64,000 bases of DNA from an uncultured Saprospiraceae bacterium (GTDB lineage: Bacteria; Bacteroidota; Bacteroidia; Chitinophagales; Saprospiraceae), in NCBI GenBank assembly GCA_937981555.1, contig CALJOK010000050.1:1-64000 (forward strand). Reading direction: 5' to 3'. Positions 1 to 64,000 of the stretch are shown one piece after another. The translations under genes were made by a program, and so were the position numbers. The notes under the pieces were generated by a model, which was not told where the DNA came from, made no database searches, and saw nothing but the letters and a program-made list of their open reading frames with translations. Position 1 is the stretch's first letter, and every line of letters starts with the position of its first letter.

Positions 1-125
1 TTGAAAAACTAAAGTTTTCTAGCAAGTTGAATCACTTTGCTATGAAATCTAAAATTTACCTTGCTGCTAATAAAGCAGCTTTCAATGAACTTAAATTACT
101 CAAGACTAATTTCTTGAGTGCGTAA
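1..125 (+). CDS. 3' end of an unidentified protein (partial)
   Basis: An open frame enters from the left edge (first full codon at base 3) and stops at TAA 123-125, giving the last 40 residues of a protein. The tail is rich in Lys, Leu and Asn and ends in NFLSA. A hairpin with a T-run follows immediately, as expected for a real gene end. I do not recognise the family; the tail shows no T9SS sorting motif, membrane segment or Cys. The coding call rests on the open frame plus the terminator position. Confidence 0.5.
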   Translation, partial: EKLKFSSKLNHFAMKSKIYLAANKAAFNELKLLKTNFLSA

Positions 126-141
126 CATGAGTTAATAAATA

Positions 142-178
142 AAAAAATCCTCATTCTATTTTTTGAATAAGGATTTTT
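142..178. terminator. Bidirectional hairpin terminator
   Basis: An A-rich/T-rich hairpin with arms 142-156 and 165-178 (core AATCCTCATTC against GAATAAGGATT, one mismatch) lies between two convergent genes and can serve both strands. Confidence 0.7.
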
Positions 179-204
179 GAGTATCGAAAGTGAGTTTAAA
201 AATT

Positions 205-1470
205 TTATACTTTTGTAAACTTCGCATTCAGAATTTTATCTTTTTGTCTGATTCGAATAAAATAAGTTCCTGATTCTAAATTAGAAACTGAAGTTTGAAT
301 AAAATTAGAATTGATATTTTTAGAAATTAATTGCTTTCCATTTATATCAAAGATTTCTAACGTAGTTCCCAATTCGAATTTTTCTCCTAAATCAATTCGC
401 AATTCATCATCAACAGGATTAGGTGAAATTGAAATTGTTTCTGTTACCATATTATTTTTAATAGAAGTAGGAGCAACTGAAAGACTTTGAGCATAATCAA
501 AGTTATCTACTTGCAATTCATAGAAAGGTTTCCCCAAAGTTACCACATTAAATAATTCACCCGTATTTGTATTTATCATTCCAAGATCATAATCACCTCC
601 AACATAAGTAATATAAGTTTGGGATTGTTGATCGAAACCTACTCCGCCAACGGCTATTCCTGCTCCACTAAAAACAGGTTCGGTAAAAAGATCTGTTGCT
701 TGTCCAGTCGCTAAATTTATTTCGACCATATAATTGTCTATCAAAAATTCAAATGGATTATTTGGATCAGGCATTGAAACTTGCCGAAGTCCGAGCAATC
801 TTTCATTTGTCCAGTCATATTCGAAGGCTAAAATTAAACCATCATCATTATCCAATGGAGAATTATAAACCATCTCTCCAGTCAATACATTCACTCCGAA
901 GATTCGATATTCATTACCCGCTACGCCAAACCCTATGTATAAATTATTTATTGGATCAAAGGTAGAATTACCAATAGCCGTAGCCTCAATATCTGCCAAA
1001 TCAGAAACAATTGTAGAAATACCAGTTGTCAAATCTAACTCAACTAAATTATTTTCACTACCACTAAATTCAAAACTATAAACTTTTCCATTAGCATAAT
1101 TATATTCCATTTCGACATGACTATTTGGAGTAACTGGATTATCTATAGTAGTGCCTTGATCGATATCTAATGAATAAATTCTTTGAGCAAAAGCATCATC
1201 ATATCCCCAGAAAAAATATTTATTCGCTCCTGCATCAAAAGTTGAACTTCCTGCCGCTACACTTTCTGCATCAACTATTCCGAAGAGCGTATTCTTTTCT
1301 CCAGTATTTGGATTAATCGAAACTAAATCCATCGACTCTATTTCTCCAAATGGATTTGAAGGAGTAGGATCTCCATAGATTTGTTCTAATCCATAAAGTA
1401 TAATATTATCTTGAGCTGAAGTAAAATAAAAACTAAATAAAAAGCAAAGGAGGAGTAATCTTGTTATCAT
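205..1470 (-). CDS. Secreted T9SS type A sorting-domain protein, propeller-like
   Basis: 421-residue exported protein. Residues 1-19 form a signal peptide (hydrophobic LLLLCFLFSFYFTS, then AQD). The body (about 25-340) has repeated segments such as GSSTFDAGANKYFFWG and NSTFDPINNLYIGFG, each followed by a phrase on conversion of values over time, which suggests a beta-propeller of about 40-50-residue blades. The last 75 residues form a T9SS type A C-terminal domain: ISPNPVDDELRIDL, then EIFDINGKQL, then SGTYFIRI. The protein should cross the outer membrane by T9SS and be attached to or released from the surface. Ligand or activity cannot be read. It is monocistronic: a terminator lies downstream and the methyltransferase gene upstream ends 121 bp away. 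Confidence 0.85.
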   Translation of the reverse strand: MITRLLLLCFLFSFYFTSAQDNIILYGLEQIYGDPTPSNPFGEIESMDLVSINPNTGEKNTLFGIVDAESVAAGSSTFDAGANKYFFWGYDDAFAQRIYSLDIDQGTTIDNPVTPNSHVEMEYNYANGKVYSFEFSGSENNLVELDLTTGISTIVSDLADIEATAIGNSTFDPINNLYIGFGVAGNEYRIFGVNVLTGEMVYNSPLDNDDGLILAFEYDWTNERLLGLRQVSMPDPNNPFEFLIDNYMVEINLATGQATDLFTEPVFSGAGIAVGGVGFDQQSQTYITYVGGDYDLGMINTNTGELFNVVTLGKPFYELQVDNFDYAQSLSVAPTSIKNNMVTETISISPNPVDDELRIDLGEKFELGTTLEIFDINGKQLISKNINSNFIQTSVSNLESGTYFIRIRQKDKILNAKFTKV

Positions 1471-1590
1471 ATCTGTGGATTTTTATGATGAAAAAATTAG
1501 TTTAAATATAAATTAAAAACGCTCCTGTTATCTTTAAGTTTAAATTTCAACTATAATTTAACGATTAGTTTTTTTGAAAAAAAACATTTC

Positions 1591-2523
1591 CTATTTTTCA
1601 ATCCAAAAATGAGCTTCATCCAATGAAGTACCATATGAAAATTCCACTTTCAATCGAAGTGTTTCTCCTGCTACGACCTTGACTGATTTTTTTAGTTTAA
1701 CTACTGTTGGAGGCATCAAACTATCTGTGCCTGTAAAGTTTACACCTTCGACACATTGTACCCAAGAATTCAAATAAACACAATTTACTTTTCCACTCAA
1801 TAATGATTTTATCCGAATGGTTTTCGTTACAGGTTTATCTTTAGTTTTATATAAGTCGATGGTATTCACTTCTTTTTGAGAGGTCATTATAGTTGGCAAA
1901 TGTCGAGAAAACATGATTGGATAATGTTTGATGTTTTCACCAAAAGTAGCATTCCCTAATTGTATTAAATTTATAATTTTTTCGGGTATAAGTTTTCCTT
2001 TAGGTTTAAGAAATTGTCGTAGGTGTTGAAAAATTTGTACCTGATGTTCGTTTGCACAAAAGATGCTCATATTTTCTCCAATGATAAAATCCACTTTTTC
2101 AGGAAGCTGAACAGTCAAGGCATCTGCTGCAATAAATACAACTTTCTTTTCCCAGCCATTTTTCTTTAATTCCTTTTGGATAAATTTTATGAGTTTTGGA
2201 TTACTTTCTATAAGATATGCTTTTTTGACATACGGTAAAAAAAATCGAGTCAAGGCAAGTGTTCCAACTCCTACTTCGCAGACCACCTTATTTTTTAAAT
2301 TTTTATACTTTAAAAATGAATCTCGAAAAGAATTAACTCGAACGGAATCTGTTTCCATAATTTTATAATACACTTTTGGGAAACCAAAATGTAAAGGGTC
2401 AAATGTTTGAGCTTCTAGAAGTGCATATTTTAATTTAGGGTATTGGGTTACAATTTTGGAAAGAAATTTTGACATGATTTTTTTTGAATTATTTACTTGG
2501 GTAATTTTATGAAATAAGGACAA
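1591..2523 (-). CDS. SAM-dependent methyltransferase, PRMT-like
   Basis: 310-residue class I methyltransferase. The SAM-binding motif I is VCEVGVGTLALT (residues 81-92), the acidic residue after strand beta2 is E106 (LIESNP), and motif post-II is near ADALTV (133-138). FIIGENMSIFCANEH (146-160) with a Glu on each side resembles the double-E loop of protein arginine methyltransferases, and LKPKGKLIPEKI resembles their following strand. A substrate cannot be inferred. There is no signal peptide, so it is cytoplasmic. The start is uncertain: Met1 sits only about 20 bp from the T-run of the clpB terminator, and Met17 (about 2475) is an equally good choice. Confidence 0.75.
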   Translation of the reverse strand: MSLFHKITQVNNSKKIMSKFLSKIVTQYPKLKYALLEAQTFDPLHFGFPKVYYKIMETDSVRVNSFRDSFLKYKNLKNKVVCEVGVGTLALTRFFLPYVKKAYLIESNPKLIKFIQKELKKNGWEKKVVFIAADALTVQLPEKVDFIIGENMSIFCANEHQVQIFQHLRQFLKPKGKLIPEKIINLIQLGNATFGENIKHYPIMFSRHLPTIMTSQKEVNTIDLYKTKDKPVTKTIRIKSLLSGKVNCVYLNSWVQCVEGVNFTGTDSLMPPTVVKLKKSVKVVAGETLRLKVEFSYGTSLDEAHFWIEK

Positions 2524-2542
2524 ATTAGAGATTAATGCTATA

Positions 2543-2582
2543 AAACAAAAAAACTGCTAACCGTTTATTTGATTAGCAGCTT
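2543..2582 (-). terminator. Rho-independent terminator of clpB
   Basis: On the minus strand the arms 2582-2573 and 2560-2551 (AGCTGCTAA against TTAGCAGT) form a stem followed by a run of T, 27 bp after the clpB stop codon. Confidence 0.8.
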
Positions 2583-2608
2583 TCCAATATTTTCTTTTTA
2601 GAAAAATT

Positions 2609-5386
2609 TTAATTATCCTTCGCCTTCGAGTCAGCATCTCCATTTTCCTCTTTAGCTTTCTTCACCGCATCTTCCACATTCTTCGTCGCTTTTTTCAAGT
2701 CCTCCAATTGCTTCGCTTTATCTTCTTTTTTTGCAGCAGGTTTTGCCGCGCCATTTGATTTTGGTTTAGCTGACTTAGCAAAAGGTTCATTTCCAAAAAC
2801 CAACCCTTTCGCATCGGTGTCTATATAAATCGTATCACCTCCATCAAACTCACCAGACAAAACATGTTTAGATAATTCGTTCAACACTTCTTTTTGTAAA
2901 ACTCTTTTTAGTGGTCTTGCTCCAAATTGAGGATCGTAACCTAAGTCTGCCAAAAGGTTTTTTGCACTATCACTCAACTCCAAAGTCATCCCTTGCTTCG
3001 CCAACATCTTCCGAGTTTTTTTCAATAACAATTCTAAGATTTGTTTGATCTCATCTTTCGTCAATGGCAAGAACATAATCTTATCGTCAATCCGATTCAG
3101 AAACTCAGGACGCAAATTTTCTTTCAATGCTTCGAACACTTCCAACTTCGTCGTCTCCAAAATATCCGCTCGGTGCTTTTCTCCAACAGAAGCTAAGTCT
3201 TCGAAATTTTCCAAAATAACTTCTGCTCCCATATTCGAAGTCATGATGATAATCGTGTTGGTAAAGTTCGCTACTCGACCACGACTATCGGTCAATCGAC
3301 CATCATCCAATACTTGCAATAAAATATTAAAAGTATCAGGATGCGCTTTTTCGATTTCATCTAAAAGGACAATTGAATAAGGTTTTCTTCGAACTGCTTC
3401 TGTCAATTGTCCACCTTCATCATACCCAACATATCCAGGAGGCGCGCCCACCAATCGACTTACAGAATGTCGCTCTTGATACTCACTCATATCAATTCGG
3501 GTGATCGCTTTGTCATCGTCAAATAAAACTTCTGCTAATGATTTAGCCAACTCCGTTTTCCCAACACCTGTTGGTCCAAGAAAAATAAATGATCCAATCG
3601 GACGATTCGCATCTTGCAAACCGGAACGACTTCGACGCACCGCATCACTCACCGCAACGACGGCTTCGTGCTGACCGATGAGGCGTTGACCAATTTCAGC
3701 TTCAAGGTTAAGTAGTTTATCTTTTTCACTTTGGATCATTTTGGAAACGGGAATTCCAGTCCATCTTGCGACCACTTCCGCAATGTCATTTGCATTCACC
3801 TCTTCATTAGTAAATCTGTTTTCCTCTGGCAATTTATCCAACTTCTCTTCTGCCACTTTTAGCATTACTTCTTTCTCTTTGATCTGACCGTAACGAATTT
3901 TTGCTACTGTTTCAAAATCACTTTCTCGTTCTGCTTTGGCAGCTTGTTGTTCTAATTCTTCAATCGTTTTTTTGATCCCTTGAATCGTTTCTACGATTTC
4001 TTTTTCATTTTGCCAAGCAGCGGTGACGTCTTTTAATTTTTCTTTTTCATCAGCAATCTGCTTGTTGATTTTGTCGAGCTTCTTTTTAAGACCTTCTCGT
4101 TTAATTGCTTCTCGCTCGATTTCTAATTGGCGAACTTTTCGTTCTTGTTCATCAATTTCATCCGGCTTAGAATCCAACTCCAATCGTAACTTCGCAGACG
4201 CCTCATCAATCAAATCAATCGCTTTATCTGGCAAGCTTCGATCAGCAATATATCTCGATGATAATTCTGCTGCAGCAATTAATGCTTCATCTAAAATTTC
4301 AATTTTGTGATACACTTCATATCTTTCTTGCAATCCTCGAAGAATCGAAATCGTATCTTCCACACTTGGTTCGTCAATCAAAACAGTTTGGAAACGACGA
4401 ACTAATGCTTTGTCTTTTTCAAAATATTTTTGATACTCATCCAAGGTCGTAGCTCCAATTGTTCGCAAGTCTCCACGTGCCAAAGCAGGTTTTAAAATAT
4501 TGGCAGCATCCATTGCACCGCCACCACCACCTGCTCCAATCAAGGTGTGAATCTCATCAACAAATAAAATTATTTCTCCTTCTGAATCTGTCACTTCTTT
4601 AATCACTCCTTTCAATCTTTCTTCAAATTCTCCTTTGAATTTTGCTCCAGCAATCAAAGCTGCAATATCCAAAACGAACAATTTTTTAGATTGTAAATTT
4701 TCAGGAACATCATGGTTAACTATTCGCCAAGCAATCCCTTCGACGATGGCAGTTTTACCCACACCTGCCTCTCCAATCAATATTGGATTGTTCTTTTTTC
4801 TTCGAGAAAGAATGTGCAACACTCTTCTGATTTCTTCATCACGTCCAACGATTGGATCTAACTTTCCACTCTCTGCTCGTTCATTTAAATTGATGGCGAA
4901 TTTCGCTAATGCATTATATTGAGTGTCAGTACTTTGGTCAGTTACTGTTCTTCCTTTTCGTAATTCTCCGATGGCAACTTTCATTTCTTTTTGAGTTGCT
5001 CCTAACTCTTTAAGTATCTGTCCACCTTTATCTTTTCCTTGAATCAAGGCAAGTAAGATCATTTCTATTGAAATAAATTCGTCGCCAAATTCCTTCAACA
5101 TTTTTTTTGCCCGACTCAATGCTTTGTTCGCATCGTTAGTCAAATACTGTTTTTCGCCACCTTCTACTTTTGGATAAGTTTTAATCGCCTCATCCAACCG
5201 CAATTGAAGCGTCGGAACGTTCACACCCATTTTTTGTAATAAAAATTTTGGAACGTTTTCATCTGTCATCAAAATTCCTTTGATCAGGTGTGGTGTGTCA
5301 ACCATTTGTTGGTCGTGACCACCAGCAATTTGTTGTGCTTTAAGAATGCACTCTTGAGATTTTATTGTGAAATTATCGTACGTCAT
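2609..5386 (-). CDS. clpB: ATP-dependent chaperone (disaggregase) ClpB
   Basis: 925-residue Hsp100 protein that, with DnaK/DnaJ/GrpE, extracts polypeptides from aggregates by threading them through a hexameric ring. Domains: ClpN repeats (1-145), AAA1 with Walker A GEAGVGKT (205-212) and Walker B FVDEIH (275-280), the long coiled-coil middle domain (about 405-525), AAA2 with Walker A GPTGVGKT (604-611), and the D2 small domain with FGARPLKRVLQ. All expected catalytic motifs are intact. An extra C-terminal tail of about 60 residues (865-925), rich in Lys, Ala, Glu and Asp, extends beyond the usual end (family about 860). Monocistronic, with its own terminator. No CIRCE element was seen upstream. 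Confidence 0.97.
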   Translation of the reverse strand: MTYDNFTIKSQECILKAQQIAGGHDQQMVDTPHLIKGILMTDENVPKFLLQKMGVNVPTLQLRLDEAIKTYPKVEGGEKQYLTNDANKALSRAKKMLKEFGDEFISIEMILLALIQGKDKGGQILKELGATQKEMKVAIGELRKGRTVTDQSTDTQYNALAKFAINLNERAESGKLDPIVGRDEEIRRVLHILSRRKKNNPILIGEAGVGKTAIVEGIAWRIVNHDVPENLQSKKLFVLDIAALIAGAKFKGEFEERLKGVIKEVTDSEGEIILFVDEIHTLIGAGGGGGAMDAANILKPALARGDLRTIGATTLDEYQKYFEKDKALVRRFQTVLIDEPSVEDTISILRGLQERYEVYHKIEILDEALIAAAELSSRYIADRSLPDKAIDLIDEASAKLRLELDSKPDEIDEQERKVRQLEIEREAIKREGLKKKLDKINKQIADEKEKLKDVTAAWQNEKEIVETIQGIKKTIEELEQQAAKAERESDFETVAKIRYGQIKEKEVMLKVAEEKLDKLPEENRFTNEEVNANDIAEVVARWTGIPVSKMIQSEKDKLLNLEAEIGQRLIGQHEAVVAVSDAVRRSRSGLQDANRPIGSFIFLGPTGVGKTELAKSLAEVLFDDDKAITRIDMSEYQERHSVSRLVGAPPGYVGYDEGGQLTEAVRRKPYSIVLLDEIEKAHPDTFNILLQVLDDGRLTDSRGRVANFTNTIIIMTSNMGAEVILENFEDLASVGEKHRADILETTKLEVFEALKENLRPEFLNRIDDKIMFLPLTKDEIKQILELLLKKTRKMLAKQGMTLELSDSAKNLLADLGYDPQFGARPLKRVLQKEVLNELSKHVLSGEFDGGDTIYIDTDAKGLVFGNEPFAKSAKPKSNGAAKPAAKKEDKAKQLEDLKKATKNVEDAVKKAKEENGDADSKAKDN

Positions 5387-5842
5387 TTTATATAATTTTT
5401 ATTGTCTTTTTTATTTTGATCTACCTCACGTGGAAAGTAAGGCTACATGTTCGCAATTTAATCATCAAATCCATGACCAATGCAAAAAAATCTACATAAT
5501 TCTGAAATTATGTCCTGAACGTAAAAAAACAAAGACTTTTTGTCATTTTGAAATAAATTTTACTGCCATTTTAATCTTACAAATCTAACCAGATTCATTA
5601 TTCTACACTTAAAAAACAATCATATTGATTATTTACCACTCATATTAATCCCCTTCTTATTACTCCTTTTAATCTATTTTTCTTTGGTAAAATATTTTTT
5701 GTTAATTTTATAAAATCAAATTTAAAAAACTAAAAAAATTCCTTTCTAAAACTATCTCCTAAAAACTAATTGTCACAAACAAATCTTTTACACGGTAGAA
5801 AAAAATAAAATTTTCACTTACTTTTTCAATATCAAAAGGATC
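5387..5842. other. Intergenic region between divergent clpB and esterase genes
   Basis: 456 bp, very AT-rich and without a convincing gene. A minus-strand TAGATTTG (bases 5580-5587) matches the Bacteroidota -7 consensus TAnnTTTG and could be a clpB promoter with a leader of about 190 nt; no good -33 element accompanies it. I see no CIRCE-type or other long inverted repeat. The plus-strand promoter of the esterase should also lie here but is not identifiable. Confidence 0.4.
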
Positions 5843-8701
5843 ATGATGCTGACTCTTTGTCTCTCAGATAAATACAAGAGTATTTTTATAACAATACTCT
5901 TACTTATTTTATCAAACATACTTTTCGCCCAATTAAATGTAACTGTAGATCGAGCAGATTGCAACTATAAGAGTGGAGAAACTGCTATTTTCAATATTAC
6001 TTCTGACTCTTCTGGAATCATTTCTTATACTTTAAAATATGATGATTATGCTTTACCTATTGCTACTGGAACGATTGACATTCTTGCTGGCGAGGTAATT
6101 CCAATTTCCCATTCTATCAATGAGTCTGGAATTATTTTATGTGAAATAACTCAAGGAGAAGATAAGTCAATTGCCGCTGCTGCTTTTTCTCCATTTGCCA
6201 TTGAAGCATTTGCTGATGAGCCAATCGATTTTGATGATTTTTGGAATACGCAAATCGACAATCTTGGGAATATTCCAATTGATCCACAGCTTACCCTTTT
6301 TGCTAATAATGACTATGCAACGACGTATCGAATCAATCTTGCCAATATTGATAATCGTAGAATTTATGGTTACGTCAGCATTCCCAATGGAACTGGTCCG
6401 TTCCCTGCGATGGTTACTTTCCCATCTTTTGGTAATGTTGCTAACATTGCTTTATCAGAACCTGAGCTTGCTGAAAAGGGAAATGTGATTTCATTGACTA
6501 TTTCTATTCATAATGCCGAACCTGATGTGATAGATTCGATGGCGTACTTACCGAATGATATTACGAGTCCCAATGATTTTTACTATAAGCAAGCAGTCAT
6601 GGCAGGAGTTCGATGTATCGATTATATTTTTTCTAGACCTGATTTTGATGGAGAAAATATAATTGTCACAGGAGTAAGTCAAGGTGCGGGGCTTTCTACT
6701 TTAGTCGCTGGCATTGATAATCGAGTAAAATATTTAATCGCGAGCAATCCAATCTTGGGGCAAAATTTAGGTTTGCAAAGTGATCGTGCAGGTGGTTTCC
6801 CCAACTACATTAATCAATCAGTTCAAGGAGTTGGAACTGCTGCGCATGAAGCATTAGTTGCAGAGGCTGCAAAATATTATGATGCCATTTATTTTGCTCG
6901 ACGCTTCCAAGGAATCTCTTGGACATTTATTAGTTATGAAGATTTAGTGACTCCTGCGGCAACTTCTTTTGCTGTATTTAATGCGTTGCAAGGACAAAAA
7001 CATTTAACTCATTCTTTAAATTTGGGACATTCACATCCATTCGATTATTGGAATGGGCGGTTTGATTTTATGCGCCGATTTGTTCCAGGAGTTTTGAATG
7101 CGCCATTTCCTTTTCCTGTTTTTACTAAAGGATATATGATTGATGCGGGCGAAAATTCTTCGATAGAAGTTACTGAATTCGCTAACCTTGCTGGAACGGT
7201 AGAATATAATTCTACTATTAATCCTAGTGTTGATTTGATCTGGAAAAAAATGGATGGCCCTGGTGATGTTATTTTTTCTAATGAAAATAATTATAATACT
7301 TCTGCCATTTTTTCAACAACTGGAATTTATACATTGCAATTTTCGGCGACTGACTATTCTAATAATTTAGTCGAAAATAAATACTATACTTTGATCGATG
7401 AAATTGTAATTACGGTGGTTGATGGAGATTCTACTCTTCAGCAATCTCAAATAATTAGCTTCGATCCCATCCCGAATCAACCGAATACTAATTCACCTTT
7501 TTCCATCAATGCTACATCTAGTTCTGGTTTACCAATTTCATTTCAAATCATTGCTGGACCAGCAATTATCAACGGAAATACCATCGCACTTAATGGAACA
7601 ACTGGAACGGTCATTGTCCAAGCTTCGCAAAACGGAAATAATTTTTTCCTTCCTGCACAAAACGTAACGCAAACTTTCGAAGTAGAAGAGTTCACCAATT
7701 TACAACCTCAACAAATTATTTTTGATCCAATCGATGATCAAATAATTACTAATAACCCTTTTCAAATAAATGCAACTTCAAACGCTGGTTTACCTATAAC
7801 TTTTGAAGTAATCTCAGGACCAGTCACGATGGTCAACAATTGGGTTACGCTAAATGGAACTCTTGGAACAGTAATCATTCAAGTTTCCCAAAATGGTAAT
7901 AATATTTTTGCGCCTGCGGCAAATGTTACGCAAACTTTTGAAATTAAAAATCCCTCTATTTCCCTTTGTGAAAATTCAACTAACCTTGCTTTGAAGCGAC
8001 CAACTAAACAATCAGGAACTCAACTTGGCGCAACTTCTTACCGAGCTGTGGATGGAAATTTCAATGGAGATTTCTTTGCAGAAAATTCAGTTACCAATTC
8101 TGATTGGAAAGAAAATGCATTTTGGGAAGTGGACTTGGGGAATATTTCAGATATTGAAACGATCAACATTTGGAATCGAACCGATTGCTGCGATGAAAAT
8201 TTAAAAGAGTTTTATATTCTCGTTTCAGATGAACCATTTGTTTCCGAAAAATTAAATACGGTTTTACTTCAAAATTTTATTTCTACTTATTTTATCGAAG
8301 ACATAGCAGGGTCTCCCACCCAAATTAATATTGATCGAACGGGTCGATATATTCGTCTTCAATTAAAAAATGAAGGTGCAATTACCATGGCAGAATTAGA
8401 AGTAATCGGCTGTTCCGATAATCCTAATCCAATTCTAAAACCGAATCTGAATGATGTACTTTTTTACCCAAATCCAGCAGATAGTTTTATCACAATTACG
8501 AGTGAATTTTTTATTGGAAAAAAGCTAGACGTGTTGATCTACACTTCAGATGGAATTCTAGTTTTGAAAAAAACGGTGGAAGAAGTGGCGGAAAAATCGT
8601 TTGAAATTTCAACCATTCAAATGGAGAGTGGGGCGTATTTTATCAAAATAGATAGCGAAAAATTTAATGGAAAGACCTTCCCTTTTGTGGTCATGCACTA
8701 G
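5843..8701 (+). CDS. Secreted acetyl-xylan-esterase-like hydrolase with Ig-like, F5/8-type lectin and T9SS domains
   Basis: 952 residues. Signal peptide 1-30 ending ILFAQ. Residues 30-115 are a beta-rich N-terminal domain. Residues 125-410 are an alpha/beta hydrolase of the AXE1/cephalosporin-C deacetylase family: DDFWNTQIDNL start, nucleophile Ser279 in GVSQGAG, an acidic residue near SYEDLVTPA, and a candidate His in LGHSHP. Two near-identical Ig-like repeats follow (about 535-615 and 628-705, sharing QINATS, GLPI and TGTVIVQ-type motifs). Residues 710-850 resemble an F5/8-type or fucolectin carbohydrate-binding domain (NLALKRPTKQSG, YRAVDGN, WEVDLGNI, WNRTDCCDE, YIRLQL). The last 80 residues are a T9SS type A sorting domain (FYPNPADSFITI, SGAYFIKI). 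It probably deacetylates an extracellular polysaccharide; the substrate is inferred only. AXE1 enzymes are usually single-domain proteins of about 320 residues. Confidence 0.85.
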   Translation: MMLTLCLSDKYKSIFITILLLILSNILFAQLNVTVDRADCNYKSGETAIFNITSDSSGIISYTLKYDDYALPIATGTIDILAGEVIPISHSINESGIILCEITQGEDKSIAAAAFSPFAIEAFADEPIDFDDFWNTQIDNLGNIPIDPQLTLFANNDYATTYRINLANIDNRRIYGYVSIPNGTGPFPAMVTFPSFGNVANIALSEPELAEKGNVISLTISIHNAEPDVIDSMAYLPNDITSPNDFYYKQAVMAGVRCIDYIFSRPDFDGENIIVTGVSQGAGLSTLVAGIDNRVKYLIASNPILGQNLGLQSDRAGGFPNYINQSVQGVGTAAHEALVAEAAKYYDAIYFARRFQGISWTFISYEDLVTPAATSFAVFNALQGQKHLTHSLNLGHSHPFDYWNGRFDFMRRFVPGVLNAPFPFPVFTKGYMIDAGENSSIEVTEFANLAGTVEYNSTINPSVDLIWKKMDGPGDVIFSNENNYNTSAIFSTTGIYTLQFSATDYSNNLVENKYYTLIDEIVITVVDGDSTLQQSQIISFDPIPNQPNTNSPFSINATSSSGLPISFQIIAGPAIINGNTIALNGTTGTVIVQASQNGNNFFLPAQNVTQTFEVEEFTNLQPQQIIFDPIDDQIITNNPFQINATSNAGLPITFEVISGPVTMVNNWVTLNGTLGTVIIQVSQNGNNIFAPAANVTQTFEIKNPSISLCENSTNLALKRPTKQSGTQLGATSYRAVDGNFNGDFFAENSVTNSDWKENAFWEVDLGNISDIETINIWNRTDCCDENLKEFYILVSDEPFVSEKLNTVLLQNFISTYFIEDIAGSPTQINIDRTGRYIRLQLKNEGAITMAELEVIGCSDNPNPILKPNLNDVLFYPNPADSFITITSEFFIGKKLDVLIYTSDGILVLKKTVEEVAEKSFEISTIQMESGAYFIKIDSEKFNGKTFPFVVMH

Positions 8702-8720
8702 GATTTATTTTATAAAAAAC

Positions 8721-8758
8721 AAACCCGCTCTTTTGTATAAAAGAGCGGGTTTATTTTT
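8721..8758. terminator. Strong bidirectional terminator
   Basis: Perfect 14-bp arms AAACCCGCTCTTTT (8721-8734) and its complement (8739-8752), loop GTAT, followed by a T-rich stretch. It lies between the convergent esterase gene and the small membrane-protein gene. Confidence 0.92.
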
Positions 8759-8779
8759 ACATAAAAAAATATGATTATT

Positions 8780-8920
8780 TTACTTCATAGGATAATCAAA
8801 TTCTAATGCAAAATTAGCATAATAGATAGAAGCCCAAAGCATAATAAAAACGATGAAGCCTATAATGATCTTCGCCATGAATTTTCCTTTGCCGCCTGCA
8901 TTTACGATATTATCTGACAT
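8780..8920 (-). CDS. Small single-pass membrane protein, 46 aa
   Basis: A 46-codon frame starts at ATG (complement of 8918-8920) and stops at TAA (complement of 8780-8782). It begins MSDNIVNAGGKGKFMAKII, then has a hydrophobic segment (residues 17-33, IIIGFIVFIMLWASIYY) and a short tail with FDYPMK. A basic or glycine-rich N-terminus before one membrane helix fits a small inner-membrane protein. It is placed just before a good terminator on its own strand and in a stretch otherwise empty of genes. The function is unknown. The coding call rests on composition and context. Confidence 0.65.
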   Translation of the reverse strand: MSDNIVNAGGKGKFMAKIIIGFIVFIMLWASIYYANFALEFDYPMK

Positions 8921-9005
8921 TGTATTACTTTTTTAATTTGGTAAATTTTTTACTTTTAGACCACAAAGAAAAACATTTTTTATTTAACATCAAAGATTTT
9001 AATCT

Positions 9006-10064
9006 ATGCCTTCTTTTTTAGATAAATTAAAAACAAGCCATACTTTCGAACCTCCTGACCATTGGCTCAAAATAAAAACAATTGACATGCACACAGGTGG
9101 CGAACCTTTGCGCGTAATTATAGATGGTTTTCCAAAATTAGACGGTAGTTCAATTTTAGAATACCGCAATTTTATCAAAAAAAAATATGACCATTTGCGC
9201 CTCGCTTTGATGCACGAACCTCGCGGACATGCTGATATGTACGGTTGTATTTTACTTCCTCCAAATGATGAGGATGGTGATTTTGGAATTCTATTTTTAC
9301 ATAATGAAGGTTACAGTACGATGTGTGGTCATGCGATTATTGCGATTTCTACTTTGGCAGTAGAAATGAATTGGGTGGAAGTCACCTCCCCTGAAACTCA
9401 TATTAAAATTGATGCTCCCTGTGGACGAATTAATTCTTTTGTCAAAATAAAAGATGGAAAAGTGGAAAGTGTTTATTTTCATTGCGTTCCTTCTTTCGTC
9501 ATTGCCCTCGACCAAGAAGTTGAAGTAAAAGGTTTGGGAAAAGTGACTTATGACTTGGCTTACGGAGGTGCATTTTATGCCTATGTCGATGCTGACAAGT
9601 TAGGAATTCCACTCATTCCTGAAAATTATAACTTGCTTCTTAAACATGGAATGGACATCAAACTGGCGGTAATGAAAACAAACGATCAAATCAATCATCC
9701 TTTCGAAACGGATTTAAGTTTTTTATACGGAACCATTTTTATTGGTGGCTCAATTTCCGAAGGTTTGGATAGTAGGAACGTTTGCATTTTTGCAGAGGGT
9801 GAAGTGGATCGTTCTCCGACTGGCTCAGGTGTTTCAGGAAGAATGGCTATTCATTCTTTGCGTGATGAAATTAAAATTGGAGAAACGATGACCATTGAAA
9901 GTATTACAGGAAGTGTTTTTAAAGGTTCAATTATCCGAGAAGAAAAATATGGAAGTTTTGATGCGGTGATTCCACAAGTGGAAGGAACTGCACATATTAC
10001 TGGGCAACATGAATTTTTGATTGATCCAGATGATCCTTTTAAATTTGGATTTTTGCTAAGATAA
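9006..10064 (+). CDS. trans-3-hydroxy-L-proline dehydratase (proline racemase family)
   Basis: 352-residue cytoplasmic enzyme of the proline racemase superfamily. The N-terminal signature IDMHTGGEPLRV is at 27-37. The first catalytic cysteine is Cys107 in STMCGHA; the second position is Thr272 in DRSPTGSGVSGR, where proline racemase and 4-hydroxyproline epimerase carry Cys. Cys/Thr pairing is the hallmark of trans-3-hydroxy-L-proline dehydratase (human L3HYPDH: Cys104 and Thr273), which converts the substrate to delta-1-pyrroline-2-carboxylate. The length matches the family. No dehydrogenase or transporter for hydroxyproline use is adjacent, so it stands alone between two terminators. Specificity is inferred from the residue pair. 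Confidence 0.87.
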   Translation: MPSFLDKLKTSHTFEPPDHWLKIKTIDMHTGGEPLRVIIDGFPKLDGSSILEYRNFIKKKYDHLRLALMHEPRGHADMYGCILLPPNDEDGDFGILFLHNEGYSTMCGHAIIAISTLAVEMNWVEVTSPETHIKIDAPCGRINSFVKIKDGKVESVYFHCVPSFVIALDQEVEVKGLGKVTYDLAYGGAFYAYVDADKLGIPLIPENYNLLLKHGMDIKLAVMKTNDQINHPFETDLSFLYGTIFIGGSISEGLDSRNVCIFAEGEVDRSPTGSGVSGRMAIHSLRDEIKIGETMTIESITGSVFKGSIIREEKYGSFDAVIPQVEGTAHITGQHEFLIDPDDPFKFGFLLR

Positions 10065-10076
10065 AATTAATACAAA

Positions 10077-10111
10077 AACGGTGTTAGGATCTAAAGCCCT
10101 AACACCGTTCG
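10077..10111. terminator. Bidirectional hairpin terminator
   Basis: Perfect 12-bp arms AACGGTGTTAGG (10077-10088) and CCTAACACCGTT (10098-10109) with a 9-nt loop lie between the convergent dehydratase and small membrane-protein genes. The T-run is short. Confidence 0.75.
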
Positions 10112-10137
10112 TTCAATATTTAAAACTAAACTATAGT

Positions 10138-10326
10138 TTACAATCCAATAATTATTGGTGCATTATTTTCTTCAAAAATAAATAACGAAGTAATATAAAG
10201 TGACACAAATAATCCAAGCAGTAACAGCCAAAACAACTTACTTTTATGAACTTCTCTTTTTCTTTCAACAATTAAATATACGACGTAGGAAAAAAAGACA
10301 ACGTTGGTAAATCCTAATGCGATCAT
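10138..10326 (-). CDS. Small two-helix membrane protein, 62 aa
   Basis: 62 residues with two hydrophobic segments (about 3-19, ALGFTNVVFFSYVVYLI, and 32-50, FWLLLLGLFVSLYITSLFI) joined by a charged loop VERKREVHKSK; the positive loop implies it faces the cytoplasm with both ends outside. I do not recognise the family. A terminator lies just downstream on its strand and the frame has a normal ATG, so I take it as real. The function is unknown. Confidence 0.6.
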   Translation of the reverse strand: MIALGFTNVVFFSYVVYLIVERKREVHKSKLFWLLLLGLFVSLYITSLFIFEENNAPIIIGL

Positions 10327-10397
10327 TTTAATTAAGGTTATATGTTTTTTTAGGGTATCAAATGTTTGTTAATATTTTAGACGGCAATTAGGTGGAA

Positions 10398-11063
10398 TTA
10401 GTTGCGTCCAGTTTTTACTTTGTCAAAAAAGGATAACAATTTATTTTCATTTAAGTTTCCATTCAATCGAACTCCGCTGCACAAATCTACTCCGTAAGGT
10501 TGGACAGTTGCAATGGCTTCTTGTATATTTTCAGGTTTCAATCCGCCTGCCAACCAAACTGGAATTTTGGATTTTATAACAATGCTTTTACTAATTTCCC
10601 AATTATGGATTTCCCCAGTTCCTCCAAGTGTTTTTATTTTCAAATTCGGATTACCTGAATCCAAAAGTAGCGCATCCACTTCATGCATTAATCGCTCTGC
10701 TTCATCAATCGTTTTTTCATTTAAGACGTGCAACACCTGAATTATTTTCACTTCAGGCAAAAGTTCTTTGAGTCGAGCATGACCATTTTTTTCAATTTCA
10801 TCAACAAGTTGAATCGTCGTTGTTTTCGTTTTTTGATAATGATTATAAATTCCTTCGACCGTAGTCTCGCTAGTCAACAAGAAAGTTTCTACAGGTTGGT
10901 TTGCCACAGCATGAACAATTTTCGAAATCATTTCATTGGAAATAATCCCTGGGCCGCTTGGCATTGGCCCAACTAACCCAAAGGCAGATGCTCCTGCATC
11001 AATTGCCATTTGAGCTTCTTCAATACTACTGATGCAACAAATCTTCACATGAGTTTTTTTCAA
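10398..11063 (-). CDS. TrpF-like TIM barrel (phosphoribosylanthranilate isomerase family)
   Basis: About 221 residues. The order of motifs follows TrpF: the catalytic-Cys strand THVKICCISSIEEA, the general-acid region ALLLDSGNPN, phosphate-binding GGTGEIHNW, WLAGGLKPENI and GVDLCSGVRLNG. Both expected catalytic residues (Cys of KICC and Asp of LLLDS) are present. TrpF isomerises phosphoribosylanthranilate in tryptophan synthesis, but no other trp gene is nearby and the GPMPSGPG loop after strand 2 differs from the usual VF-x-SPR loop, so a changed substrate is possible. Start: the frame is open to an ATG at 11138, but that extension runs through a palindromic repeat; I prefer TTG at 11063 just before KKTHVKICC (GTG at about 11048 is an alternative). 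Confidence 0.72.
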   Translation of the reverse strand: MKKTHVKICCISSIEEAQMAIDAGASAFGLVGPMPSGPGIISNEMISKIVHAVANQPVETFLLTSETTVEGIYNHYQKTKTTTIQLVDEIEKNGHARLKELLPEVKIIQVLHVLNEKTIDEAERLMHEVDALLLDSGNPNLKIKTLGGTGEIHNWEISKSIVIKSKIPVWLAGGLKPENIQEAIATVQPYGVDLCSGVRLNGNLNENKLLSFFDKVKTGRN

Positions 11064-11111
11064 AATATAAAATTTTAGGTTCAAGCAAAAATAATCATTA
11101 ATTTTAACCCA

Positions 11112-11176
11112 AGTACAGGCGAATTCATTCGCCTCCAAAATCTAAACAAATGAAGGCGAATGAAATCGTCTGTACT
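11112..11176. repeat. Palindromic repeat between divergent genes
   Basis: Imperfect inverted repeat with arms of about 29 bp (11112-11141 and 11148-11176). The left arm is itself a palindrome (AGGCGAAT TC ATTCGCCT). It lies between two divergently transcribed genes, so it cannot be a terminator of either. The right end is 17 bp before the start of the TerB-like gene. Confidence 0.7.
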
Positions 11177-11192
11177 ATAAAAATAAAAACTC

Positions 11193-11609
11193 ATGTTTGA
11201 AGAATACGATATCGAGCAAAAAAAAGCAATCATCGCTTTGCTTTTTAAATTAGCCAAATCAGATAACTTAGTTTCTAATATTGAAAAATTATACTTGAGA
11301 GATATTGCTAGTAGCATTGGCGTAGATTCTTTTTCAATTGACGAAGTCCTCAAAGATCCAGCAGCTTATCCATTAAAAACTCCGCTTGACGAACGAGAGC
11401 GAATGACCATTTTATATTATCTTTTATTTATGATGCGAGTAGATGGACGAATTGAAAAAGGAGAAGAAAAATTAATTTATGAAGCAAGTTTCAGGTTAGG
11501 TTTTAATGAAAAATTGACGGAAGATTTGATTGGGGTGATGAAAACTTATTTGAATAAAGAAGTACCTCCACATGTGATGTTGACGCAGATAAGGAAGCAT
11601 TTGAATTAG
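11193..11609 (+). CDS. TerB-like helical protein
   Basis: 138 residues, entirely alpha-helical in appearance. Two halves contain the TerB pattern of acidic and small residues: LFKLAKSDNLVSNIEKLYLRD (about 17-37, split by context) and LLFMMRVDGRIEKGEEKLIYE (about 77-97), that is A/V-D-G or S-D-N followed by a Glu-rich helix, as in TerB domains that bind metal. There is no signal peptide, so it is cytoplasmic. TerB proteins are linked to tellurite resistance and stress, but isolated TerB-like proteins usually have no known role. It is followed by its own terminator. Family call moderate, function unknown. Confidence 0.65.
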   Translation: MFEEYDIEQKKAIIALLFKLAKSDNLVSNIEKLYLRDIASSIGVDSFSIDEVLKDPAAYPLKTPLDERERMTILYYLLFMMRVDGRIEKGEEKLIYEASFRLGFNEKLTEDLIGVMKTYLNKEVPPHVMLTQIRKHLN

Positions 11610-11634
11610 CTATCATTAAAATATTTGGAGTTTG

Positions 11635-11675
11635 TTTAAAGCCGCTAAAGTTGTACTTTTGCGGCTTTAAAATTT
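11635..11675 (+). terminator. Rho-independent terminator
   Basis: Arms TTTAAAGCCGC (11635-11645) and GCGGCTTTAAA (11661-11671) with an extra inner AAAG/CTTT pairing, then a T-rich stretch. It ends the TerB-like gene. Confidence 0.85.
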
Positions 11676-11736
11676 TAATTAAAAAACAGATTTACTCTCT
11701 TCATTTAGAAAGTAAATTCTAATAGAAAATCGAGAG

Positions 11737-13317
11737 ATGAGTTTTGTAGATGAAATAAATAAACGACGAACCTTTGCCATCATTAGTCACCCGGATGCAG
11801 GTAAGACCACTTTGACTGAAAAGCTCTTGCTTTTTGGTGGAGCGATTCAAGTGGCAGGTGCAGTCAAATCCAATAAAATTAAGAAGACGGCTACTTCAGA
11901 TTTCATGGAAATTGAAAAACAGAGAGGAATTTCTGTGGCGACTTCTGTGATGGCTTTCAATTACCGTGGATTGAAAATCAACATTCTGGATACACCTGGT
12001 CACATGGATTTCCAAGAAGATACTTTTCGAACTTTGACGGCTGCCGATAGTGTAATCGTAGTTATTGACGTGGCGAAAGGGGTGGAAACTCAGACCGAGA
12101 AGTTGGTCAAAGTTTGTCGAATGCGAGAGACTCCGATTATTGTTTTTATCAACAAGATGGATCGTGAGGGAAAAGAAGCTTTTGACTTGCTTGATGAAAT
12201 AGAACAAAAATTAGGATTGAAAACTTGTCCTTTATCTTGGCCAATCGGAATGGGTCAACGCTTCAAAGGTGTTTACAATATGTACGAAGAGAAGTTAAAT
12301 CTTTTTACCGCACATGGAAAACAAACGGAAGAAGAGACGATTGAATTTACCGATTTATCAAATCCTGATTTGGAAAAATATGTCGATAAAAAACCTGCTG
12401 ATGAATTGCGGGAAGAAGTAGAAATGGTGAAAGAGGTTTATCCAAATTTTAATCGACAAGATTATTTGGATGGAAAAATTTCGCCTGTATTTTTCGGAAG
12501 TGCGATTAATAACTTTGGTGTAAAAGAGTTGCTAGATTGTTTTGTAGAAATTGCGCCAACACCTTTACCAAGGATCACGGAGGAACGGCAAGTGAATCCT
12601 GATGAAGATAAGTTCTCAGGTTTTGTTTTTAAAATCCATGCGAATATTGATCCTCGTCATCGAGATCGAATTGCATTTTTAAGAATCTGCTCAGGTATTT
12701 TTAAACGAAATACCAACTACCTCCACATTCGTCAAAATAAAAAAATGAAGTTCTCCAATCCAACTTCCTTTATGGCTGAAAAAAAATCAGTTGTCGAGGA
12801 AGCTTACCCTGGAGACATTGTAGGTTTATATGATTCGGGGAACTTTAAAATTGGAGACACAGTTACGGAAGGTGAAATTTTGCACTTCAAAGGTATTCCA
12901 AGTTTCTCTCCAGAGCAATTCAGATATGTGAATAATGCTGATCCATTGAAATCAAAACAATTAGCAAAAGGTTTAACACAATTGATGGATGAAGGTGTTG
13001 CTCAACTTTTTATCAAAGACTTAAATGGACGAAAAATAATTGGTACAGTTGGTGCACTTCAGTTTGAAGTTATTCAATATCGACTCAAGCATGAGTATGG
13101 CGCAAGTTGTGATTACGAACCGGTGAACTTGGCCAAAGCATGTTGGATTGAATGCGACGACAATGCAAAATTAAAAGAATTTACCACTCGTCGAAAACGA
13201 GATATGGCAGTAGACAAAGATGGAAATATGGTTTTCTTAGCTGAGTCTAAATGGGTTTTGAAAACAGTTCAAGAAAGTTTTCCAGAAATTAAATTTCATT
13301 TTACTTCAGAATTTTAA
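11737..13317 (+). CDS. prfC: Peptide chain release factor 3 (RF3)
   Basis: 526-residue translational GTPase that removes RF1/RF2 from the ribosome after termination; the length matches the family (about 529). The G domain has P-loop HPDAGKTT (18-25), switch II DTPGH (near 83-87), NKMD (about 137-140) and the RF3-specific [14 protein letters not shown] loop. Domain II and the C-terminal domain with [16 protein letters not shown] follow. The ATG at 11737 gives the usual N-terminus [19 protein letters not shown]. Monocistronic: a terminator lies upstream and a long palindrome 12 bp after the stop. Confidence 0.96.
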
Positions 13318-13328
13318 ATAGCGTTTCC

Positions 13329-13382
13329 GTAAGACGACTCTCCGAGTCGTTGTAAGATATACGACTCGGAGAGTCGTCTTAC
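13329..13382. repeat. Perfect 22-bp inverted repeat with self-palindromic arms
   Basis: Arms 13329-13350 and 13361-13382 are perfect complements around a 10-nt loop. Each arm also contains CGACTC and GAGTCG separated by three bases, so each arm can fold alone. It lies between prfC and the glycyl-tRNA synthetase gene, where it may end or process the prfC transcript; no T-run follows, so it is not a typical intrinsic terminator. Confidence 0.85.
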
Positions 13383-13428
13383 AGAAAACAAGCAATATAA
13401 AAATCACATTTTAAATATAAAATATATC

Positions 13429-14979
13429 ATGGCAAATCAGGACGATCAATTTAAAAAACTAGTTTCACATTGTAAAGAGTATGGTTTCGTTTTTCAATCA
13501 AGTGAAGTGTACGATGGTCTAGCGGCTGTTTATGATTACGGCCCATATGGAGTGGAATTAAAAAATAACATCAAAAAATATTGGTGGATGGCAATGGTGC
13601 AAATGCATGAAAACATTGTCGGATTAGATGCTGCAATTTTCATGGATCCAAAAACATGGCAAGCGTCAGGGCACATTGCTGCTTTTAGTGATCCTATGAT
13701 TGATAACAAAGATTCAAATAAAAGATATAGAGCAGATCAGTTAGTGGAAGAATATGTGGAGAACAAGGTGATGAAGAAAGCCAACAAAGAAATTGCAAAA
13801 GCACAGAAGCGTTTTGGAGATGCTTTCAACGAGGAAGAATACAAAACCACTAACCCGCGAGTAATGGGTTATTTGGAAAAATCAAAAACGATTTTGACTC
13901 GCTTAAATACTTCTTTGACCGATGGTAATTTGGAAGATGTAAAAAGTTTGATTGAAGAATTAGAAATTGCTTGCCCTGAAAGTGGTTCTAGAAATTGGAC
14001 AGATGTAAGAGAGTTTAATTTAATGTTCAACACTCAATTAGGAACAATTGCAGGGGAAGCTGGAAAATTATATTTACGACCTGAGACTGCGCAAGGTATT
14101 TTTGTCAACTTCTTAAATGTACAAAAAACCACTCGTCAAAAAATTCCTTTTGGAATTGCACAGATTGGAAAAGCATTTAGAAATGAAATCGTTGCTCGAC
14201 AATTCATTTTTAGAATGCGAGAATTTGAACAAATGGAAATGCAATTTTTCGTTCGTCCAGGAGAACAAAAGAAATGGTACGAGTACTGGAAAGAATTCAG
14301 AATGAAATGGCATCAAGCGATTCACCCTGCAAAAAGTTTGCAATATCACGATCATGAAAAATTAGCATTTTATGCTGATGCAGCTTTGGATATTGAATTT
14401 GAATTCCCATTTGGTTTTAGAGAATTAGAAGGAATTCATTCACGAACAGATCATGATTTGAATGCTCACCAAGAATTGTCTGGGAGAAAGTTACAATACT
14501 TTGATCCTGAGTTGGGCGAAAGTTATATACCTTATGTAGTGGAAACTTCTATTGGTGTTGATCGAATGTTTTTGGCAACGATGTCAAATGCTTTGATCGA
14601 TGAGACTGTTCCAAATGCAGATGGAAAAGATTCGACTCGAACAGTTTTAAAAGTTCATCCTGCTTTGGCACCGATCAAATGTGCAGTCTTACCATTGGTA
14701 AAAAACAATGAAGAATTTACGAGCAAGGCGAGAGAAATTTTTAATCATATCAAATTCTCTTTTGAGTGTCAGTATGATGAAAAAGATTCTCCAGGGAAAA
14801 GGTACCGAAGGCAAGATGCGATTGGTACACCTTATTGTATCACCATTGATGGTCAAACTTTGGAAGACAATACTGTTACCATTCGAGATCGAGATACAAT
14901 GGAACAAACGCGGATTTCAATTGATGATATAGAGAAAGTAGTTTTGGAAAAAATTGATATGCGACATTTGTTGAAGTAA
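13429..14979 (+). CDS. glyQS: Glycine--tRNA ligase, single-chain (alpha2) type
   Basis: 516-residue class II aminoacyl-tRNA synthetase of the eukaryote/archaeal-like alpha2 type, charging tRNA-Gly. N-terminus shows the family signature KEYGFVFQSSEVYDGLAAVYDYGPYGVELKNN (long motif at about residues 17-48, key residues SSE and YGPYG). Further marks: RPETAQGIF (about 217-225), FGIAQIGKAFRNEI with motif 2, EFEQMEMQFF, and motif 3 EPSIGVDR-like ETSIGVDRMFLA. The C-terminal anticodon-binding domain includes APIKCAVLPLV and RYRRQDAIGTPYCITID. Bacteroidota normally use this form instead of separate GlyQ and GlyS. Monocistronic. Confidence 0.95.
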   Translation: MANQDDQFKKLVSHCKEYGFVFQSSEVYDGLAAVYDYGPYGVELKNNIKKYWWMAMVQMHENIVGLDAAIFMDPKTWQASGHIAAFSDPMIDNKDSNKRYRADQLVEEYVENKVMKKANKEIAKAQKRFGDAFNEEEYKTTNPRVMGYLEKSKTILTRLNTSLTDGNLEDVKSLIEELEIACPESGSRNWTDVREFNLMFNTQLGTIAGEAGKLYLRPETAQGIFVNFLNVQKTTRQKIPFGIAQIGKAFRNEIVARQFIFRMREFEQMEMQFFVRPGEQKKWYEYWKEFRMKWHQAIHPAKSLQYHDHEKLAFYADAALDIEFEFPFGFRELEGIHSRTDHDLNAHQELSGRKLQYFDPELGESYIPYVVETSIGVDRMFLATMSNALIDETVPNADGKDSTRTVLKVHPALAPIKCAVLPLVKNNEEFTSKAREIFNHIKFSFECQYDEKDSPGKRYRRQDAIGTPYCITIDGQTLEDNTVTIRDRDTMEQTRISIDDIEKVVLEKIDMRHLLK

Positions 14980-15007
14980 AAAAAAATTAGAATTTAACTC
15001 TAAAATT

Positions 15008-15044
15008 AACTGAGTACTAAATCATATTGGTACTCAGTTTTTTT
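15008..15044 (+). terminator. Rho-independent terminator of the glycyl-tRNA synthetase gene
   Basis: Perfect 10-bp arms AACTGAGTAC (15008-15017) and GTACTCAGTT (15030-15039) followed by TTTTT. Confidence 0.92.
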
Positions 15045-15080
15045 ATTTTTGGCTATGGATTCATTTAATCTAACAAGGTC

Positions 15081-15129
15081 AAAAAAAATCCCACTTTTTT
15101 GAATAATCAAAAAAGTGGGATTTTTTTTT
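15081..15129 (-). terminator. Rho-independent terminator of the OmpA-family gene
   Basis: Perfect arms of 22 bp (15081-15102 and 15107-15128) around ATAA with core TCCCACTTTTTTGA; A/T runs on both sides. It lies 17 bp after the OmpA-family stop codon on the minus strand. Confidence 0.92.
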
Positions 15130-15145
15130 AGATGAAATCAACTGA

Positions 15146-16795
15146 TTACTTTAAAAAAGCGAACTCAACTCTTCTGTTCAATTTTTTACCATCTTCCGTT
15201 GAGTTGTCATGCTTAGGTTCCGTTGCTCCGAATCCTTCAAATGACATTCTATCCAATGCAATTCCTTTTGATGCTAAATATTTGTAACATCTTCTAGCTC
15301 GACGCATAGAAAGGTGATCGTTCAATTTAATATCACCAGTATCATCAGTATGACCTTTGATCTTTAAATTAAGAGAAGCATCTTCGTTCATCAATCTAGC
15401 AACGTCATCCAATTTAGTAATTTCATTTTCGCTAATTTTTGCACGAGTATGATTGAAGTAAATATCATTCACTAAATAAGTATAAGTACTCGTATTTGCC
15501 ACAGTTCCTGTTTTATTATCAACCATCTCAGTTTCTCCTTTTCCAACTAAAACTTCAGGACATCCTTTGTTATTAGAGATACCAGCTACATAAGGGCAAT
15601 CGTCCATTGCATCAGCTATTCCGTCTGAGTCAGCATCAGGACATCCTTTTGTATTTTTATTTCCTGCAACTAATGGACAAAAATCATCCGCATCTGCAAT
15701 GCCATCCAAGTCAGCATCAGGACATCCATTTAGACTTCCTTTTTCCGTAGGACAATTATCTACGATGTCATAAACACCATCTCCATCAGTATCATCAGGA
15801 CATCCATTTCCTGCAAGAGTTCCTGCAAGTTCAGGGCAAGTATCATCGGCATCAGCGATTCCGTCAGCATCTGAATCAGGGCAGCCATTCAATGCAACTG
15901 CACCTTTAGTATCAGGACAAAGGTCATTGATGTCAGCAATCCCGTCTGCATCAGAATCAGGGCAACCTTTTAATCTTTTGTCGCCAGCTAGATTCGGACA
16001 AGCATCTTGCAAATCAGCAATTCCATCATTATCTGAATCAGGACATCCTTGTAATTTTCCAGAAACAAGTGGACAAAGATCTGTATCATCATTCACACCA
16101 TCTCCATCTGTATCAACATAAGTAGGAACAACTTCTCCGAATTTGTAACCTATAGTTAACCCTCCAAAAGCAAACCAATCTTTTTCATTTGGATTTCCTG
16201 ACTCACTCACACCATCCAAATAATCTGTCAAAGGAAAATGACTTGAAGCCTCTATTCCAAGGGTGAATTTATCATTGATGTCAAAGTTAATTCCTAATCC
16301 CATTGGAAAAGAAAAATGACTTGTTGGATAATAACCTGGTTCATTTTCTACTGCATCGATATCTCTTTCGATTAGGTTATTTTCAGGATTGGTAAATGCT
16401 GCACCAATTCCTGCAAAAATATAAGGGCGAAAAAATTTACGTTTTATTGTATTTCCCAAAATGTAAATTTCAGGAGTAAATGAAATTTCGTAAACTGGGT
16501 TAGTAAAATTAAAACCTCGCTCTGTTCTCCAAGCTCCTTCATCTGCGAAGGTTAAATCATCGCCTTTTAGCTTGGCATAAAACAAACTTCCTCGAAGAGA
16601 AATATGTCTATTCACATGGTATCGTGCATAGATACCGCCTGCTGCTTGAGTTTGATGAAAAGAAAAGACTTTAGAAGATGCGAGATCTCCTTGGTAATTT
16701 GCTCCTCCGAGCATTAAGCCAACTTCGGCCTTGCTTTGCGCCATAATTAAGGCGGGGAGGAAAAGGGAAACTAGGACTAATATTAACTTGTTCAT
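15146..16795 (-). CDS. OmpA-family outer membrane protein with seven thrombospondin type 3 repeats
   Basis: 549 residues. Signal peptide 1-19 ending MAQ. Residues 20-220 form an outer-membrane beta-barrel (alternating pattern, EVGLMLGGANYQGDLA start, IGYKFGE end). Residues 228-410 hold seven calcium-binding thrombospondin type 3 motifs of the form D-x-D-x-D-G-x-x-D-x-x-D-x-C-P, often separated by about 24 residues. Residues 430-549 form an OmpA C-terminal peptidoglycan-binding domain (LKIKGHTDDTGD, LSMRRARRCYKYL, EGFGATEP, LNRRVEFAFLK). It should tether the outer membrane to the cell wall, with the TSP3 segment as a calcium-stiffened linker. Monocistronic with a strong terminator. Confidence 0.93.
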   Translation of the reverse strand: MNKLILVLVSLFLPALIMAQSKAEVGLMLGGANYQGDLASSKVFSFHQTQAAGGIYARYHVNRHISLRGSLFYAKLKGDDLTFADEGAWRTERGFNFTNPVYEISFTPEIYILGNTIKRKFFRPYIFAGIGAAFTNPENNLIERDIDAVENEPGYYPTSHFSFPMGLGINFDINDKFTLGIEASSHFPLTDYLDGVSESGNPNEKDWFAFGGLTIGYKFGEVVPTYVDTDGDGVNDDTDLCPLVSGKLQGCPDSDNDGIADLQDACPNLAGDKRLKGCPDSDADGIADINDLCPDTKGAVALNGCPDSDADGIADADDTCPELAGTLAGNGCPDDTDGDGVYDIVDNCPTEKGSLNGCPDADLDGIADADDFCPLVAGNKNTKGCPDADSDGIADAMDDCPYVAGISNNKGCPEVLVGKGETEMVDNKTGTVANTSTYTYLVNDIYFNHTRAKISENEITKLDDVARLMNEDASLNLKIKGHTDDTGDIKLNDHLSMRRARRCYKYLASKGIALDRMSFEGFGATEPKHDNSTEDGKKLNRRVEFAFLK

Positions 16796-17186
16796 GTTAA
16801 GTGGGAATTTTATAAAAAAAAATTAATGGTCAATGTAATCATCTAAACAATTGGTCATAATAAAATATAGTCTCCGTCAAAGACTAAATCTTATTGTAAA
16901 CAATTACTTACTAGCCACATCATCTTGATGTAGGTGCAAGTAGATACTCACTTAAGTTTTGGATAATAGTTAGAACAGTTTAGTAAGATGTAAAACAGAT
17001 TGGTGATAGTTGAAATCTAAGGTTTAGGAAAGTTTTTTGAAAAAGATTACTTTCGACTTTAGATTTATCAAATGTAGCTTAGATGACTGCAAAGATATTA
17101 AAAAATATCTTATTTAAAACATTTAACATTTGATGGTATTTGAAATCCAAACCAAAAATACGTCATTTTTAAATAAAAAACATGAT
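16796..17186. other. Intergenic region between divergent genes
   Basis: About 390 bp between the OmpA-family and inositol-monophosphatase-family starts, no gene seen. A minus-strand TATCTTTG (bases 17090-17097) matches TAnnTTTG and could drive the OmpA-family gene with a long leader of nearly 300 nt. No strong inverted repeat is evident. Confidence 0.4.
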
Positions 17187-17996
17187 ATGAATTCCAAACA
17201 GCTCGAATCACTTACTTATTCTACGTGTAATGAAGTAGGTTTTGTTTCTCAATTTATCTTAAAAGAATTAAAAAAAGTTAATCCGAATGATATTGAAACT
17301 AAGAGTCTCAATAGTTTAGTAAGTTATGTAGATAAAAATGCAGAAATACAATTAGTAGAAAAACTAGGCAAATTACTTCCTGAGGCTACTTTTTTAACGG
17401 AAGAAGAAACCATCGAAAATAGCGAAGGAGAATATCGTTGGATTATTGATCCTTTAGATGGAACAACTAATTTTTTACATCAGCTACCATTTTTTTCCAT
17501 AAGTGTAGCATTAGAATTTCATGGAGAAATTATTCTAGGAGTAGTTTACGAAGTCAACCGAAATGAATGTTTTTGTGCTTGGAAAGATGGCGGTGCTTAT
17601 TTGAATAATGAAAAGATTGGAGTGAGCAAAAGAAGCGAATTAGGAGATGCCCTCATTGCTACAGGATTTCCATATTATGATTACCGAGGAGTGGAACCTT
17701 ACTTTGAAGCATTGGAATTTTTTATAAAAGAAACAAGAGGTGTTCGTCGATTTGGTTCTGCAGCTTTGGATTTAGCTTATGTCGCTTGTGGCCGATTTGA
17801 TGCATATTATGAGTACAGTTTAAATGCTTGGGACGTGGCTGCAGGAGCTCTCTTAGTAAAAGAAGCAGGTGGTAAATTAAGTGATTTCCAAGGAGGTGAA
17901 AATTATATCTTTGGAAAAGAAATGATTGCAGCGAGTCCTTTCGTTTTTGATAAAACCTTGGAAGTAGTGAAAACTGCTTTTACAAAAAATCGGTAA
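17187..17996 (+). CDS. Inositol monophosphatase family phosphatase
   Basis: 269 residues from the preferred ATG at 17187 (MNSKQLESL); an in-frame ATG at 17130 would add 19 unconserved residues. Metal-binding motifs of the lithium-sensitive phosphatase fold are intact: EEET (72-75, first metal Glu), DPLDGTTNF (88-96) and WDVAAGALLVKEAGG (about 214-228). FGSAALDLAYVACGRFD is the family signature before the last motif. The enzyme is Mg2+-dependent and cleaves phosphomonoesters such as myo-inositol 1-phosphate; relatives include SuhB and CysQ, and the exact substrate cannot be set from sequence. No linked pathway genes. Confidence 0.9.
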   Translation: MNSKQLESLTYSTCNEVGFVSQFILKELKKVNPNDIETKSLNSLVSYVDKNAEIQLVEKLGKLLPEATFLTEEETIENSEGEYRWIIDPLDGTTNFLHQLPFFSISVALEFHGEIILGVVYEVNRNECFCAWKDGGAYLNNEKIGVSKRSELGDALIATGFPYYDYRGVEPYFEALEFFIKETRGVRRFGSAALDLAYVACGRFDAYYEYSLNAWDVAAGALLVKEAGGKLSDFQGGENYIFGKEMIAASPFVFDKTLEVVKTAFTKNR

Positions 17997-18105
17997 ATAT
18001 CATCGGTTCATCGAACAAACCATTACTTGGTTCTATTTTCAAAAAATAAAATATAAGAAATGGTTATTTTGCCAAAGCGAAATAATCAACAAAAAATATC
18101 AAGAT

Positions 18106-18291
18106 ATGAATCAGCTAATACAATTAGAAATGAGGGTTAAAATTCTTGAAAAAGCATTTGAAAATCTTCTGAAAAATAATACGTTAATTAGTTATCCTGA
18201 TCATTCAGATATGGGAATGATAAAAATGGAAGTCTTTCAAGAAATGAAAAAGAAATATCCAAATGAGAAGATTGAATATCCAAAAATATAG
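18106..18291 (+). CDS. Small helical protein, 61 aa, translationally linked to the permease gene
   Basis: 61 residues with an amphipathic N-terminal helix (QLEMRVKILEKAFENLLKN) that could form a coiled coil, then a charged tail with FQEMKKKYPNE and EYPKI. The stop codon TAG is followed after three bases by the ATG of the next gene, so the two are cotranscribed and probably translationally coupled. I do not recognise the family; the coupling suggests a role tied to the permease. The function is unknown. Confidence 0.6.
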   Translation: MNQLIQLEMRVKILEKAFENLLKNNTLISYPDHSDMGMIKMEVFQEMKKKYPNEKIEYPKI

Positions 18292-18294
18292 GAA

Positions 18295-19533
18295 ATGAAA
18301 ATCATAGAAAATGTACAAATAGCCCTTGGAAATGTTCGTTCTAATTTATTGAGAACTATTATCACCATGTTGATTATTTCATTTGGAATAATGGCATTAG
18401 TTGGAATATTGACTTCCATTGATAGTATGATTTATTCTATGAATGATAGCTTTTCCAATATGGAAGCCAACTCATTTCGAATTAGACCAAAACGAGATGG
18501 CGTGAGTGGAAAACGAGGTGGCCGGCAATCTAAAAGAGGAGAAGTAGTCACCTACAAGCAAGGTATGGAATTCAAAGATAAATTTAATTACCCTTCAAAA
18601 GTAGCTTTGTCGACTTGGGGAACAGGAATCGCAACAGCAAAATATGGCGCTGAAAAAACGAATCCAAATGTGAGAGTTTTGGGGGCGGATGAAAACTACT
18701 TAAATGTCAAAAGTTATGAAATAGCAGTAGGGCGAAACTTTACCGAAACAGAAGTAACTTCAGGACAAAACAAAACAATCGTTGGATTTGATATCGTAAA
18801 AGCATTGTTTAATGAAAATATGGACCGTGCACTCAATAGTGTAATTTCGGTTGGAAATGTAAAATATAAAATCATCGGAGTACTCGCATCTAAAGGTGCC
18901 TCGATGGGAATGAGTCAAGATCGAATAATTTTGATTCCATTACTCAAAGCAAAAACACTTTATGGTCACTCCCAAAAAAATTACGACATAGCGGTGGCAT
19001 TGACTAGTGTAGAAAAAATGAATGATGCGATATCAACTGCAATTGGTACCTTTAGAAATATTCGAAAACTAAAGTTGTCACAAGACAATGATTTTGAAAT
19101 TAGAAAAGCTGACGGTTTGATTGAACGACTCAAAGAAAACACTGCAGCTATTCGTTTGTCAGCGATTGGAATTGCGCTGATCACTTTGCTTGGTGCAGCG
19201 ATTGGTTTGATGAATATCATGCTGGTTTCCGTAACAGAACGAACACGTGAAATTGGAATTTGTAAAGCCCTTGGTGCTACTCGGAAAAATATCTTAACTC
19301 AATTTTTGACAGAGGCAGTTGTGATTTGTCAACTAGGCGGATTGGTTGGAATTGTGTTTGGAATTTTAATTGGAAATATTTTAACCTTTTTTATTGGAGG
19401 AACATTTTTGATTCCTTGGGCTTGGATTGTTTTAGGAATTACAACTTGCTTAGTAGTAGGTTTAGTTTCAGGATTGTATCCTGCGTTGAAGGCGTCGAGG
19501 TTGGATCCAATTGAGTCGTTGAGGTATGAGTAA
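18295..19533 (+). CDS. ABC transporter permease, MacB/FtsX type
   Basis: 412 residues with the MacB-type layout: one N-terminal membrane helix (about 20-40, TIITMLIISFGIMALVGIL), a periplasmic MacB-PCD-like domain (about 45-270) and three C-terminal helices (about 285-305, 335-360, 370-395) carrying the FtsX core with TERTREIGICKALGATRKNIL, the coupling helix that contacts the ATPase, and a PALKASRLDPIESLRYE ending. It exports or mechanically transmits signals with a separate ATPase, which is not encoded in the window. Four-helix MacB-like permeases of this size often work as dimers with an MFP partner. A terminator follows. Confidence 0.88.
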   Translation: MKIIENVQIALGNVRSNLLRTIITMLIISFGIMALVGILTSIDSMIYSMNDSFSNMEANSFRIRPKRDGVSGKRGGRQSKRGEVVTYKQGMEFKDKFNYPSKVALSTWGTGIATAKYGAEKTNPNVRVLGADENYLNVKSYEIAVGRNFTETEVTSGQNKTIVGFDIVKALFNENMDRALNSVISVGNVKYKIIGVLASKGASMGMSQDRIILIPLLKAKTLYGHSQKNYDIAVALTSVEKMNDAISTAIGTFRNIRKLKLSQDNDFEIRKADGLIERLKENTAAIRLSAIGIALITLLGAAIGLMNIMLVSVTERTREIGICKALGATRKNILTQFLTEAVVICQLGGLVGIVFGILIGNILTFFIGGTFLIPWAWIVLGITTCLVVGLVSGLYPALKASRLDPIESLRYE

Positions 19534-19556
19534 ATAATATTTGAAATTAAAATAAC

Positions 19557-19597
19557 AAAAACTCTTTTTCATCATCTTATGATGGGAAAGGGTTTTT
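19557..19597 (+). terminator. Rho-independent terminator of the permease gene
   Basis: Stem AAAACTCTTTTTCATCAT (19557-19574) against ATGATGGGAAAGGGTTTT (from 19578), a few mismatches, then T-rich sequence. A near-copy with the same stem design ends the next gene. Confidence 0.85.
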
Positions 19598-19685
19598 TCA
19601 TTTTAAATAACTTCTCAGTTATAACTTTCAAGAAATGAAGTATAAAAAATAATTATTAATATTAGATAATATTTTATGTAACAGT

Positions 19686-19714
19686 ATTGAATCTTGCTGA
19701 AATAGAGATTCAAT
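19686..19714 (+). promoter_or_regulatory. Inverted repeat upstream of the 181-residue protein gene
   Basis: Perfect 9-bp arms ATTGAATCT (19686-19694) and AGATTCAAT (19706-19714), 58 bp before the start codon. The right half overlaps a second dyad GAGATT-C-AATCTC. It may be an operator or a 5' leader hairpin. Confidence 0.4.
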
Positions 19715-19772
19715 CTCCCCTTAACTTTGAGTTATTAAAAAATAATAATCCAAACTTTTTAAACTAGAAATT

Positions 19773-20318
19773 ATGAAATATTTATTAAAATCTATCACCG
19801 TGTTATTTTTGATGGCATCATTTAACATCACTTCTTTAGCACAGAATCAAACAACTACAAATGTTGGACATTCAATCAAAGTTGGATTTCCTATGTTTCT
19901 TTTTGCCAGTTCTAACAAAGCGATTCATTTTGGGTATAATCCTCACATTGAGATATCTAATCGATTCGCTACGGAAGCTCAGTTCTCCTACTCTGGTGCA
20001 AAATTTAAACAGAGTGATGATCTCTTTGCACACAACGGAGGACATTTACATGTCATTAATGCACTTGGAGGGGCAAGGTTCTATTTAATTAAGAAGGAAG
20101 AAAAAGCTCAACTTTATTTCAATATTCTCTTAGGTTATGCATTTGTTAACGATCAAGAATTAACAAATGATGGAGATGTAAACTCCTTCCGAAATAGTAA
20201 AGATCATGCATTAGGTTATTCATCAGGAATTTATTTGAATACCAAACATAATTTTAATTTCGGAATTGCCTTTGAAACAAATGCTGCCACTACATTGAAA
20301 GTAGGATATCAATTTTAA
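19773..20318 (+). CDS. Outer-membrane beta-barrel-like protein, 181 aa
   Basis: 181 residues with a signal peptide (1-24, hydrophobic core LLKSITVLFLMASFNI ending LAQ). The mature part alternates polar and hydrophobic residues and has short strand-like segments (HSIKVGFPMFLF, RFATEAQFSYSGAKF, GGARFYLI, QLYFNILLGYAFV, NFGIAFETNAATTLKVGYQF) ending in an aromatic residue, the pattern of an eight-strand outer membrane barrel. I do not recognise a named family. It is a single gene between two similar terminators. Confidence 0.7.
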   Translation: MKYLLKSITVLFLMASFNITSLAQNQTTTNVGHSIKVGFPMFLFASSNKAIHFGYNPHIEISNRFATEAQFSYSGAKFKQSDDLFAHNGGHLHVINALGGARFYLIKKEEKAQLYFNILLGYAFVNDQELTNDGDVNSFRNSKDHALGYSSGIYLNTKHNFNFGIAFETNAATTLKVGYQF

Positions 20319-20347
20319 GATTAAAAATGAACTCAAGTTCAAAAATT

Positions 20348-20388
20348 AAAACCCTTTTTCGTCACTTCATGATGAAAAAGGGTTTTGT
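20348..20388 (+). terminator. Rho-independent terminator
   Basis: Stem AAAACCCTTTTTCGTCA (20348-20364) against TGATGAAAAAGGGTTTT (20370-20386), loop CTTCA, one wobble pair. Confidence 0.88.
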
Positions 20389-20504
20389 TATTTTTAGATA
20401 GTAATTTACCTCATTTAGATTACTCTTTTGTGTCAAAATGAATTCCTCCCTTCTAGTGTGATAACATATCAAGTTTAATTTTTACTTTGTTATAAAAATA
20501 AAAA

Positions 20505-22031
20505 ATGACAAAATACTTTATTCTCTTAGTGCTCTTTATAGCTTCTCCTTTTTTTCTTACTGCTCAAAAAAATCAAATTCAATGGGGCTCTGTTAATAAG
20601 GCAGAGACAGAAAATGGTAAAAATTTTTTCTCTAAACAAATGGTCGGAAGTATCGGTGATAATTATTTTATGTATGCCAGTACTAGAAAAAATAAACATC
20701 TATTAAAGTTTAATTCAAAGAACAACTTAACAGAAACCACTCTCATAGATTTTAAATATCAAGACAAAAAAATTGATTTAATAAATCTCTTGAATACTGC
20801 TTCTAGTAATTTTCTTGTCAGTACTCGCCATTACCCTAAAACCAAAGAAAATAAATATTTCATCAATGAGATTAGTGCAGATGGAACAGTTTCAGAAAAT
20901 GTAAAAGAATTGTTTTCTCATCGTTACATCCGCGATAAAAATATGCGCGATCAACAAATGTCAGAAGAAGATAATGATGTTTCAGGGATTTGGACTAGTT
21001 CTGATTCTACCAAAGTATTGTTTGTATCTGTTGAATCTAAGTATCAATTTAACAAAAAGAAGGGAGATGATATTTTCCATTTTGCTTTATTTGATAGCGG
21101 TATGAATTTGATCTGGCAAGAGGCGTTGGGTTTTCCTTATACAGATAAGAAAATAAAAGTAGAAGGATTTTCTTTGACCAATGATGGGAAAATATTTGCT
21201 CATGGAAAAATAGAAGCAGACGAAAAAAGAAAATTTAAAATGCCTCAAACCAATATCTCCTTATTTGAAATAAAGCAAAGTGGAATTATTGAAATAGAAC
21301 AACTTAAGATTCAAAATAAATATTTAGGCGGAGGATATTTATATGTTAGTAATAGCGGGCCTCTTTATTATGCCGGCACATATGTAGATAAAAAAGAAAA
21401 GTCAGGCGCATGGGGAGGTTTATATTTATTTAAATTTGATGATTCTGGAAATGAAATATTTAATAAAACTTATAAATGGAGTAATCAAGTTAAGAAGGAA
21501 ATGGATTCTAAAAAGTGGTATTTAAATTTTAAAAATGGATTGATTGATTATGAAAATGAGGCGGTAACAATTGCCATTGAAAATATTACATATAAAATAT
21601 ACAAAGGTAAAACTTATCTAAAAGGTACAGATCAAATTATTTTATCCTCATTTTCATTTGATGGTGAATCACGTTGGATGACTTTAATACAAAAAGAATT
21701 TGCAGCAGCAGAAACACCAAAGGCATCTTCTTTTTTATTCGCTCATAAAGACGAAAATATTTATTTAATTTTTAATGATGATAAAAATAAAGAAGAACGC
21801 AAAAAACTAAGTGCCACTAGAAATCCATTTAAGTCCAGTTATTTTATGGATCTCACTAAAATTAATTCCAAAGGGGAAATAGAGTTAAGAGAGACGTTGA
21901 TTAATTCGAAAGAATTTGAATTCTATTTTGATGGATCTGAATCTAGTTTTATTGAAAATGGGAAGGTGCTAATATTTGGAGAAGGAAACGTTAATTCTGA
22001 TTTTCGTATAGGAACGATTGAATTGAATTAA
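20505..22031 (+). CDS. Exported protein of unknown function, 508 aa
   Basis: 508 residues with signal peptide 1-21 (LLVLFIASPFFLTAQ). The body is beta-rich with repeated short segments of hydrophobic strands and polar turns (LLKFNSKNNL, HFALFDSGMNLIW, LTNDGKIFAHGKIE, LYLFKFDDSGNEIF), like proteins with a propeller or sandwich fold that report internal states. No T9SS sorting domain, no lipobox and no catalytic motif were seen, so it should be periplasmic or outer-membrane associated. I do not recognise a family. It is alone, 93 bp before nadD. Confidence 0.75.
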   Translation: MTKYFILLVLFIASPFFLTAQKNQIQWGSVNKAETENGKNFFSKQMVGSIGDNYFMYASTRKNKHLLKFNSKNNLTETTLIDFKYQDKKIDLINLLNTASSNFLVSTRHYPKTKENKYFINEISADGTVSENVKELFSHRYIRDKNMRDQQMSEEDNDVSGIWTSSDSTKVLFVSVESKYQFNKKKGDDIFHFALFDSGMNLIWQEALGFPYTDKKIKVEGFSLTNDGKIFAHGKIEADEKRKFKMPQTNISLFEIKQSGIIEIEQLKIQNKYLGGGYLYVSNSGPLYYAGTYVDKKEKSGAWGGLYLFKFDDSGNEIFNKTYKWSNQVKKEMDSKKWYLNFKNGLIDYENEAVTIAIENITYKIYKGKTYLKGTDQIILSSFSFDGESRWMTLIQKEFAAAETPKASSFLFAHKDENIYLIFNDDKNKEERKKLSATRNPFKSSYFMDLTKINSKGEIELRETLINSKEFEFYFDGSESSFIENGKVLIFGEGNVNSDFRIGTIELN

Positions 22032-22111
22032 TAATATTTCACTAATACTGAATCTTTGGTCTGTGTTTACTTTTTACAAAAAAAAGAATTTTAGTTTTAA
22101 TCGCCTAACTG

Positions 22112-22119
22112 TATCTTTG
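22112..22119 (+). promoter_or_regulatory. -7 promoter element directly before nadD
   Basis: TATCTTTG matches the Bacteroidota -7 consensus TAnnTTTG and ends 4 bases before the nadD ATG. A start site a few bases downstream would leave almost no leader. Confidence 0.5.
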
Positions 22120-22123
22120 CAAA

Positions 22124-22705
22124 ATGAAAAAAAAGAAAGTTGGATTATTTTTCGGATCATTTAATCCCGTTCATGTAGGACATTTGATTATCGGCAATTA
22201 TATGGCGACTCAAACAGACCTAGATGAAGTTTGGTTAGTAGTCTCTCCGCAGAATCCTTTAAAAAAGAAAAGCACGTTGGCAAGAGATTTTGATCGCTTG
22301 CATTTAGTTCGTTTGGCGATTGAAGATTGTCCTAACCTAAAGGCGTCCAATATTGAATTTGATTTACCCAAACCTTCCTACACGATTGATACGTTGACTT
22401 ACCTCAACGAAGCGCATCCTGACAAAGATTTTGTACTCATCATGGGAGGCGATAATATTGGTACTTTGCATAAGTGGAAAAATTATGAACAGATTTTAAC
22501 TCACTATCAAATCTATGTGTACCAACGACCTAATTATGAATTGGGTGATTTGGCGACTCATGCTTCAGTTAAAATTTTTGAAGCACCCTTGATGCAAATT
22601 TCAGCGAGTTATATTCGTAAATCTATTCAAGGTGGACACTCGATTCAGTATTTAGTGACGCAGCCTGTTTTTGAATATATTAATTCTAGTAGTTTATATA
22701 AATAA
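22124..22705 (+). CDS. nadD: Nicotinate-nucleotide adenylyltransferase
   Basis: 193-residue nucleotidyltransferase that adenylates nicotinate mononucleotide to deamido-NAD, an essential step of NAD synthesis. The phosphate-binding HxGH motif is in GSFNPVHVGH (11-20). The family elements VWLVVSPQNPLKKK (34-47), MGGDNIGTLHKW (about 106-117) and the C-terminal ISASYIRKSI (about 167-176, ISSTxIR-like) are all there. Length matches NadD (about 190-215). A likely promoter abuts the start codon, so translation may begin without a leader. The next feature downstream is a palindromic repeat. Confidence 0.95.
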   Translation: MKKKKVGLFFGSFNPVHVGHLIIGNYMATQTDLDEVWLVVSPQNPLKKKSTLARDFDRLHLVRLAIEDCPNLKASNIEFDLPKPSYTIDTLTYLNEAHPDKDFVLIMGGDNIGTLHKWKNYEQILTHYQIYVYQRPNYELGDLATHASVKIFEAPLMQISASYIRKSIQGGHSIQYLVTQPVFEYINSSSLYK

Positions 22706-22714
22706 TCGTGGTGT

Positions 22715-22819
22715 GATGGAACGCGGATTGAGCGGATCAAGCGGATTTGACGATTAGAGGTCTGATGGATTTCTCCTATTATATAGTGATCGTCACATTC
22801 GCTTGATCCGCGTTCCATC
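22715..22819. repeat. Long imperfect inverted repeat
   Basis: Left arm 22715-22754 and right arm 22789-22819 match over about 31 bp except that the left arm holds an extra 9 bp, apparently an internal duplication of a GCGGAT-N3 unit. It lies between nadD and porZ, both on the plus strand, and has no T-run. Confidence 0.75.
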
Positions 22820-22874
22820 CTATCCCCGTCGGTGAACTGACAGAAAGTATTAATGTTTCTTTTAAAAACAATAA

Positions 22875-22882
22875 TACATTTG
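22875..22882 (+). promoter_or_regulatory. -7 promoter element of porZ
   Basis: TACATTTG matches TAnnTTTG and lies 49 bp before the porZ start; no clear -33 TTTG was found at the expected spacing. Confidence 0.5.
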
Positions 22883-22931
22883 TAGTGTAGTTCTTTTGTG
22901 AAACAAAACATTCAATAAACTTCAATAAAAA

Positions 22932-25259
22932 ATGACAAATCGAAATAAATTTTTCTTATCCATTATTGTCATCCTTTTTTCTTTTAATTTCTCTCAAGCC
23001 CAACCTGACATTGGGATTGGTGAGTGGAAATCTCATTTGCCTTTTCAAGCAGGAAAATATGTTACGCAAAGTGCAGAGGATATTATTTATGCCACGAATT
23101 GGGGAATTGTATATATCAACAAGAATGATAACTCTACTCGAACTTTAGATAAATTAAAAGGACTTAGCGGAGTTGGGATTGAACGTATCAAATACAATCA
23201 AGCAAACGATATTTTGATGATTGCATATTCTAATAGTATCATTGATTTAGTCAAGCCAAATGAAATAATTACTCTTTCCGATATTCAACGATTCAATAAT
23301 ATTTCAGGAGATAAACGGATTTATGATATTTTTATGGATACTGATTCTACTGCCTTGTTGGCAACAGGCTATGGTATTTCTAAAATAAATCTTAATCAAG
23401 ATATTTTTGTTTTTTCTACTTTTACAGGAATCCCAATGAATTCGGTGATCGTAAAAGATGAAATGATTTATGCCACTACAGAGGAAGGAATTTATCGAGC
23501 AGCTAATCAGTCGAATGTAAATTTGCAAGATTTTGGAGTATGGGAATTTTTAGATTCCAATAATGGATTTCCAGATGTATATAATGCAGGAGTTATTGCA
23601 AATTTTTCTGATAAAATTTATGTGAGTATTGATACTTCGATGTATAGTTTTGATGGGACAAACTTGGAGCAAGTTTATATTCCAGAAGATGGGTTTAAGA
23701 TCGAATATATTACCACGGAGGGTACTCACATGGTAGTGGGGTTAAGTTGTCAAGGAGGAGCATGTAAAGGGGATCTAGTATTTTTCAAACCAGACGAAAA
23801 TTTTACTAAAATTAAAAATTTCTGTGTAGATCGACCACTTCATGCTATCGAAGATGAAGAAGGTTGGGTCTGGGTAGCAGATGATTATTATAGATTTCGG
23901 AGTTATAAAATTGATAGTGAAGTTTGTGATGGTGGCTTTTCTCTGAATTCTCCTTTTGCCATAAAAAATTATGACCTCGAAGTTAATGAAGGACAGCTTT
24001 GGGTTACCGCGGGAGGAATTGATATCCGAAATTACTTTCAATTTTATTTTGAAGGTTTATACACTTTAGAAGATGGAACTTGGAAACATTTCAATCGGTT
24101 GAACCGACCTGACTTGGCTGGAACTTTAGATTTCTTGAGAGTAGCATTTCATCCTGAAAAAGATATTATGTATGCGAGCACTTACTATGATGGCTTGGTA
24201 AAATATGAAGATGATGTCTTTGAAATCTTGGTTGACACTAATTCTACTTTGGGAAATTCGACGGTAGCAGATATTGATCGAACCAAAGTTGCTGGATTGG
24301 CTTATGATCAAAATAATAATCTATGGATTGCCAATCCAGGAACAGCTAGACCAATTTCAGTTATTACTGATGAAGGTGACATGAAAAGTTTTTCTATCAA
24401 TTCTAATATTCAAGGTTTGTTTTCTTTGGAGGTAGATGATAATAATTTTAAATGGTTTACCGTAAGTGAAGGAACTGCAGGGATTTTAGTTTTTGACGAA
24501 GGTGACTTGGGTGTAACTGGAGATGAAAGATTTCGACAAATTAAATCTTCAAGTAGTGCGCTTAGTACTAACAATGTAAGTTGTATCACTAAGGATCTGG
24601 ATGGAGATATGTGGGTGGGAACTGGAGATGGTATTATTATCTTCGAATGCGGAAGTAGTGTCTTTGATGAAGAACAATGCCAGGGAACTCGAAAAATTGT
24701 GGAACAAGATGGCATCCCTGCTTATCTTTTAGTAGGAGAAGATGTGAAAGCAATTGCAGTAGATGGTGCTAATCGAAAATGGGTAGGAACGACGACAGGA
24801 GTCTTTGTAATTTCGTCAGACGGAGAAGAATTGATTGCAAAATTTAATACAGAGAATAGCCCTCTTTTTGATAATGTGATAACTGATATTGCTATCGACC
24901 CAACATGTGGAGAAGTGTTTATAGGTACATCAGAAGGAATAGTTTCTTATCGAGGAGAAGCAACCGAAGGTGGAGTCATTCATAAAGAAGATCCTTTAGT
25001 CTTCCCAAATCCAGTTCGTCCCGATTATCAAGGTCCCATAGCAATCAAAGGTTTAGCGCGAGATTCTGATGTAAAAATTACAGATATAAATGGACAGTTA
25101 GTTTATGAAACCATAGCACTTGGAGGGCAGGCGATTTGGGATGGTAGAGATTATACTGGACGAAAAGCGGCGACTGGAGTTTATCTTGTCTTAGGAACAA
25201 CGACTAAAGGTTTTGAAGAACCGGAGAGCGTGGTGGCGAAGATTTTATTTATGAATTAA
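22932..25259 (+). CDS. porZ: Type IX secretion system protein PorZ
   Basis: 775 residues, the size of Porphyromonas gingivalis PorZ. Signal peptide 1-23 (IIVILFSFNFSQAQ). The mature N-terminus IGEWKSHLPFQAGKYV is the family start, followed by two seven-bladed beta-propellers read as repeated blades (YATNWGIVYINK, ATTEEGIYRAA, NLWIANPG, MWVGTGDGIIIFE, KWVGTTTGVFVIS, VFIGTSEGIVSYRG). The C-terminal domain (VFPNPVRPDYQGPIAIKGL, DINGQLVYE, GVYLVLGTT) resembles a sorting domain but is a PorZ mark. In P. gingivalis PorZ is part of the surface attachment complex with PorU, PorV and PorQ and delivers anionic LPS to cargo. No other T9SS gene is nearby. Confidence 0.88.
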   Translation: MTNRNKFFLSIIVILFSFNFSQAQPDIGIGEWKSHLPFQAGKYVTQSAEDIIYATNWGIVYINKNDNSTRTLDKLKGLSGVGIERIKYNQANDILMIAYSNSIIDLVKPNEIITLSDIQRFNNISGDKRIYDIFMDTDSTALLATGYGISKINLNQDIFVFSTFTGIPMNSVIVKDEMIYATTEEGIYRAANQSNVNLQDFGVWEFLDSNNGFPDVYNAGVIANFSDKIYVSIDTSMYSFDGTNLEQVYIPEDGFKIEYITTEGTHMVVGLSCQGGACKGDLVFFKPDENFTKIKNFCVDRPLHAIEDEEGWVWVADDYYRFRSYKIDSEVCDGGFSLNSPFAIKNYDLEVNEGQLWVTAGGIDIRNYFQFYFEGLYTLEDGTWKHFNRLNRPDLAGTLDFLRVAFHPEKDIMYASTYYDGLVKYEDDVFEILVDTNSTLGNSTVADIDRTKVAGLAYDQNNNLWIANPGTARPISVITDEGDMKSFSINSNIQGLFSLEVDDNNFKWFTVSEGTAGILVFDEGDLGVTGDERFRQIKSSSSALSTNNVSCITKDLDGDMWVGTGDGIIIFECGSSVFDEEQCQGTRKIVEQDGIPAYLLVGEDVKAIAVDGANRKWVGTTTGVFVISSDGEELIAKFNTENSPLFDNVITDIAIDPTCGEVFIGTSEGIVSYRGEATEGGVIHKEDPLVFPNPVRPDYQGPIAIKGLARDSDVKITDINGQLVYETIALGGQAIWDGRDYTGRKAATGVYLVLGTTTKGFEEPESVVAKILFMN

Positions 25260-25310
25260 AAAAGGAGTCAGAAAATCAGGGACTTCGTGTTTTACGACTT
25301 ATTAAAAATC

Positions 25311-25350
25311 AGAAAAGCTCTTTTTGCTAAAATGCAAAAAGAGCTTTTCT
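25311..25350. terminator. Bidirectional terminator between porZ and bshA
   Basis: Perfect 17-bp arms AGAAAAGCTCTTTTTGC (25311-25327) and its complement (25334-25350), loop TAAAAT, between convergent genes. Weak outer pairing continues on both sides. Confidence 0.88.
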
Positions 25351-25399
25351 GTATATACACATATAACCTTATCGTAAAACCAAAATCCCTAACTCCTTC

Positions 25400-26533
25400 T
25401 TAATGTACAGCCGTTGCGATAATATGCTCATAATATTTTTCGTACTCCGGTAAAATATATTTGATATCAAATTTCTCAGCTTGAGTCAAAGCATTTTTTC
25501 TAAACTCCGCCAGTACATCATCATCTTCTAAAATTTGAATAGCATATTTAGCCATCGACTCTACGTCTCCAACGTCACTTAAAAAACCAGTTTTGCCATG
25601 AATATTTACTTCTGGAATACCTCCAGCGTTAGAAGAAATAATCGGTACTTCACAAGCCATCGCTTCTAATGCTGCCAATCCAAAACTTTCATTAGCACTA
25701 GGCATGATGAACAAATCAGCCACAGATAAAAGTTCTTCTACTGCATCTTGTTTTCCTAAAAAACGAATCTCATCACAAAGTCCAATTTGTCGACAGAGAT
25801 CTTCCATCTTGCTTCTTTCAGGACCATCTCCAATCAATAATAGTTTAGATGGAATTTTCTTAAATACTTTTTCGAAAACATAAATTACATCTTCGACTCT
25901 TTTCACTTTTCTAAAATTAGAAACGTGCACTAATATTTTTTCGCCGTTGGGCGCAATTGCTTTTTTGAAATGATCTTTATTGACTTTTCTAAAACGATCA
26001 AAATCTATAAAGTTAGGAATGACTTTGATTTCATTTTTGATGTCAAAATAATCAAAGGTCTGTTTTCTCAAACTTTCAGAAACAGCCGTAACTCCATCTG
26101 ACTTATTGATAGAAAATGCAACCACAGGTGAGAAGGATTTATTATTTCCAACCAAAGTGATATCTGTTCCATGCAAAGTAGTGACCACAGGAATATATTT
26201 CCCATCTGCCAATAATATTTTTTTTGCCATATAAGCAACTGCCGCATGAGGAATCGCATAATGCACATGAAGCAAATCTAATCCTTCATATTTTACTACA
26301 TCAACTAATTTACTAGCTAAGGCTGTATCATAAGGTGGATATTCAAATAGCGGATAGTCTTCCGCATTGACTTCGTGATAAAAAATATTTTCTTGGAAAC
26401 TTTGTAAACGAGCTGGACGTCCGTAGGTGATAAAATGAATTTGATGTCCCTTTTTTGCCAGACCTAATCCAAGTTCAGTTGCTACAACTCCGCTTCCTCC
26501 GTAGGTAGGATAACAGACAATGCCTATTTTCAT
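25400..26533 (-). CDS. bshA: N-acetyl-alpha-D-glucosaminyl L-malate synthase
   Basis: 377-residue GT4 glycosyltransferase, the first enzyme of bacillithiol synthesis: UDP-GlcNAc plus L-malate gives GlcNAc-malate. The N-terminus MKIGIVCYPTYGGSGVVATELG is typical for BshA, with the GGSG loop for the nucleotide sugar. HVHYAIPHAA and TTLHGTDITLVG follow; the C-terminal half has LLIGDGPER, FLGKQDAVEELLSVADLFIMPSANESFGLAALEAMACEVP (EX7E motif at ESFGLAALE) and SNAGGIPEV. Length matches (about 380). bshB and bshC are not in the window. Monocistronic. Confidence 0.93.
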   Translation of the reverse strand: MKIGIVCYPTYGGSGVVATELGLGLAKKGHQIHFITYGRPARLQSFQENIFYHEVNAEDYPLFEYPPYDTALASKLVDVVKYEGLDLLHVHYAIPHAAVAYMAKKILLADGKYIPVVTTLHGTDITLVGNNKSFSPVVAFSINKSDGVTAVSESLRKQTFDYFDIKNEIKVIPNFIDFDRFRKVNKDHFKKAIAPNGEKILVHVSNFRKVKRVEDVIYVFEKVFKKIPSKLLLIGDGPERSKMEDLCRQIGLCDEIRFLGKQDAVEELLSVADLFIMPSANESFGLAALEAMACEVPIISSNAGGIPEVNIHGKTGFLSDVGDVESMAKYAIQILEDDDVLAEFRKNALTQAEKFDIKYILPEYEKYYEHIIATAVH

Positions 26534-26636
26534 TTTTCGTGCTGTTTTTTTAGAAAAAAATACTTGTTAAGTGAAATGTATTTTTTTGCAAAATGTTCAT
26601 TCAGAGATGGTTTATTTTCCCTCAAAAATATAAAAA

Positions 26637-26672
26637 AAAAGGCATCCGAACTATCGGATGCCTTTTCATTTT
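26637..26672 (-). terminator. Rho-independent terminator of the 1299-residue protein gene
   Basis: Perfect 13-bp arms AAAAGGCATCCGA (26637-26649) and TCGGATGCCTTTT (26654-26666), loop ACTA; A-run on the plus strand gives the T-run on the minus strand. Confidence 0.9.
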
Positions 26673-26692
26673 TATCTTTTACTTAATGAAAG

Positions 26693-29600
26693 TTAAGGAT
26701 GACTTTTCATTAACTTTTTAACAATCGTTTGACTATCAACTTTCACCCTCACGAAATACATTCCATCAGGATAGTTTTCCAAATTCAATTCCACTTTTTC
26801 TTCCATCGTTTTTCCAATAGATGTTTCGAAAAGAATTTGTCCCATCATATTTATGACTTGAACTTGAACATCAACCGTTTTTGAAAAAGTCATATCCAAT
26901 GTCGCTAAATCCATCGTTGGATTCGGGAATAAGTTGATACTTTGGATATCGTCTATTTCATCGATGTTGACCATCAAATCAACAGTCGCAACATCAACAC
27001 AACCAAATCCATCCGTCACCGTCACTTCGTAAGTTCCAGCAGTTATTCCTGAAACTGTTGCTGTACTATCGCCTGTATCCCAAACATAAGTGTAAGGACC
27101 TGCGCTTGCATTTGGCATAACTGAAACAGATCCGTCTGCTTCGTCATTACTTGATTCCAGAGTCATACTAGTGCTCAAATCAAGTGATGTACATTGGAAG
27201 ATATTAATATTATCAATATCTAAATAGTAGTCACCATTTCCCCAAATTCCTAAGAAACGGAATTTAACAGATTCGCCGACAAGGCTTGAAATATCAATAT
27301 TGATAGTAGCTAATTCATTAGAAGTAAGATGGTTGTCTTGAGTGATTAAAAACAAATCAGAATAAGTCAATCCACAATCTGTTGAATATTGAACTTTTAA
27401 TGAATCTCCTGTTCCTAGTGTAGTGGCATTCGCTCCATTCCCACTAAAATCAACATAACGATAATCGAAGAATAAAGAATCACCATCAGATATTGGTCCG
27501 ATAGGAGGTGATACTAATTCAAAACTTGGATCAAAACTGTACATATTATCAAATGCTACAAATGAGATATTATTATGGAACATGGTAATTGGATTGAATT
27601 CATCTGAAGACCATCCATTAGGCAATGTTCCACCTTCAAAATCTTCTTTGAAAGGCAATACTCGATAAGTCGCAAATTGGAATGTCGTTGTGTCATTACT
27701 AACATTTAATTCCCCCGGTAAGTTAGTCCATGCAGTCACATTATATGTTCCTGCTCCAGTTGAATTAAAAGGAGTAGTAAAAGTATAAGTAGCTGTCTCG
27801 TCTGGAGCAAGCGTTAATGCTCCAACATTTTCAACTACATCAATACCTCCGTTGACATTATAACCTACATCAAATCCAGTTTGAGTTGCAGTTCCATTAT
27901 TAACAAGTGTCAAAGTCAATTCATCATTTGGATCACCACATTCCAACATCGTAGTGTTAACAACTGTTTGTGAAGCCATATCATTCGCAACTGGAATAAA
28001 GATCGCAACATCATCAATTCCAACGCCATCATAACTATTAACTGATCCGTCAGAGCCAAATCCAAATCTTAATCGAACATCAGCTTCACCTGCTACACCA
28101 GTCAATTCATGTTTTGCAAAAATCCATCCGCCTGAGTTACCTGCCCAAACTTCACCAAGTTGATTAAATGTATTATTAACATTATACCAGTTTACACCTG
28201 TACCAATGCCTCCGATTTTATACCAAGTAATTCCTCCATCGATTGAAGCATCTAACCAGCCTCCATCGTAGCTCGTTTCTGAATCAAAATTGATTGATAA
28301 AGAAATAGTAGGATCATTTGTCAAATTAGAAAAATCAAAACAGTTCGAGACTACATAAGATTCTTCTGCATTATTATAATTTCCATTCAAGTTAGTCACC
28401 CATGCATTCACACCACTTGCTGCATTTGAAATATCAGTTCCGTTTGGTTCTCCAAATGCCCACGATTGATTTATTCCATCATCACTTACAGACCAACCAC
28501 CATTATCCACTTCAAAGTTTTGTGCATAAGGGAAATCCGAAATAGTAGGAATATTAGTTACCGTATAGTATGCTGTATCATTTCCTAATTCAGAATCACC
28601 ATCCAATTCTGTCCAAGCAGCAATTTCATAAGTTCCTGGCAAAGACAAATCAGCCGTAGCTTCAAACTCTAAAACGACAATACTATCATTTCCAAGTACA
28701 TTTGTAAAGTATCCATCCAAAGGAATATTGATTGCGGCAGATGCTCCATTGACACTATATTTAAAAGGTATAAGTGATTGAGGATTAGAACCATAATTAG
28801 TCATCGTAATCGTAATCACTTCTGCATCAGTCAATCCACAACCAGAAAGAGGAGAAGAAATTTCTAAGATTCCAACATCATTCAAAGTAATCGTGGTAAA
28901 AGTGAATGGCCCTGCCAATGCACTCGTATCTCCATTATCACAAAATCTAATCACATAATAATCGTAAGTAGAATTTTCATCCAAACCAGTCAATGATGCA
29001 AAAGGATCATTCGTTGTAAATGTAATTCCTGCTCCTGTATTTGGTAAAAATCCAGTTGGTCCATATTCTACTTCCCAAATTCCAGAAGAGTCTGAATCCA
29101 TCCAACTTACATCAGCCGATAATCCAAATAAATCATCAACACCTAAGTTAGTTGCTCCGGGGCAAGTTGGACAAGCAAATGTTTCATATATTATTCCAGT
29201 TGCAGGAAAAGGTCCATCAGAAAAGATGATATTTCCATCTGGATCCAAAATATTATAAGACACTTCATTTTGGAAAGCGCCTGCAGTATAAGTAAAAGTC
29301 AATGGTAAATTACTTCCTGCATTAATCGTGAACACCGCAGAATTACCCGTTGTAAAAGTATAATCTGTAGAAATACTTCCAACGGTAACATTAAGTATTG
29401 ATCCATTCCAGCCATCTCCAAATGAATCAAATAATTCAATCGTATAATCACATGGATTATTAAATGTTGTATTAAATGAATTTATAACTGCATTATTACT
29501 CACTTCATTATCGCAATCTGAATGAACATAAAAATCATACGCAGTATTTTGAGTCAAACCACTTATCGTTGTCGAAAGGTTGGTCGTATTAATTACCGTT

Positions 29601-30592
29601 CCTGATCCTAGTGCAAATCCAGCCAAACCATATTCTACATTATATCCAATCGCTGCAAAGGAAGCATCCCAACTTATATCTACAAAAGTAGAATTGACAT
29701 CAGTAATCATCACATTCGTAGGAGCTGGACATGAAAGAAGAGTCGTGAATGAAAATGGTCCAGCAAAATTACTCATCTCACCACCACCACAATCTGATTG
29801 AATATAAAATTGATACATCGTATTTTGCATCAAACTAGTTAAGTTCAAAAACAAATCAGTTGTATTGGTCAAGGTTCCAGTTCCTAAAGTAAAACCGGCT
29901 AATCCATATTCTATATTATAAGTATCAGCAGAATCAGAAACTGCCCAAGTAATATCTGCAGATGCATTCGTCAAATTATCAACTGAAACATTTGGAGGAG
30001 CCAAACAATTCAAATTAGTACCACAAGGCAAGTTATCTCCAGGATGAGTTGCACCACTCGCAACAGTTATATCTGCTTCCCAGCCTAATCGATTAACTAC
30101 TGCTGTTGCAAAATGCAAAACAGTAATACAACCTGTCGTACCAGTAAAAGAAGATGACCCATTGGAAGCAATCATATCTGCCAAAAGATTATCATTGGCA
30201 TTAGGCATACCTGTTCCATTTCCATACAAAAGAGTTCCTGCATTAGAATCACCATCATAGATTTCTATATAATCAAATGTGGCAAAAACATCAAAGGCAG
30301 TAAAGTCCAAAGTAATCGCACTCCCATCAGGAGAACATAAAGTCGTCACCGTCTCACATCCACAGTTAAAATAAAACCCAGCTGGATCTGACCCTGTTAC
30401 TGGATTTGCTTCTGTTCCTCCATGATCTGCGAATACTCCACCATTACCCGCAACAAAACATTCCGTCCCACCTTCTGTTGGAATAATTTGTGCAAATAGA
30501 GTTTGGGTAAAAAAGAAAGACAGCAAAACAATTAGAATAGAAAATGAATTTTTTCTATTCTGAGTTAGAAAATTAAAGTAGAATGATTCCAT
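26693..30592 (-). CDS. Giant secreted multidomain protein (CUB, FN3, SprB-like, T9SS sorting)
   Basis: 1299 residues, one signal peptide (about 1-35, FSILIVLLSFFFTQTLFAQ). Domains in order: a CUB-like domain (40-180, FDYIEIYDGD, WEADITV); fibronectin type III repeats (about 195-285, 290-375 and 480-575, each with a C-P-A-P or LAPPN start and a Y-x-V-EYG-x-x-G-F motif); a beta domain FDSFGDGWNGSIL (about 390-475); a CARDB-like region (about 580-690); a MAM-like domain (about 700-850, NFEVDNGGWSVSDDG); a second CARDB-like region and a second MAM-like domain; a SprB repeat (about 1150-1215, GSVSVMPNASAGPYTYVWDTG); and a T9SS type A sorting domain (LFPNPTMDLATLDM, GMYFVRV). Likely a surface adhesin or matrix protein; no protease signature seen. 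Confidence 0.87.
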   Translation of the reverse strand: MESFYFNFLTQNRKNSFSILIVLLSFFFTQTLFAQIIPTEGGTECFVAGNGGVFADHGGTEANPVTGSDPAGFYFNCGCETVTTLCSPDGSAITLDFTAFDVFATFDYIEIYDGDSNAGTLLYGNGTGMPNANDNLLADMIASNGSSSFTGTTGCITVLHFATAVVNRLGWEADITVASGATHPGDNLPCGTNLNCLAPPNVSVDNLTNASADITWAVSDSADTYNIEYGLAGFTLGTGTLTNTTDLFLNLTSLMQNTMYQFYIQSDCGGGEMSNFAGPFSFTTLLSCPAPTNVMITDVNSTFVDISWDASFAAIGYNVEYGLAGFALGSGTVINTTNLSTTISGLTQNTAYDFYVHSDCDNEVSNNAVINSFNTTFNNPCDYTIELFDSFGDGWNGSILNVTVGSISTDYTFTTGNSAVFTINAGSNLPLTFTYTAGAFQNEVSYNILDPDGNIIFSDGPFPATGIIYETFACPTCPGATNLGVDDLFGLSADVSWMDSDSSGIWEVEYGPTGFLPNTGAGITFTTNDPFASLTGLDENSTYDYYVIRFCDNGDTSALAGPFTFTTITLNDVGILEISSPLSGCGLTDAEVITITMTNYGSNPQSLIPFKYSVNGASAAINIPLDGYFTNVLGNDSIVVLEFEATADLSLPGTYEIAAWTELDGDSELGNDTAYYTVTNIPTISDFPYAQNFEVDNGGWSVSDDGINQSWAFGEPNGTDISNAASGVNAWVTNLNGNYNNAEESYVVSNCFDFSNLTNDPTISLSINFDSETSYDGGWLDASIDGGITWYKIGGIGTGVNWYNVNNTFNQLGEVWAGNSGGWIFAKHELTGVAGEADVRLRFGFGSDGSVNSYDGVGIDDVAIFIPVANDMASQTVVNTTMLECGDPNDELTLTLVNNGTATQTGFDVGYNVNGGIDVVENVGALTLAPDETATYTFTTPFNSTGAGTYNVTAWTNLPGELNVSNDTTTFQFATYRVLPFKEDFEGGTLPNGWSSDEFNPITMFHNNISFVAFDNMYSFDPSFELVSPPIGPISDGDSLFFDYRYVDFSGNGANATTLGTGDSLKVQYSTDCGLTYSDLFLITQDNHLTSNELATINIDISSLVGESVKFRFLGIWGNGDYYLDIDNINIFQCTSLDLSTSMTLESSNDEADGSVSVMPNASAGPYTYVWDTGDSTATVSGITAGTYEVTVTDGFGCVDVATVDLMVNIDEIDDIQSINLFPNPTMDLATLDMTFSKTVDVQVQVINMMGQILFETSIGKTMEEKVELNLENYPDGMYFVRVKVDSQTIVKKLMKSHP

Positions 30593-30980
30593 AGAAAATG
30601 ATTTATGTTCAATTTTTTTTAAATTGAAAATGATTAATTATGATGATGTTTTTGGAAATTAATATCAATTTTTCAAAAACATCAATGATAGGTTTTGAAA
30701 ATAATGTTGAAAATAATATTTATTTGGCTTATAAAGAGTCTATAATAGATTTAAATTTACGCAATTATAATTTTCTCAGTTACTCTATTCTGTAGATTTT
30801 ATTCCGAAATGTCTCGAATAATTGATTTTATTCCGAAATTCAAAGGTATTTTTAGTGAACAATTTTAGGAAAATTCTGTTTCCACTTTGCAAACCGACCT
30901 ATCTAGCATTTTAAAAATGTAAAAAATAGGTTCAAAAATTCTTATTTTAGAAAAATACACATTTAACTAAATAATCAAAA
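30593..30980. other. Intergenic region between divergent genes
   Basis: 388 bp, AT-rich, no gene seen. It contains the direct repeats listed separately. The start region of both divergent genes lies here, but no exact TAnnTTTG was seen on either strand. Confidence 0.5.
30795..30839 (+). promoter_or_regulatory. Two 16-bp direct repeats upstream of the MerR gene
   Basis: GATTTTATTCCGAAAT occurs at 30795-30810 and 30824-30839, a 29-bp period, 142 bp before the MerR-family start. A period near three helix turns suits a regulator binding in tandem; autoregulation by the MerR protein is an inference. Confidence 0.45.
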
Positions 30981-31883
30981 TTGGCTGTTTATTCCATTAA
31001 AGATCTTGAGAAGTTGTGTGGTATTAAAGCCCACACCATACGAATTTGGGAACAACGCTATGGCATTGTGAAGCCTAAGCGAACGAAAACCAATATTCGA
31101 TACTATATGGATTCTGATCTTAAGATTCTTTTGAATGTGGCTTTGCTTAACCGAAATGGATTGAAAATATCCAAGATTGCAAAAATGGAACATGAGGAAA
31201 TAGCAGCAAAAGTATCAGAAATTTCAGTCATAGATTTTGATGGCGATGCTCAGTTGGATGCTTTGATGTTGTCGATGATTGAGATGGATGAGTTAAAGTT
31301 CGATAGAATTGTTTCGACTAATATTCGCCAAATTGGATTTGAACGAACTATGCTCGAAGTGATTTATCCTTTCTTAGATAAATTAAGCTTGATGTGGCTC
31401 ACCGGTTCTATCGTTCCCGCGCAAGAAAATTTTATTAGTAATATGATTCGACAGAAAATCATAGTTGCTATTGACAGTTTACCTCATTCTGCAGGACGAA
31501 CGTGTAATAAGTTTTTCGTCTATTTACCAGAAGGTGAAAAACAAGAGTTGAGTATTTTGTTTATGCACTACTTAATTAAGTGCCGCGGGAATCAAGTTAT
31601 TTATTTGGGACAAAATATAAGTACCAATGATTTAATTGATGCTTACCAAATCTCAAAGCCTAATTATATTTTTACGATGATCACAGAAACATATGCGAAC
31701 AAACCTGTTCAACAATATGTCGATCAATTATCTAAATCATTTCCAGAAGCAAATATTTTATTATCAGGTTATCAGGTAGTGGCTCAAGATGTTGTACCGT
31801 CAGAAAATACGACTATTTTAAAAAGCCTTTTTGATGCGATAGAAATATTAAATGAAATTAAAAAAGGTGGTTGTAAAAAATAA
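30981..31883 (+). CDS. MerR-family regulator with a cobalamin-binding-type domain lacking its ligand residues
   Basis: 300 residues with a TTG start. The N-terminal winged helix-turn-helix (1-75) has the MerR signature VYSIKDLEKLCGIKAHTIRIWEQRYGI-type (long; key YSIKDL, IRIWEQRYG, TNIRYY). A helical linker (85-165) and a Rossmann-like C-terminal domain (about 175-290) match CarH/LitR-type regulators. Residues that bind cobalamin in those proteins differ here: W139 followed nine residues on by E149-N150 instead of E-H, and the E-x-H-x-x-G segment is E186-K-Q-E-L-S. Binding of B12 is therefore doubtful. CarH-type proteins control carotenoid genes; none are in the window. Divergent from a 1299-residue T9SS cargo gene. 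Confidence 0.85.
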   Translation: MAVYSIKDLEKLCGIKAHTIRIWEQRYGIVKPKRTKTNIRYYMDSDLKILLNVALLNRNGLKISKIAKMEHEEIAAKVSEISVIDFDGDAQLDALMLSMIEMDELKFDRIVSTNIRQIGFERTMLEVIYPFLDKLSLMWLTGSIVPAQENFISNMIRQKIIVAIDSLPHSAGRTCNKFFVYLPEGEKQELSILFMHYLIKCRGNQVIYLGQNISTNDLIDAYQISKPNYIFTMITETYANKPVQQYVDQLSKSFPEANILLSGYQVVAQDVVPSENTTILKSLFDAIEILNEIKKGGCKK

Positions 31884-31886
31884 ACT

Positions 31887-34001
31887 CTAATCTTTATTTC
31901 GTCTCCGTAAAAGCATTGTTACAAAAAACAAACCCACCATTATCCAACTTATCATACTTCCATAAAAAGCGTTCACTTCCACTCTTGGCTCAAATGCAAA
32001 TCTAACTATTTGTTTTCCTTCAGCAATTTCCACCGCTAAAAAAGTATCATTACATTGAATGATTGAAGTTTCTTTTTCATTCAAATACACTTTCCAATCA
32101 GGATGAAAATTTTGTAAAAAAACAATATACATTGGTTTTGTAAAATGACTTTCTAACTCAATTTGATTGGGGGAAAAATGCACCAAATTAATTTTCTCAA
32201 AAGAAAGTGTATCAATACTCATCTCTTCAATTATTCCTTCCTTATTAATTTTTTCAGCTGCGAAGACCAGCGGGAGTTGAATTGTTTTTTGAAAAAGACC
32301 ATTTGCTATTGCTGCTGCTGACCATTTAAAATATGCAGGACTAGCTCCATTTGGAGAAGGAATTTTGTGAAAATGATTTAAATTAATATGGAGATGAACA
32401 TAGTCAAAGTTAGCCACTCGATGTAATTTTTCAAATGGTTGATTAATCGGAGGCAGAGGATATTCTTCCGGTGAAAAATAATGAAAAGCTTCATTGATTT
32501 TATTAGGACTAACATCATGAATGACCGTCGAAGAGATATTAAACTGAGTAGCAAAAAATAAATCCACACATGCCACAGTTAATAATAATCCTTTTCGCAA
32601 ATGATTCTTTTTCAAAAAAAGCAAACCAATAGAAAGTAACATCAGCAACATAAAATGCAAAGAACCTTGTGTAAATATATTGTTATAAAATTGCGCGTCT
32701 GCTGTTAATTCAAATTCTCCATTTTGTTCTACGAGAGTCTGACTATGAATAGAAGCATTACTCTTTGCCCAAAGTGCGATTGCTAAAATGGCTATAGCAG
32801 CTGCTAATGTTTTCTTATAAAAACCTTTCGATAAATCCTTTTCCAAAAAGTAGTTAATTGAAAAGCCACTTGCTATCAGTAAAAAGAAAATTCCAAATAT
32901 TCGAAAATAGGTAGGAAATCGAAAAATATCCATCAATGGAACGAACTCATACATCCAAGTTCTCAGCGGTAAATCATTTCCCATCGCAATCGCAAAAAAT
33001 AAAATACCTCCAAATAAATACCATTTAGTTTTTGCAAAAACACTTTCCCCTTCACGGTCAAATAATTTTTGAAAAAAGGAGAACACCAAAAAGCAAAATG
33101 GAAGTAATCCCCAGTAACAATTCACTAATGTCCAATCATTTCCCCACATCACCATATCTGAAACGGAAGCAAATGGAAATAAAAAAGTACTCATTGCTTC
33201 AAAAGGAAGAGACCCCGACAAAGCAGAATCAAGGGAGAAACTATCTCCTCGATTTATATATGCTGACAACCTCAACATGCTCACCCAAGCCACTAATGTC
33301 AACATCAGAAATATTGTTCCTGAAAGAACTGCTGACCCTATTATTCTTTTCAAAAAAGAAAAATCTCGCCCTCGGACAATTTGAATCACTCGAAAAAGAA
33401 AAAGCCCTAACAATATGTACACGGCTCCTACAAAAACTCCTGGATAACTCCCCAAAAACATCAAAGCAGATATCGTAGCCAAAGAAACTGATCTTAAAAT
33501 CGTAGGATTATTTTCCCATTTTTTATAATTTAAAAATACCCATGGCAACCAAGATGCTCCAATCGTCCATCCCAAATGTTGTGCATTTCCAATCATAAAA
33601 CCCGACAACATAAAACTGGAAGCAGTCAATAATCGAGTCGTTCGAGACCATCCAAAATATTTTCCTAACTGATAAAAACCAACACCACTAAAAAAAAGAT
33701 GTCCTAAATATTGTACTTGAATCACCGTTGCATCATATCCAAAGATCCAACCGATCAACCACGTGATCGGATTCCAAGTATCATTGATTCCCATCTGTGC
33801 AAAACCTCCATTGAGAAATGGATTCCAAAGTGGAAGTTCACCATTTGCAAGGCATTCGGTTATATAATAATTCCATGGAAGTGTGATGTCCATGATATCC
33901 CATTTCATGGTAGCTTGGAGAAATCCAACTTGCCACAAACTGCCCATGAGCAACAAAAACAAAAATAAATAGTCCCAAAAAGTCTCTTTCTTAAAATACA
34001 T
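31887..34001 (-). CDS. YfhO-family polytopic membrane protein
   Basis: 704 residues with about 12 to 14 predicted membrane helices in the first 500 residues (for example LFLFLLLMGSLWQVGFLQA, MFLGSYPGVFVGAVYILLG, FFLLIASGFSINYFL, IVRFAFEP... ) and a soluble domain of about 150 residues between the last helices. PWNYYITECLANGELPLWNPFLNGGF (key residues PLWNPF and GG) near residue 50 is the YfhO mark. YfhO proteins resemble GT-C-fold glycosyltransferases that modify teichoic acid or glycolipids with lipid-linked sugars; the substrate here is unknown. It is convergent with the MerR gene, four bases apart. Confidence 0.85.
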   Translation of the reverse strand: MYFKKETFWDYLFLFLLLMGSLWQVGFLQATMKWDIMDITLPWNYYITECLANGELPLWNPFLNGGFAQMGINDTWNPITWLIGWIFGYDATVIQVQYLGHLFFSGVGFYQLGKYFGWSRTTRLLTASSFMLSGFMIGNAQHLGWTIGASWLPWVFLNYKKWENNPTILRSVSLATISALMFLGSYPGVFVGAVYILLGLFLFRVIQIVRGRDFSFLKRIIGSAVLSGTIFLMLTLVAWVSMLRLSAYINRGDSFSLDSALSGSLPFEAMSTFLFPFASVSDMVMWGNDWTLVNCYWGLLPFCFLVFSFFQKLFDREGESVFAKTKWYLFGGILFFAIAMGNDLPLRTWMYEFVPLMDIFRFPTYFRIFGIFFLLIASGFSINYFLEKDLSKGFYKKTLAAAIAILAIALWAKSNASIHSQTLVEQNGEFELTADAQFYNNIFTQGSLHFMLLMLLSIGLLFLKKNHLRKGLLLTVACVDLFFATQFNISSTVIHDVSPNKINEAFHYFSPEEYPLPPINQPFEKLHRVANFDYVHLHINLNHFHKIPSPNGASPAYFKWSAAAIANGLFQKTIQLPLVFAAEKINKEGIIEEMSIDTLSFEKINLVHFSPNQIELESHFTKPMYIVFLQNFHPDWKVYLNEKETSIIQCNDTFLAVEIAEGKQIVRFAFEPRVEVNAFYGSMISWIMVGLFFVTMLLRRRNKD

Positions 34002-34060
34002 AGATCAAATAACCAACTTTATTTTTAAACATTAAATAGCTTATTTACTTTATAAAAGTA

Positions 34061-34068
34061 TAAATTTG
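34061..34068 (+). promoter_or_regulatory. -7 promoter element of the YceI-like lipoprotein gene
   Basis: TAAATTTG matches TAnnTTTG and lies 39 bp before the start codon at 34108. Confidence 0.55.
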
Positions 34069-34107
34069 CGCCTTCTTATTTCTTAATACAAAAATAATTA
34101 AATTATC

Positions 34108-34764
34108 ATGAGGACATTAATTAAATTCTCTTTCGTATTTATGTTGTTGGCATTAGTTGCTGGCTGTAAAAACGATAAAACAAAAGCTGCAAAAACAGGA
34201 GATGCGGTTGATACAAAAGCAACTCCAACTGCTGCTGCTAAAAATTATTCTATCGCTTCAGGTACAATCAACTGGACAGGAGCTAAATTAGCTTACGACC
34301 ACAAAGGTACATTGAATGTAGCATCAGGTGTTTTTTCAGCTGAAGGAAATATGATCAAAAGCGGAGATTTTGTAATTGATATGGCTTCTTTGACAAATAC
34401 GGATTTGGCTGGAGATGCTGCAAAAAAAGCTAAATTGGAAGGACACTTAAAGTCTGGTGACTTTTTTGATGTAGCAACTTTTCCAAAAGCAACATTCAGT
34501 ATTACTTCTGTAGCAAAAGCTGAAACTGACGAAGCTAACTGCATGATTACTGGAAACTTGACGATGAAAGGAGTTTCTAAAAGTGTTACTTTCCCTGCAT
34601 TAGTTGTAGCAAAAGCAGATGGTTCTTTAACGGCTGTTTCTGATAAATTCAAAATTAACAGAACTGACTGGGGAATCAAATATGGTTCAGGTATTTCAGG
34701 AGCTGTAGCTGATGAAGCGATTGGTGATGATTTCACTTTGCAAATTTCTTTAGAAGCGAAATAA
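34108..34764 (+). CDS. YceI-family lipoprotein
   Basis: 218 residues. The lipobox LVAGC puts the lipidated cysteine at Cys20, so it is an envelope lipoprotein. Residues 45-218 form the YceI lipocalin-like barrel: SGTINWTGAKLAYDHKGTLN, KSGDFVIDMASL, GHLKSGDFFDVATFPKATF, TGNLTMKGVSKSVTFP and INRTDWGIKYGSG. The family binds isoprenoid or other amphiphilic molecules (polyisoprenoid-binding TT1927b is the best studied) and is often induced by stress; the ligand here is unknown. It has its own promoter and strong terminator and stands alone. Confidence 0.92.
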   Translation: MRTLIKFSFVFMLLALVAGCKNDKTKAAKTGDAVDTKATPTAAAKNYSIASGTINWTGAKLAYDHKGTLNVASGVFSAEGNMIKSGDFVIDMASLTNTDLAGDAAKKAKLEGHLKSGDFFDVATFPKATFSITSVAKAETDEANCMITGNLTMKGVSKSVTFPALVVAKADGSLTAVSDKFKINRTDWGIKYGSGISGAVADEAIGDDFTLQISLEAK

Positions 34765-34783
34765 TTTTCTATAGAAAAAAATT

Positions 34784-34821
34784 AGGGCTGTTAGCGCTTC
34801 ATCAGCTAACAGCCCTTTTTG
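34784..34821. terminator. Bidirectional terminator
   Basis: Perfect 12-bp arms AGGGCTGTTAGC (34784-34795) and GCTAACAGCCCT (34805-34816), then TTTTT, between the convergent YceI-like and SdiA-regulated-like genes. Confidence 0.92.
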
Positions 34822-34841
34822 AAAAAAAAATAACAATACAG

Positions 34842-35762
34842 TTACATTTTTCTAAAAATCGAAATTGTTCCATTCCCTCCTTTCTTCCCTTCATTAGAAA
34901 TATATAATGTTCCATCTTTATCAAAAACAATTCCTTCTGGTTGAGTATGAATTTTTTTATCTAATTTTTCTAATGCAATAATTCTTCCTGCAGGACTTAA
35001 AATCATCATCGTTTTTCCCTTTGAAGATAAAATAAACAGATCTCCAGATTGCGGGTGAATAGCTAGAGCACTTGGATGAAAAGGAATATAATCATTTTCC
35101 AATGTGATGAATTTTTTGAATAGTTCTAACTCATCTGGTGATTTATTATTTTTCAAATACGTTTGAAGTTCCTCCAATTCAATTTCAAAGGCAGGTTCAG
35201 AATCAATCTTATTAGTTTCCAAATTCAAGGCATAGATAGCTCTTTTGGTTTTGCAGGTATGAACCAAACAGCTTTCGTGAAAACAAGATTCACTCTTGCA
35301 AGCAACGAGTAATCGATTGTTTTTTTCATCAAAAGCCAATCCTTCTGAGTCGTTGGGTTTCTTTAAAATATACTTTGACTTCTTATGGGTAGCCTCTTCT
35401 TTTTCTAAGTCGCTAATTTCATAAAAAGTCCCGGTACTTTTAATCACATATATTTTATCACCTACTGTTTCTATTCCCTCGTAGTCACCTTGTCCATGAA
35501 ATTTCACCTTGTGATCAATCTCTCCCGTACTTTTATTAATAAAATAAATAACCCCTTGTTCATCATTTATTGCGCAAATGTGCTCGCCACTTGGAGATAA
35601 AGTAAGTCCTGAAATTTCTTTTAAATCCACAGGCATTTCTAGCATACCTTGAGGTTTATTAATGGAATAAGGAAGGACGTTTGGAGATTGCGCAAGAATA
35701 ACTTGCGACTTGCAATTCATAAAAAGAAACGCCAAGATGGGAATATAAAAAAATAGTTTCAT
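34842..35762 (-). CDS. SdiA-regulated-like beta-propeller lipoprotein
   Basis: 306 residues with a lipobox FLFMNC (lipidated Cys17). The body is a six-blade-type beta-propeller of the SdiA-regulated/SMP-30-like group: LKEISGLTLSPSGEHICAINDE, YEGIETVGDKIYVIKST, PNDSEGLAFDEKNNRLLVACKS, HPSALAIHPQSGDLFILSS and QPEGIVFDKDGTLYISNEG. The repeated EG and D/E residues at the top of the blades are those that hold calcium in related propellers. An extracytoplasmic esterase or lactonase-like or sensor role has been proposed for the family, none is proven. Monocistronic. Confidence 0.82.
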   Translation of the reverse strand: MKLFFYIPILAFLFMNCKSQVILAQSPNVLPYSINKPQGMLEMPVDLKEISGLTLSPSGEHICAINDEQGVIYFINKSTGEIDHKVKFHGQGDYEGIETVGDKIYVIKSTGTFYEISDLEKEEATHKKSKYILKKPNDSEGLAFDEKNNRLLVACKSESCFHESCLVHTCKTKRAIYALNLETNKIDSEPAFEIELEELQTYLKNNKSPDELELFKKFITLENDYIPFHPSALAIHPQSGDLFILSSKGKTMMILSPAGRIIALEKLDKKIHTQPEGIVFDKDGTLYISNEGKKGGNGTISIFRKM

Positions 35763-35858
35763 TGAATAGTTTTTAGGTTGCTAGGTGAAATGAAGTCATA
35801 GATACATTTCAAAATAACACGTTCAATACTTAGACGAACTAATTTTTTGAATGTAACT

Positions 35859-38800
35859 TTAACTCAATTCTTTAATACGTTCTTCAAATAGGTAAAGGGG
35901 AGTTTCTGAATAGAGTTTTTGATATCTGGTGAGTGATTTATTTTTGTAATTATCTTGTTGAGTAATCTTATACAACCAAAAATAAATATCACCTAATTCA
36001 AAATCACTAGTATATTCTTTTACTAAATCTTGTAGTATTTCTTGGGCCTTTTCTTCTTCCTTCTTAGCAAACGCTAATTTGGCAGAGAAAATTTTAGCTT
36101 TGAAGATCAAATCTAAATTTCCTAACTTTTCGATCATCAAAATAGCTTCTTTATGGAAAGCCTGAGCTTCATCAATTCTATCAGCTTCAATTAATGCTTC
36201 CCCTTTTTCCACCAAACTTTCTCCGAGTACTAATTTATTATTAATCATCCGAGCTAATTCAATAGCGCGATTATAATAACTGATCGCTTTTTCATAATTT
36301 TTTTTGACCATGAAAATATCAGCAAGCGCATTGACTGCTTTGGCGATTCCTTTTCTATAGTTTAATTCTTCGCAGAGTGCCAGATTTTTTTCTAAATAGC
36401 CTTTCGCTAAATCGAATTCTCCTTCCTCACTTCGTAACTCTCCGAGCAATCCAAGTGCAATAGCAATTCCTTGCTTATCTCCTAATTCTTCGCTGATGGT
36501 TAAGTCTTGCAAGAAATGTTCGGAGGCTTTTACATAATCTCCTTTGCGTTGATATACACTTCCTATGCAACCGATTGCAATGGATACTAATAATTTATTA
36601 CCTAAATCTTCGCTGAGTTTTAGTCCTTTTTGATAACTGTCCAAGGCTTCATCATAATCTCCCTTTTCAAAAAGAACGATCCCCATATTGGTATATAAAT
36701 TAGCCATACCTTGCGAATCATTTATTTTTTTACAAATGGCTAATTCAGATTCTTGCCATTGGATCGCTTCCTCATAATTCCCTTCATTCATATGTGCCAA
36801 CCCAAGATGAGAAACAATAGAAGCATTAGCTTTGTCAGGATTGTGTTCGCGACTAAGGTTTATACTTTTAGTGAAATAAGATTTTGCATGATCATAAATT
36901 CCTTGTCGAAAGAATAGTGTTCCTAAATTTCCATACACTTTATATTTCCCAACACTATCATCTGTAAATTCAAAATGAGTAGCAGCTGCTTCAAGGTGAG
37001 ATTTGGCATCATCATAATTTCCTTTGAGTGTCAATAATTCACCAATCAAATTATGAATTCGTCCACCCAAAACATGATCATCTTCCTCTCTAATTAAATC
37101 CATCGCCTCTTCATAAACTTTCTGACATCGATCCCATTCACCTACTAATCTAAGCACGCTTGCTTTTTTTAACAAGACCGTTACCAGTTCTTTTCGATCG
37201 GTGGAAGGATCCTTTTTATAATTCCCAACTAACTGTTCATAGAGATTAAGTGCACGAGCATTTTGATATTTTAAACGATTAAAATCTGCCGCTTTTAGCA
37301 AATAATAATTAGTCTTTTCTTCAATTTCAGCCTCACCAAAATGGAAAGCTAAATCAGCATATCGTTCTTCAATTTTACCTTTATATAATTTTTCGATGGC
37401 CTCGGCAATTAGTCGATGTAGTCGACGTAACCTTGCTCGAAGCTGCATATCATATACTGCTTCTCGAAGTAAGGAATGCTTAAAAATATATCTTAACTCA
37501 TTGACCGCTCGCCAAATTTGACCACGCTCAGCAGTTTGAATTTGTTCTTTTAAAACAGCACTCGCGTCTCCATTTCGAGCAATAAATTCCTTTTGAGCTT
37601 TCATCACTTCATTCAAAACTGGAATTTCAAATTCTCTTCCAATCACCGCTGCTGCTTTTACTGTTTCTTTCACCAACAGAGATAAACGATCAATTCGTGC
37701 CATCAAAATAGAATTAATCGAACTCGATAATTTGAGACTATTATCTTTGATGTGCCAAACTTGTCTTCGCTTTTGTAGCAAATTACTTTCAGAAAAATAT
37801 TCAATAATTTGTTCGGCATAAAATGGATTTCCATTCGTAGTCCTCAACAAAAGCTCTTTGAATTCTTTACTGATGGGTGCTTGCAATTTTATTTCTGCAA
37901 AATTTTCAATTGCTTCAGGTTGCAAAATATTCAAGTCGATTTCTAAAATCTTATGTTTTCCATCTAGCAAAGTTTCTCTAGAAAAGAGATGTACTTTTTC
38001 TCCATTATCATCATATCGACTAGTCACTAAAACAAAGATCGGATGACGAGTCATCTTCCTCGCAAAGTCTTGTAAAAATTCAATTGAATCTAGATCAAAC
38101 CAATGCGCATCTTCCAACTCTAAAACCACAGGTTGCAAGCAAGATTCTGCTACGATCAGATTACTTAGTGCGGATAACGTATTTTGATACCGACCTTTCG
38201 CATCCAGCTGTTGCCAAAGCGAAGAGGAACTATTGATCCCAACTTGAGCGGCCAAAATAGATTTAGTACGAGAGAGTTCTTTTCTTATTTGGTTAGCATC
38301 TTCATGAGTAATTAATCTTTCATCGTGATACAAATCCAAATACTTTTTTTCAAAAGATTCGATATTCTGGATTTCCGTATTTTCGAAAGATTGCTCGAAG
38401 TAATTTTTTAAAAAATAGATAAAAGGATTGAGTGGTTTTTTTAAAATTTGATCTGCCTGGCAAGTCAACCAACTTACACTTCCAATCTTTCGCAACTGAG
38501 AACGCATCTCAAATGACAATCGACTTTTACCAATTCCAGCTTCGCCAAACAAATAAGCCACCCCTGCAAAATCATTATTAAGAATTGGTTTTGAAAAATT
38601 GAGTAGTTGTTCTAATTCATCTTTCCGTCCAACCATTCTTCCTCCAAAAACTTGCTGGTCATCAATATTTTTTCCCAACAATTCATAGGTAGGAATATCT
38701 TCATCAATTCCTTTATATTGAATATCTCCTTTGTGATTAAATCTAAAATAAGGACTTTTTTGAATCGTCTCATCCACTAGGACTTCGCCATAATTAGCAT

Positions 38801-39887
38801 AAATCATGAGTCTTGCAGCTAAGTTAATTCGATTACCGACAGCAGCATATTGACATCTTTCAACACCTCCAACTGTTCCTGTAAAGGCATTACCAGAAGT
38901 GATTCCTATTCTAAACTTAAGGGGAGTCGTTCGTCGTAAATCTTTCAGCTCTTCTTCCAATGCCATGACGAACTCTATCGCTCGTTCATTATTATTTTCA
39001 AAGGTAACTGGCGCACCAAAAAATGCAACGAGTACACCTCCTTTATCTCCAAAATCAACTTCTTTAAAGTAACCTGAAAAAGAAGAAATTTCATCTAACA
39101 CTACACTTACAAAATTATTTAATGCCTCATGTGTATCCACTCCAGTAAAAGAAATGAAAACTGAAATTACATCTCGAAATTCACCGTTGTCATCGTATTG
39201 AATAACTTCTTTTGGAAAAAAATTAGAAAGGATGTTAGACTCTAAATCGGGAAGTGGATTGAAGCAATTTTCAATGTCAGGAAATTCGACCATTTCTGAG
39301 AATCGAAAATATTCGTCTTTTTTTATCTCAACAGCAGGTAAGAATTTTTCAAATTTTGTTTTAAAATTTTCATTTAAAATAATCTCCTGTACCTCTGCAT
39401 TATACTGAGATTGTGCCGCTGCATTAATCGCTTCACCTCTGAAGTAAAATGACTTTTGTTTATTTCCAACGATACCCCATTCTACATCACCTTCCCCTAA
39501 TCCGATTTTTATTCCAAAGTAAAAATCTCCAAATCGAGTTTTTCTTATTCCATTTTTTTGGAAAAAATCACGCAATAGCCCTGCCGTTTTAATTAAAACC
39601 TCAGGGGAATCTTGATCAGATGATTTGGGAAAAATAGCTGTAAAAGAATCACCAGCAAAATAAGGAATAAATCCACCTTCGCAATAAACTAAATTGACTA
39701 GTGGCTCGAAAATACCATTGAGGTGAGAAGAGAGTTGTTCAGCACCTTCTTTCCCTTGCTTCATTAACGTTTCGGTCAAAGAAGTAAAACCAGACAAATC
39801 AATAAACAAGGTAAATGCATCGAAATTACCATGTTCATTACCTGCCTTAAATTTTTGCTGAATAAAATGTGGAATAAGGTTTCTCAA
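35859..39887 (-). CDS. Tandem class III cyclase-domain, AAA ATPase and TPR protein (soluble adenylyl cyclase-like)
   Basis: 1342 residues, no membrane segment. Cyclase domain C1 (about 20-170) keeps both metal-binding aspartates: Asp30 in FIDLSGFTSLTE and Asp80 in FAGDSFTAIF. C2 (about 235-375) has Ser246 at the first metal position but keeps Asn355 and Arg359 of YAAVGNRINLAARLM and Lys282 in GDKGGVLVAFFG. One composite active site, with metals from C1 and transition-state residues from C2, is the arrangement of mammalian soluble adenylyl cyclase and cyanobacterial relatives. Next come an AAA/STAND ATPase (Walker A GEAGIGKS at 448-455) and about ten TPRs in the last 450 residues. A cAMP-making or signal-scaffold role is inferred. 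A 41-bp repeat array lies directly upstream. Confidence 0.9.
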   Translation of the reverse strand: MRNLIPHFIQQKFKAGNEHGNFDAFTLFIDLSGFTSLTETLMKQGKEGAEQLSSHLNGIFEPLVNLVYCEGGFIPYFAGDSFTAIFPKSSDQDSPEVLIKTAGLLRDFFQKNGIRKTRFGDFYFGIKIGLGEGDVEWGIVGNKQKSFYFRGEAINAAAQSQYNAEVQEIILNENFKTKFEKFLPAVEIKKDEYFRFSEMVEFPDIENCFNPLPDLESNILSNFFPKEVIQYDDNGEFRDVISVFISFTGVDTHEALNNFVSVVLDEISSFSGYFKEVDFGDKGGVLVAFFGAPVTFENNNERAIEFVMALEEELKDLRRTTPLKFRIGITSGNAFTGTVGGVERCQYAAVGNRINLAARLMIYANYGEVLVDETIQKSPYFRFNHKGDIQYKGIDEDIPTYELLGKNIDDQQVFGGRMVGRKDELEQLLNFSKPILNNDFAGVAYLFGEAGIGKSRLSFEMRSQLRKIGSVSWLTCQADQILKKPLNPFIYFLKNYFEQSFENTEIQNIESFEKKYLDLYHDERLITHEDANQIRKELSRTKSILAAQVGINSSSSLWQQLDAKGRYQNTLSALSNLIVAESCLQPVVLELEDAHWFDLDSIEFLQDFARKMTRHPIFVLVTSRYDDNGEKVHLFSRETLLDGKHKILEIDLNILQPEAIENFAEIKLQAPISKEFKELLLRTTNGNPFYAEQIIEYFSESNLLQKRRQVWHIKDNSLKLSSSINSILMARIDRLSLLVKETVKAAAVIGREFEIPVLNEVMKAQKEFIARNGDASAVLKEQIQTAERGQIWRAVNELRYIFKHSLLREAVYDMQLRARLRRLHRLIAEAIEKLYKGKIEERYADLAFHFGEAEIEEKTNYYLLKAADFNRLKYQNARALNLYEQLVGNYKKDPSTDRKELVTVLLKKASVLRLVGEWDRCQKVYEEAMDLIREEDDHVLGGRIHNLIGELLTLKGNYDDAKSHLEAAATHFEFTDDSVGKYKVYGNLGTLFFRQGIYDHAKSYFTKSINLSREHNPDKANASIVSHLGLAHMNEGNYEEAIQWQESELAICKKINDSQGMANLYTNMGIVLFEKGDYDEALDSYQKGLKLSEDLGNKLLVSIAIGCIGSVYQRKGDYVKASEHFLQDLTISEELGDKQGIAIALGLLGELRSEEGEFDLAKGYLEKNLALCEELNYRKGIAKAVNALADIFMVKKNYEKAISYYNRAIELARMINNKLVLGESLVEKGEALIEADRIDEAQAFHKEAILMIEKLGNLDLIFKAKIFSAKLAFAKKEEEKAQEILQDLVKEYTSDFELGDIYFWLYKITQQDNYKNKSLTRYQKLYSETPLYLFEERIKELS

Positions 39888-39964
39888 CTAGGTTAAAATT
39901 AGATTTTATTTAAAACACTAAAGTAAGCATTATCTAAAATAATCATGTAATAAATGAAGGGAAT

Positions 39965-40394
39965 TGTTTGGAGAGGGAAACTTCTTTTCCGTTTGATTTC
40001 GACTCATTTCCGAATAGGAAACTTCTTTTCCGCTTGATTTCGACTCATTTCTGAATAGGAAATTCCTTTCCCGTTCGACATAGACTTCATTCTAAATTGG
40101 AAACTTCTTTTCCCATCGTCGTAGACTTCATTCTAAATTGGAAAACTGTTTTCCCAGCGTCGTAGACTTCATTCTAAATTGGAAAACTGTTTTCCCATCG
40201 TCGTAGACTTCATTCTAAATTGGAAAACTCTTTTCCCAGCGTCGTAGACTTCATTCTAAATTGGAAAACTGTTTTCCCATCGTCGTAGACTTCATTCTAA
40301 ATTGGAAAACTCTTTTCCCGGCGTCGTAGACTTCATTCTAAATTGGAAAACTCTTTTCCCAGCGTCGTAGACTTCATTCTAAATTGGAAAACTG
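39965..40394. repeat. 41-bp tandem repeat array, about ten copies
   Basis: Ten copies of a 41-bp unit (one of 42 bp) plus a partial eleventh run from 39965; phases at 40089, 40130, 40171, 40212, 40253, 40294, 40335 and 40376. Each unit holds an inverted repeat GGAAAAC-N-STTTTCC (S = G or C) and a TCGTAGACTTCATTCTAA part. The first three copies are more diverged; the others differ mainly at CTG/CTC and A/T/G before CG. 41 is not a multiple of three, and no frame runs through, so it is non-coding. It lies 78 bp upstream of the cyclase gene. Confidence 0.93.
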
Positions 40395-40451
40395 CTACTA
40401 TTGAAATTAGGGTTCTAAGGAATGCGAATAAGATAAATTCAGAATAAAAAA

Positions 40452-40495
40452 AGTAGCTAACCATTTCTATGATCGACTACTTTCTATTTTCTTTT
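40452..40495 (-). terminator. Possible weak terminator
   Basis: AAAGTAG and CTACTTT (7-bp arms, loop about 20 nt) with a T-run on the minus strand after the stem; it would end the transcript of the gene at 40744-41331, about 250 bp downstream of its stop codon. Confidence 0.35.
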
Positions 40496-40572
40496 CTCTA
40501 CCATACTCTTTTCAATTGAGTCTCAGAGAGACGGAATATCAGTAGAAGATCATGGCAATTTCCAAGCTTTAG

Positions 40573-40671
40573 AGTACCAGAGGTAAGGCATTTTTTATAT
40601 GTCGTACCTCTGGCACTTAAAAATGGGGTGACACATTTAGAATGCTACCGGTATTTCGTGCCTCTGCCACT
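40573..40671. repeat. Three short repeats, two as an inverted pair
   Basis: AGTACCAGAGGTA (40573-40585) pairs with TACCTCTGGCACT (40605-40617) as a 13-bp inverted repeat with one mismatch. A third, diverged copy GTGCCTCTGCCACT (40658-40671) repeats the right arm in the same orientation. Confidence 0.55.
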
Positions 40672-40743
40672 TTTTCAAAAAATGTACGGTAGAGATTTAT
40701 TTTTTGGATATTTGTTGGGTGGGTTTGGCCGAAAGTAGTAGCT

Positions 40744-41331
40744 CTATTTTTTTCTTATTTTTTTTATACCTAGTCCTACCATACTTCTATTTGAGATAAT
40801 TTTATTTATTGGTAAATGAGGGCTCATCATGGTATTCATTGAATTTTTTCTTGTACCAAATCTCTGAGGAATATTATTCTTTATTGCTAAAAAATCAAAT
40901 AAGACTGCTAATCCAATTTGATTGTCAGTCTTAGAAATTTCCATTATTAGCATGTTTAATTTTTTTTCTTGTATTAAAATTTTATCCATTAAAAAATATA
41001 TTACCCCAATTAATTTACTTTCTTTTTCTAATGTATATTCATCAATTAAAATTTTTATATTTTCTTCACTTGTCAATAATTCACTTAGTCGATTTCCACA
41101 ATCAGTCTTTAATTTATCTAACTCTATTTGATAATCATCAAAAGAAAATTCATTTATCCATTTGCAGTTTCTGCATCCATTTTTTCTTTTATAAAAATTA
41201 TAAAATGGACTATTAATGGTGTTTAATCTTAAACTGTCTAATTGTTCAAATTTACTTAAAACATTTTCTACCTGAGCACTTGGCTTAAAACAGAATAGGA
41301 TGAATACTAAAATACATATTATTTTATTCAT
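40744..41331 (-). CDS. Secreted DUF6624-like protein, 195 aa
   Basis: 195 residues. Signal peptide 1-19 (ICILVFILFCFKPSAQ). The C-terminal half has IYFLMDKILIQEKK, NIPQRFGTRKN and PINKIISNRSMVGLG, resembling the DUF6624 pattern with a Leu-x-Asp-Arg-like turn, a Pro-Gln-x-Tyr/Phe-Gly-Thr segment and an Arg-x-x-Val-Gly-Leu end; several positions depart from it, so the match is partial. The middle holds CRNCK, two cysteines two residues apart. The function is unknown. It follows the T9SS cargo gene by 13 bp and probably shares its transcript. Confidence 0.6.
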   Translation of the reverse strand: MNKIICILVFILFCFKPSAQVENVLSKFEQLDSLRLNTINSPFYNFYKRKNGCRNCKWINEFSFDDYQIELDKLKTDCGNRLSELLTSEENIKILIDEYTLEKESKLIGVIYFLMDKILIQEKKLNMLIMEISKTDNQIGLAVLFDFLAIKNNIPQRFGTRKNSMNTMMSPHLPINKIISNRSMVGLGIKKIRKK

Positions 41332-41344
41332 ATATATTCTTTAC

Positions 41345-42253
41345 TTATTTCTTGACTATTTTTTTTGTTATTATTTGTCCATTGTATAACCTCATTTTCA
41401 AAAAGTAGATGCCATGATTCAAGTCTAATAAATTTATTTTGTTCAATAAACTATGATGATCCATTTTTTTACTCAATATCTTTTTACCGAAAGTATCAAG
41501 TATTTCTATTTCCATTAATCCTTTTACTTCTATTGAAAGATCTCCTTTATTCACAATTGGATTTGGATATATTCTGGGTGTTGGAATATCTTTTTTTTGC
41601 TCATTAATATTTGATGTGCTAGGAAATTTGAAGTTATCAATAAGCAACCAGTCAAGTGCCATACCTGTATCTGGCATTCTCACAGTTATAAAAGAGGAAT
41701 TATTAGGTGCTACAAAATTAACATCTTGCTTAATCCAAACTCCAATATTTGGATATGCGGGTGGGGATGATTGAATTAAGATTCCAAAATCATTTGATGT
41801 TTCAGACGCACCTATCTCTAGTGAAGAAAAATCCCATCCTTTAAAATAATATGAAAAACTATACTCATTTCCTTCTTCTAAATCTATTGATAATTTTAAG
41901 GCAATTTTCTCTCTGACTGTATCACCATTTATTAAGTTACTTCCAATGCCTATAGTATAATTTCCGTTTTGTGCATCTCCCCATCCCCATGCACAATCGT
42001 TTCTTACAATATCAAGAAAACTACCAAACGTATCAATTACAATAACATCATCCATTAAAGTATGAAAGACATGAGAATAAGGACTAATCAAGCACGTGTC
42101 AGCACTATTATTTTCAAAACTACCATTAAGCACTTGCTGAGAATAACTAACATTAGTTGAGACCAATATAATTATTAAAAGCAGACTTACTTTGAAAAAT
42201 TCGATGACTCTTTGTAAGTGTGTTTTAATATTTTGAAGTACTATTATTTTCAT
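41345..42253 (-). CDS. Secreted T9SS sorting-domain protein with an N-terminal jelly-roll domain
   Basis: 302 residues. The N-terminus contains a signal region with hydrophobic core SLLLIIILVSTNVSYSQ (about 23-39). Residues 40-215 are a beta-sandwich of the NGSFE type: QQVLNGSFENNSADTC, YTIGIGSN, YSFSYYFKGWD, SSFITVRMPDTGMALDWLLIDNF; this is like carbohydrate-binding or DUF642-like modules. Residues 225-302 are a T9SS type A sorting domain (PRIYPNPIVNKGDLSI, DTFGKKILSKK, HGIYFLKM). No catalytic motif. It is first or second of a three-gene minus-strand cluster of exported proteins. Confidence 0.8.
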   Translation of the reverse strand: MKIIVLQNIKTHLQRVIEFFKVSLLLIIILVSTNVSYSQQVLNGSFENNSADTCLISPYSHVFHTLMDDVIVIDTFGSFLDIVRNDCAWGWGDAQNGNYTIGIGSNLINGDTVREKIALKLSIDLEEGNEYSFSYYFKGWDFSSLEIGASETSNDFGILIQSSPPAYPNIGVWIKQDVNFVAPNNSSFITVRMPDTGMALDWLLIDNFKFPSTSNINEQKKDIPTPRIYPNPIVNKGDLSIEVKGLMEIEILDTFGKKILSKKMDHHSLLNKINLLDLNHGIYFLKMRLYNGQIITKKIVKK

Positions 42254-42292
42254 GCTTTAATATATTTTGAAAAAAAGAAGACCTGTTCATTG

Positions 42293-43312
42293 TTAATCCT
42301 CATATTTTTCTCTTTGAAATAATTCTTCTATTTTATCAACTTTACCATCTTTGAAAAAGATAGCGTCACTTGTAACTTTGTGAATATTTAAAATTTCCTT
42401 AACCTGATATTTTCTATAATATTTTAGTTTATTCTTTGTGTCAAAAATTATGATCTCCTTTTGAGTATCTTCTTTATCTTTAATATTTAAATCCCACTTA
42501 TAAAGACGAAGTTCAGTATTTCCTATAGGAACCAGCGCATTTGGATTCTTAGGAAAAGGAGATAAATTAAGTATTGGAATCATTACGATCATTTCCTCAT
42601 TCGGAAGAATAGTTTTAAATTTATAAGGTTTAGGAATCGATTTTTTAAAAATTAACTGTTCATTGTTCAAGTTATATATTTTGACATCGCCATCATAAAT
42701 GATTAAGTATTTTGAGGTAGGATTTTCAAAAAAATCGTAGTAACTATTCGTATTTGTATAATCTACACAAGTGAATTTTTCTTGGTCAAGAGTAATAATT
42801 TCGAATGTACTTTTTCTAATAGAACTTCTATCCTTCATCACAAATATTGTCTTATGGCAAATAATTACATGATCATTTTTAAAAGATAACTTTGGTTCTT
42901 CATTATTTAGATGTAATTCATTTTTGAAGGAGAAAGGAGGTGGTAGAATATTTAAATATAATTCATTTTTGATTGAATATATTCTACTTAAATCTGAGGA
43001 TATAAAAATACGACTAACATCTGATTTGCTTCGAATTTTTGATTTAGCTTCTTCATTTAATTTTTCATAGGGGAAATTTCTTAAATCGTATTTGAATAAA
43101 TTACGCTTTACTTCACCATTTATATCTGGATGATTCTCCAATAAATTATAAGTGAAAACATATTTATTTTCTTTTATATTTTTAATAAAAAGAGTATCAT
43201 TATTTCTACCTATAGAATTTTTTCCACGAGTAAATTCAAAGTTACTTTGAGTCTTTTGTGAACTTGTAATAACTGTCTGAAAAAGTAATATAAAAAGGAT
43301 AATGAATTTCAT
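42293..43312 (-). CDS. Exported protein of unknown function, 339 aa
   Basis: 339 residues with signal peptide 1-18 (FIILFILLFQTVITSSQ). The rest is rich in Lys, Asn and Ile and has loosely repeated beta strands (NDTLFIKNIKENKYVF, DVSRIFISSDLSRIYSI, IYSIKNELYLNIL then FKNELHLN, a short internal repeat, SKYLIIYDGDVKIYNLN). This suggests a propeller-like fold. No lipobox, sorting domain or catalytic motif. I do not recognise the family. It heads a cluster with the two genes at 41345-42253 and 40744-41331, gaps 39 and 13 bp. Confidence 0.7.
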   Translation of the reverse strand: MKFIILFILLFQTVITSSQKTQSNFEFTRGKNSIGRNNDTLFIKNIKENKYVFTYNLLENHPDINGEVKRNLFKYDLRNFPYEKLNEEAKSKIRSKSDVSRIFISSDLSRIYSIKNELYLNILPPPFSFKNELHLNNEEPKLSFKNDHVIICHKTIFVMKDRSSIRKSTFEIITLDQEKFTCVDYTNTNSYYDFFENPTSKYLIIYDGDVKIYNLNNEQLIFKKSIPKPYKFKTILPNEEMIVMIPILNLSPFPKNPNALVPIGNTELRLYKWDLNIKDKEDTQKEIIIFDTKNKLKYYRKYQVKEILNIHKVTSDAIFFKDGKVDKIEELFQREKYED

Positions 43313-43414
43313 ATTGATTAAACTTAATCATATTGATCTTATTCCATCTTAACTAAATACGAGCTTTAATTTTTTAACTTTAATTATTATTTTATTATCC
43401 ATGCCTTTCTAAAA

Positions 43415-43903
43415 TCAACTCTTCCGAATCTTCTCCTCAATCGAAGTCGTCGAATATCCTTCCTTAAATGCTAAACTTTTCACCTCACCTCCATTTTCCA
43501 AAACAATATCAGAACCAACAATTTGCGCTGGTTTCCAATCCCCACCTTTAACAATCACATTGGGTAAAATGATTTTTATCAATTCCAGCGGAGTGTCTTC
43601 TTCAAAAACGACGACCGCATGCACGAACTCCAAAGCAGCTAATAAATGTTGTCGAGTCGCTTCATCATTGATTGGACGATGTTCGCCTTTTAATCTTTTG
43701 ACAGAATCAGCAGAATTTAATCCAATCACTAACCGATCTCCCAAATCACTTGCTTCCGCCAAATAATGAATATGCCCAAAATGTAATATATCAAAACAAC
43801 CATTTGTGAAAACAATTTTTTCACCAGCTGATTTCCATTCCTCAACTGATGATTGAATGGTTTCCCATGATTGTATTTTGGATTGTATTTTTTTAAAAAT
43901 CAT
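43415..43903 (-). CDS. rfaE2: D-glycero-beta-D-manno-heptose 1-phosphate adenylyltransferase
   Basis: 162-residue cytidylyltransferase-fold enzyme equal to the C-terminal domain of HldE. It makes ADP-heptose precursors for lipopolysaccharide core. The nucleotide-binding motif is NGCFDILHFGH (34-44), followed by LNSADSVKRLKGEHRPINDE, a Lys/Arg-rich segment, and VKGGDWKPAQIVG (about 118-130) typical of RfaE2; the kinase half (RfaE1) is not in the window. The gene is 35 bp after the flippase-like gene and may be cotranscribed with it. Confidence 0.93.
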   Translation of the reverse strand: MIFKKIQSKIQSWETIQSSVEEWKSAGEKIVFTNGCFDILHFGHIHYLAEASDLGDRLVIGLNSADSVKRLKGEHRPINDEATRQHLLAALEFVHAVVVFEEDTPLELIKIILPNVIVKGGDWKPAQIVGSDIVLENGGEVKSLAFKEGYSTTSIEEKIRKS

Positions 43904-43910
43904 CTATAAA

Positions 43911-43930
43911 AATCTGTGTTATCTGTGGTA
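43911..43930. repeat. Short intergenic repeat of the AATCTGTGTTATCTGTGG type
   Basis: AATCTGTGTTATCTGTGGTA lies in the gap between rfaE2 and the flippase-like gene. The direct ATCTGTG pair resembles short intergenic repeats common in Bacteroidota genomes. It has no known role. Confidence 0.35.
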
Positions 43931-43937
43931 AAATAAA

Positions 43938-45011
43938 TTACTCTGTGCCTGTATGCTTAGGAACATAATTTCTATTGAGCAAAAATAACAACGCGATAGA
44001 AATTAAGCCAAAGACAATATTACAAAATATCTGAATCGAGAAAAAAGCAATATTAGCAAATGAAAAAGCATCATATTGATTGATTCCATAAATTCCCAAA
44101 GCAGCAATAACTAACCAATGATAAGTACCCATTCCACCAGGTGAAGGAATCACAATTCCAAATGCTCCAAAAACAAAAACCATCAAAGCGACCACCGGCG
44201 AAAGGTCAGCAGTTGGTTCGAAGGAAAAGAAAAATAAATAATTCATTACAAAATACATCGCCCAAATAAACACGGTATGAAATATAAATTGACCAGGAGA
44301 TTCTAATTTTCTAACAGATAAAATTCCTTCCCAAAAACCTAAAACAAGTTCCACTACTTTTTTGTAGATGGTTGTTTGCATTATTTTTTCTCTAAAAATA
44401 AAAAACACAATTAAACCTAATACTCCAAAACCAAGTATTCCTAAAACAATTGGATTAGAGAAAAATCCACCTCCTTTTTTATCTGTATCCATATTTTCAT
44501 TTAGCCAAGTCCACAGGGTATCATACTCCAACAAGAAGGCAATTCCAATAAATGATAACAACATAATTACATCCATAATTCTACCTAAGACAATCGTTCC
44601 CATTGCTTTTTCTACAGGAACTTTTTCTGCATGATTTAGCGCAGCAGCTCGAGCCACTTCTCCCATTCGAGGAATAAATAAATTGACAAAATAGGTAATG
44701 AAAACAGCTATAATACTATTGTATAATTTGGGTTGATAACCTAGCGGTGCTAAAGTCAAATTCCAACGCATCGCTCTACTGATATTACTTAGCGTAAATG
44801 CTACCAATGCAGCAATCACCCAAAGAGGATTTACACTCCAAAAGTCATCTTTTATTTTTTGCAAAAAATCACAATCTTCTTCCGCTATTCCCTTGAGGGC
44901 ACATTCCGCTAAATACGCGTCATTGTAATTATTGTAAATGTAAGACAGAATGGTAAAACCAATTGTAAATGAAATGATGATAAAGATGATATTGCGAATT
45001 GTATTTTTCAA
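43938..45011 (-). CDS. Flippase-like membrane protein (lysylphosphatidylglycerol synthase TM-region family)
   Basis: 357 residues with about eight membrane helices. The segment FTLSNISRAMRWNLTLAPLGY and FVNLFIPRMGEVARAAAL (key residues: PRxGE-R) is the mark of the LPG_synthase_TM/UPF0104 family, with EKAMGTIVLGRIMDV and IPSPGGMGTYHW farther on. It equals the membrane half of MprF, the flippase part, without the catalytic half; homologues in other bacteria are tied to lipid or polymer flipping. An N-terminal helix (about 7-26) precedes a periplasmic loop with two Cys (CALKGIAEEDC), then seven more helices. Confidence 0.85.
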   Translation of the reverse strand: MKNTIRNIIFIIISFTIGFTILSYIYNNYNDAYLAECALKGIAEEDCDFLQKIKDDFWSVNPLWVIAALVAFTLSNISRAMRWNLTLAPLGYQPKLYNSIIAVFITYFVNLFIPRMGEVARAAALNHAEKVPVEKAMGTIVLGRIMDVIMLLSFIGIAFLLEYDTLWTWLNENMDTDKKGGGFFSNPIVLGILGFGVLGLIVFFIFREKIMQTTIYKKVVELVLGFWEGILSVRKLESPGQFIFHTVFIWAMYFVMNYLFFFSFEPTADLSPVVALMVFVFGAFGIVIPSPGGMGTYHWLVIAALGIYGINQYDAFSFANIAFFSIQIFCNIVFGLISIALLFLLNRNYVPKHTGTE

Positions 45012-45046
45012 AGAGGAATTATTTTAAATTCAAAAGTCTTTTAACG

Positions 45047-45094
45047 AAAAAAAGGTGTATTGGTTTTTCGAAAAAAATCAATACACCTTTTTTT
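45047..45094 (-). terminator. Rho-independent terminator of the SurA-like operon
   Basis: Arms AAAAAAAGGTGTATTG (45047-45062) and CAATACACCTTTTTTT (45079-45094) with inner pairing of TTTTTCGAAAAA; 19 bp beyond the 45113 stop codon. Confidence 0.88.
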
Positions 45095-45112
45095 AGGAGT
45101 AAATATTATTAT

Positions 45113-46474
45113 TTAAGGTCGGATACTGTCCTCATTCCATTTGATGAGATTAGGACATCCTTGATATGCTTGATCGATTTTGATATAAGTATTATTGATT
45201 CTTTCTTCGATCCAAGTACTCATAAATTGTGCCTTTCGTTCTTCGATCGCACCTGTCCGAATTTTACTATAATCTTGTTTTAGATTAGCTCGATGCGGAT
45301 CAGTTCGTGATTGCAAATAAATAACTCGATACATTACTTCTCCTCGCTCTTCAAATTCGATCGGTTGAGAAATTGCGCCTACTTTCATCGTATCAATCGT
45401 GAAATAAATATCCGGATCCAGATCAGCAATTTCGAAGAAAGTATTACCCGTTTTTGGGTTGACCATTCGTCCATCGTTATTAAAACTTTGTTGCTCTTTG
45501 TTAGAGTATAATTTTACGGCAAAAGAGAAACTTAAAGAATCGGTTGAAATCATTGTTCGAACAGTATCCAATATTCCCAAGGCTCGAGTTTTATCTTCTT
45601 CTGTCAAGTTAGGTCTCAATAAAATATGCCGCACATTTACAGAGTTTCCACGTCGATCTAATAATTGCATAAAGTGATATCCAAAATCAGTTTCGATTAT
45701 TTCTGAATATTCATCTTTTTCTAAGTTGTAAGCGGTTGCTTCAAATTCAGGAACATAACTTCCTCTTTTTGCCCAACCTAAATTTCCCCCTTGTTGACCT
45801 GAACCTAAATCCGCAGAATATTTTTTAGCTAATTCTGCAAAGTCTTCTCCTCCTTCTATTATTCTTTTTCTAATATCTTCCAGAGCTGTTTTAGTTCGAT
45901 CTCTTTCAGCTTGGTTGACTCGAGGCTTGTAAACAATTTCCCCTAGTTCTACTTCTGAATTAAAGTAAGGCAAACTATCTTTCGGAATTCGTGCATAGAA
46001 AGCTTTTACTTCCGAAGGAGTAACCGTTGCATCTTGCATCACTCTTCCTTGCATTCTTTCTACAAGTAATTTATTTTTCAAATCGTCTCTAAATCGACTT
46101 TTCACTTCCGCAGTTGACTGCCCATAGAAGTCTTCAAACTGTCGAACGTCACCACCCATGTAACTTAAAATCTGATCAATCCGAGCAGCCAATTGAGCTT
46201 CCACTTCTTCATCTCCTACTTCGATACTATCCAATCGTGCTTGATTCAACATCAAACTTGAAGCGATCAAGTTTTCGAATAAATTACATTTCACATCTTC
46301 AGGAATATAGCCTCGCTCTTCTGACATCTGAGCATATACTTGCTCTAGGTCTGATAACAAAACATACTCATTTCCCACATTCGCAATGATCTTATCAATT
46401 ACTTTTTTGTCTTGGCCTAACATGAAATTAGAAGCCATCAAAATGACAAAAAAGAATAACAATATTTTTTTCAT
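45113..46474 (-). CDS. SurA-like periplasmic peptidyl-prolyl isomerase
   Basis: 453 residues. Signal peptide 1-20 (LLFFFVILMASNFMLGQ). Residues 20-150 are a SurA N-domain (KKVIDKIIANVGNEYVLLSDLEQV, MLNQARLDSIEVGDEEVEAQL). Two parvulin-type domains follow (about 175-275, ending YHFMQLLDRRG, with GGNLGWAKRGSYVPEFEATAYNLEKDE, and about 280-390, VRHILLRPNLTEEDKTRA). SurA assists folding and delivery of outer-membrane proteins to the BAM complex. It ends a three-gene minus-strand cluster (49480 to 45113) of parvulin-type proteins. Confidence 0.9.
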   Translation of the reverse strand: MKKILLFFFVILMASNFMLGQDKKVIDKIIANVGNEYVLLSDLEQVYAQMSEERGYIPEDVKCNLFENLIASSLMLNQARLDSIEVGDEEVEAQLAARIDQILSYMGGDVRQFEDFYGQSTAEVKSRFRDDLKNKLLVERMQGRVMQDATVTPSEVKAFYARIPKDSLPYFNSEVELGEIVYKPRVNQAERDRTKTALEDIRKRIIEGGEDFAELAKKYSADLGSGQQGGNLGWAKRGSYVPEFEATAYNLEKDEYSEIIETDFGYHFMQLLDRRGNSVNVRHILLRPNLTEEDKTRALGILDTVRTMISTDSLSFSFAVKLYSNKEQQSFNNDGRMVNPKTGNTFFEIADLDPDIYFTIDTMKVGAISQPIEFEERGEVMYRVIYLQSRTDPHRANLKQDYSKIRTGAIEERKAQFMSTWIEERINNTYIKIDQAYQGCPNLIKWNEDSIRP

Positions 46475-46556
46475 AAGAAGTTTTTTTGGATTTGAGAATT
46501 TGAGATTTGAATATTAGTATTCCCTTATACTCAAGTCTAGATATCTCAATACCTTT

Positions 46557-47402
46557 TTATTTTGTAAATATTTTAACGTTCTTTTTACTGGTTTCTCTAT
46601 CGTAGAGTTCTTCCTTTCTTTGATCCAGTAAAACCATTTTCCTTTTATGTAAAATAACCTTTTTGATTTGATCTTCGATATAACCTAAAGGTGCTAATCC
46701 GCCACGTGATTTTTTTTCAAATACTTTTAAAAAGTAAAAATGTGTTTCGTCCGACTGATTTAAGTCTTGAGTCGGATTCAAATTACTTCCTTGTGGAAGT
46801 TGAGTTCTCAAATCACTTTGCTGGTACCAAGTATTTTCTTCCAACATGTAGAAAGAAGCATTTTGAGTAGCGTAATCTTTCATCTTTTCAAAATCTTCGC
46901 TATTGCTACTTCTCCACCAAGATCGCAACTGATCTAAATTGGGAGAAGACTTTGGAACCTTTATGAGGAAACAACGAAGAATACTTGATTGGAGTTGGTA
47001 TTGTTCTTTATTTTTTTCGTAATACGTTGATATTTCTTGTTCTGCTATGACTGAGTCTAATTGTGTTTCTACTAAAAATTGCTCGTAATTATGCCGAACT
47101 AAAGACATTCGATAGTCTCTCACCAACTCATCAATATTCAAATCTGCTGGTATATTTTTTTCTGCTTCTTGCATCAATAATGTTTCACGCGTCCATCGTT
47201 CTACTTCTGCATTTATGATCTTGGTACTGTCTTCAGGAGTTGCTCCATCAGGTACCATTCCTTCCAATTCTGATAAGAATAATTTCTTAGAAAACACTTT
47301 TGCTAATTCCACATCATTCTCTTCTTTGGCTTCTTCAGCAGGCGTACAGCTTGCTAAAAAACAAATAGTAAAAAATAAAATATAGGAGGAAAATTTTAGC
47401 AT
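46557..47402 (-). CDS. SurA-like lipoprotein without a parvulin catalytic domain
   Basis: 281 residues. Lipobox FLASC puts lipid on Cys19. Residues 35-145 match the SurA N-domain (LFLSELEGMVPDGATPEDSTKIINAEVERW, QEAEKNIPADLNIDELVRDYRMSLVRHNYEQFL); the remainder (150-281) takes the place of a parvulin domain but keeps only AQNASFYML- and LKVFEKKSRG-type segments and lacks the usual GG-x-LG motif. It may act as a chaperone. It sits 82 bp upstream of the SurA-like gene and 101 bp downstream of the two-parvulin gene. Confidence 0.78.
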   Translation of the reverse strand: MLKFSSYILFFTICFLASCTPAEEAKEENDVELAKVFSKKLFLSELEGMVPDGATPEDSTKIINAEVERWTRETLLMQEAEKNIPADLNIDELVRDYRMSLVRHNYEQFLVETQLDSVIAEQEISTYYEKNKEQYQLQSSILRCFLIKVPKSSPNLDQLRSWWRSSNSEDFEKMKDYATQNASFYMLEENTWYQQSDLRTQLPQGSNLNPTQDLNQSDETHFYFLKVFEKKSRGGLAPLGYIEDQIKKVILHKRKMVLLDQRKEELYDRETSKKNVKIFTK

Positions 47403-47457
47403 GCTTCTTTTAATGGCAAATGATTAATGTTAAGCTAGTATGTTATTTTTTAAATTA

Positions 47458-47493
47458 TTAATGGTGAACGATACATTAACCGTTCACCATTAA
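47458..47493 (-). terminator. Hairpin between two parvulin-cluster genes
   Basis: Perfect 13-bp arms TTAATGGTGAACG (47458-47470) and CGTTCACCATTAA (47481-47493), loop 10 nt, no clear T-run. It may only attenuate or process the transcript. Confidence 0.55.
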
Positions 47494-47503
47494 CAATCAA
47501 TCA

Positions 47504-49480
47504 TTACTTAATAAGTGTTTCAAAAACCTCATTGTTGATTTTAACATCGTAAGTTTTTTTCAATTCTTTGACCCATTCTCTTTCCAAGTGATCTTGATAA
47601 TCTGCCACGACATAGCCACGTGCTTCTTTCAAAGTTTTTGGACTAGCAGGAAGGATTTTTTCGATTTTCAAAAAGTTATGAGATAAATCTCGCTTGTTGA
47701 TTTCAGTTGCAGAAATAGAACCTTTTTTCCAAGGTAAATCATTTACAACTTTGTTTTTACCTTGCTCTACAATTTCAGTTCTATGAGATAAAATCTTTTT
47801 CCCATCTTTATTATACTTACTCAATGCTTTCGTAGGCGTTTTTTTCTTAGCATACTTTCGCACTTTTGGCAAACACTTAATTTCATCTTTTTTCAAAGTA
47901 TAAAAACTCACTTCAGCTCGCTCATTCCAAAAGTATTTTCGATTTTTTTTGTGCGTTGCAAAGTATTGTTCCAAGCCAACTGAATCTTGAGATGCTTTAT
48001 CCCAAACTAAAATTTTAGTCGCTTCAAAAAGTAAAATTCCTTCTTCGTATTCTCTCATCAATGCTTTGAACTCTGGATATTTTTTATCCAATTGTTGTTC
48101 CTCATATTGCATCAAAGTTTCCGAAACAAATTTATCATATAAAAATTGTACGACTTCCAATCTTGATTTACTTCGTCCCATTCTCAATCGATCTCTAGAA
48201 TTTTTTTGAGAAAAATTTTCGAAGTTAGCCACAGTATATTTGTTCTCTGTTCCTAATGTAAATAAAACATCAGTTGCTTTTTCATAACCAGGTTTCCATC
48301 GGTGAGTCATGTATTCATCTCCAACCAATGAAGCAAACATATTGTATGCTTTTTTATTTTCTGTGAAATTTGCTTCTTGCTTAATTCTGCTCAGCATAGC
48401 AACTTTAGCCATTTCGTAACGGCTATCTTTTTGAACCTTAGGTTGCAGTTTTCTTTTGGCGATATCGAAAGATTCAATTGGTTTTTTTCTTAATCGCTTG
48501 ATGATGTGCCACCCTGCTTGAGTTTCAATTGGAGTGGTATATTCACCATCCTTAGTAATTCCGAAAGCTGCATTTTCAAAAGATCGTTCATATTTATTGA
48601 TTCCGAAAAATCCAATATTTCCACCTTTACTAGCCGAAAGATTATCTTGAGACTGAGCTCTAGCTAACGCTTCAAATTCAGCACCTGCTATCAATGCCGC
48701 AGAAATACTATCGATTCTCACTTTGGCAGCAGCACCATTATCTTTAGGATCTTTTCTTATCAAAATATGTGCAGCTTCAATCTCTCCTCTTGCAGGTCGA
48801 CTCCTATTCACTTTGATGATGTGATAACCGGCCGCAGATTTCACTATTTTTGACTCACCTTCTTTCAAAGAGTAAGCTGCATTTTCGAATTCATAAAAAC
48901 CGTCAGGCAATAAAGCCGTCATATAACCGAGATTTCCTCCATTAGTTTTTGCTGATTTATCATCAGATTTATCCGCAGCTACTTTTGCGAAATCAGCACC
49001 ACCTTCGATAGCTGTTTTTAAATTATTGACTTTAAGAAATGCATTCAATGTATCTTTTGGTGAAGCTGTTGGTGGAACTAGAACCATGATATGACTAATG
49101 TCAATATCTCGTAATGACCGATCATAAGCTTCTTTTACCAAACGCTCTGTCACTTCTTTATCTACCAAATAGGAATTAGCTAATTGTTTTCGGTAACCTG
49201 CCAATTCTTGTTGAAGAACTGGAATGGTATCTAATTTCATTTCTTTTGCTCGCTGTACTTTTAATTTAAATTTGACATATAAATCCAAATATTCATCCAA
49301 TGATTTTTTAGAAAAGTCAGCTTTGTCTCCATTCGTTTTACTGTAGATATATTCAAATTCCGAAAGATGAACGGGGTTGCCTTCTACTAAAAACAAAACA
49401 GGATCATTCGTTTGAGCAAACGAATTTTGAAATCCAAAAAATAGAGTTGCAATAAGTGCTAAAATAAATCGCTTTGACAT
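47504..49480 (-). CDS. Periplasmic peptidyl-prolyl isomerase with two parvulin domains
   Basis: 658 residues. Signal peptide 1-22 (FILALIATLFFGFQNSFAQ). A SurA-type N-domain (about 23-125; GNPVHLSEFEYIYSKTNG, DLYVKFKLKVQRAKEM) is followed by two parvulin domains: 126-228 (ISHIMVLV, GGNLGYMTALLPDGFYEFENAAYSL, GYHIIKVNRSRP) and 232-335 (AAHILIRKD, GGNIGFFGINKYERSFENAAFGI, GWHIIKRLRKKP). The last 300 residues form a helical extension of a type common in Bacteroidota homologues. It is first of the cluster and has its own promoter (49576-49583). Confidence 0.92.
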   Translation of the reverse strand: MSKRFILALIATLFFGFQNSFAQTNDPVLFLVEGNPVHLSEFEYIYSKTNGDKADFSKKSLDEYLDLYVKFKLKVQRAKEMKLDTIPVLQQELAGYRKQLANSYLVDKEVTERLVKEAYDRSLRDIDISHIMVLVPPTASPKDTLNAFLKVNNLKTAIEGGADFAKVAADKSDDKSAKTNGGNLGYMTALLPDGFYEFENAAYSLKEGESKIVKSAAGYHIIKVNRSRPARGEIEAAHILIRKDPKDNGAAAKVRIDSISAALIAGAEFEALARAQSQDNLSASKGGNIGFFGINKYERSFENAAFGITKDGEYTTPIETQAGWHIIKRLRKKPIESFDIAKRKLQPKVQKDSRYEMAKVAMLSRIKQEANFTENKKAYNMFASLVGDEYMTHRWKPGYEKATDVLFTLGTENKYTVANFENFSQKNSRDRLRMGRSKSRLEVVQFLYDKFVSETLMQYEEQQLDKKYPEFKALMREYEEGILLFEATKILVWDKASQDSVGLEQYFATHKKNRKYFWNERAEVSFYTLKKDEIKCLPKVRKYAKKKTPTKALSKYNKDGKKILSHRTEIVEQGKNKVVNDLPWKKGSISATEINKRDLSHNFLKIEKILPASPKTLKEARGYVVADYQDHLEREWVKELKKTYDVKINNEVFETLIK

Positions 49481-49769
49481 TATAATTTCTTTTTAAAGTT
49501 TTAGCTTTTTATAAAAAAATAAGACTGTGAGTTATTGAAATAAAATCCTTTTTCCAGCCTTTTGGAAAAACACCGCAAAATTAGCAATTCTAAGTACAAA
49601 AAGGCAACATTATAGCTTTAATGTTTTTTTAGAAAATGGAAAATTGTCGGGTAATTATTATAGAAAAACCATTGATTTAACGCCTAAAACCACAACTATA
49701 ATATTAGTAGAGAAAGGTTTTTATCACAAGATTGATATTTAAGTCATTGTTTGAAAGTTAATATATTTT
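49481..49769. other. Intergenic region upstream of the parvulin cluster
   Basis: 289 bp with no gene seen. It holds the promoter listed at 49576-49607; the rest is AT-rich sequence without other clear structure. Confidence 0.5.
49576..49607 (-). promoter_or_regulatory. Promoter of the parvulin cluster
   Basis: On the minus strand TAATTTTG (bases 49583-49576) matches TAnnTTTG, and TTG (49607-49605) lies 21 bp upstream, the position of the Bacteroidota -33 element. The distance to the start codon is about 96 bp. Confidence 0.6.
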
Positions 49770-49817
49770 AAACCGAAAAAAGCCTAACTGAGTTAACAAT
49801 TAGGCTTTTTTCGGTTT
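49770..49817 (-). terminator. Rho-independent terminator of the HExxH protein gene
   Basis: Perfect 18-bp arms AAACCGAAAAAAGCCTAA (49770-49787) and its complement (49800-49817) with a 12-nt loop, 17 bp after the stop at 49834. Confidence 0.92.
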
Positions 49818-49833
49818 TCTTTTTTCAAAAAAA

Positions 49834-50370
49834 TTATTCCTCCAAAAGAGACAATTCCATCGCTATTTTATAAAACCATTCTTTTTGTTGCTCTTTGTCC
49901 AAACTATGTCGTGACATCAAGTCAAAAGCATTTTGTTCTGTTCGCCAATTATCAATAAATGAGCTGACAAAATTTTCAAAATCTACTTCTTCCCCACATT
50001 TGAATCTGCGCTCTTTTAATGATTTCCTTAATCTTCTCGCTGCTAATTCTGTGATGTCAAAATGAATTTGTTCATGAATTAAATGATGATCGGTAAGTGC
50101 TTCTTCTTTTACCCATGATTCATCTTTCTCAAAATAAGCTTGTACTTTAAAAGTGATTTCTCCATCCTTACAACCTTTATAATGAATAATTCCAGAAGAA
50201 GTTAAAGCTGAGATTGATTCATAATCAAACCGAGGTTTGCCTTCAAAATCATCCCACGTAAGTCGATAATCAGATGTCCAATAAATAACATCGTTAGAGT
50301 CGGCGCTCGTTCCGAAGAGAATAATAAAAAGTCCGAGCAGAAAGTGTAGACCAAAATTTTTCTTTTTCAT
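49834..50370 (-). CDS. Secreted DUF922-like HExxH protein
   Basis: 178 residues. Signal-peptide-like N-terminus (LHFLLGLFIILFGTSADS, 7-24). The body begins with YRLTWDDFEGKPRFDYESISALTSSGI, typical of the DUF922 group, and carries HEQIHFDI with HExxH at 99-103, in a helix after a beta-sheet. A third zinc ligand would lie downstream (for example Glu107 or His109-region residues), not certain. This family is taken to be secreted zinc-dependent proteases, based on the motif. C-terminal region is helical and charged. Monocistronic. Confidence 0.75.
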   Translation of the reverse strand: MKKKNFGLHFLLGLFIILFGTSADSNDVIYWTSDYRLTWDDFEGKPRFDYESISALTSSGIIHYKGCKDGEITFKVQAYFEKDESWVKEEALTDHHLIHEQIHFDITELAARRLRKSLKERRFKCGEEVDFENFVSSFIDNWRTEQNAFDLMSRHSLDKEQQKEWFYKIAMELSLLEE

Positions 50371-50547
50371 GAGGATTATTTTTTTTTGTAGAGATGTAAT
50401 GAATTGCGTCTCTCCTTAGATTACATTTTAAGCAATCTAGTTTTTTGTAAATTGTTTTCTGAAAACGTGTAAGTCTTGTTATGGTTTTCAAAGAAAAGTA
50501 AATATTCACCTCATGATTTTCTTAACTAAATAGACTTGCGGTAAAAA

Positions 50548-50871
50548 TTACAATTCGAGAGAAGGATCCCAAAAGTGTTTTTTGAAATCTACGATGGTAT
50601 CATTTTTCACTTCGACACCTTCGTTCTCTAATAATTGTTGCATCATCGTTGGACTTGGAAAATGATTCCGACCGCTGAGTTCGCCTTTTCGATTGACGAC
50701 TCTGTGAGCAGGCACATTTCCATCTGTAAAACTTTTATTCAATGCCCATCCCACCATTCTCGCCGAACCTAATTCTAAATAATTAGCAATTGTACCATAA
50801 GTACTAAATCGACCAAAAGGAATGAGACGAGTAACTTCATAGACGTCTTGAACATAATTTCTTTTTTCCAT
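50548..50871 (-). CDS. Alkyltransferase-like protein (MGMT family, catalytic Cys replaced by Ala)
   Basis: 107 residues, equal in size to Ada/MGMT C-terminal domains. The DNA-binding helix-turn-helix segment PFGRFSTYGTIANYLELGSARMVGWALNKS (19-48; key residues RMVGWAL) is kept. The active-site motif PCHRV is PAHRVV (54-59) with Ala55 in place of the alkyl-accepting Cys, so it cannot take up alkyl groups. Such ATL proteins bind O6-alkylguanine and bend DNA, and hand the lesion to nucleotide excision repair. The fold end is typical (NRKGELSG, LLENEGVEV). It is a single gene between non-repair genes. Confidence 0.9.
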   Translation of the reverse strand: MEKRNYVQDVYEVTRLIPFGRFSTYGTIANYLELGSARMVGWALNKSFTDGNVPAHRVVNRKGELSGRNHFPSPTMMQQLLENEGVEVKNDTIVDFKKHFWDPSLEL

Positions 50872-51276
50872 AATTAAGTTGTAATCATTTTATTGGTTCA
50901 AAGAAAAATCTTGTTTCTAATCTGACACAAGAATTTTTTTGAACGACTTTGAAAAATAGTTACGCTAATATAGTTTTATCGGAATTTGAAAAAACATAAA
51001 CAGGAATCTATTTTTAAAATAAGTCCAAGGACTTAATTACTTTTGCCTCTCTTTTGGAAAAAAGAACATTCTAAATTGAGGGATTTTTTTTTAAAATTGT
51101 AAGGTTCGGTAAGGTTCTCGATTTGAATTGAGCGAAATATATTATAATAATATCAAATATTATTCCTTTCTGTCTTATTTCGAGTAAGTTCTATAAAACT
51201 AAACGAGAAATCTAGAATTTAGTATATGTCAAAATAAAATTTCACTAAAAGTATTTTTACCAAAATCACTTAAATC
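50872..51276. other. Intergenic region
   Basis: 405 bp, AT-rich and without a gene I can support. A short GGTTC-GGTAA-GGTTC direct repeat lies near 51105-51120. No clear terminator, promoter or inverted repeat was seen. Confidence 0.4.
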
Positions 51277-51927
51277 ATGTTAAAAGTCAAGGTTAAGGCA
51301 AGTCAAATTACAAATTTAACGGATGCACGATATTTTGCTGCATGGGAAGTCGAATGGTTAGGGTTCAACTTTGACCAAGGTTCAGAACATTATATTTTGC
51401 CACAAAACATGAAAGCAATCAAAGAATGGGTCGAAGGAGTAAAGGTGGTTGGTGAGTTTCCATTTGCGACAGCAGAAGATATTAATGAGGCTGTTGGTTT
51501 GTTGGATTTGCATGCCGTGCAAGTTGGGATGTTTACAGAAGTGCCTGTTTTAGCAAAAATTACTGCAGCTCCGATTATTAAAGAAGTGGTAATTTCTTCT
51601 GAGGTTGATGAAGTGAGTTTGGAAAATCATTTGGAACAATGTGCTCCACATGTAGCGTATTTTTTATTATCTTTTGAAAAAAGTGGAACGACTTGGGAGA
51701 TGCTCAAAAATGGCGAATCTCAAATTGGAAATGTATTGTTAGAAAAATTATGTGCGAAATATAAAATCATTTTAAGTATCAATTTGTCGCAAGATTCTTT
51801 GGATGAAATTTTAGCGATTCCGAATTTGCATGCTTTAAATGTGAAAGGAGGAGAAGAAGAAAAGGTAGGTGTGAAATCGTTTGATGAGTTAGACGAAATT
51901 TTTGAAGCGCTTGAGATTTTAGTGTAA
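51277..51927 (+). CDS. TrpF-like protein with altered catalytic residue
   Basis: 216 residues. The N-terminus LKVKVKASQITNLTDARYFAAWEVEWLGFNFD aligns with TrpF (VKICGITNLEDA..AGADALGF-type), but the catalytic Cys position falls in K-A-S-Q-I-T-N: Ser or Ala. The C-terminal LHALNVKGGEEEKVGVKSFDELDEIFEAL mirrors the end of TrpF (loss of the S-S-G motif). The general-acid Asp region and GGTG motif are not recognisable. It is therefore unlikely to isomerise phosphoribosylanthranilate; no trp genes are adjacent. Function unknown. It converges with yqeY-like gene. Confidence 0.72.
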   Translation: MLKVKVKASQITNLTDARYFAAWEVEWLGFNFDQGSEHYILPQNMKAIKEWVEGVKVVGEFPFATAEDINEAVGLLDLHAVQVGMFTEVPVLAKITAAPIIKEVVISSEVDEVSLENHLEQCAPHVAYFLLSFEKSGTTWEMLKNGESQIGNVLLEKLCAKYKIILSINLSQDSLDEILAIPNLHALNVKGGEEEKVGVKSFDELDEIFEALEILV

Positions 51928-51981
51928 TCTAAATTATCGTAGGTTGTAGCAAAAAAACAAATACAGAAATCTACTACCACA

Positions 51982-52018
51982 AATCGACTCGAAGAGTCGA
52001 CCTCCGGTAGTCGATTTT
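51982..52018. repeat. Palindromic repeat/terminator between convergent genes
   Basis: CGACTC-GAA-GAGTCG (51985-51999) nested in outer arms AAATCGACT (51982-51990) and AGTCGATTT, followed by a T-run. The core CGACTC/GAGTCG is the same as in the arms at 13329-13382. It may terminate the plus-strand gene ending at 51927. Confidence 0.7.
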
Positions 52019-52019
52019 T

Positions 52020-52466
52020 TTATCCTAACAATGCTCTTACAAGTCCAGATATAGTTTTTCCATCAGCCTTTCCAGCCAATTGCTGTGAAGCCATCCCCAT
52101 GACTTTACCCATATCTTTCATAGAAGAAGCACCCGTTTTTTCGATAATTCCTTTGATTAAATTTTCCAATTCTGCAGCATCCATTTGCTTTGGTAAATAT
52201 TTATTCAACACTTCGATTTCTTCTCTTTCTTTGACCGCCAAATCTTCTCGATCTTGTTTTTCGAAAATGTCCAAAGAATCCTTTCGTTGTTTTACTAATT
52301 TTTGAACGATTTTGATTTCGCCAGCATCATCTAATTCTTTTCCACTTCCATCTGTTTTCGCTAAAAGAATTGCTGATTTGATAGCTCTTAATCCACGAAG
52401 CGAAACTGCATCTTTTGCTTTCATGGCAGTTTTGATGTCATCATTAATTCTTAATTCTAAACTCAT
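52020..52466 (-). CDS. GatB/YqeY-domain protein
   Basis: 148 residues, the full size of YqeY-type proteins. The pattern is typical: MSLELRINDDIKTAMKAKDAVSLRGLRAIKSAILLAK, KIVQKLVKQRKDSLDIFEKQ, EIEVLNKYLPKQMDAAELENLIKGII and MKDMGKVMGMASQQLAGKADGKTISGLVRALLG. The domain is shared with GatB, the amidotransferase subunit that converts Glu-tRNA-Gln, and suggests tRNA interaction; the free protein's role is not settled. It has no neighbour link other than the rsmA gene 118 bp upstream on the same strand. Confidence 0.93.
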   Translation of the reverse strand: MSLELRINDDIKTAMKAKDAVSLRGLRAIKSAILLAKTDGSGKELDDAGEIKIVQKLVKQRKDSLDIFEKQDREDLAVKEREEIEVLNKYLPKQMDAAELENLIKGIIEKTGASSMKDMGKVMGMASQQLAGKADGKTISGLVRALLG

Positions 52467-52584
52467 TTTGACTTTTTTGAATTCTAAAAAATAATTTCGC
52501 TTTCATCTAATTCGAAATTTCTATTAGAATGGTTTTATAAATAAAAATATACTTGTTAAAAGATTTTTTGGAGAAAAAAGTTCA

Positions 52585-53379
52585 CTAATCTTCCCCTAAT
52601 GCCTCTTGAACCATCAACGTCAATTTCACAAAATCCTCCACCGAAAGTTTTTCTGGACGAAGTGTAAAAATTTCATCTTTAAATAACTCATTTCCCGCCT
52701 CTTCCTTTTCTTTAAAAAACAATTTCATGGTATTTCGTAACATCTTCCGTCGTTGTCCAAATGCTTGCTTCACCACTCTTCGAAACATTTTATAATCACA
52801 ACCCAAATCTAAGTTTTCTTTTCGAGTCATTTGAATTACCCCCGATTGAACTTTTGGTGGCGGATCAAAATTCATCCGATCGACAGTAAATAAATATTTC
52901 CCATCATAAAATGCTTGAATCAAAACACTAATGACTCCATAGACTTTAGTGCCTGGTGGTGCTACGATTCGCTCTGCAACTTCCTTCTGGAACATGCCGA
53001 CCATTTCAGGAATTAACTCTTTATAGTCGAGCATTTTAAACATAATCTGCGAAGAAATATTGTAGGGGAAATTTCCAATTAAACCGAATTGCTTTCCATC
53101 AAAAGTTTCAGATAAGTTTGACTTCAGGAAATCACCAGAAATGATTTTGTTTTCCAACTGAGGGAAATTTTCCTCCAAAAAACTCACCATATCTCGATCC
53201 GCTTCTACGACTTTTAAATCATATTCTTTTTGCAAAAGATATTTTGTCAACATTCCTTTTCCTGGACCAACTTCCAAAACATGATCATAGGAATCACTCA
53301 GTTGTAATCCATTCGCAATATCCTCTGTGATGATTTCACTATTTAAAAAATGTTGTCCGAATGATTTTTTTGCTTTCAC
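52585..53379 (-). CDS. rsmA: 16S rRNA (adenine(1518)-N(6)/adenine(1519)-N(6))-dimethyltransferase
   Basis: 264-residue KsgA-type enzyme that dimethylates two adjacent adenines of the 16S rRNA 3' hairpin. Motifs: KSFGQHFL (5-12), SAM-binding LEVGPGKGMLT (35-45), acidic E59-D61 (VVEADRD), GD in SGDFLK (81-86) and the active-site NFPY (103-106; usual form NLPY). The C-terminal RNA-contact part has FGQRRKMLRNTMK. Length matches the family. No gene upstream on the same strand within 300 bp, the likely partner being the yqeY-like gene downstream. Confidence 0.96.
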   Translation of the reverse strand: MKAKKSFGQHFLNSEIITEDIANGLQLSDSYDHVLEVGPGKGMLTKYLLQKEYDLKVVEADRDMVSFLEENFPQLENKIISGDFLKSNLSETFDGKQFGLIGNFPYNISSQIMFKMLDYKELIPEMVGMFQKEVAERIVAPPGTKVYGVISVLIQAFYDGKYLFTVDRMNFDPPPKVQSGVIQMTRKENLDLGCDYKMFRRVVKQAFGQRRKMLRNTMKLFFKEKEEAGNELFKDEIFTLRPEKLSVEDFVKLTLMVQEALGED

Positions 53380-53711
53380 TATTTATTTTTTTTAGCCTTT
53401 TCAATTTATAAAATGAGAACTATAGTCATGGTTCTTGTCAGACTTAATAATTCACCTTTTGAAATCCTAAGACTTAATTAATTACTTTTTTTAAGATACT
53501 TAAAAATTTGATATTCAAGGGGAAGCGAGATTTTATCTTTCTAAAAACATCGTTTTACCAAGTCTCAAATTTTCGTATTAATTCTTTATATTTGCCAATT
53601 ATTTTTAAAACCAATTTATAATAAAATCAAAAATCAGTAACGATAATTGAGTTTGAGTTTTAAGCAACTGATCTTCGACGGGTTACTTTTTTTGAAATCT
53701 AAATTCTTCGG
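53380..53711. other. Intergenic region between divergent rsmA and aminopeptidase genes
   Basis: 332 bp with no gene seen. It holds the aminopeptidase -7 element at 53587-53594. No inverted repeat stands out. Confidence 0.5.
53587..53594 (+). promoter_or_regulatory. -7 promoter element of the M17 aminopeptidase gene
   Basis: TATATTTG matches TAnnTTTG, 117 bp before the ATG at 53712. No clear -33 TTTG at the usual distance. Confidence 0.5.
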
Positions 53712-55157
53712 ATGAATACTAAAATTTCGATATCAAGGTCGAATAAATATAAGGATGATCTCATAATTCTTTCTGACCAAAATAATTTAAGTTGGGCAAC
53801 CGATTTTTTATCAAAATCAGAAGAAGCATTTTTGAAATCTGCTGCAAAGAAAGAAATCAATTTTGTATTTATACCCAATGTAGACAGAAATGTTGTTGTT
53901 CAGTTTTTGAAAAAAGGAAAAGATGCATCTTATCACAAAGAAGATGTACGATTGGCAGGGAATGAAATTTTACAAACACTTTCTAATTATAAAGTTTCAA
54001 AAGTTGAAATCCTTAATCAATGTAAGGAGAATAATACTTTGGAATATGTAGAAGGAATGGCTTTGGGGAATTATCAATTTCTAAAATATTTTAAGGATCG
54101 AAAGGAAAAAGAAAATTCACTTCGAGAAATTAGAATTAATAAATCTGCTGCAGTCGAAAAAGAGGTAAAAGATTTGGTGGCCGTTTTAGAGGCAACTTGT
54201 GATGCAAGAGATTTGGTAAATGAACCATTTTCATTTTTGACTGCACCACAGTTGAGTAAAGAAATTCAAAAAATAGGAAAGGCTTCCGGTTTTTCAGTTC
54301 AAGTTTTTGACAAGAAGAAAATTGAACAAATGAAAATGGGTGGAATCCTTGCCGTCAATTTAGGAAGTATCGACCCACCTCGTTTTAATATTTTAACTTG
54401 GAAACCTAAGAATGCAAAGAATAAAAAACCAATCGTTTTGGTTGGCAAAGGAATCGTATATGATACAGGTGGATTGAGTTTGAAGCCTACGGCAAATTCA
54501 ATGGATTTCATGAAGTGCGATATGGGTGGAGCGGCGACAGTTGTAGGAGCAATGAGTGCTATTTCGAAAGCAAAATTACCGCTTCATGTTATTGCTTTAG
54601 TTCCTTCTACAGACAATCGTCCTGGCTTGAATGCTTATGCTCCTGGAGATGTAATCACGATGTATGACGGAACAACTGTGGAAGTTTTGAATACCGATGC
54701 AGAAGGAAGATTAGTATTGGCAGATGCATTGCATTATGCTAAAAAATATAAACCAGAATTAGTGATGGACTTTGCCACATTGACTGGCGCAGCAGCTCGG
54801 GCAATTGGAGAAGATGGCGTTTGTTTTATGGGAACGGCTGATAAAAAGGTAAAAAGTGATTTGGAAGAAAGTGGATTGGAAGTCTATGAAAGATTAGTAG
54901 AGTTTCCACTTTGGAGAGAGTATGGCGAGCAAATGAAATCAAATATTGCCGACCTCAAAAATCTTGGAGGACCTGCTGCGGGAATGATTACTGCTGGGAA
55001 ATTTTTAGAACATTTTACAGGCGGAGAATACCCTTGGATGCATTTTGATATTGCAGGTCCAGCGTATTTAAAAGCTGCCAATGGCTATCGAACAAAAGAA
55101 GGAACAGGTGTAGGAGTGAGATTGATGTTTGACTTTTTGAAAAAATATAACTCTTAA
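53712..55157 (+). CDS. Leucyl aminopeptidase (M17 family)
   Basis: 481 residues, near the family norm (about 500). The C-terminal catalytic domain (about 165-481) carries the two-metal site: GKGIVYDTGGLSLKP (metal Lys and Asp), DMGGAATVVG, the diagnostic NTDAEGRLVLADAL (about 334-347) and the LTGAAARAIGEDG loop. The N-terminal macro-type domain (1-160) sets the hexamer. It removes N-terminal residues from peptides; in Bacteroidota it is a general cytoplasmic peptidase. It ends 58 bp before pdxA, and no terminator lies between, so the pair may be cotranscribed. Confidence 0.93.
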   Translation: MNTKISISRSNKYKDDLIILSDQNNLSWATDFLSKSEEAFLKSAAKKEINFVFIPNVDRNVVVQFLKKGKDASYHKEDVRLAGNEILQTLSNYKVSKVEILNQCKENNTLEYVEGMALGNYQFLKYFKDRKEKENSLREIRINKSAAVEKEVKDLVAVLEATCDARDLVNEPFSFLTAPQLSKEIQKIGKASGFSVQVFDKKKIEQMKMGGILAVNLGSIDPPRFNILTWKPKNAKNKKPIVLVGKGIVYDTGGLSLKPTANSMDFMKCDMGGAATVVGAMSAISKAKLPLHVIALVPSTDNRPGLNAYAPGDVITMYDGTTVEVLNTDAEGRLVLADALHYAKKYKPELVMDFATLTGAAARAIGEDGVCFMGTADKKVKSDLEESGLEVYERLVEFPLWREYGEQMKSNIADLKNLGGPAAGMITAGKFLEHFTGGEYPWMHFDIAGPAYLKAANGYRTKEGTGVGVRLMFDFLKKYNS

Positions 55158-55215
55158 AAAAAATGAATTTAAAACTTCTTATCCTTAACAAGTTTTATTT
55201 TTATAAAAAACATTT

Positions 55216-56316
55216 TTGAAAATGGAAAAGAAAAAAATAGGAATTAGCATCGGCGATATTAATGGTGTAGGATTAGAAGTAATTCTTAAAACAATATCGG
55301 ATAAGAAAATCTTAGATTTTTGTACGCCTATTATTTATGCTTCATCGAAGGTCGTTTCTTATCATAAAAATATGATCGGAATGGAAGACTTTCATTTTCA
55401 ATCTATAAATTCAGGACAGAAACCTTATCATGGAAAAGTGAATGTAGTGAATTGCTGGAATGAAGATGTAAATATTACGATTGGTGCTCCTTCTGAAAGT
55501 GGTGGAAAGTATGCGTACAAATCTTTAGCTGCGGCCACTCAAGAATTAAAAGAAGGATATATTGATGCATTGGTGACTGCACCAATTCACAAAAAAGGAA
55601 TGCAAGATACTGGATTCCAATTTACAGGTCATACAGAGTATTTGACCAAAGAATTAAATGGAATTGAAAGTTTGATGTTGATGGTCAATGATAATTTGCG
55701 AGTTGGAGTAGTGACTAATCATCTTCCATTAAAAGATGTTGCAGGCGCAATTACCAAGGAAAAAATTGCGAATAAATTAAAAATATTAAATAAAACTTTA
55801 AAGCGTGATTTTGGAATCGAACGACCTACCATTGCAGTTCTTGGATTAAATCCACATGCAGGTGATGGGGGGATGTTAGGTGATGAAGAAGAGAAATTGA
55901 TACGACCTATTATCATCGAAAGTAAAAAGAAAGGATATATTGCTAATGGACCATTTCCAGCAGATGGATTTTTTGGATCAGGTGACTATCGGAAATTTGA
56001 TGGGATTTTGGCAATGTATCATGACCAAGGTTTAGTACCATTTAAAGCACTCTCTTTTGGTGAAGGAGTAAACTTTACCGCAGGACTTTCTGCTATTAGA
56101 ACTTCCCCTGATCATGGAACTGCATTTGATATTGCAGGAATGAATATGGCAAATCCTAGTTCATTTCGGAGAGCATTATTTTTAGCAATAGATATAGCTA
56201 AACAAAGAAATGACTTCGATGAAAGTCATGAAAACCCAGTAGTAAGTCGAAGTAAAAAATATACACAAGGAGAAGATGAAATGATTAAAGAATCGAAAGG
56301 AGCAAAGAGAAACTAA
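55216..56316 (+). CDS. pdxA: 4-hydroxythreonine-4-phosphate dehydrogenase
   Basis: 366 residues. PdxA oxidises 4-phospho-hydroxy-L-threonine to feed pyridoxal phosphate synthesis by the DXP-dependent route. Motifs: IGISIGDINGVGLEVILK start, ALVTAPIHKKGMQ, FTGHTEYL with one metal His, VLGLNPHAGDGGMLG with the second, NGPFPADGFF and MYHDQGLVPFKALSFGEGVNFTAGL with the third, then SPDHGTAFDIAG. The start may be the first ATG at 55216 or the next at 55222 (MEKKKIG). The C-terminal 30 residues (ENPVVSRSKKYTQ onward) extend slightly beyond the E. coli end. Confidence 0.95.
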   Translation: MKMEKKKIGISIGDINGVGLEVILKTISDKKILDFCTPIIYASSKVVSYHKNMIGMEDFHFQSINSGQKPYHGKVNVVNCWNEDVNITIGAPSESGGKYAYKSLAAATQELKEGYIDALVTAPIHKKGMQDTGFQFTGHTEYLTKELNGIESLMLMVNDNLRVGVVTNHLPLKDVAGAITKEKIANKLKILNKTLKRDFGIERPTIAVLGLNPHAGDGGMLGDEEEKLIRPIIIESKKKGYIANGPFPADGFFGSGDYRKFDGILAMYHDQGLVPFKALSFGEGVNFTAGLSAIRTSPDHGTAFDIAGMNMANPSSFRRALFLAIDIAKQRNDFDESHENPVVSRSKKYTQGEDEMIKESKGAKRN

Positions 56317-56330
56317 AAATGTAAATATAT

Positions 56331-56344
56331 TAACGCTAGCGTTA
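56331..56344. promoter_or_regulatory. Perfect 14-bp palindrome downstream of pdxA
   Basis: TAACGCTAGCGTTA is a perfect palindrome without loop, 15 bp after the pdxA stop and 19 bp before its terminator. It could be a protein-binding site, although its position downstream of a gene is odd. Confidence 0.4.
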
Positions 56345-56362
56345 CATGTTTTGTAAAAAAAG

Positions 56363-56397
56363 AAAAGAGGCTTTCGGAATACCGAAAACCTCTTTTT
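56363..56397. terminator. Bidirectional terminator between pdxA and the glucosaminidase gene
   Basis: Arms AAAAGAGGCTTTCGG (56363-56377) and CCGAAAACCTCTTTT (56382-56396), one mismatch, between convergent genes. Confidence 0.87.
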
Positions 56398-56445
56398 AAG
56401 TTATCATCAAAGTAAAGATTTAGGTTTTTTCGTTTGATGTTTAAA

Positions 56446-57213
56446 TTATCTTTTATTCAATAGAATTGAAGCACTATTCAAAATGTTTTTATTTCCTTTG
56501 GAAGCAAATTTCCTCAAGCCATCCCCTCTTTTATAATCATCAGGCAATACAAATGCTTTAGGTGCAACCATTGAAATAGGAGCAGGGGTTCGATTTGGTT
56601 GAGACTCATTTGGGAAATTTTGAGCAATAACCATATCCAACATAGGTGCACCTTCGCTTGCAATAATTGCAGGACGCTCTTCAGGCATTAAATCAAATTT
56701 ATGTAATTCGTATTTTTTAATCGTATTGATTAATTTATAAGCATACTTTTTATCTGTAGCGTATCCACATTTTTTTAAGCCATGCGCCCATTTCTTATAA
56801 TCAGTTCGTTCGTAAGTAAATAACCTTTCATATCTTGGATTGTTACTCAAGAATTCGGAATGATCTACGTATGAATCTTCCGCATTATCATAAGCGCGAA
56901 AGCACGATTTTACTAATCTTCCATTCTTAAAATCATCATCTTTAATAAAGAATGTCGGTCCACTCCAAGTACTTTTGCATTTTATTCCAAAATGATTATT
57001 GGCTTTAAGAGCCAATGAACCGTTTCCCCATGATGACTCTAATATTCCTTGAGCTAAAGTTATGCTTGCAGGAATCCCACTTCGATGCATTTCACGAATT
57101 GCAATTTTTTGATAAGTTTCAATATAATTTGTAGGTTGAGCAAAACTACTTTTTGAAATTCCACAAAGCAATAGGATAACTAATCCCCAGAAAATAATTT
57201 TTGACTTAAACAT
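56446..57213 (-). CDS. Secreted GH73-type N-acetylglucosaminidase
   Basis: 255 residues. Signal peptide 1-25 (IIFWGLVILLLCGISKSSFAQ). Residues 30-175 are a GH73/FlgJ-like glucosaminidase: YIETYQKIAIREMHRSGIPASITLAQGILES puts the catalytic Glu at 59, followed by SSWGNGSLALKANNHFGIKC, FRAYDNAEDSYVDHSEFL, NNPRYERLF and KCGYATDKKYAYKLINTIKKY. It cleaves glycan strands of peptidoglycan. The C-terminal 80 residues lack LysM repeats that often accompany these enzymes; they hold PRxP-like and DYKRGDGLRKFASKG segments. Monocistronic. Confidence 0.93.
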   Translation of the reverse strand: MFKSKIIFWGLVILLLCGISKSSFAQPTNYIETYQKIAIREMHRSGIPASITLAQGILESSWGNGSLALKANNHFGIKCKSTWSGPTFFIKDDDFKNGRLVKSCFRAYDNAEDSYVDHSEFLSNNPRYERLFTYERTDYKKWAHGLKKCGYATDKKYAYKLINTIKKYELHKFDLMPEERPAIIASEGAPMLDMVIAQNFPNESQPNRTPAPISMVAPKAFVLPDDYKRGDGLRKFASKGNKNILNSASILLNKR

Positions 57214-57913
57214 AGAATAACCTTTTTTAAGAATGTGAAAAAATCACTATAGTTCAATCTAAAATAGAGGGATACTTTAGATACAGGAGGTTATCTTTCT
57301 TTCGGAGGGAATTGAAAGTTTTGGTTTAGTGATATTAATATACCTTGCAAAAACCATGGCAACACATGATAAAAAATCACAAATAGTAAGTTTATTAAAT
57401 ATTTTAAAAAAATAATGTGACTGCCTTATTCTGGTATTTCTCTTTTTTGGAAAAAGTTTAAAGTTACATTAAGCTATTTTAAAATGTGTATTGGGTTGGA
57501 AATGATAAGTTTAATTACTGAAGTAAATATATTTTGAGGGAATCAGGAGATATAATAGGAATAATTTATTTGAAAAATGTTACATATATTAAATTCCATT
57601 TTTCGCATTTCTTGAAAATATATTGTCAATAGGTGTGGCACATTAGTTGCAAAATATAAATTATATAACAATTACTCTCCGAATTTTTTCTAAAAAATAT
57701 ATTTTCAAAACTTTTTTTCAAGTTTATATTTGCTTAAATAGCATTATTTATATTTTTTATTTTGCAAAATGCAACAATTTAAATTTTTTATAGATTTTTA
57801 AAAAAATAAGTTATTTTTGCACTACGAAAACGAATGATGAGAAAATTTAAGTTCAATCTATTTGAACAGATGAATTGAATTATTTTTTTTAACAAACATT
57901 ACTACTTTTTATT
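57214..57913. other. 700-bp intergenic region
   Basis: AT-rich and without a supported gene. The plus-strand promoter of the DksA-like gene lies near its right end (57812-57819). I looked for long inverted or tandem repeats and small frames and found nothing convincing; a small RNA cannot be excluded. Confidence 0.4.
57812..57819 (+). promoter_or_regulatory. -7 promoter element of the DksA-like gene
   Basis: TATTTTTG matches TAnnTTTG, 94 bp before the ATG at 57914. Confidence 0.5.
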
Positions 57914-58294
57914 ATGGGTAAAAATACAGATCGAGTTAAAACTCGTTATAACAATAAGGAGTTATCTGAATTCCAAAAGATAATTGAAGAAAAATTAGTG
58001 GAGGCTAAAAAGCAATTAAGTTTTTATAAAAATCAATTATCTGAAATGGCAGATAATCCAGATACAAAAGTTAAAGGCTTAGATGATGGATTGAGTACGG
58101 TTGAAAATGAACGCTTAAGTTCGATGGCTTTGAGAATGCAGAAACATATTCAGCATTTAGAAAATGCTAAGCTTCGTATTCAAAATAAGGTTTATGGAAT
58201 TTGTAGAGTTACAGGAAAATTGATTGCCAAAGAACGGTTAGTTGCTGTTCCACATGCAACCTTAAGTATGGAGGCAAAAGAAAAAAGAAAATAG
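57914..58294 (+). CDS. DksA/TraR-like protein with degenerate zinc finger
   Basis: 126 residues. Coiled-coil N-terminus (about 15-50 and 62-92, ELSEFQKIIEEKLVEAKKQLSFYKNQL), a conserved turn LDDGLSTVENERLSS and a C-terminal finger region YGICRVTGKLIAKERLVAVPHATL (94-117). Only Cys97 of the four zinc Cys remains; Thr100 takes the second position and the two later ones are gone. The overall shape is that of DksA-type proteins that enter the RNA polymerase secondary channel. It lies directly upstream of lspA, as in many Bacteroidota. Confidence 0.85.
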   Translation: MGKNTDRVKTRYNNKELSEFQKIIEEKLVEAKKQLSFYKNQLSEMADNPDTKVKGLDDGLSTVENERLSSMALRMQKHIQHLENAKLRIQNKVYGICRVTGKLIAKERLVAVPHATLSMEAKEKRK

Positions 58295-58317
58295 AAAAAT
58301 CTCTAGATAGGTTTTAA

Positions 58318-58359
58318 AAGATAGTGATTATACTTTTGATAGGTGTAATCACTATTTTC
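58318..58359 (+). terminator. Hairpin terminator of the DksA-like gene
   Basis: AAGATAGTGATTA-type stem (58321-58334) against GTAATCACTATTTT (58343-58359), one mismatch, then a short T-run; it is 25 bp after the stop and before the lspA promoter. Confidence 0.65.
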
Positions 58360-58376
58360 ATTTAAGCATACTTATG

Positions 58377-58384
58377 TATATTTG
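58377..58384 (+). promoter_or_regulatory. -7 promoter element of lspA
   Basis: TATATTTG matches TAnnTTTG, 44 bp before the TTG start codon of lspA. Confidence 0.55.
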
Positions 58385-58428
58385 CGCCTGTTTCAGGTCA
58401 TTTTAGGCAAATAATAAATTTCAAGAGT

Positions 58429-59211
58429 TTGAAGAAATCACATATTTTAGTTTTAATTGTTTTGTTGGTACTCATTATTGATCAATCACTTAAAATTTGG
58501 GTGAAGACTAATATGTACATCGGAGAGGATTCTTTTATTGATTGGAGTTGGACTCCAATGTGGGCAAGAATTCATTTTATAGAGAATCCAGGGATGGCAT
58601 TTGGAATTGAAATATGGGGAGATAATGGAAAATTGATTCTGAGTTTGTTTCGAATTGTAGCTGTTGGACTCTTGATTTATTTTATTCGAACTCTTTTAAA
58701 ATCGAAAGCTTCATTAGGATTGTTGATTAGTTTTTCGTTAATACTTGCTGGTGCAATTGGAAATATTTTAGATAGTGCATTTTATGGTTTAATTTTTTCC
58801 GCTTCTTATCATGGATCAATTGCTCAATTCCTTCCAGAGGGTGGAGGTTATGCTGGTTTTTTACATGGGAAGGTGGTGGACATGTTTTACTTTCCTATGT
58901 ATGATGGGTTTTTTCCAGATTGGATGCCATTTGTTGGAGGAAAAGACTTCTTATTTTTTAGACCAATTTTTAATGTTGCAGATGTTGCGATTAGTGTAGG
59001 AGTAATTAGTATCTTATTATTTCAACGAAGTTTTTTTAGTTCAGAAGCTAATTTAAACATGGCTGAAATTAATTCAGAATCTACACTTGATCCAACGGAA
59101 CAAATCGACTCATCATTGTCAAATGAAGAATTAGAAGAACAAGAAAAGAAAGTGGATAAAAAGGATTTGGAAATAAATGATGTAAAAAAAAGCGATAATG
59201 ATTTAACTTAA
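58429..59211 (+). CDS. lspA: Signal peptidase II (prolipoprotein signal peptidase)
   Basis: 260 residues, started by TTG at 58429. Removes the signal peptide of lipoproteins after lipidation. Four membrane helices. Motifs: VLIIDQSLKIWVK (14-26), ENPGMAFGIE (52-61), GNILDSA (111-117), VVDMFYF (149-155, catalytic Asp151) and FNVADVAISVG (181-191, catalytic Asp185). Two insertions separate these: about 25 residues between GNILD and VVD, and a PMYDGFFPDW loop of about 25 residues before FNVAD. The C-terminal 50 residues are acidic and rich in Ser, Glu and Lys. The family average is 160-200 residues. Several lipoproteins in this window are its likely substrates. Confidence 0.92.
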   Translation: MKKSHILVLIVLLVLIIDQSLKIWVKTNMYIGEDSFIDWSWTPMWARIHFIENPGMAFGIEIWGDNGKLILSLFRIVAVGLLIYFIRTLLKSKASLGLLISFSLILAGAIGNILDSAFYGLIFSASYHGSIAQFLPEGGGYAGFLHGKVVDMFYFPMYDGFFPDWMPFVGGKDFLFFRPIFNVADVAISVGVISILLFQRSFFSSEANLNMAEINSESTLDPTEQIDSSLSNEELEEQEKKVDKKDLEINDVKKSDNDLT

Positions 59212-59230
59212 AATTAACCAATAGCAAAGA

Positions 59231-59271
59231 AAAAGGGTGGTGTCAATGAATGACATCACCCTTTTTTTTTT
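59231..59271 (+). terminator. Rho-independent terminator of lspA
   Basis: Stem AAAAGGGTGGTGTCA (59231-59245) and TGACATCACCCTTTT (59251-59265), loop ATGAA, one wobble pair, followed by nine or more T. Confidence 0.92.
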
Positions 59272-59306
59272 CTTTACTATTAGTTTGGGGGGATCAATTT
59301 ATCTTT

Positions 59307-59615
59307 TTATTCAGCATCTAAAAAAGCATCTACAGCTTTTAAGACACTAGCTACTTTAGGGTAGTCAATACTATAATGAATAAATTTCCCTTCTCTCTTA
59401 GTAAGTACGACACCTGCTACTCTCAAAATTCTGAGGTGCTGTGAAGTGATAGACTGTTCAAGTTTAAGTGTATTGTAAATTTTGTTGACGTTGATCGTCT
59501 TATTATTATCAATAAACTCTAAAATTTGCAACCTAAGTGGATGGGCTAATGCCCTGAGTATTTCGGCAGAGTTTTTCAACCTTTCATTGTTGATATTTAC
59601 TTTCGCCTTTCTCAT
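59307..59615 (-). CDS. ArsR-type winged-helix regulator, 102 aa
   Basis: 102 residues with the ArsR/SmtB winged helix: SAEILRALAHPLRLQILEFI, then the recognition helix region EQSITSQHLRILRVAGVV and the wing KREGKFIHYSID. It has no cysteine, so the ELCVCDL and other metal-binding sites of ArsR-type sensors are absent. Its paralogue is 225 bp away on the same strand, in separate transcripts. Its signal and targets are unknown. The start MRKAKVNINNE has an upstream minus-strand CATATTTG, one mismatch from the -7 consensus. Confidence 0.87.
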   Translation of the reverse strand: MRKAKVNINNERLKNSAEILRALAHPLRLQILEFIDNNKTINVNKIYNTLKLEQSITSQHLRILRVAGVVLTKREGKFIHYSIDYPKVASVLKAVDAFLDAE

Positions 59616-59701
59616 AGGTACGGGTTTTAGTATGTGGAAAAGAATAAAAAATACTTAGCAAATATGCAATTTTTATTCTTTTTTACAAAAGAAAAGACAA
59701 A

Positions 59702-59735
59702 AAAAAGCGGCAAATCCAGGGATTTGCCGCTTTTT
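59702..59735 (-). terminator. Terminator of the 112-residue ArsR-type gene
   Basis: Perfect 16-bp arms AAAAAGCGGCAAATCC (59702-59717) and GGATTTGCCGCTTTTT (59720-59735) with a 2-nt apex. It lies between the two ArsR-type genes and separates their transcripts. Confidence 0.92.
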
Positions 59736-59840
59736 AGTTTTCTTAAGGTATAATAAGCTTAAGCCTAATCAAATGTAATTTTTTTTCATATAAAGCGAAT
59801 AAATGCTATTGAAAAATTTAGTATATGATTTGTTAAATTC

Positions 59841-60179
59841 TTAAGCTGCTAACTCTTCTACCAATCTTGAAATCTGATTCAACCGATCAGCATCTAAAGA
59901 GTAGTAAATGAATTTTCCTTGTCTGTCTGTAGCCACTACTCCTGCTCTTCTAAGGATAGCTAAATGTTGAGATGCAACTGATTGCTCTAATCTTAATTTG
60001 ATATAGATATCAGTAACAGTCATCTTAGAATTTTCTTCTAACAAGTCAATAATTTTTTGACGTAATTTGTGGTTAACTGCTCGTAAAACTAGAACTGCTT
60101 TACGTAACTCAGAATAGTCTAATTGAATGTCTTTTTTCCCTTTTTTTAGAATGACAGTTTCATTCTTTTGCTTTCTCAT
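59841..60179 (-). CDS. ArsR-type winged-helix regulator, 112 aa
   Basis: 112 residues, closely related to the 102-residue protein next to it: LRKAVLVLRAVNHKLRQKIIDLLEEN, LRLEQSVASQHLAILRRAGVV, DRQGKFIYYSLDADRL. It has a longer N-terminus (MRKQKNETVILKKGKKDIQLD). It has no cysteine, so a metal-sensing role through thiol ligands is unlikely. It is a monocistronic gene with a strong terminator. The gap upstream (60180-60553) holds a palindrome that could be its operator. Confidence 0.87.
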   Translation of the reverse strand: MRKQKNETVILKKGKKDIQLDYSELRKAVLVLRAVNHKLRQKIIDLLEENSKMTVTDIYIKLRLEQSVASQHLAILRRAGVVATDRQGKFIYYSLDADRLNQISRLVEELAA

Positions 60180-60553
60180 ATTAATATGTTTTTTTGATTA
60201 AAAAATATTACTCATAGTAAAATCAAAATGTAAAATTCATAGTATTAATCTGTTATATATCTATATACTATTTTGATGCCAAAAATATTATATAAGTATA
60301 TGTTGTAAGATATAAAGTATCTGATACTTAACAAAAAATAAAAGTAGTAAAAAGTGAATAAATATATTTTGTAATTTGTTTTGACTTAGAGTAGGTCTAA
60401 ATTTTAACTTCCTGACAACCAACATTTTATGAGATTAACTTCAAACTAATTCAGTCTTTATTTTTGATAAACCCCTATGCGGATTTTATAGTGAAAACCA
60501 TGATTTGCTCGACTAAATTCTATCGTTATTTTGTTGGTTTTTTAAACCTTATT
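60180..60553. other. Intergenic region upstream of the ArsR-type gene
   Basis: 374 bp, very AT-rich, between the tsaB stop and the ArsR-type start. It holds the palindrome at 60315-60329 and weaker AT dyads (for example near 60250-60270). No gene seen. Confidence 0.5.
60315..60329 (-). promoter_or_regulatory. Candidate operator palindrome
   Basis: AAGTATC-T-GATACTT is a 7-bp perfect dyad about one base, 136 bp upstream of the 112-residue ArsR-type gene. Its size fits a winged-helix dimer; the link to the regulator is inferred. Confidence 0.45.
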
Positions 60554-61237
60554 TTATAAAACTTTCTTAGGAATGGTAATGTTTGGAGACTTGTAATAGA
60601 GTGGAGAGAAGTAAGCTACATCGCAAAATTTGCCTTCATCATAATATTTTTTTGCCAAAAAACTAAGATGTTTTGCAGAACAAATTATGGAACTAAATTT
60701 AGCAAAAGGAGAGGTCAAGATTGATTGACATTTCTCTGCTCCATTACCACAAAAAATGATCGTTTCTTCTTTGGAGAAAATATCTTCAAATGCATTTTCT
60801 TCGACGATTAAAGCATTGACAGATTGCTCTTCTTCTCCTTTCAAATTATACATTGCCGTATAGACTTCCATTCGTCTTGCATCAACCATTGGGCAATAGT
60901 GAACCGATTGATTTTCTTCGTTTGCACAAGCCCATGCTAAAGCTTCTAAGGTGTCAATTGCAATCATTGGCTTATCTAGTGCGTAGCAAATTCCTTTGGC
61001 AACAGAGACGCCAATTCGAAGGCCTGTATATGAGCCTGGTCCTTGACTAAGAGCGACTGCATCTAACTCATTTAAAGTTAAACTTACTTCGTCCAAACAA
61101 TCTTGAATAAGTATGGTTAAAGTGGATGCATGACTAAATCCTTTAGCTGTTTCTGCCAAAGCAATTGTTTTCCCATCATGACTTATACTCACAGAGCAAA
61201 TATCTGTCGCGGTCTCTATGCAAAGTATTTTTGACAT
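60554..61237 (-). CDS. tsaB: tRNA threonylcarbamoyladenosine biosynthesis protein TsaB
   Basis: 227 residues. TsaB is the inactive paralogue of TsaD that joins TsaD and TsaE to make t6A37 in ANN-decoding tRNAs. Motifs: LCIETATDICSVSIS start, GFSHASTL, ALSQGPGSYTGLRIGVSVAKGICYA (54-78 region; key G-P-G-S-Y-T-G-L-R), IDTLEALAWA and VDARRMEVY. The metal-binding HxxxH of TsaD is absent, as expected. Length matches. It is 167 bp downstream of ctpA-like gene on the same strand but a terminator lies between, so it has its own promoter. Confidence 0.93.
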   Translation of the reverse strand: MSKILCIETATDICSVSISHDGKTIALAETAKGFSHASTLTILIQDCLDEVSLTLNELDAVALSQGPGSYTGLRIGVSVAKGICYALDKPMIAIDTLEALAWACANEENQSVHYCPMVDARRMEVYTAMYNLKGEEEQSVNALIVEENAFEDIFSKEETIIFCGNGAEKCQSILTSPFAKFSSIICSAKHLSFLAKKYYDEGKFCDVAYFSPLYYKSPNITIPKKVL

Positions 61238-61339
61238 TTGTAAATGTATTGTTATTTGAAAATAAGTTAGGAATAAATGTTGTTATTGCTTTTTTGATCG
61301 TCTAACGAAATGATCAATAAACTCATTTTTTGAAAAATA

Positions 61340-61376
61340 AAAAGCGGCTCAAAAATATAAATTTTGAGCCGCTTTT
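61340..61376 (-). terminator. Rho-independent terminator of the CtpA-like gene
   Basis: Perfect 15-bp arms AAAAGCGGCTCAAAA (61340-61354) and TTTTGAGCCGCTTTT (61362-61376), loop ATATAAA, A/T runs outside. It is 29 bp beyond the CtpA-like stop. Confidence 0.92.
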
Positions 61377-61404
61377 CATCGCAGTTTTTTAAAAGCTTTT
61401 TAGC

Positions 61405-63048
61405 TTATTTATTTTTCAAAAGATCATTGTATTTTTTCTGATCTCTTAAAATGCTAATCGCATCTTTGATCTCTTGATCATTTTTCAATCCCATCTGGAT
61501 TTTTCCCTTCTGGAAATAATAACGACTAACAATTTCTTTTTCAATTTCATTAATGATCGCTTCTTTGTGCTGCTCTAAATCATTCTTTTTCTCTTCCTTG
61601 ATTTTAGCTTTCATACTTGTGATATCGCTTTCGATAGACGCCAAAAGTTTTTCTTCTTTAGCTTGCTTCATCCAAGCTCTCATCATCTTTTCACTTTGGG
61701 TTTCATATTCAAAATTAGTGTCCGCAAGGAATTTTACAAAACCATTAAAATCAGTAAATTCAAATTCTTTCACCGTTCCGATCTTTTCATTCTTAATTGC
61801 AAATTGAGTGGCAAAGTCGAAAATTGCATTTTCTTTTAGCAAACTCTTTATAATACTTACATCGCTTGGGCTTTCCAAGGCTAAGTCTGGTTTTACTCCC
61901 CCACCATCAAGAACCTGTCTTCCATTCCGAGTTTTGAACTCTGCTCTAAGCGAATCTGGAATATCTACTGGCTCACCATTTTTATATTCAACACCTTGGA
62001 TACATCGTCCACTTGGAATGTAATATTTGGCAGTTGTCATTTTTACTCTAGAGTTATAACCTACATCACGAGTATTTTGAACTAATCCTTTTCCATAAGA
62101 TCGTTGACCAACTAAAACTCCTCGATCCAAATCTTGTAAAACACCTGAAACGATTTCAGAAGCAGAAGCAGACCCTTTGTCAATAAGTACGACTAATGGA
62201 ATTTCAGGATCTACAGGTCTATTTAATGTTTTAAAACTTCTATCCCAGTCTACTACTTTTCCTTTTGTAGAAACCACCATTTCGCCTTTTGGAATAAATA
62301 CATTAGAAACATTAACTGCTTCCGTCAATAATCCACCTCCATTTCCTCGAAGGTCAAAGATGACTCCTTTTATATTTGGATTTTCTTCTTTCAATTTCTT
62401 CAAAGCATCTCCTACATTTTTTCCAGCATCTCTCGTAAATGTAGTCAAGGTCAAGTATCCTATATCATCACTCACCATTGAATGATGTGGAACATTTGGT
62501 ACTTTTACTTCATCACGAGTCAAAGAAACTTTCATCTCTCCAGAAGTTCCTGGTCGCTCGATAGTCAAAACCACTTCAGTTCCAGGGAAACCTTTGAGGA
62601 AATCCATGATATCATCGGAAGTTTTTCCTTTAGCAGATTTTCCATCAATTGCTTTAATCACATCTCCTGCTTTCAGACCTGCTTTTTGTGCTGGACAATT
62701 ATCGTAAGGTTCGGTGATCGTAATATAGTCTCCTACTCGCTTGATGATAGCACCAATTCCATTATATTTTCCTTCTGTGATATATCTAAAACCTTCGATT
62801 TCAGACTCAGAGATATAGTTCGTGTAAGGATCCAAAGATTCCAACATCGCATCTACACCTGTTCTCATCAACTTGGCAGGATCTAAATCATCCACATAGT
62901 AAGTGTTGATTTCTTTATAAAGATTAGTGAAAATCTCAATATTTTTAGAAATTTCAAAGTATTTGCCATTGCGTGAATGATCAGCTTTAGTGGCCATTCC
63001 GAGAAAAGCTAAGGCGAAGACGAGTGCTATTTTTGTAATTTGTCTCAT
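61405..63048 (-). CDS. Carboxy-terminal processing protease (CtpA-like, S41 family)
   Basis: 547 residues with a signal peptide (1-22, LVFALAFLGMATKA). Residues 35-85 resemble a tail-specific protease N-domain, 95-180 form a PDZ domain (GIGAIIKRVGDYITITEPYDNCPAQKAGLKAGDVI), 190-390 hold the S41 catalytic domain with Ser295 in GSASASEIVSG and Lys320 in RSYGKGLVQ. The last 150 residues are charged and helical. It degrades or trims periplasmic or lipoprotein substrates from their C-terminus. Alone with its own terminator; start region includes the typical RQITKIALV-type leader. Confidence 0.93.
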   Translation of the reverse strand: MRQITKIALVFALAFLGMATKADHSRNGKYFEISKNIEIFTNLYKEINTYYVDDLDPAKLMRTGVDAMLESLDPYTNYISESEIEGFRYITEGKYNGIGAIIKRVGDYITITEPYDNCPAQKAGLKAGDVIKAIDGKSAKGKTSDDIMDFLKGFPGTEVVLTIERPGTSGEMKVSLTRDEVKVPNVPHHSMVSDDIGYLTLTTFTRDAGKNVGDALKKLKEENPNIKGVIFDLRGNGGGLLTEAVNVSNVFIPKGEMVVSTKGKVVDWDRSFKTLNRPVDPEIPLVVLIDKGSASASEIVSGVLQDLDRGVLVGQRSYGKGLVQNTRDVGYNSRVKMTTAKYYIPSGRCIQGVEYKNGEPVDIPDSLRAEFKTRNGRQVLDGGGVKPDLALESPSDVSIIKSLLKENAIFDFATQFAIKNEKIGTVKEFEFTDFNGFVKFLADTNFEYETQSEKMMRAWMKQAKEEKLLASIESDITSMKAKIKEEKKNDLEQHKEAIINEIEKEIVSRYYFQKGKIQMGLKNDQEIKDAISILRDQKKYNDLLKNK

Positions 63049-63297
63049 GGCTGAGTATAATAAGTTTTATGAAGAAAATTGTCTAGAAAAGAACGAATGT
63101 ATATTAGATTAAATTTTAGAATCATTTACTTTAAAAATAAAGGTAAATAATTTATCACATGTAAACCACTTAATAATCAATTGGAAAACGATGATGATTT
63201 GATATCAAGAGAGAAATCGAGGGGAAATATGATTATTATAAATAATAAAAACAATGCCAAGGAAATAGTAAACGTATGATAATTAGAAATTATCTGA

Positions 63298-64000
63298 TTA
63301 TTCTAGGAATTTTTCTACTATTTTAAGTAATTCTTTCGGCGCTTCGGCATGAACCCAATGTCCCACATTTTCAATGATTTTTAATTTGGCATTTGGGAAA
63401 AGATGTTTTGTTGCCTCAAAATTAGTTTCAGTTATATATTTAGAAAGACCACCTTTGATAAAAAGGGTTGCGCCTTCGTAAATCTCATCTCCTTCTATTT
63501 TTGATAAAATGGCTTGGTAATTTTGATGAATTATAGGCAAGTTCATTTTCCAAACATATTTTCCTTCTTTGTTTCGAGTTAGATTTTTTAATAGAAATTG
63601 CCGCACTCCAAAATCATCAATTTGAGTTTCCAATGAAGCATCAGCTTCCTTCCTACTTGTCGTTTTTTCTAAATCCAAACCTAATAATGCATTAAAAATA
63701 ACTTCATGGCCTCCTTCATAACTTTCATTAGCAATATCTACTACTACTAACTTTTCAACCATATCAGGATAATCTGTTGCGAATTGCATCGCAGTTTTCC
63801 CTCCCATTGAATGGCCAATAATACGAGCGGAATACATCCAATGACTTTCCATAAAGTTTTTCAAATCCTCTGCCATTACTTTGTAGTTAAATTCATCATC
63901 ATGAGGTGATCGACCATGATTACGTTGATCAATGATGTATACAGAGTAGTTTTCTGCTATTTTTTTGGCAATCGTTTGCCAATTGTCGGATGTCCCGAAC
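63298..64000 (-). CDS. Alpha/beta hydrolase, YbfF-like (N-terminus outside window)
   Basis: The frame stays open from the stop at 63298 to the right edge (last complete codon 63999-63997), about 233 residues. The ATG at 63876 is internal: residues before it continue the fold (FGTSDNWQTIA, YIIDQRNHGRSPH). Nucleophile motif GHSMGGKT (Ser), then the oxyanion and cap region, and NVGHWVHAEAPKE with the catalytic His near the C-terminus. YbfF-type esterases act on short acyl esters or acyl-CoA; the substrate is unknown. It is the first gene after a 249-bp gap. Confidence 0.9.
   Translation of the reverse strand, partial: FGTSDNWQTIAKKIAENYSVYIIDQRNHGRSPHDDEFNYKVMAEDLKNFMESHWMYSARIIGHSMGGKTAMQFATDYPDMVEKLVVVDIANESYEGGHEVIFNALLGLDLEKTTSRKEADASLETQIDDFGVRQFLLKNLTRNKEGKYVWKMNLPIIHQNYQAILSKIEGDEIYEGATLFIKGGLSKYITETNFEATKHLFPNAKLKIIENVGHWVHAEAPKELLKIVEKFLE

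Follow-up and report, generated by a model that had tools for sequence, protein, structure and literature searches.

The 41-bp tandem array described here lies in a stretch of contig DNA of 64,000 nucleotides (the window) from an uncultured Saprospiraceae bacterium. It is probably a lineage-specific non-coding minisatellite bordering a low-GC segment, just outside the conserved promoter-proximal block of a cyclase gene, which grew by duplication of the 41-bp unit at its cyclase-distal end. The array occupies a single locus, has an exact period, runs from diverged to near-identical units, and is absent from the compared upstream DNA of its congeners. Possibly it is one of several such arrays in its own genome, and the main point of interest is the possible function behind periods of 20-21 and 40-41 bp that recur among them.

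Layout and growth of the array

Sequence inspection of 39976-40394 revealed ten full 41-bp units arranged head-to-tail and a 9-base partial unit. The full units span 39976 to 40385 and keep their register without a net gap. TRF reported an older part at 39976-40113 (3.4 copies, 82% match, 2% indels) and a younger part at 40081-40393 (7.6 copies, 95% match, 0% indels). These rows and the ten units in register bear out the ten-copy 41-bp array proposed in the first-pass annotation, with its start corrected from 39965 to 39976. The array had also been called non-coding, and indeed none of the six frames is free of stops within it. The coordinates of all features are collected in Table 1.

Table 1. 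Features of the array, its surroundings and the related loci of the same genome
Feature	Position	Strand	Evidence or remark
Array units 0-2, diverged, closest to cyclase, weaker dyad	39976..40098	.	TRF, unit alignment
Array unit 3, transitional: old dyad and young spacer	40099..40139	.	Unit alignment
Array units 4-9, young and nearly identical, containing GGAAAACT(G/C)TTTTCC	40140..40385	.	TRF, unit alignment
Partial last unit, 9 bases, ending close to the dyad centre	40386..40394	.	Unit alignment
Cyclase gene (Guanylate_cyc, AAA_16, TPR), TTG start, orthologue in 4/4 congeners	35859..39887	-	Pfam, orthologue search
Promoter-proximal block of cyclase, ending just short of the array	39888..39972	-	BLAST homology
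Low-GC segment (0.27), 3 ORFs (195, 302, 339 aa), no match at this place in G003, G004	40395..43414	.	BLAST, GC count
24-nt imperfect inverted repeat, between array and next ORF	40568..40622	.	Repeat search, DNA fold
Non-coding arrays, by period in bp	window (41); C22:1600 (41); C24:3092 (20/60); C22:15163 (21/63); C17 (63)		
~215-aa family loci with arrays	L172:3092-4159 (C24); L039:15163-16268 (C22); L177:1189-2121 (C5); L175:1501-2624 (C59)		
TGGCAT-N5-TTGT(A/G) sites	L172:3443; L039:15487		76-77 bp after array

The dyad GGAAAAC-N-STTTTCC had been assigned to every copy. This is true of units 4-9 (6 of the 10), where it takes the form GGAAAAC-T-STTTTCC, and not of units 0-3: the version in units 0, 1 and 3 is GGAAACTTCTTTTCC, and that in unit 2 is GGAAATTCCTTTCCC. 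The shorter pattern GGAAA-N5-TTTCC has 9 sites in the 64-kb window, all within the array, compared with a mean of 0.26 in shuffled sequences, none of 100 of which reached 9. No Rfam family matched at the gathering score in 38000-43000. Scans of 39800-41000 gave one intrinsic terminator against 0.8 expected, which overlaps unit 0 on the + strand, and one sigma-70-type promoter against 4.1 expected.

The units differ in apparent age along the array. Compared with units 4-9, units 0-1 have 15-17 differences in 41 bases and unit 3 has 3-4; among themselves, units 4-9 differ at 0-3. The first-pass annotation had read the array as an old-to-young gradient with recent growth at the cyclase-distal end, and the unit differences (15-17 versus 0-3) agree with it. 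Its further suggestion of duplication in blocks can be kept in part: unit 5 is identical to unit 7 and unit 6 to unit 9, but very few variant sites underlie the claim. Taken together, the alignment supports the view that the array grew at its cyclase-distal end. The distal end would be near-identical and the near end old because whole 41-bp units were duplicated at the distal end, presumably by slippage or unequal recombination.

Distribution, the cyclase gene and the flanking segment

When a 123-bp array probe was compared with the 7.25-Mb own genome, no second array was found, and other matches had E values of 0.03 or more. The genome-wide spread of the unit, named in advance as refuting a regulatory role, was thus not seen, the unit being confined to this locus. 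Among 60 genomes, one per species, the own genome gave the sole match; the array had no match at E 0.01 in the 59 relatives, for some of which the first-look candidates were scored in part (e.g. 14 of 22). Neither the phage nor the plasmid collection gave a blastn match, and an origin of the array from such elements was rejected. On its own, the array might serve as a marker for strain typing.

The cyclase gene next to the array has orthologues in four congeners, with identities of 90, 90, 78 and 77%, and a TTG start is common to all five genes. BLAST homology upstream of the gene runs to 39969 in G003 and 39972 in G001, the two nearest congeners, and to 39946 in G002 and G004. The block GATTATTTTAGATAATGCTTACTTTAG, between the array and the cyclase start, is identical in the own genome, G003 and G001 and has, by eye, one difference in G004 and two in G002. 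TRF detected no array upstream of the orthologue in any of the four congeners (1500 bases each; 767 in G001, up to the contig end). Since no such array was observed ahead of this gene in the four closest relatives compared, the array is most likely a young local repeat that lies outside the basic control region of the cyclase. If the array affects the cyclase at all, it would do so as an addition at the level of the species.

The first-pass annotation had placed the array 78 bp from the cyclase, a distance corrected here to 88 bases between the first unit and the TTG start (39887), and had found a cAMP-linked regulatory role tempting. In that interpretation the array is a cyclase operator for a CRP-type or other dimeric regulator acting in a cAMP-linked loop, which we consider very unlikely. 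The position upstream of the start and the perfect dyads of units 4, 5 and 7 would suit an operator, but the array is missing in 4/4 congeners that retain the gene and its upstream block, an outcome specified beforehand as refuting a role in cyclase control. The dyad is also unlike the CRP site, TGTGA-N6-TCACA. A genome-wide search for the exact dyad, a check proposed in the first-pass annotation, gave one further site, C49:1953, which by eye falls at the 3' end of an open frame, among its final codons; there is therefore no sign of a regulon. No binding partner of the array was found. On the genomic comparison, a link of the array to the cyclase and cAMP is not supported, and the array is a caution against inferring function from position.

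On its other side the array adjoins DNA with a GC content of 0.27 (40395-43414), compared with 0.33 for the window. Because homology stops just before unit 0 and resumes only at 43419 in G003 and 43437 in G004, the alignments place the array at the border of a segment apparently absent from the same place in these two genomes. Clean insertion ends of the segment were not found, and G003 has different intergenic DNA there. For the ORF closest to the array, no relative turned up in 59 genomes at E 1e-5, and one of the other ORFs has a type IX secretion sorting domain. The inverted repeat at 40568-40622 folds, as DNA, with a z of -5.65 (0/200 shuffles as good); no second genomic copy of it was present among the 40 of 115 candidates that were scored.

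Possible dyad constraint and recurrent periods

Variable columns were counted in the dyad arms and in the rest of the unit. One of 10 columns varies in the arms compared with 18 of 31 elsewhere (Fisher p 0.009, copies not independent), and when unit 2 is left out the counts are 0 and 17 (p 0.0017, copies sharing history). Because the Fisher test treats the copies as independent, it overstates the case for constraint. The dyad is also more symmetric in young units, where 6-7 of 7 positions are paired, than in old units, where 4-5 are. The palindromicity of the young CTG consensus was matched by 11 of 2000 shuffles; that of the young CTC form (246 of 2000) and of the old unit (1311 of 2000) is within chance. 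The array has 19 variable columns and no net indels. In neighbouring non-coding DNA, excluding the array, substitutions and indels numbered 122:20, 17:10, 4:3 and 76:30 in the alignments with the four congeners (219:63 in sum). The 2% indels that TRF gives for the older row allow compensating gaps, which tells against strict spacing, and the indel comparison is weakened by drawing on DNA other than the array.

The low variation of the arms leaves room for a DNA-binding role. The dyad could have been retained through use by a dimeric DNA-binding protein, which we propose less surely than the mode of growth, and in that case the row would act as a small operator array with several sites or as a titration array. 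A narrower form of the minisatellite reading holds instead that the array is a neutral repeat without function, in which the dyad is an accident of the founder unit homogenised by recombination. We lean slightly away from this form while taking it as a serious contender. It accords with a species-specific, single-locus array of which only one end is old, and three weak lines of evidence, namely the lower variation of the arm columns, the greater symmetry of the dyad in young units and the retained unit spacing, go against it.

The dyads had been said to face one side of the helix. This holds at 10.25 bp per turn only; at 10.5 bp per turn each 41-bp step rotates the dyad by -34 degrees, and ten units amount to almost a full turn. 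That A-tracts in helical phase give the array an intrinsically curved DNA is extremely improbable. The dyad does contain A/T tracts, and in other organisms a few arrays exceed most shuffles in phasing (L131: 8, L134: 63, L129: 87 of 2000), but AA/TT phasing at 10.25 bp was reached by 1710 of 2000 shuffles for the young window unit and by 697 and 288 of 2000 for old units 0 and 1. The arrays C22:1600, C5, C24, C59 and C22:15163 were within shuffles too (304 to 1637 of 2000). Phased A-tract curvature of the window unit was rejected, its phasing being no better than that of shuffles.

Other tandem arrays were sought in 2,460,812 bases (34% of the own genome, on contigs that were not randomly chosen), an array being taken as non-coding when no open frame extended 150 bases or more beyond it. 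Five non-coding arrays with unrelated units were found in this part at a score of 100 or more and with at least 2.8 copies. C22:1600 (L039:1600-1729) is a non-coding 41-bp array of 3.2 copies, with a unit that is unrelated to that of the window and contains AACCTGCAGGTT. The C17 array near 293506 (L072:13480-13760) has a 63-bp period made of three 21-bp sub-units and adjoins a 1338-aa ORF. The scan also gave lower-score rows of 19 bp (score 56, 3.1 copies) and 21 bp (score 61) and duplications of about two copies of 37 and 72 bp.

Two of these arrays precede members of one gene family of ~215 aa (C24 and C22:15163; 32% identity, E 5e-30). The own genome has seven full-length members and one fragment, and arrays stand upstream of four of the seven, with periods of 20 bp (C24), 21 bp (C22), 41 bp (C5) and 40 bp (C59). 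The array ends 117 (C5), 145 (C24) or 220 bp (C22) from the gene start. The members tested had only sub-threshold Pfam matches and no NCBIfam match; the C5 member had a weak PHROG tail-fibre match (E 0.0048). Across 4.79 Mb of sampled strands, the motif TGGCAT-N5-TTGT(A/G), which is similar to the sigma-54 promoter consensus, matches twice, at the C24 and C22 family genes. It also occurs upstream of the C34 member and ~530 bases upstream of C67, both of which are without an array. In Flavobacterium psychrophilum, -24/-12 promoters are reported to be in use (PMC9723704, in the part covered here). Outside the own genome, the family was found at 6 loci, some partial, in 5 of 39 other genomes. Comparable arrays are lacking at all 6, apart from a weak 21-bp row (score 69) in G001. 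The window array was rejected as a part of this family (best tblastn E 0.11 in 38001-44000) and as a carrier of its promoter (no TGGCAY-N5-TTGCW within 700 bases, 2 mismatches being allowed).

These loci raise another explanation, that the genome has a class of non-coding arrays, each specific to its locus, with periods close to two and four helical turns (20-21 and 40-41 bp), that serve as multi-site enhancers or operators of the genes that follow, including four ~215-aa paralogues, with the window array as the cyclase's member. We regard this as unlikely, although several observations point to it. Unrelated units share the periods at C22:1600, C24:3092 and C22:15163, the arrays upstream of paralogues C5 and C59 fall in the same range, more than half (4/7) of the full-length paralogues carry such arrays, and two arrays stand 76-77 bp before a promoter-like motif that is rare in the sampled strands. 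Four of seven units were palindromic beyond most of 2000 shuffles (window young CTG 11, C22:1600 56, C24 12, C59 37), but those of C22:15163 (520), C5 (1661) and C17 (2000) were not. Also against a class are the two 21/63-bp arrays, which have open heptad frames and may be coding, and the 19-bp row, which is off the pattern. Periods of 20, 21 and 40-42 bp are common in non-coding rows of fewer than 2.8 copies as well (12 of 44). In addition, the window array has neither such a promoter-like site within 700 bases nor a family member nearby, and the family loci of other genomes are without a comparable array. The recurrence of 20-21 and 40-41 bp periods in unrelated arrays is nevertheless unexplained by an ordinary minisatellite. 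If the shared periods are real, they suggest that a protein, or the way in which repeats duplicate, constrains non-coding repeats of bacteria to nearly whole numbers of helical turns.

Dyad rows elsewhere and known repeat systems

Pairs of the dyad were also counted in other organisms. At a spacing of 31-61 bp they occurred in 4 of 148 genomes including the own one (control pattern 0), and at 17-47 bp in 3 of 395 genomes of the phylum, again including the own one, with the control pattern in 1 genome. In the order of G354, 2 of 400 had pairs at 17-47 bp, both with a spacing of 37, and the control pattern likewise gave 2. Outside the own genome, pairs of the dyad are thus roughly as infrequent as the reversed control, and no preference for 41 bp emerges from these counts. 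A GTDB scan for two GGAAA-N5-TTTCC sites exactly 41 bp apart gave 21 loci. Of these, 17 lie inside a TRF row or no more than 60 bases from one. Nine are labelled Bacteroidales or genera of that order; labels of the whole set include Bacteroidales, Verrucomicrobiales, Acidobacteria and Chloroflexi, and several loci overlap open frames. Since the spacing was imposed by the search pattern, the 41-bp period of these loci is no independent evidence: the loci document that rows of this kind occur and say nothing about a favoured period. With rows of GGAAA-N5-TTTCC 41 bp apart in other phyla, the design may recur widely. In L139, L147, L142 and L149, records labelled Bacteroidales and Acidobacteria and one viral contig, dyad rows alternate at 20/21 bp or two palindromes alternate in each 42-bp unit. 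IMG/VR had 3 loci with a dyad pair, with units that by eye look different from those of the window.

Several known systems resemble the array in part. An iteron array of a replication origin would be expected to have an initiator gene beside it, but the Pfam matches of 7 neighbouring proteins named none (2 of the 7 had no match). CRISPR arrays consist of regularly spaced dyad repeats with variable spacers. The window dyads are regularly spaced as well, but the 26 bases between them are themselves repeated and variable spacers are lacking. Like PARCEL, the array has tandem units, dyad symmetry and a patchy distribution; unlike PARCEL, which codes for a 25-residue repeat (75 nt), it is non-coding and has a 41-nt unit. 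REP elements tagged with GTAG/CGTC are extragenic palindromes of 20-40 bp with high copy numbers (PMC3733652, in the part covered here). The window unit happens to carry CGTC and GTAG, but REP elements have many dispersed copies and the window unit is confined to one locus.

The closest likeness is to the bacterial intergenic minisatellites (VNTR), which are likewise short non-coding tandem arrays with a long repeat found at a single locus. Subirana and Messeguer (2019; PMC6749651) describe, in the parts covered, unique and unrelated long-repeat satellites in C. difficile and a substantial number of bacterial repeat lengths not divisible by 3; a class of 20-21 or 40-41 bp periods was not seen in those parts. 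Among the matches listed in a literature search at title and abstract level, none dealt with phased non-coding arrays of 20-21 or 41 bp in Bacteroidota. Compared with the satellites in the covered parts of PMC6749651, the window array differs in that its young units contain a dyad and that several arrays of its own genome share periods of 20-21 and 40-41 bp. By its head-to-tail copies, its non-coding sequence and its restriction to one locus in one lineage, the window array probably belongs to the bacterial intergenic minisatellites.
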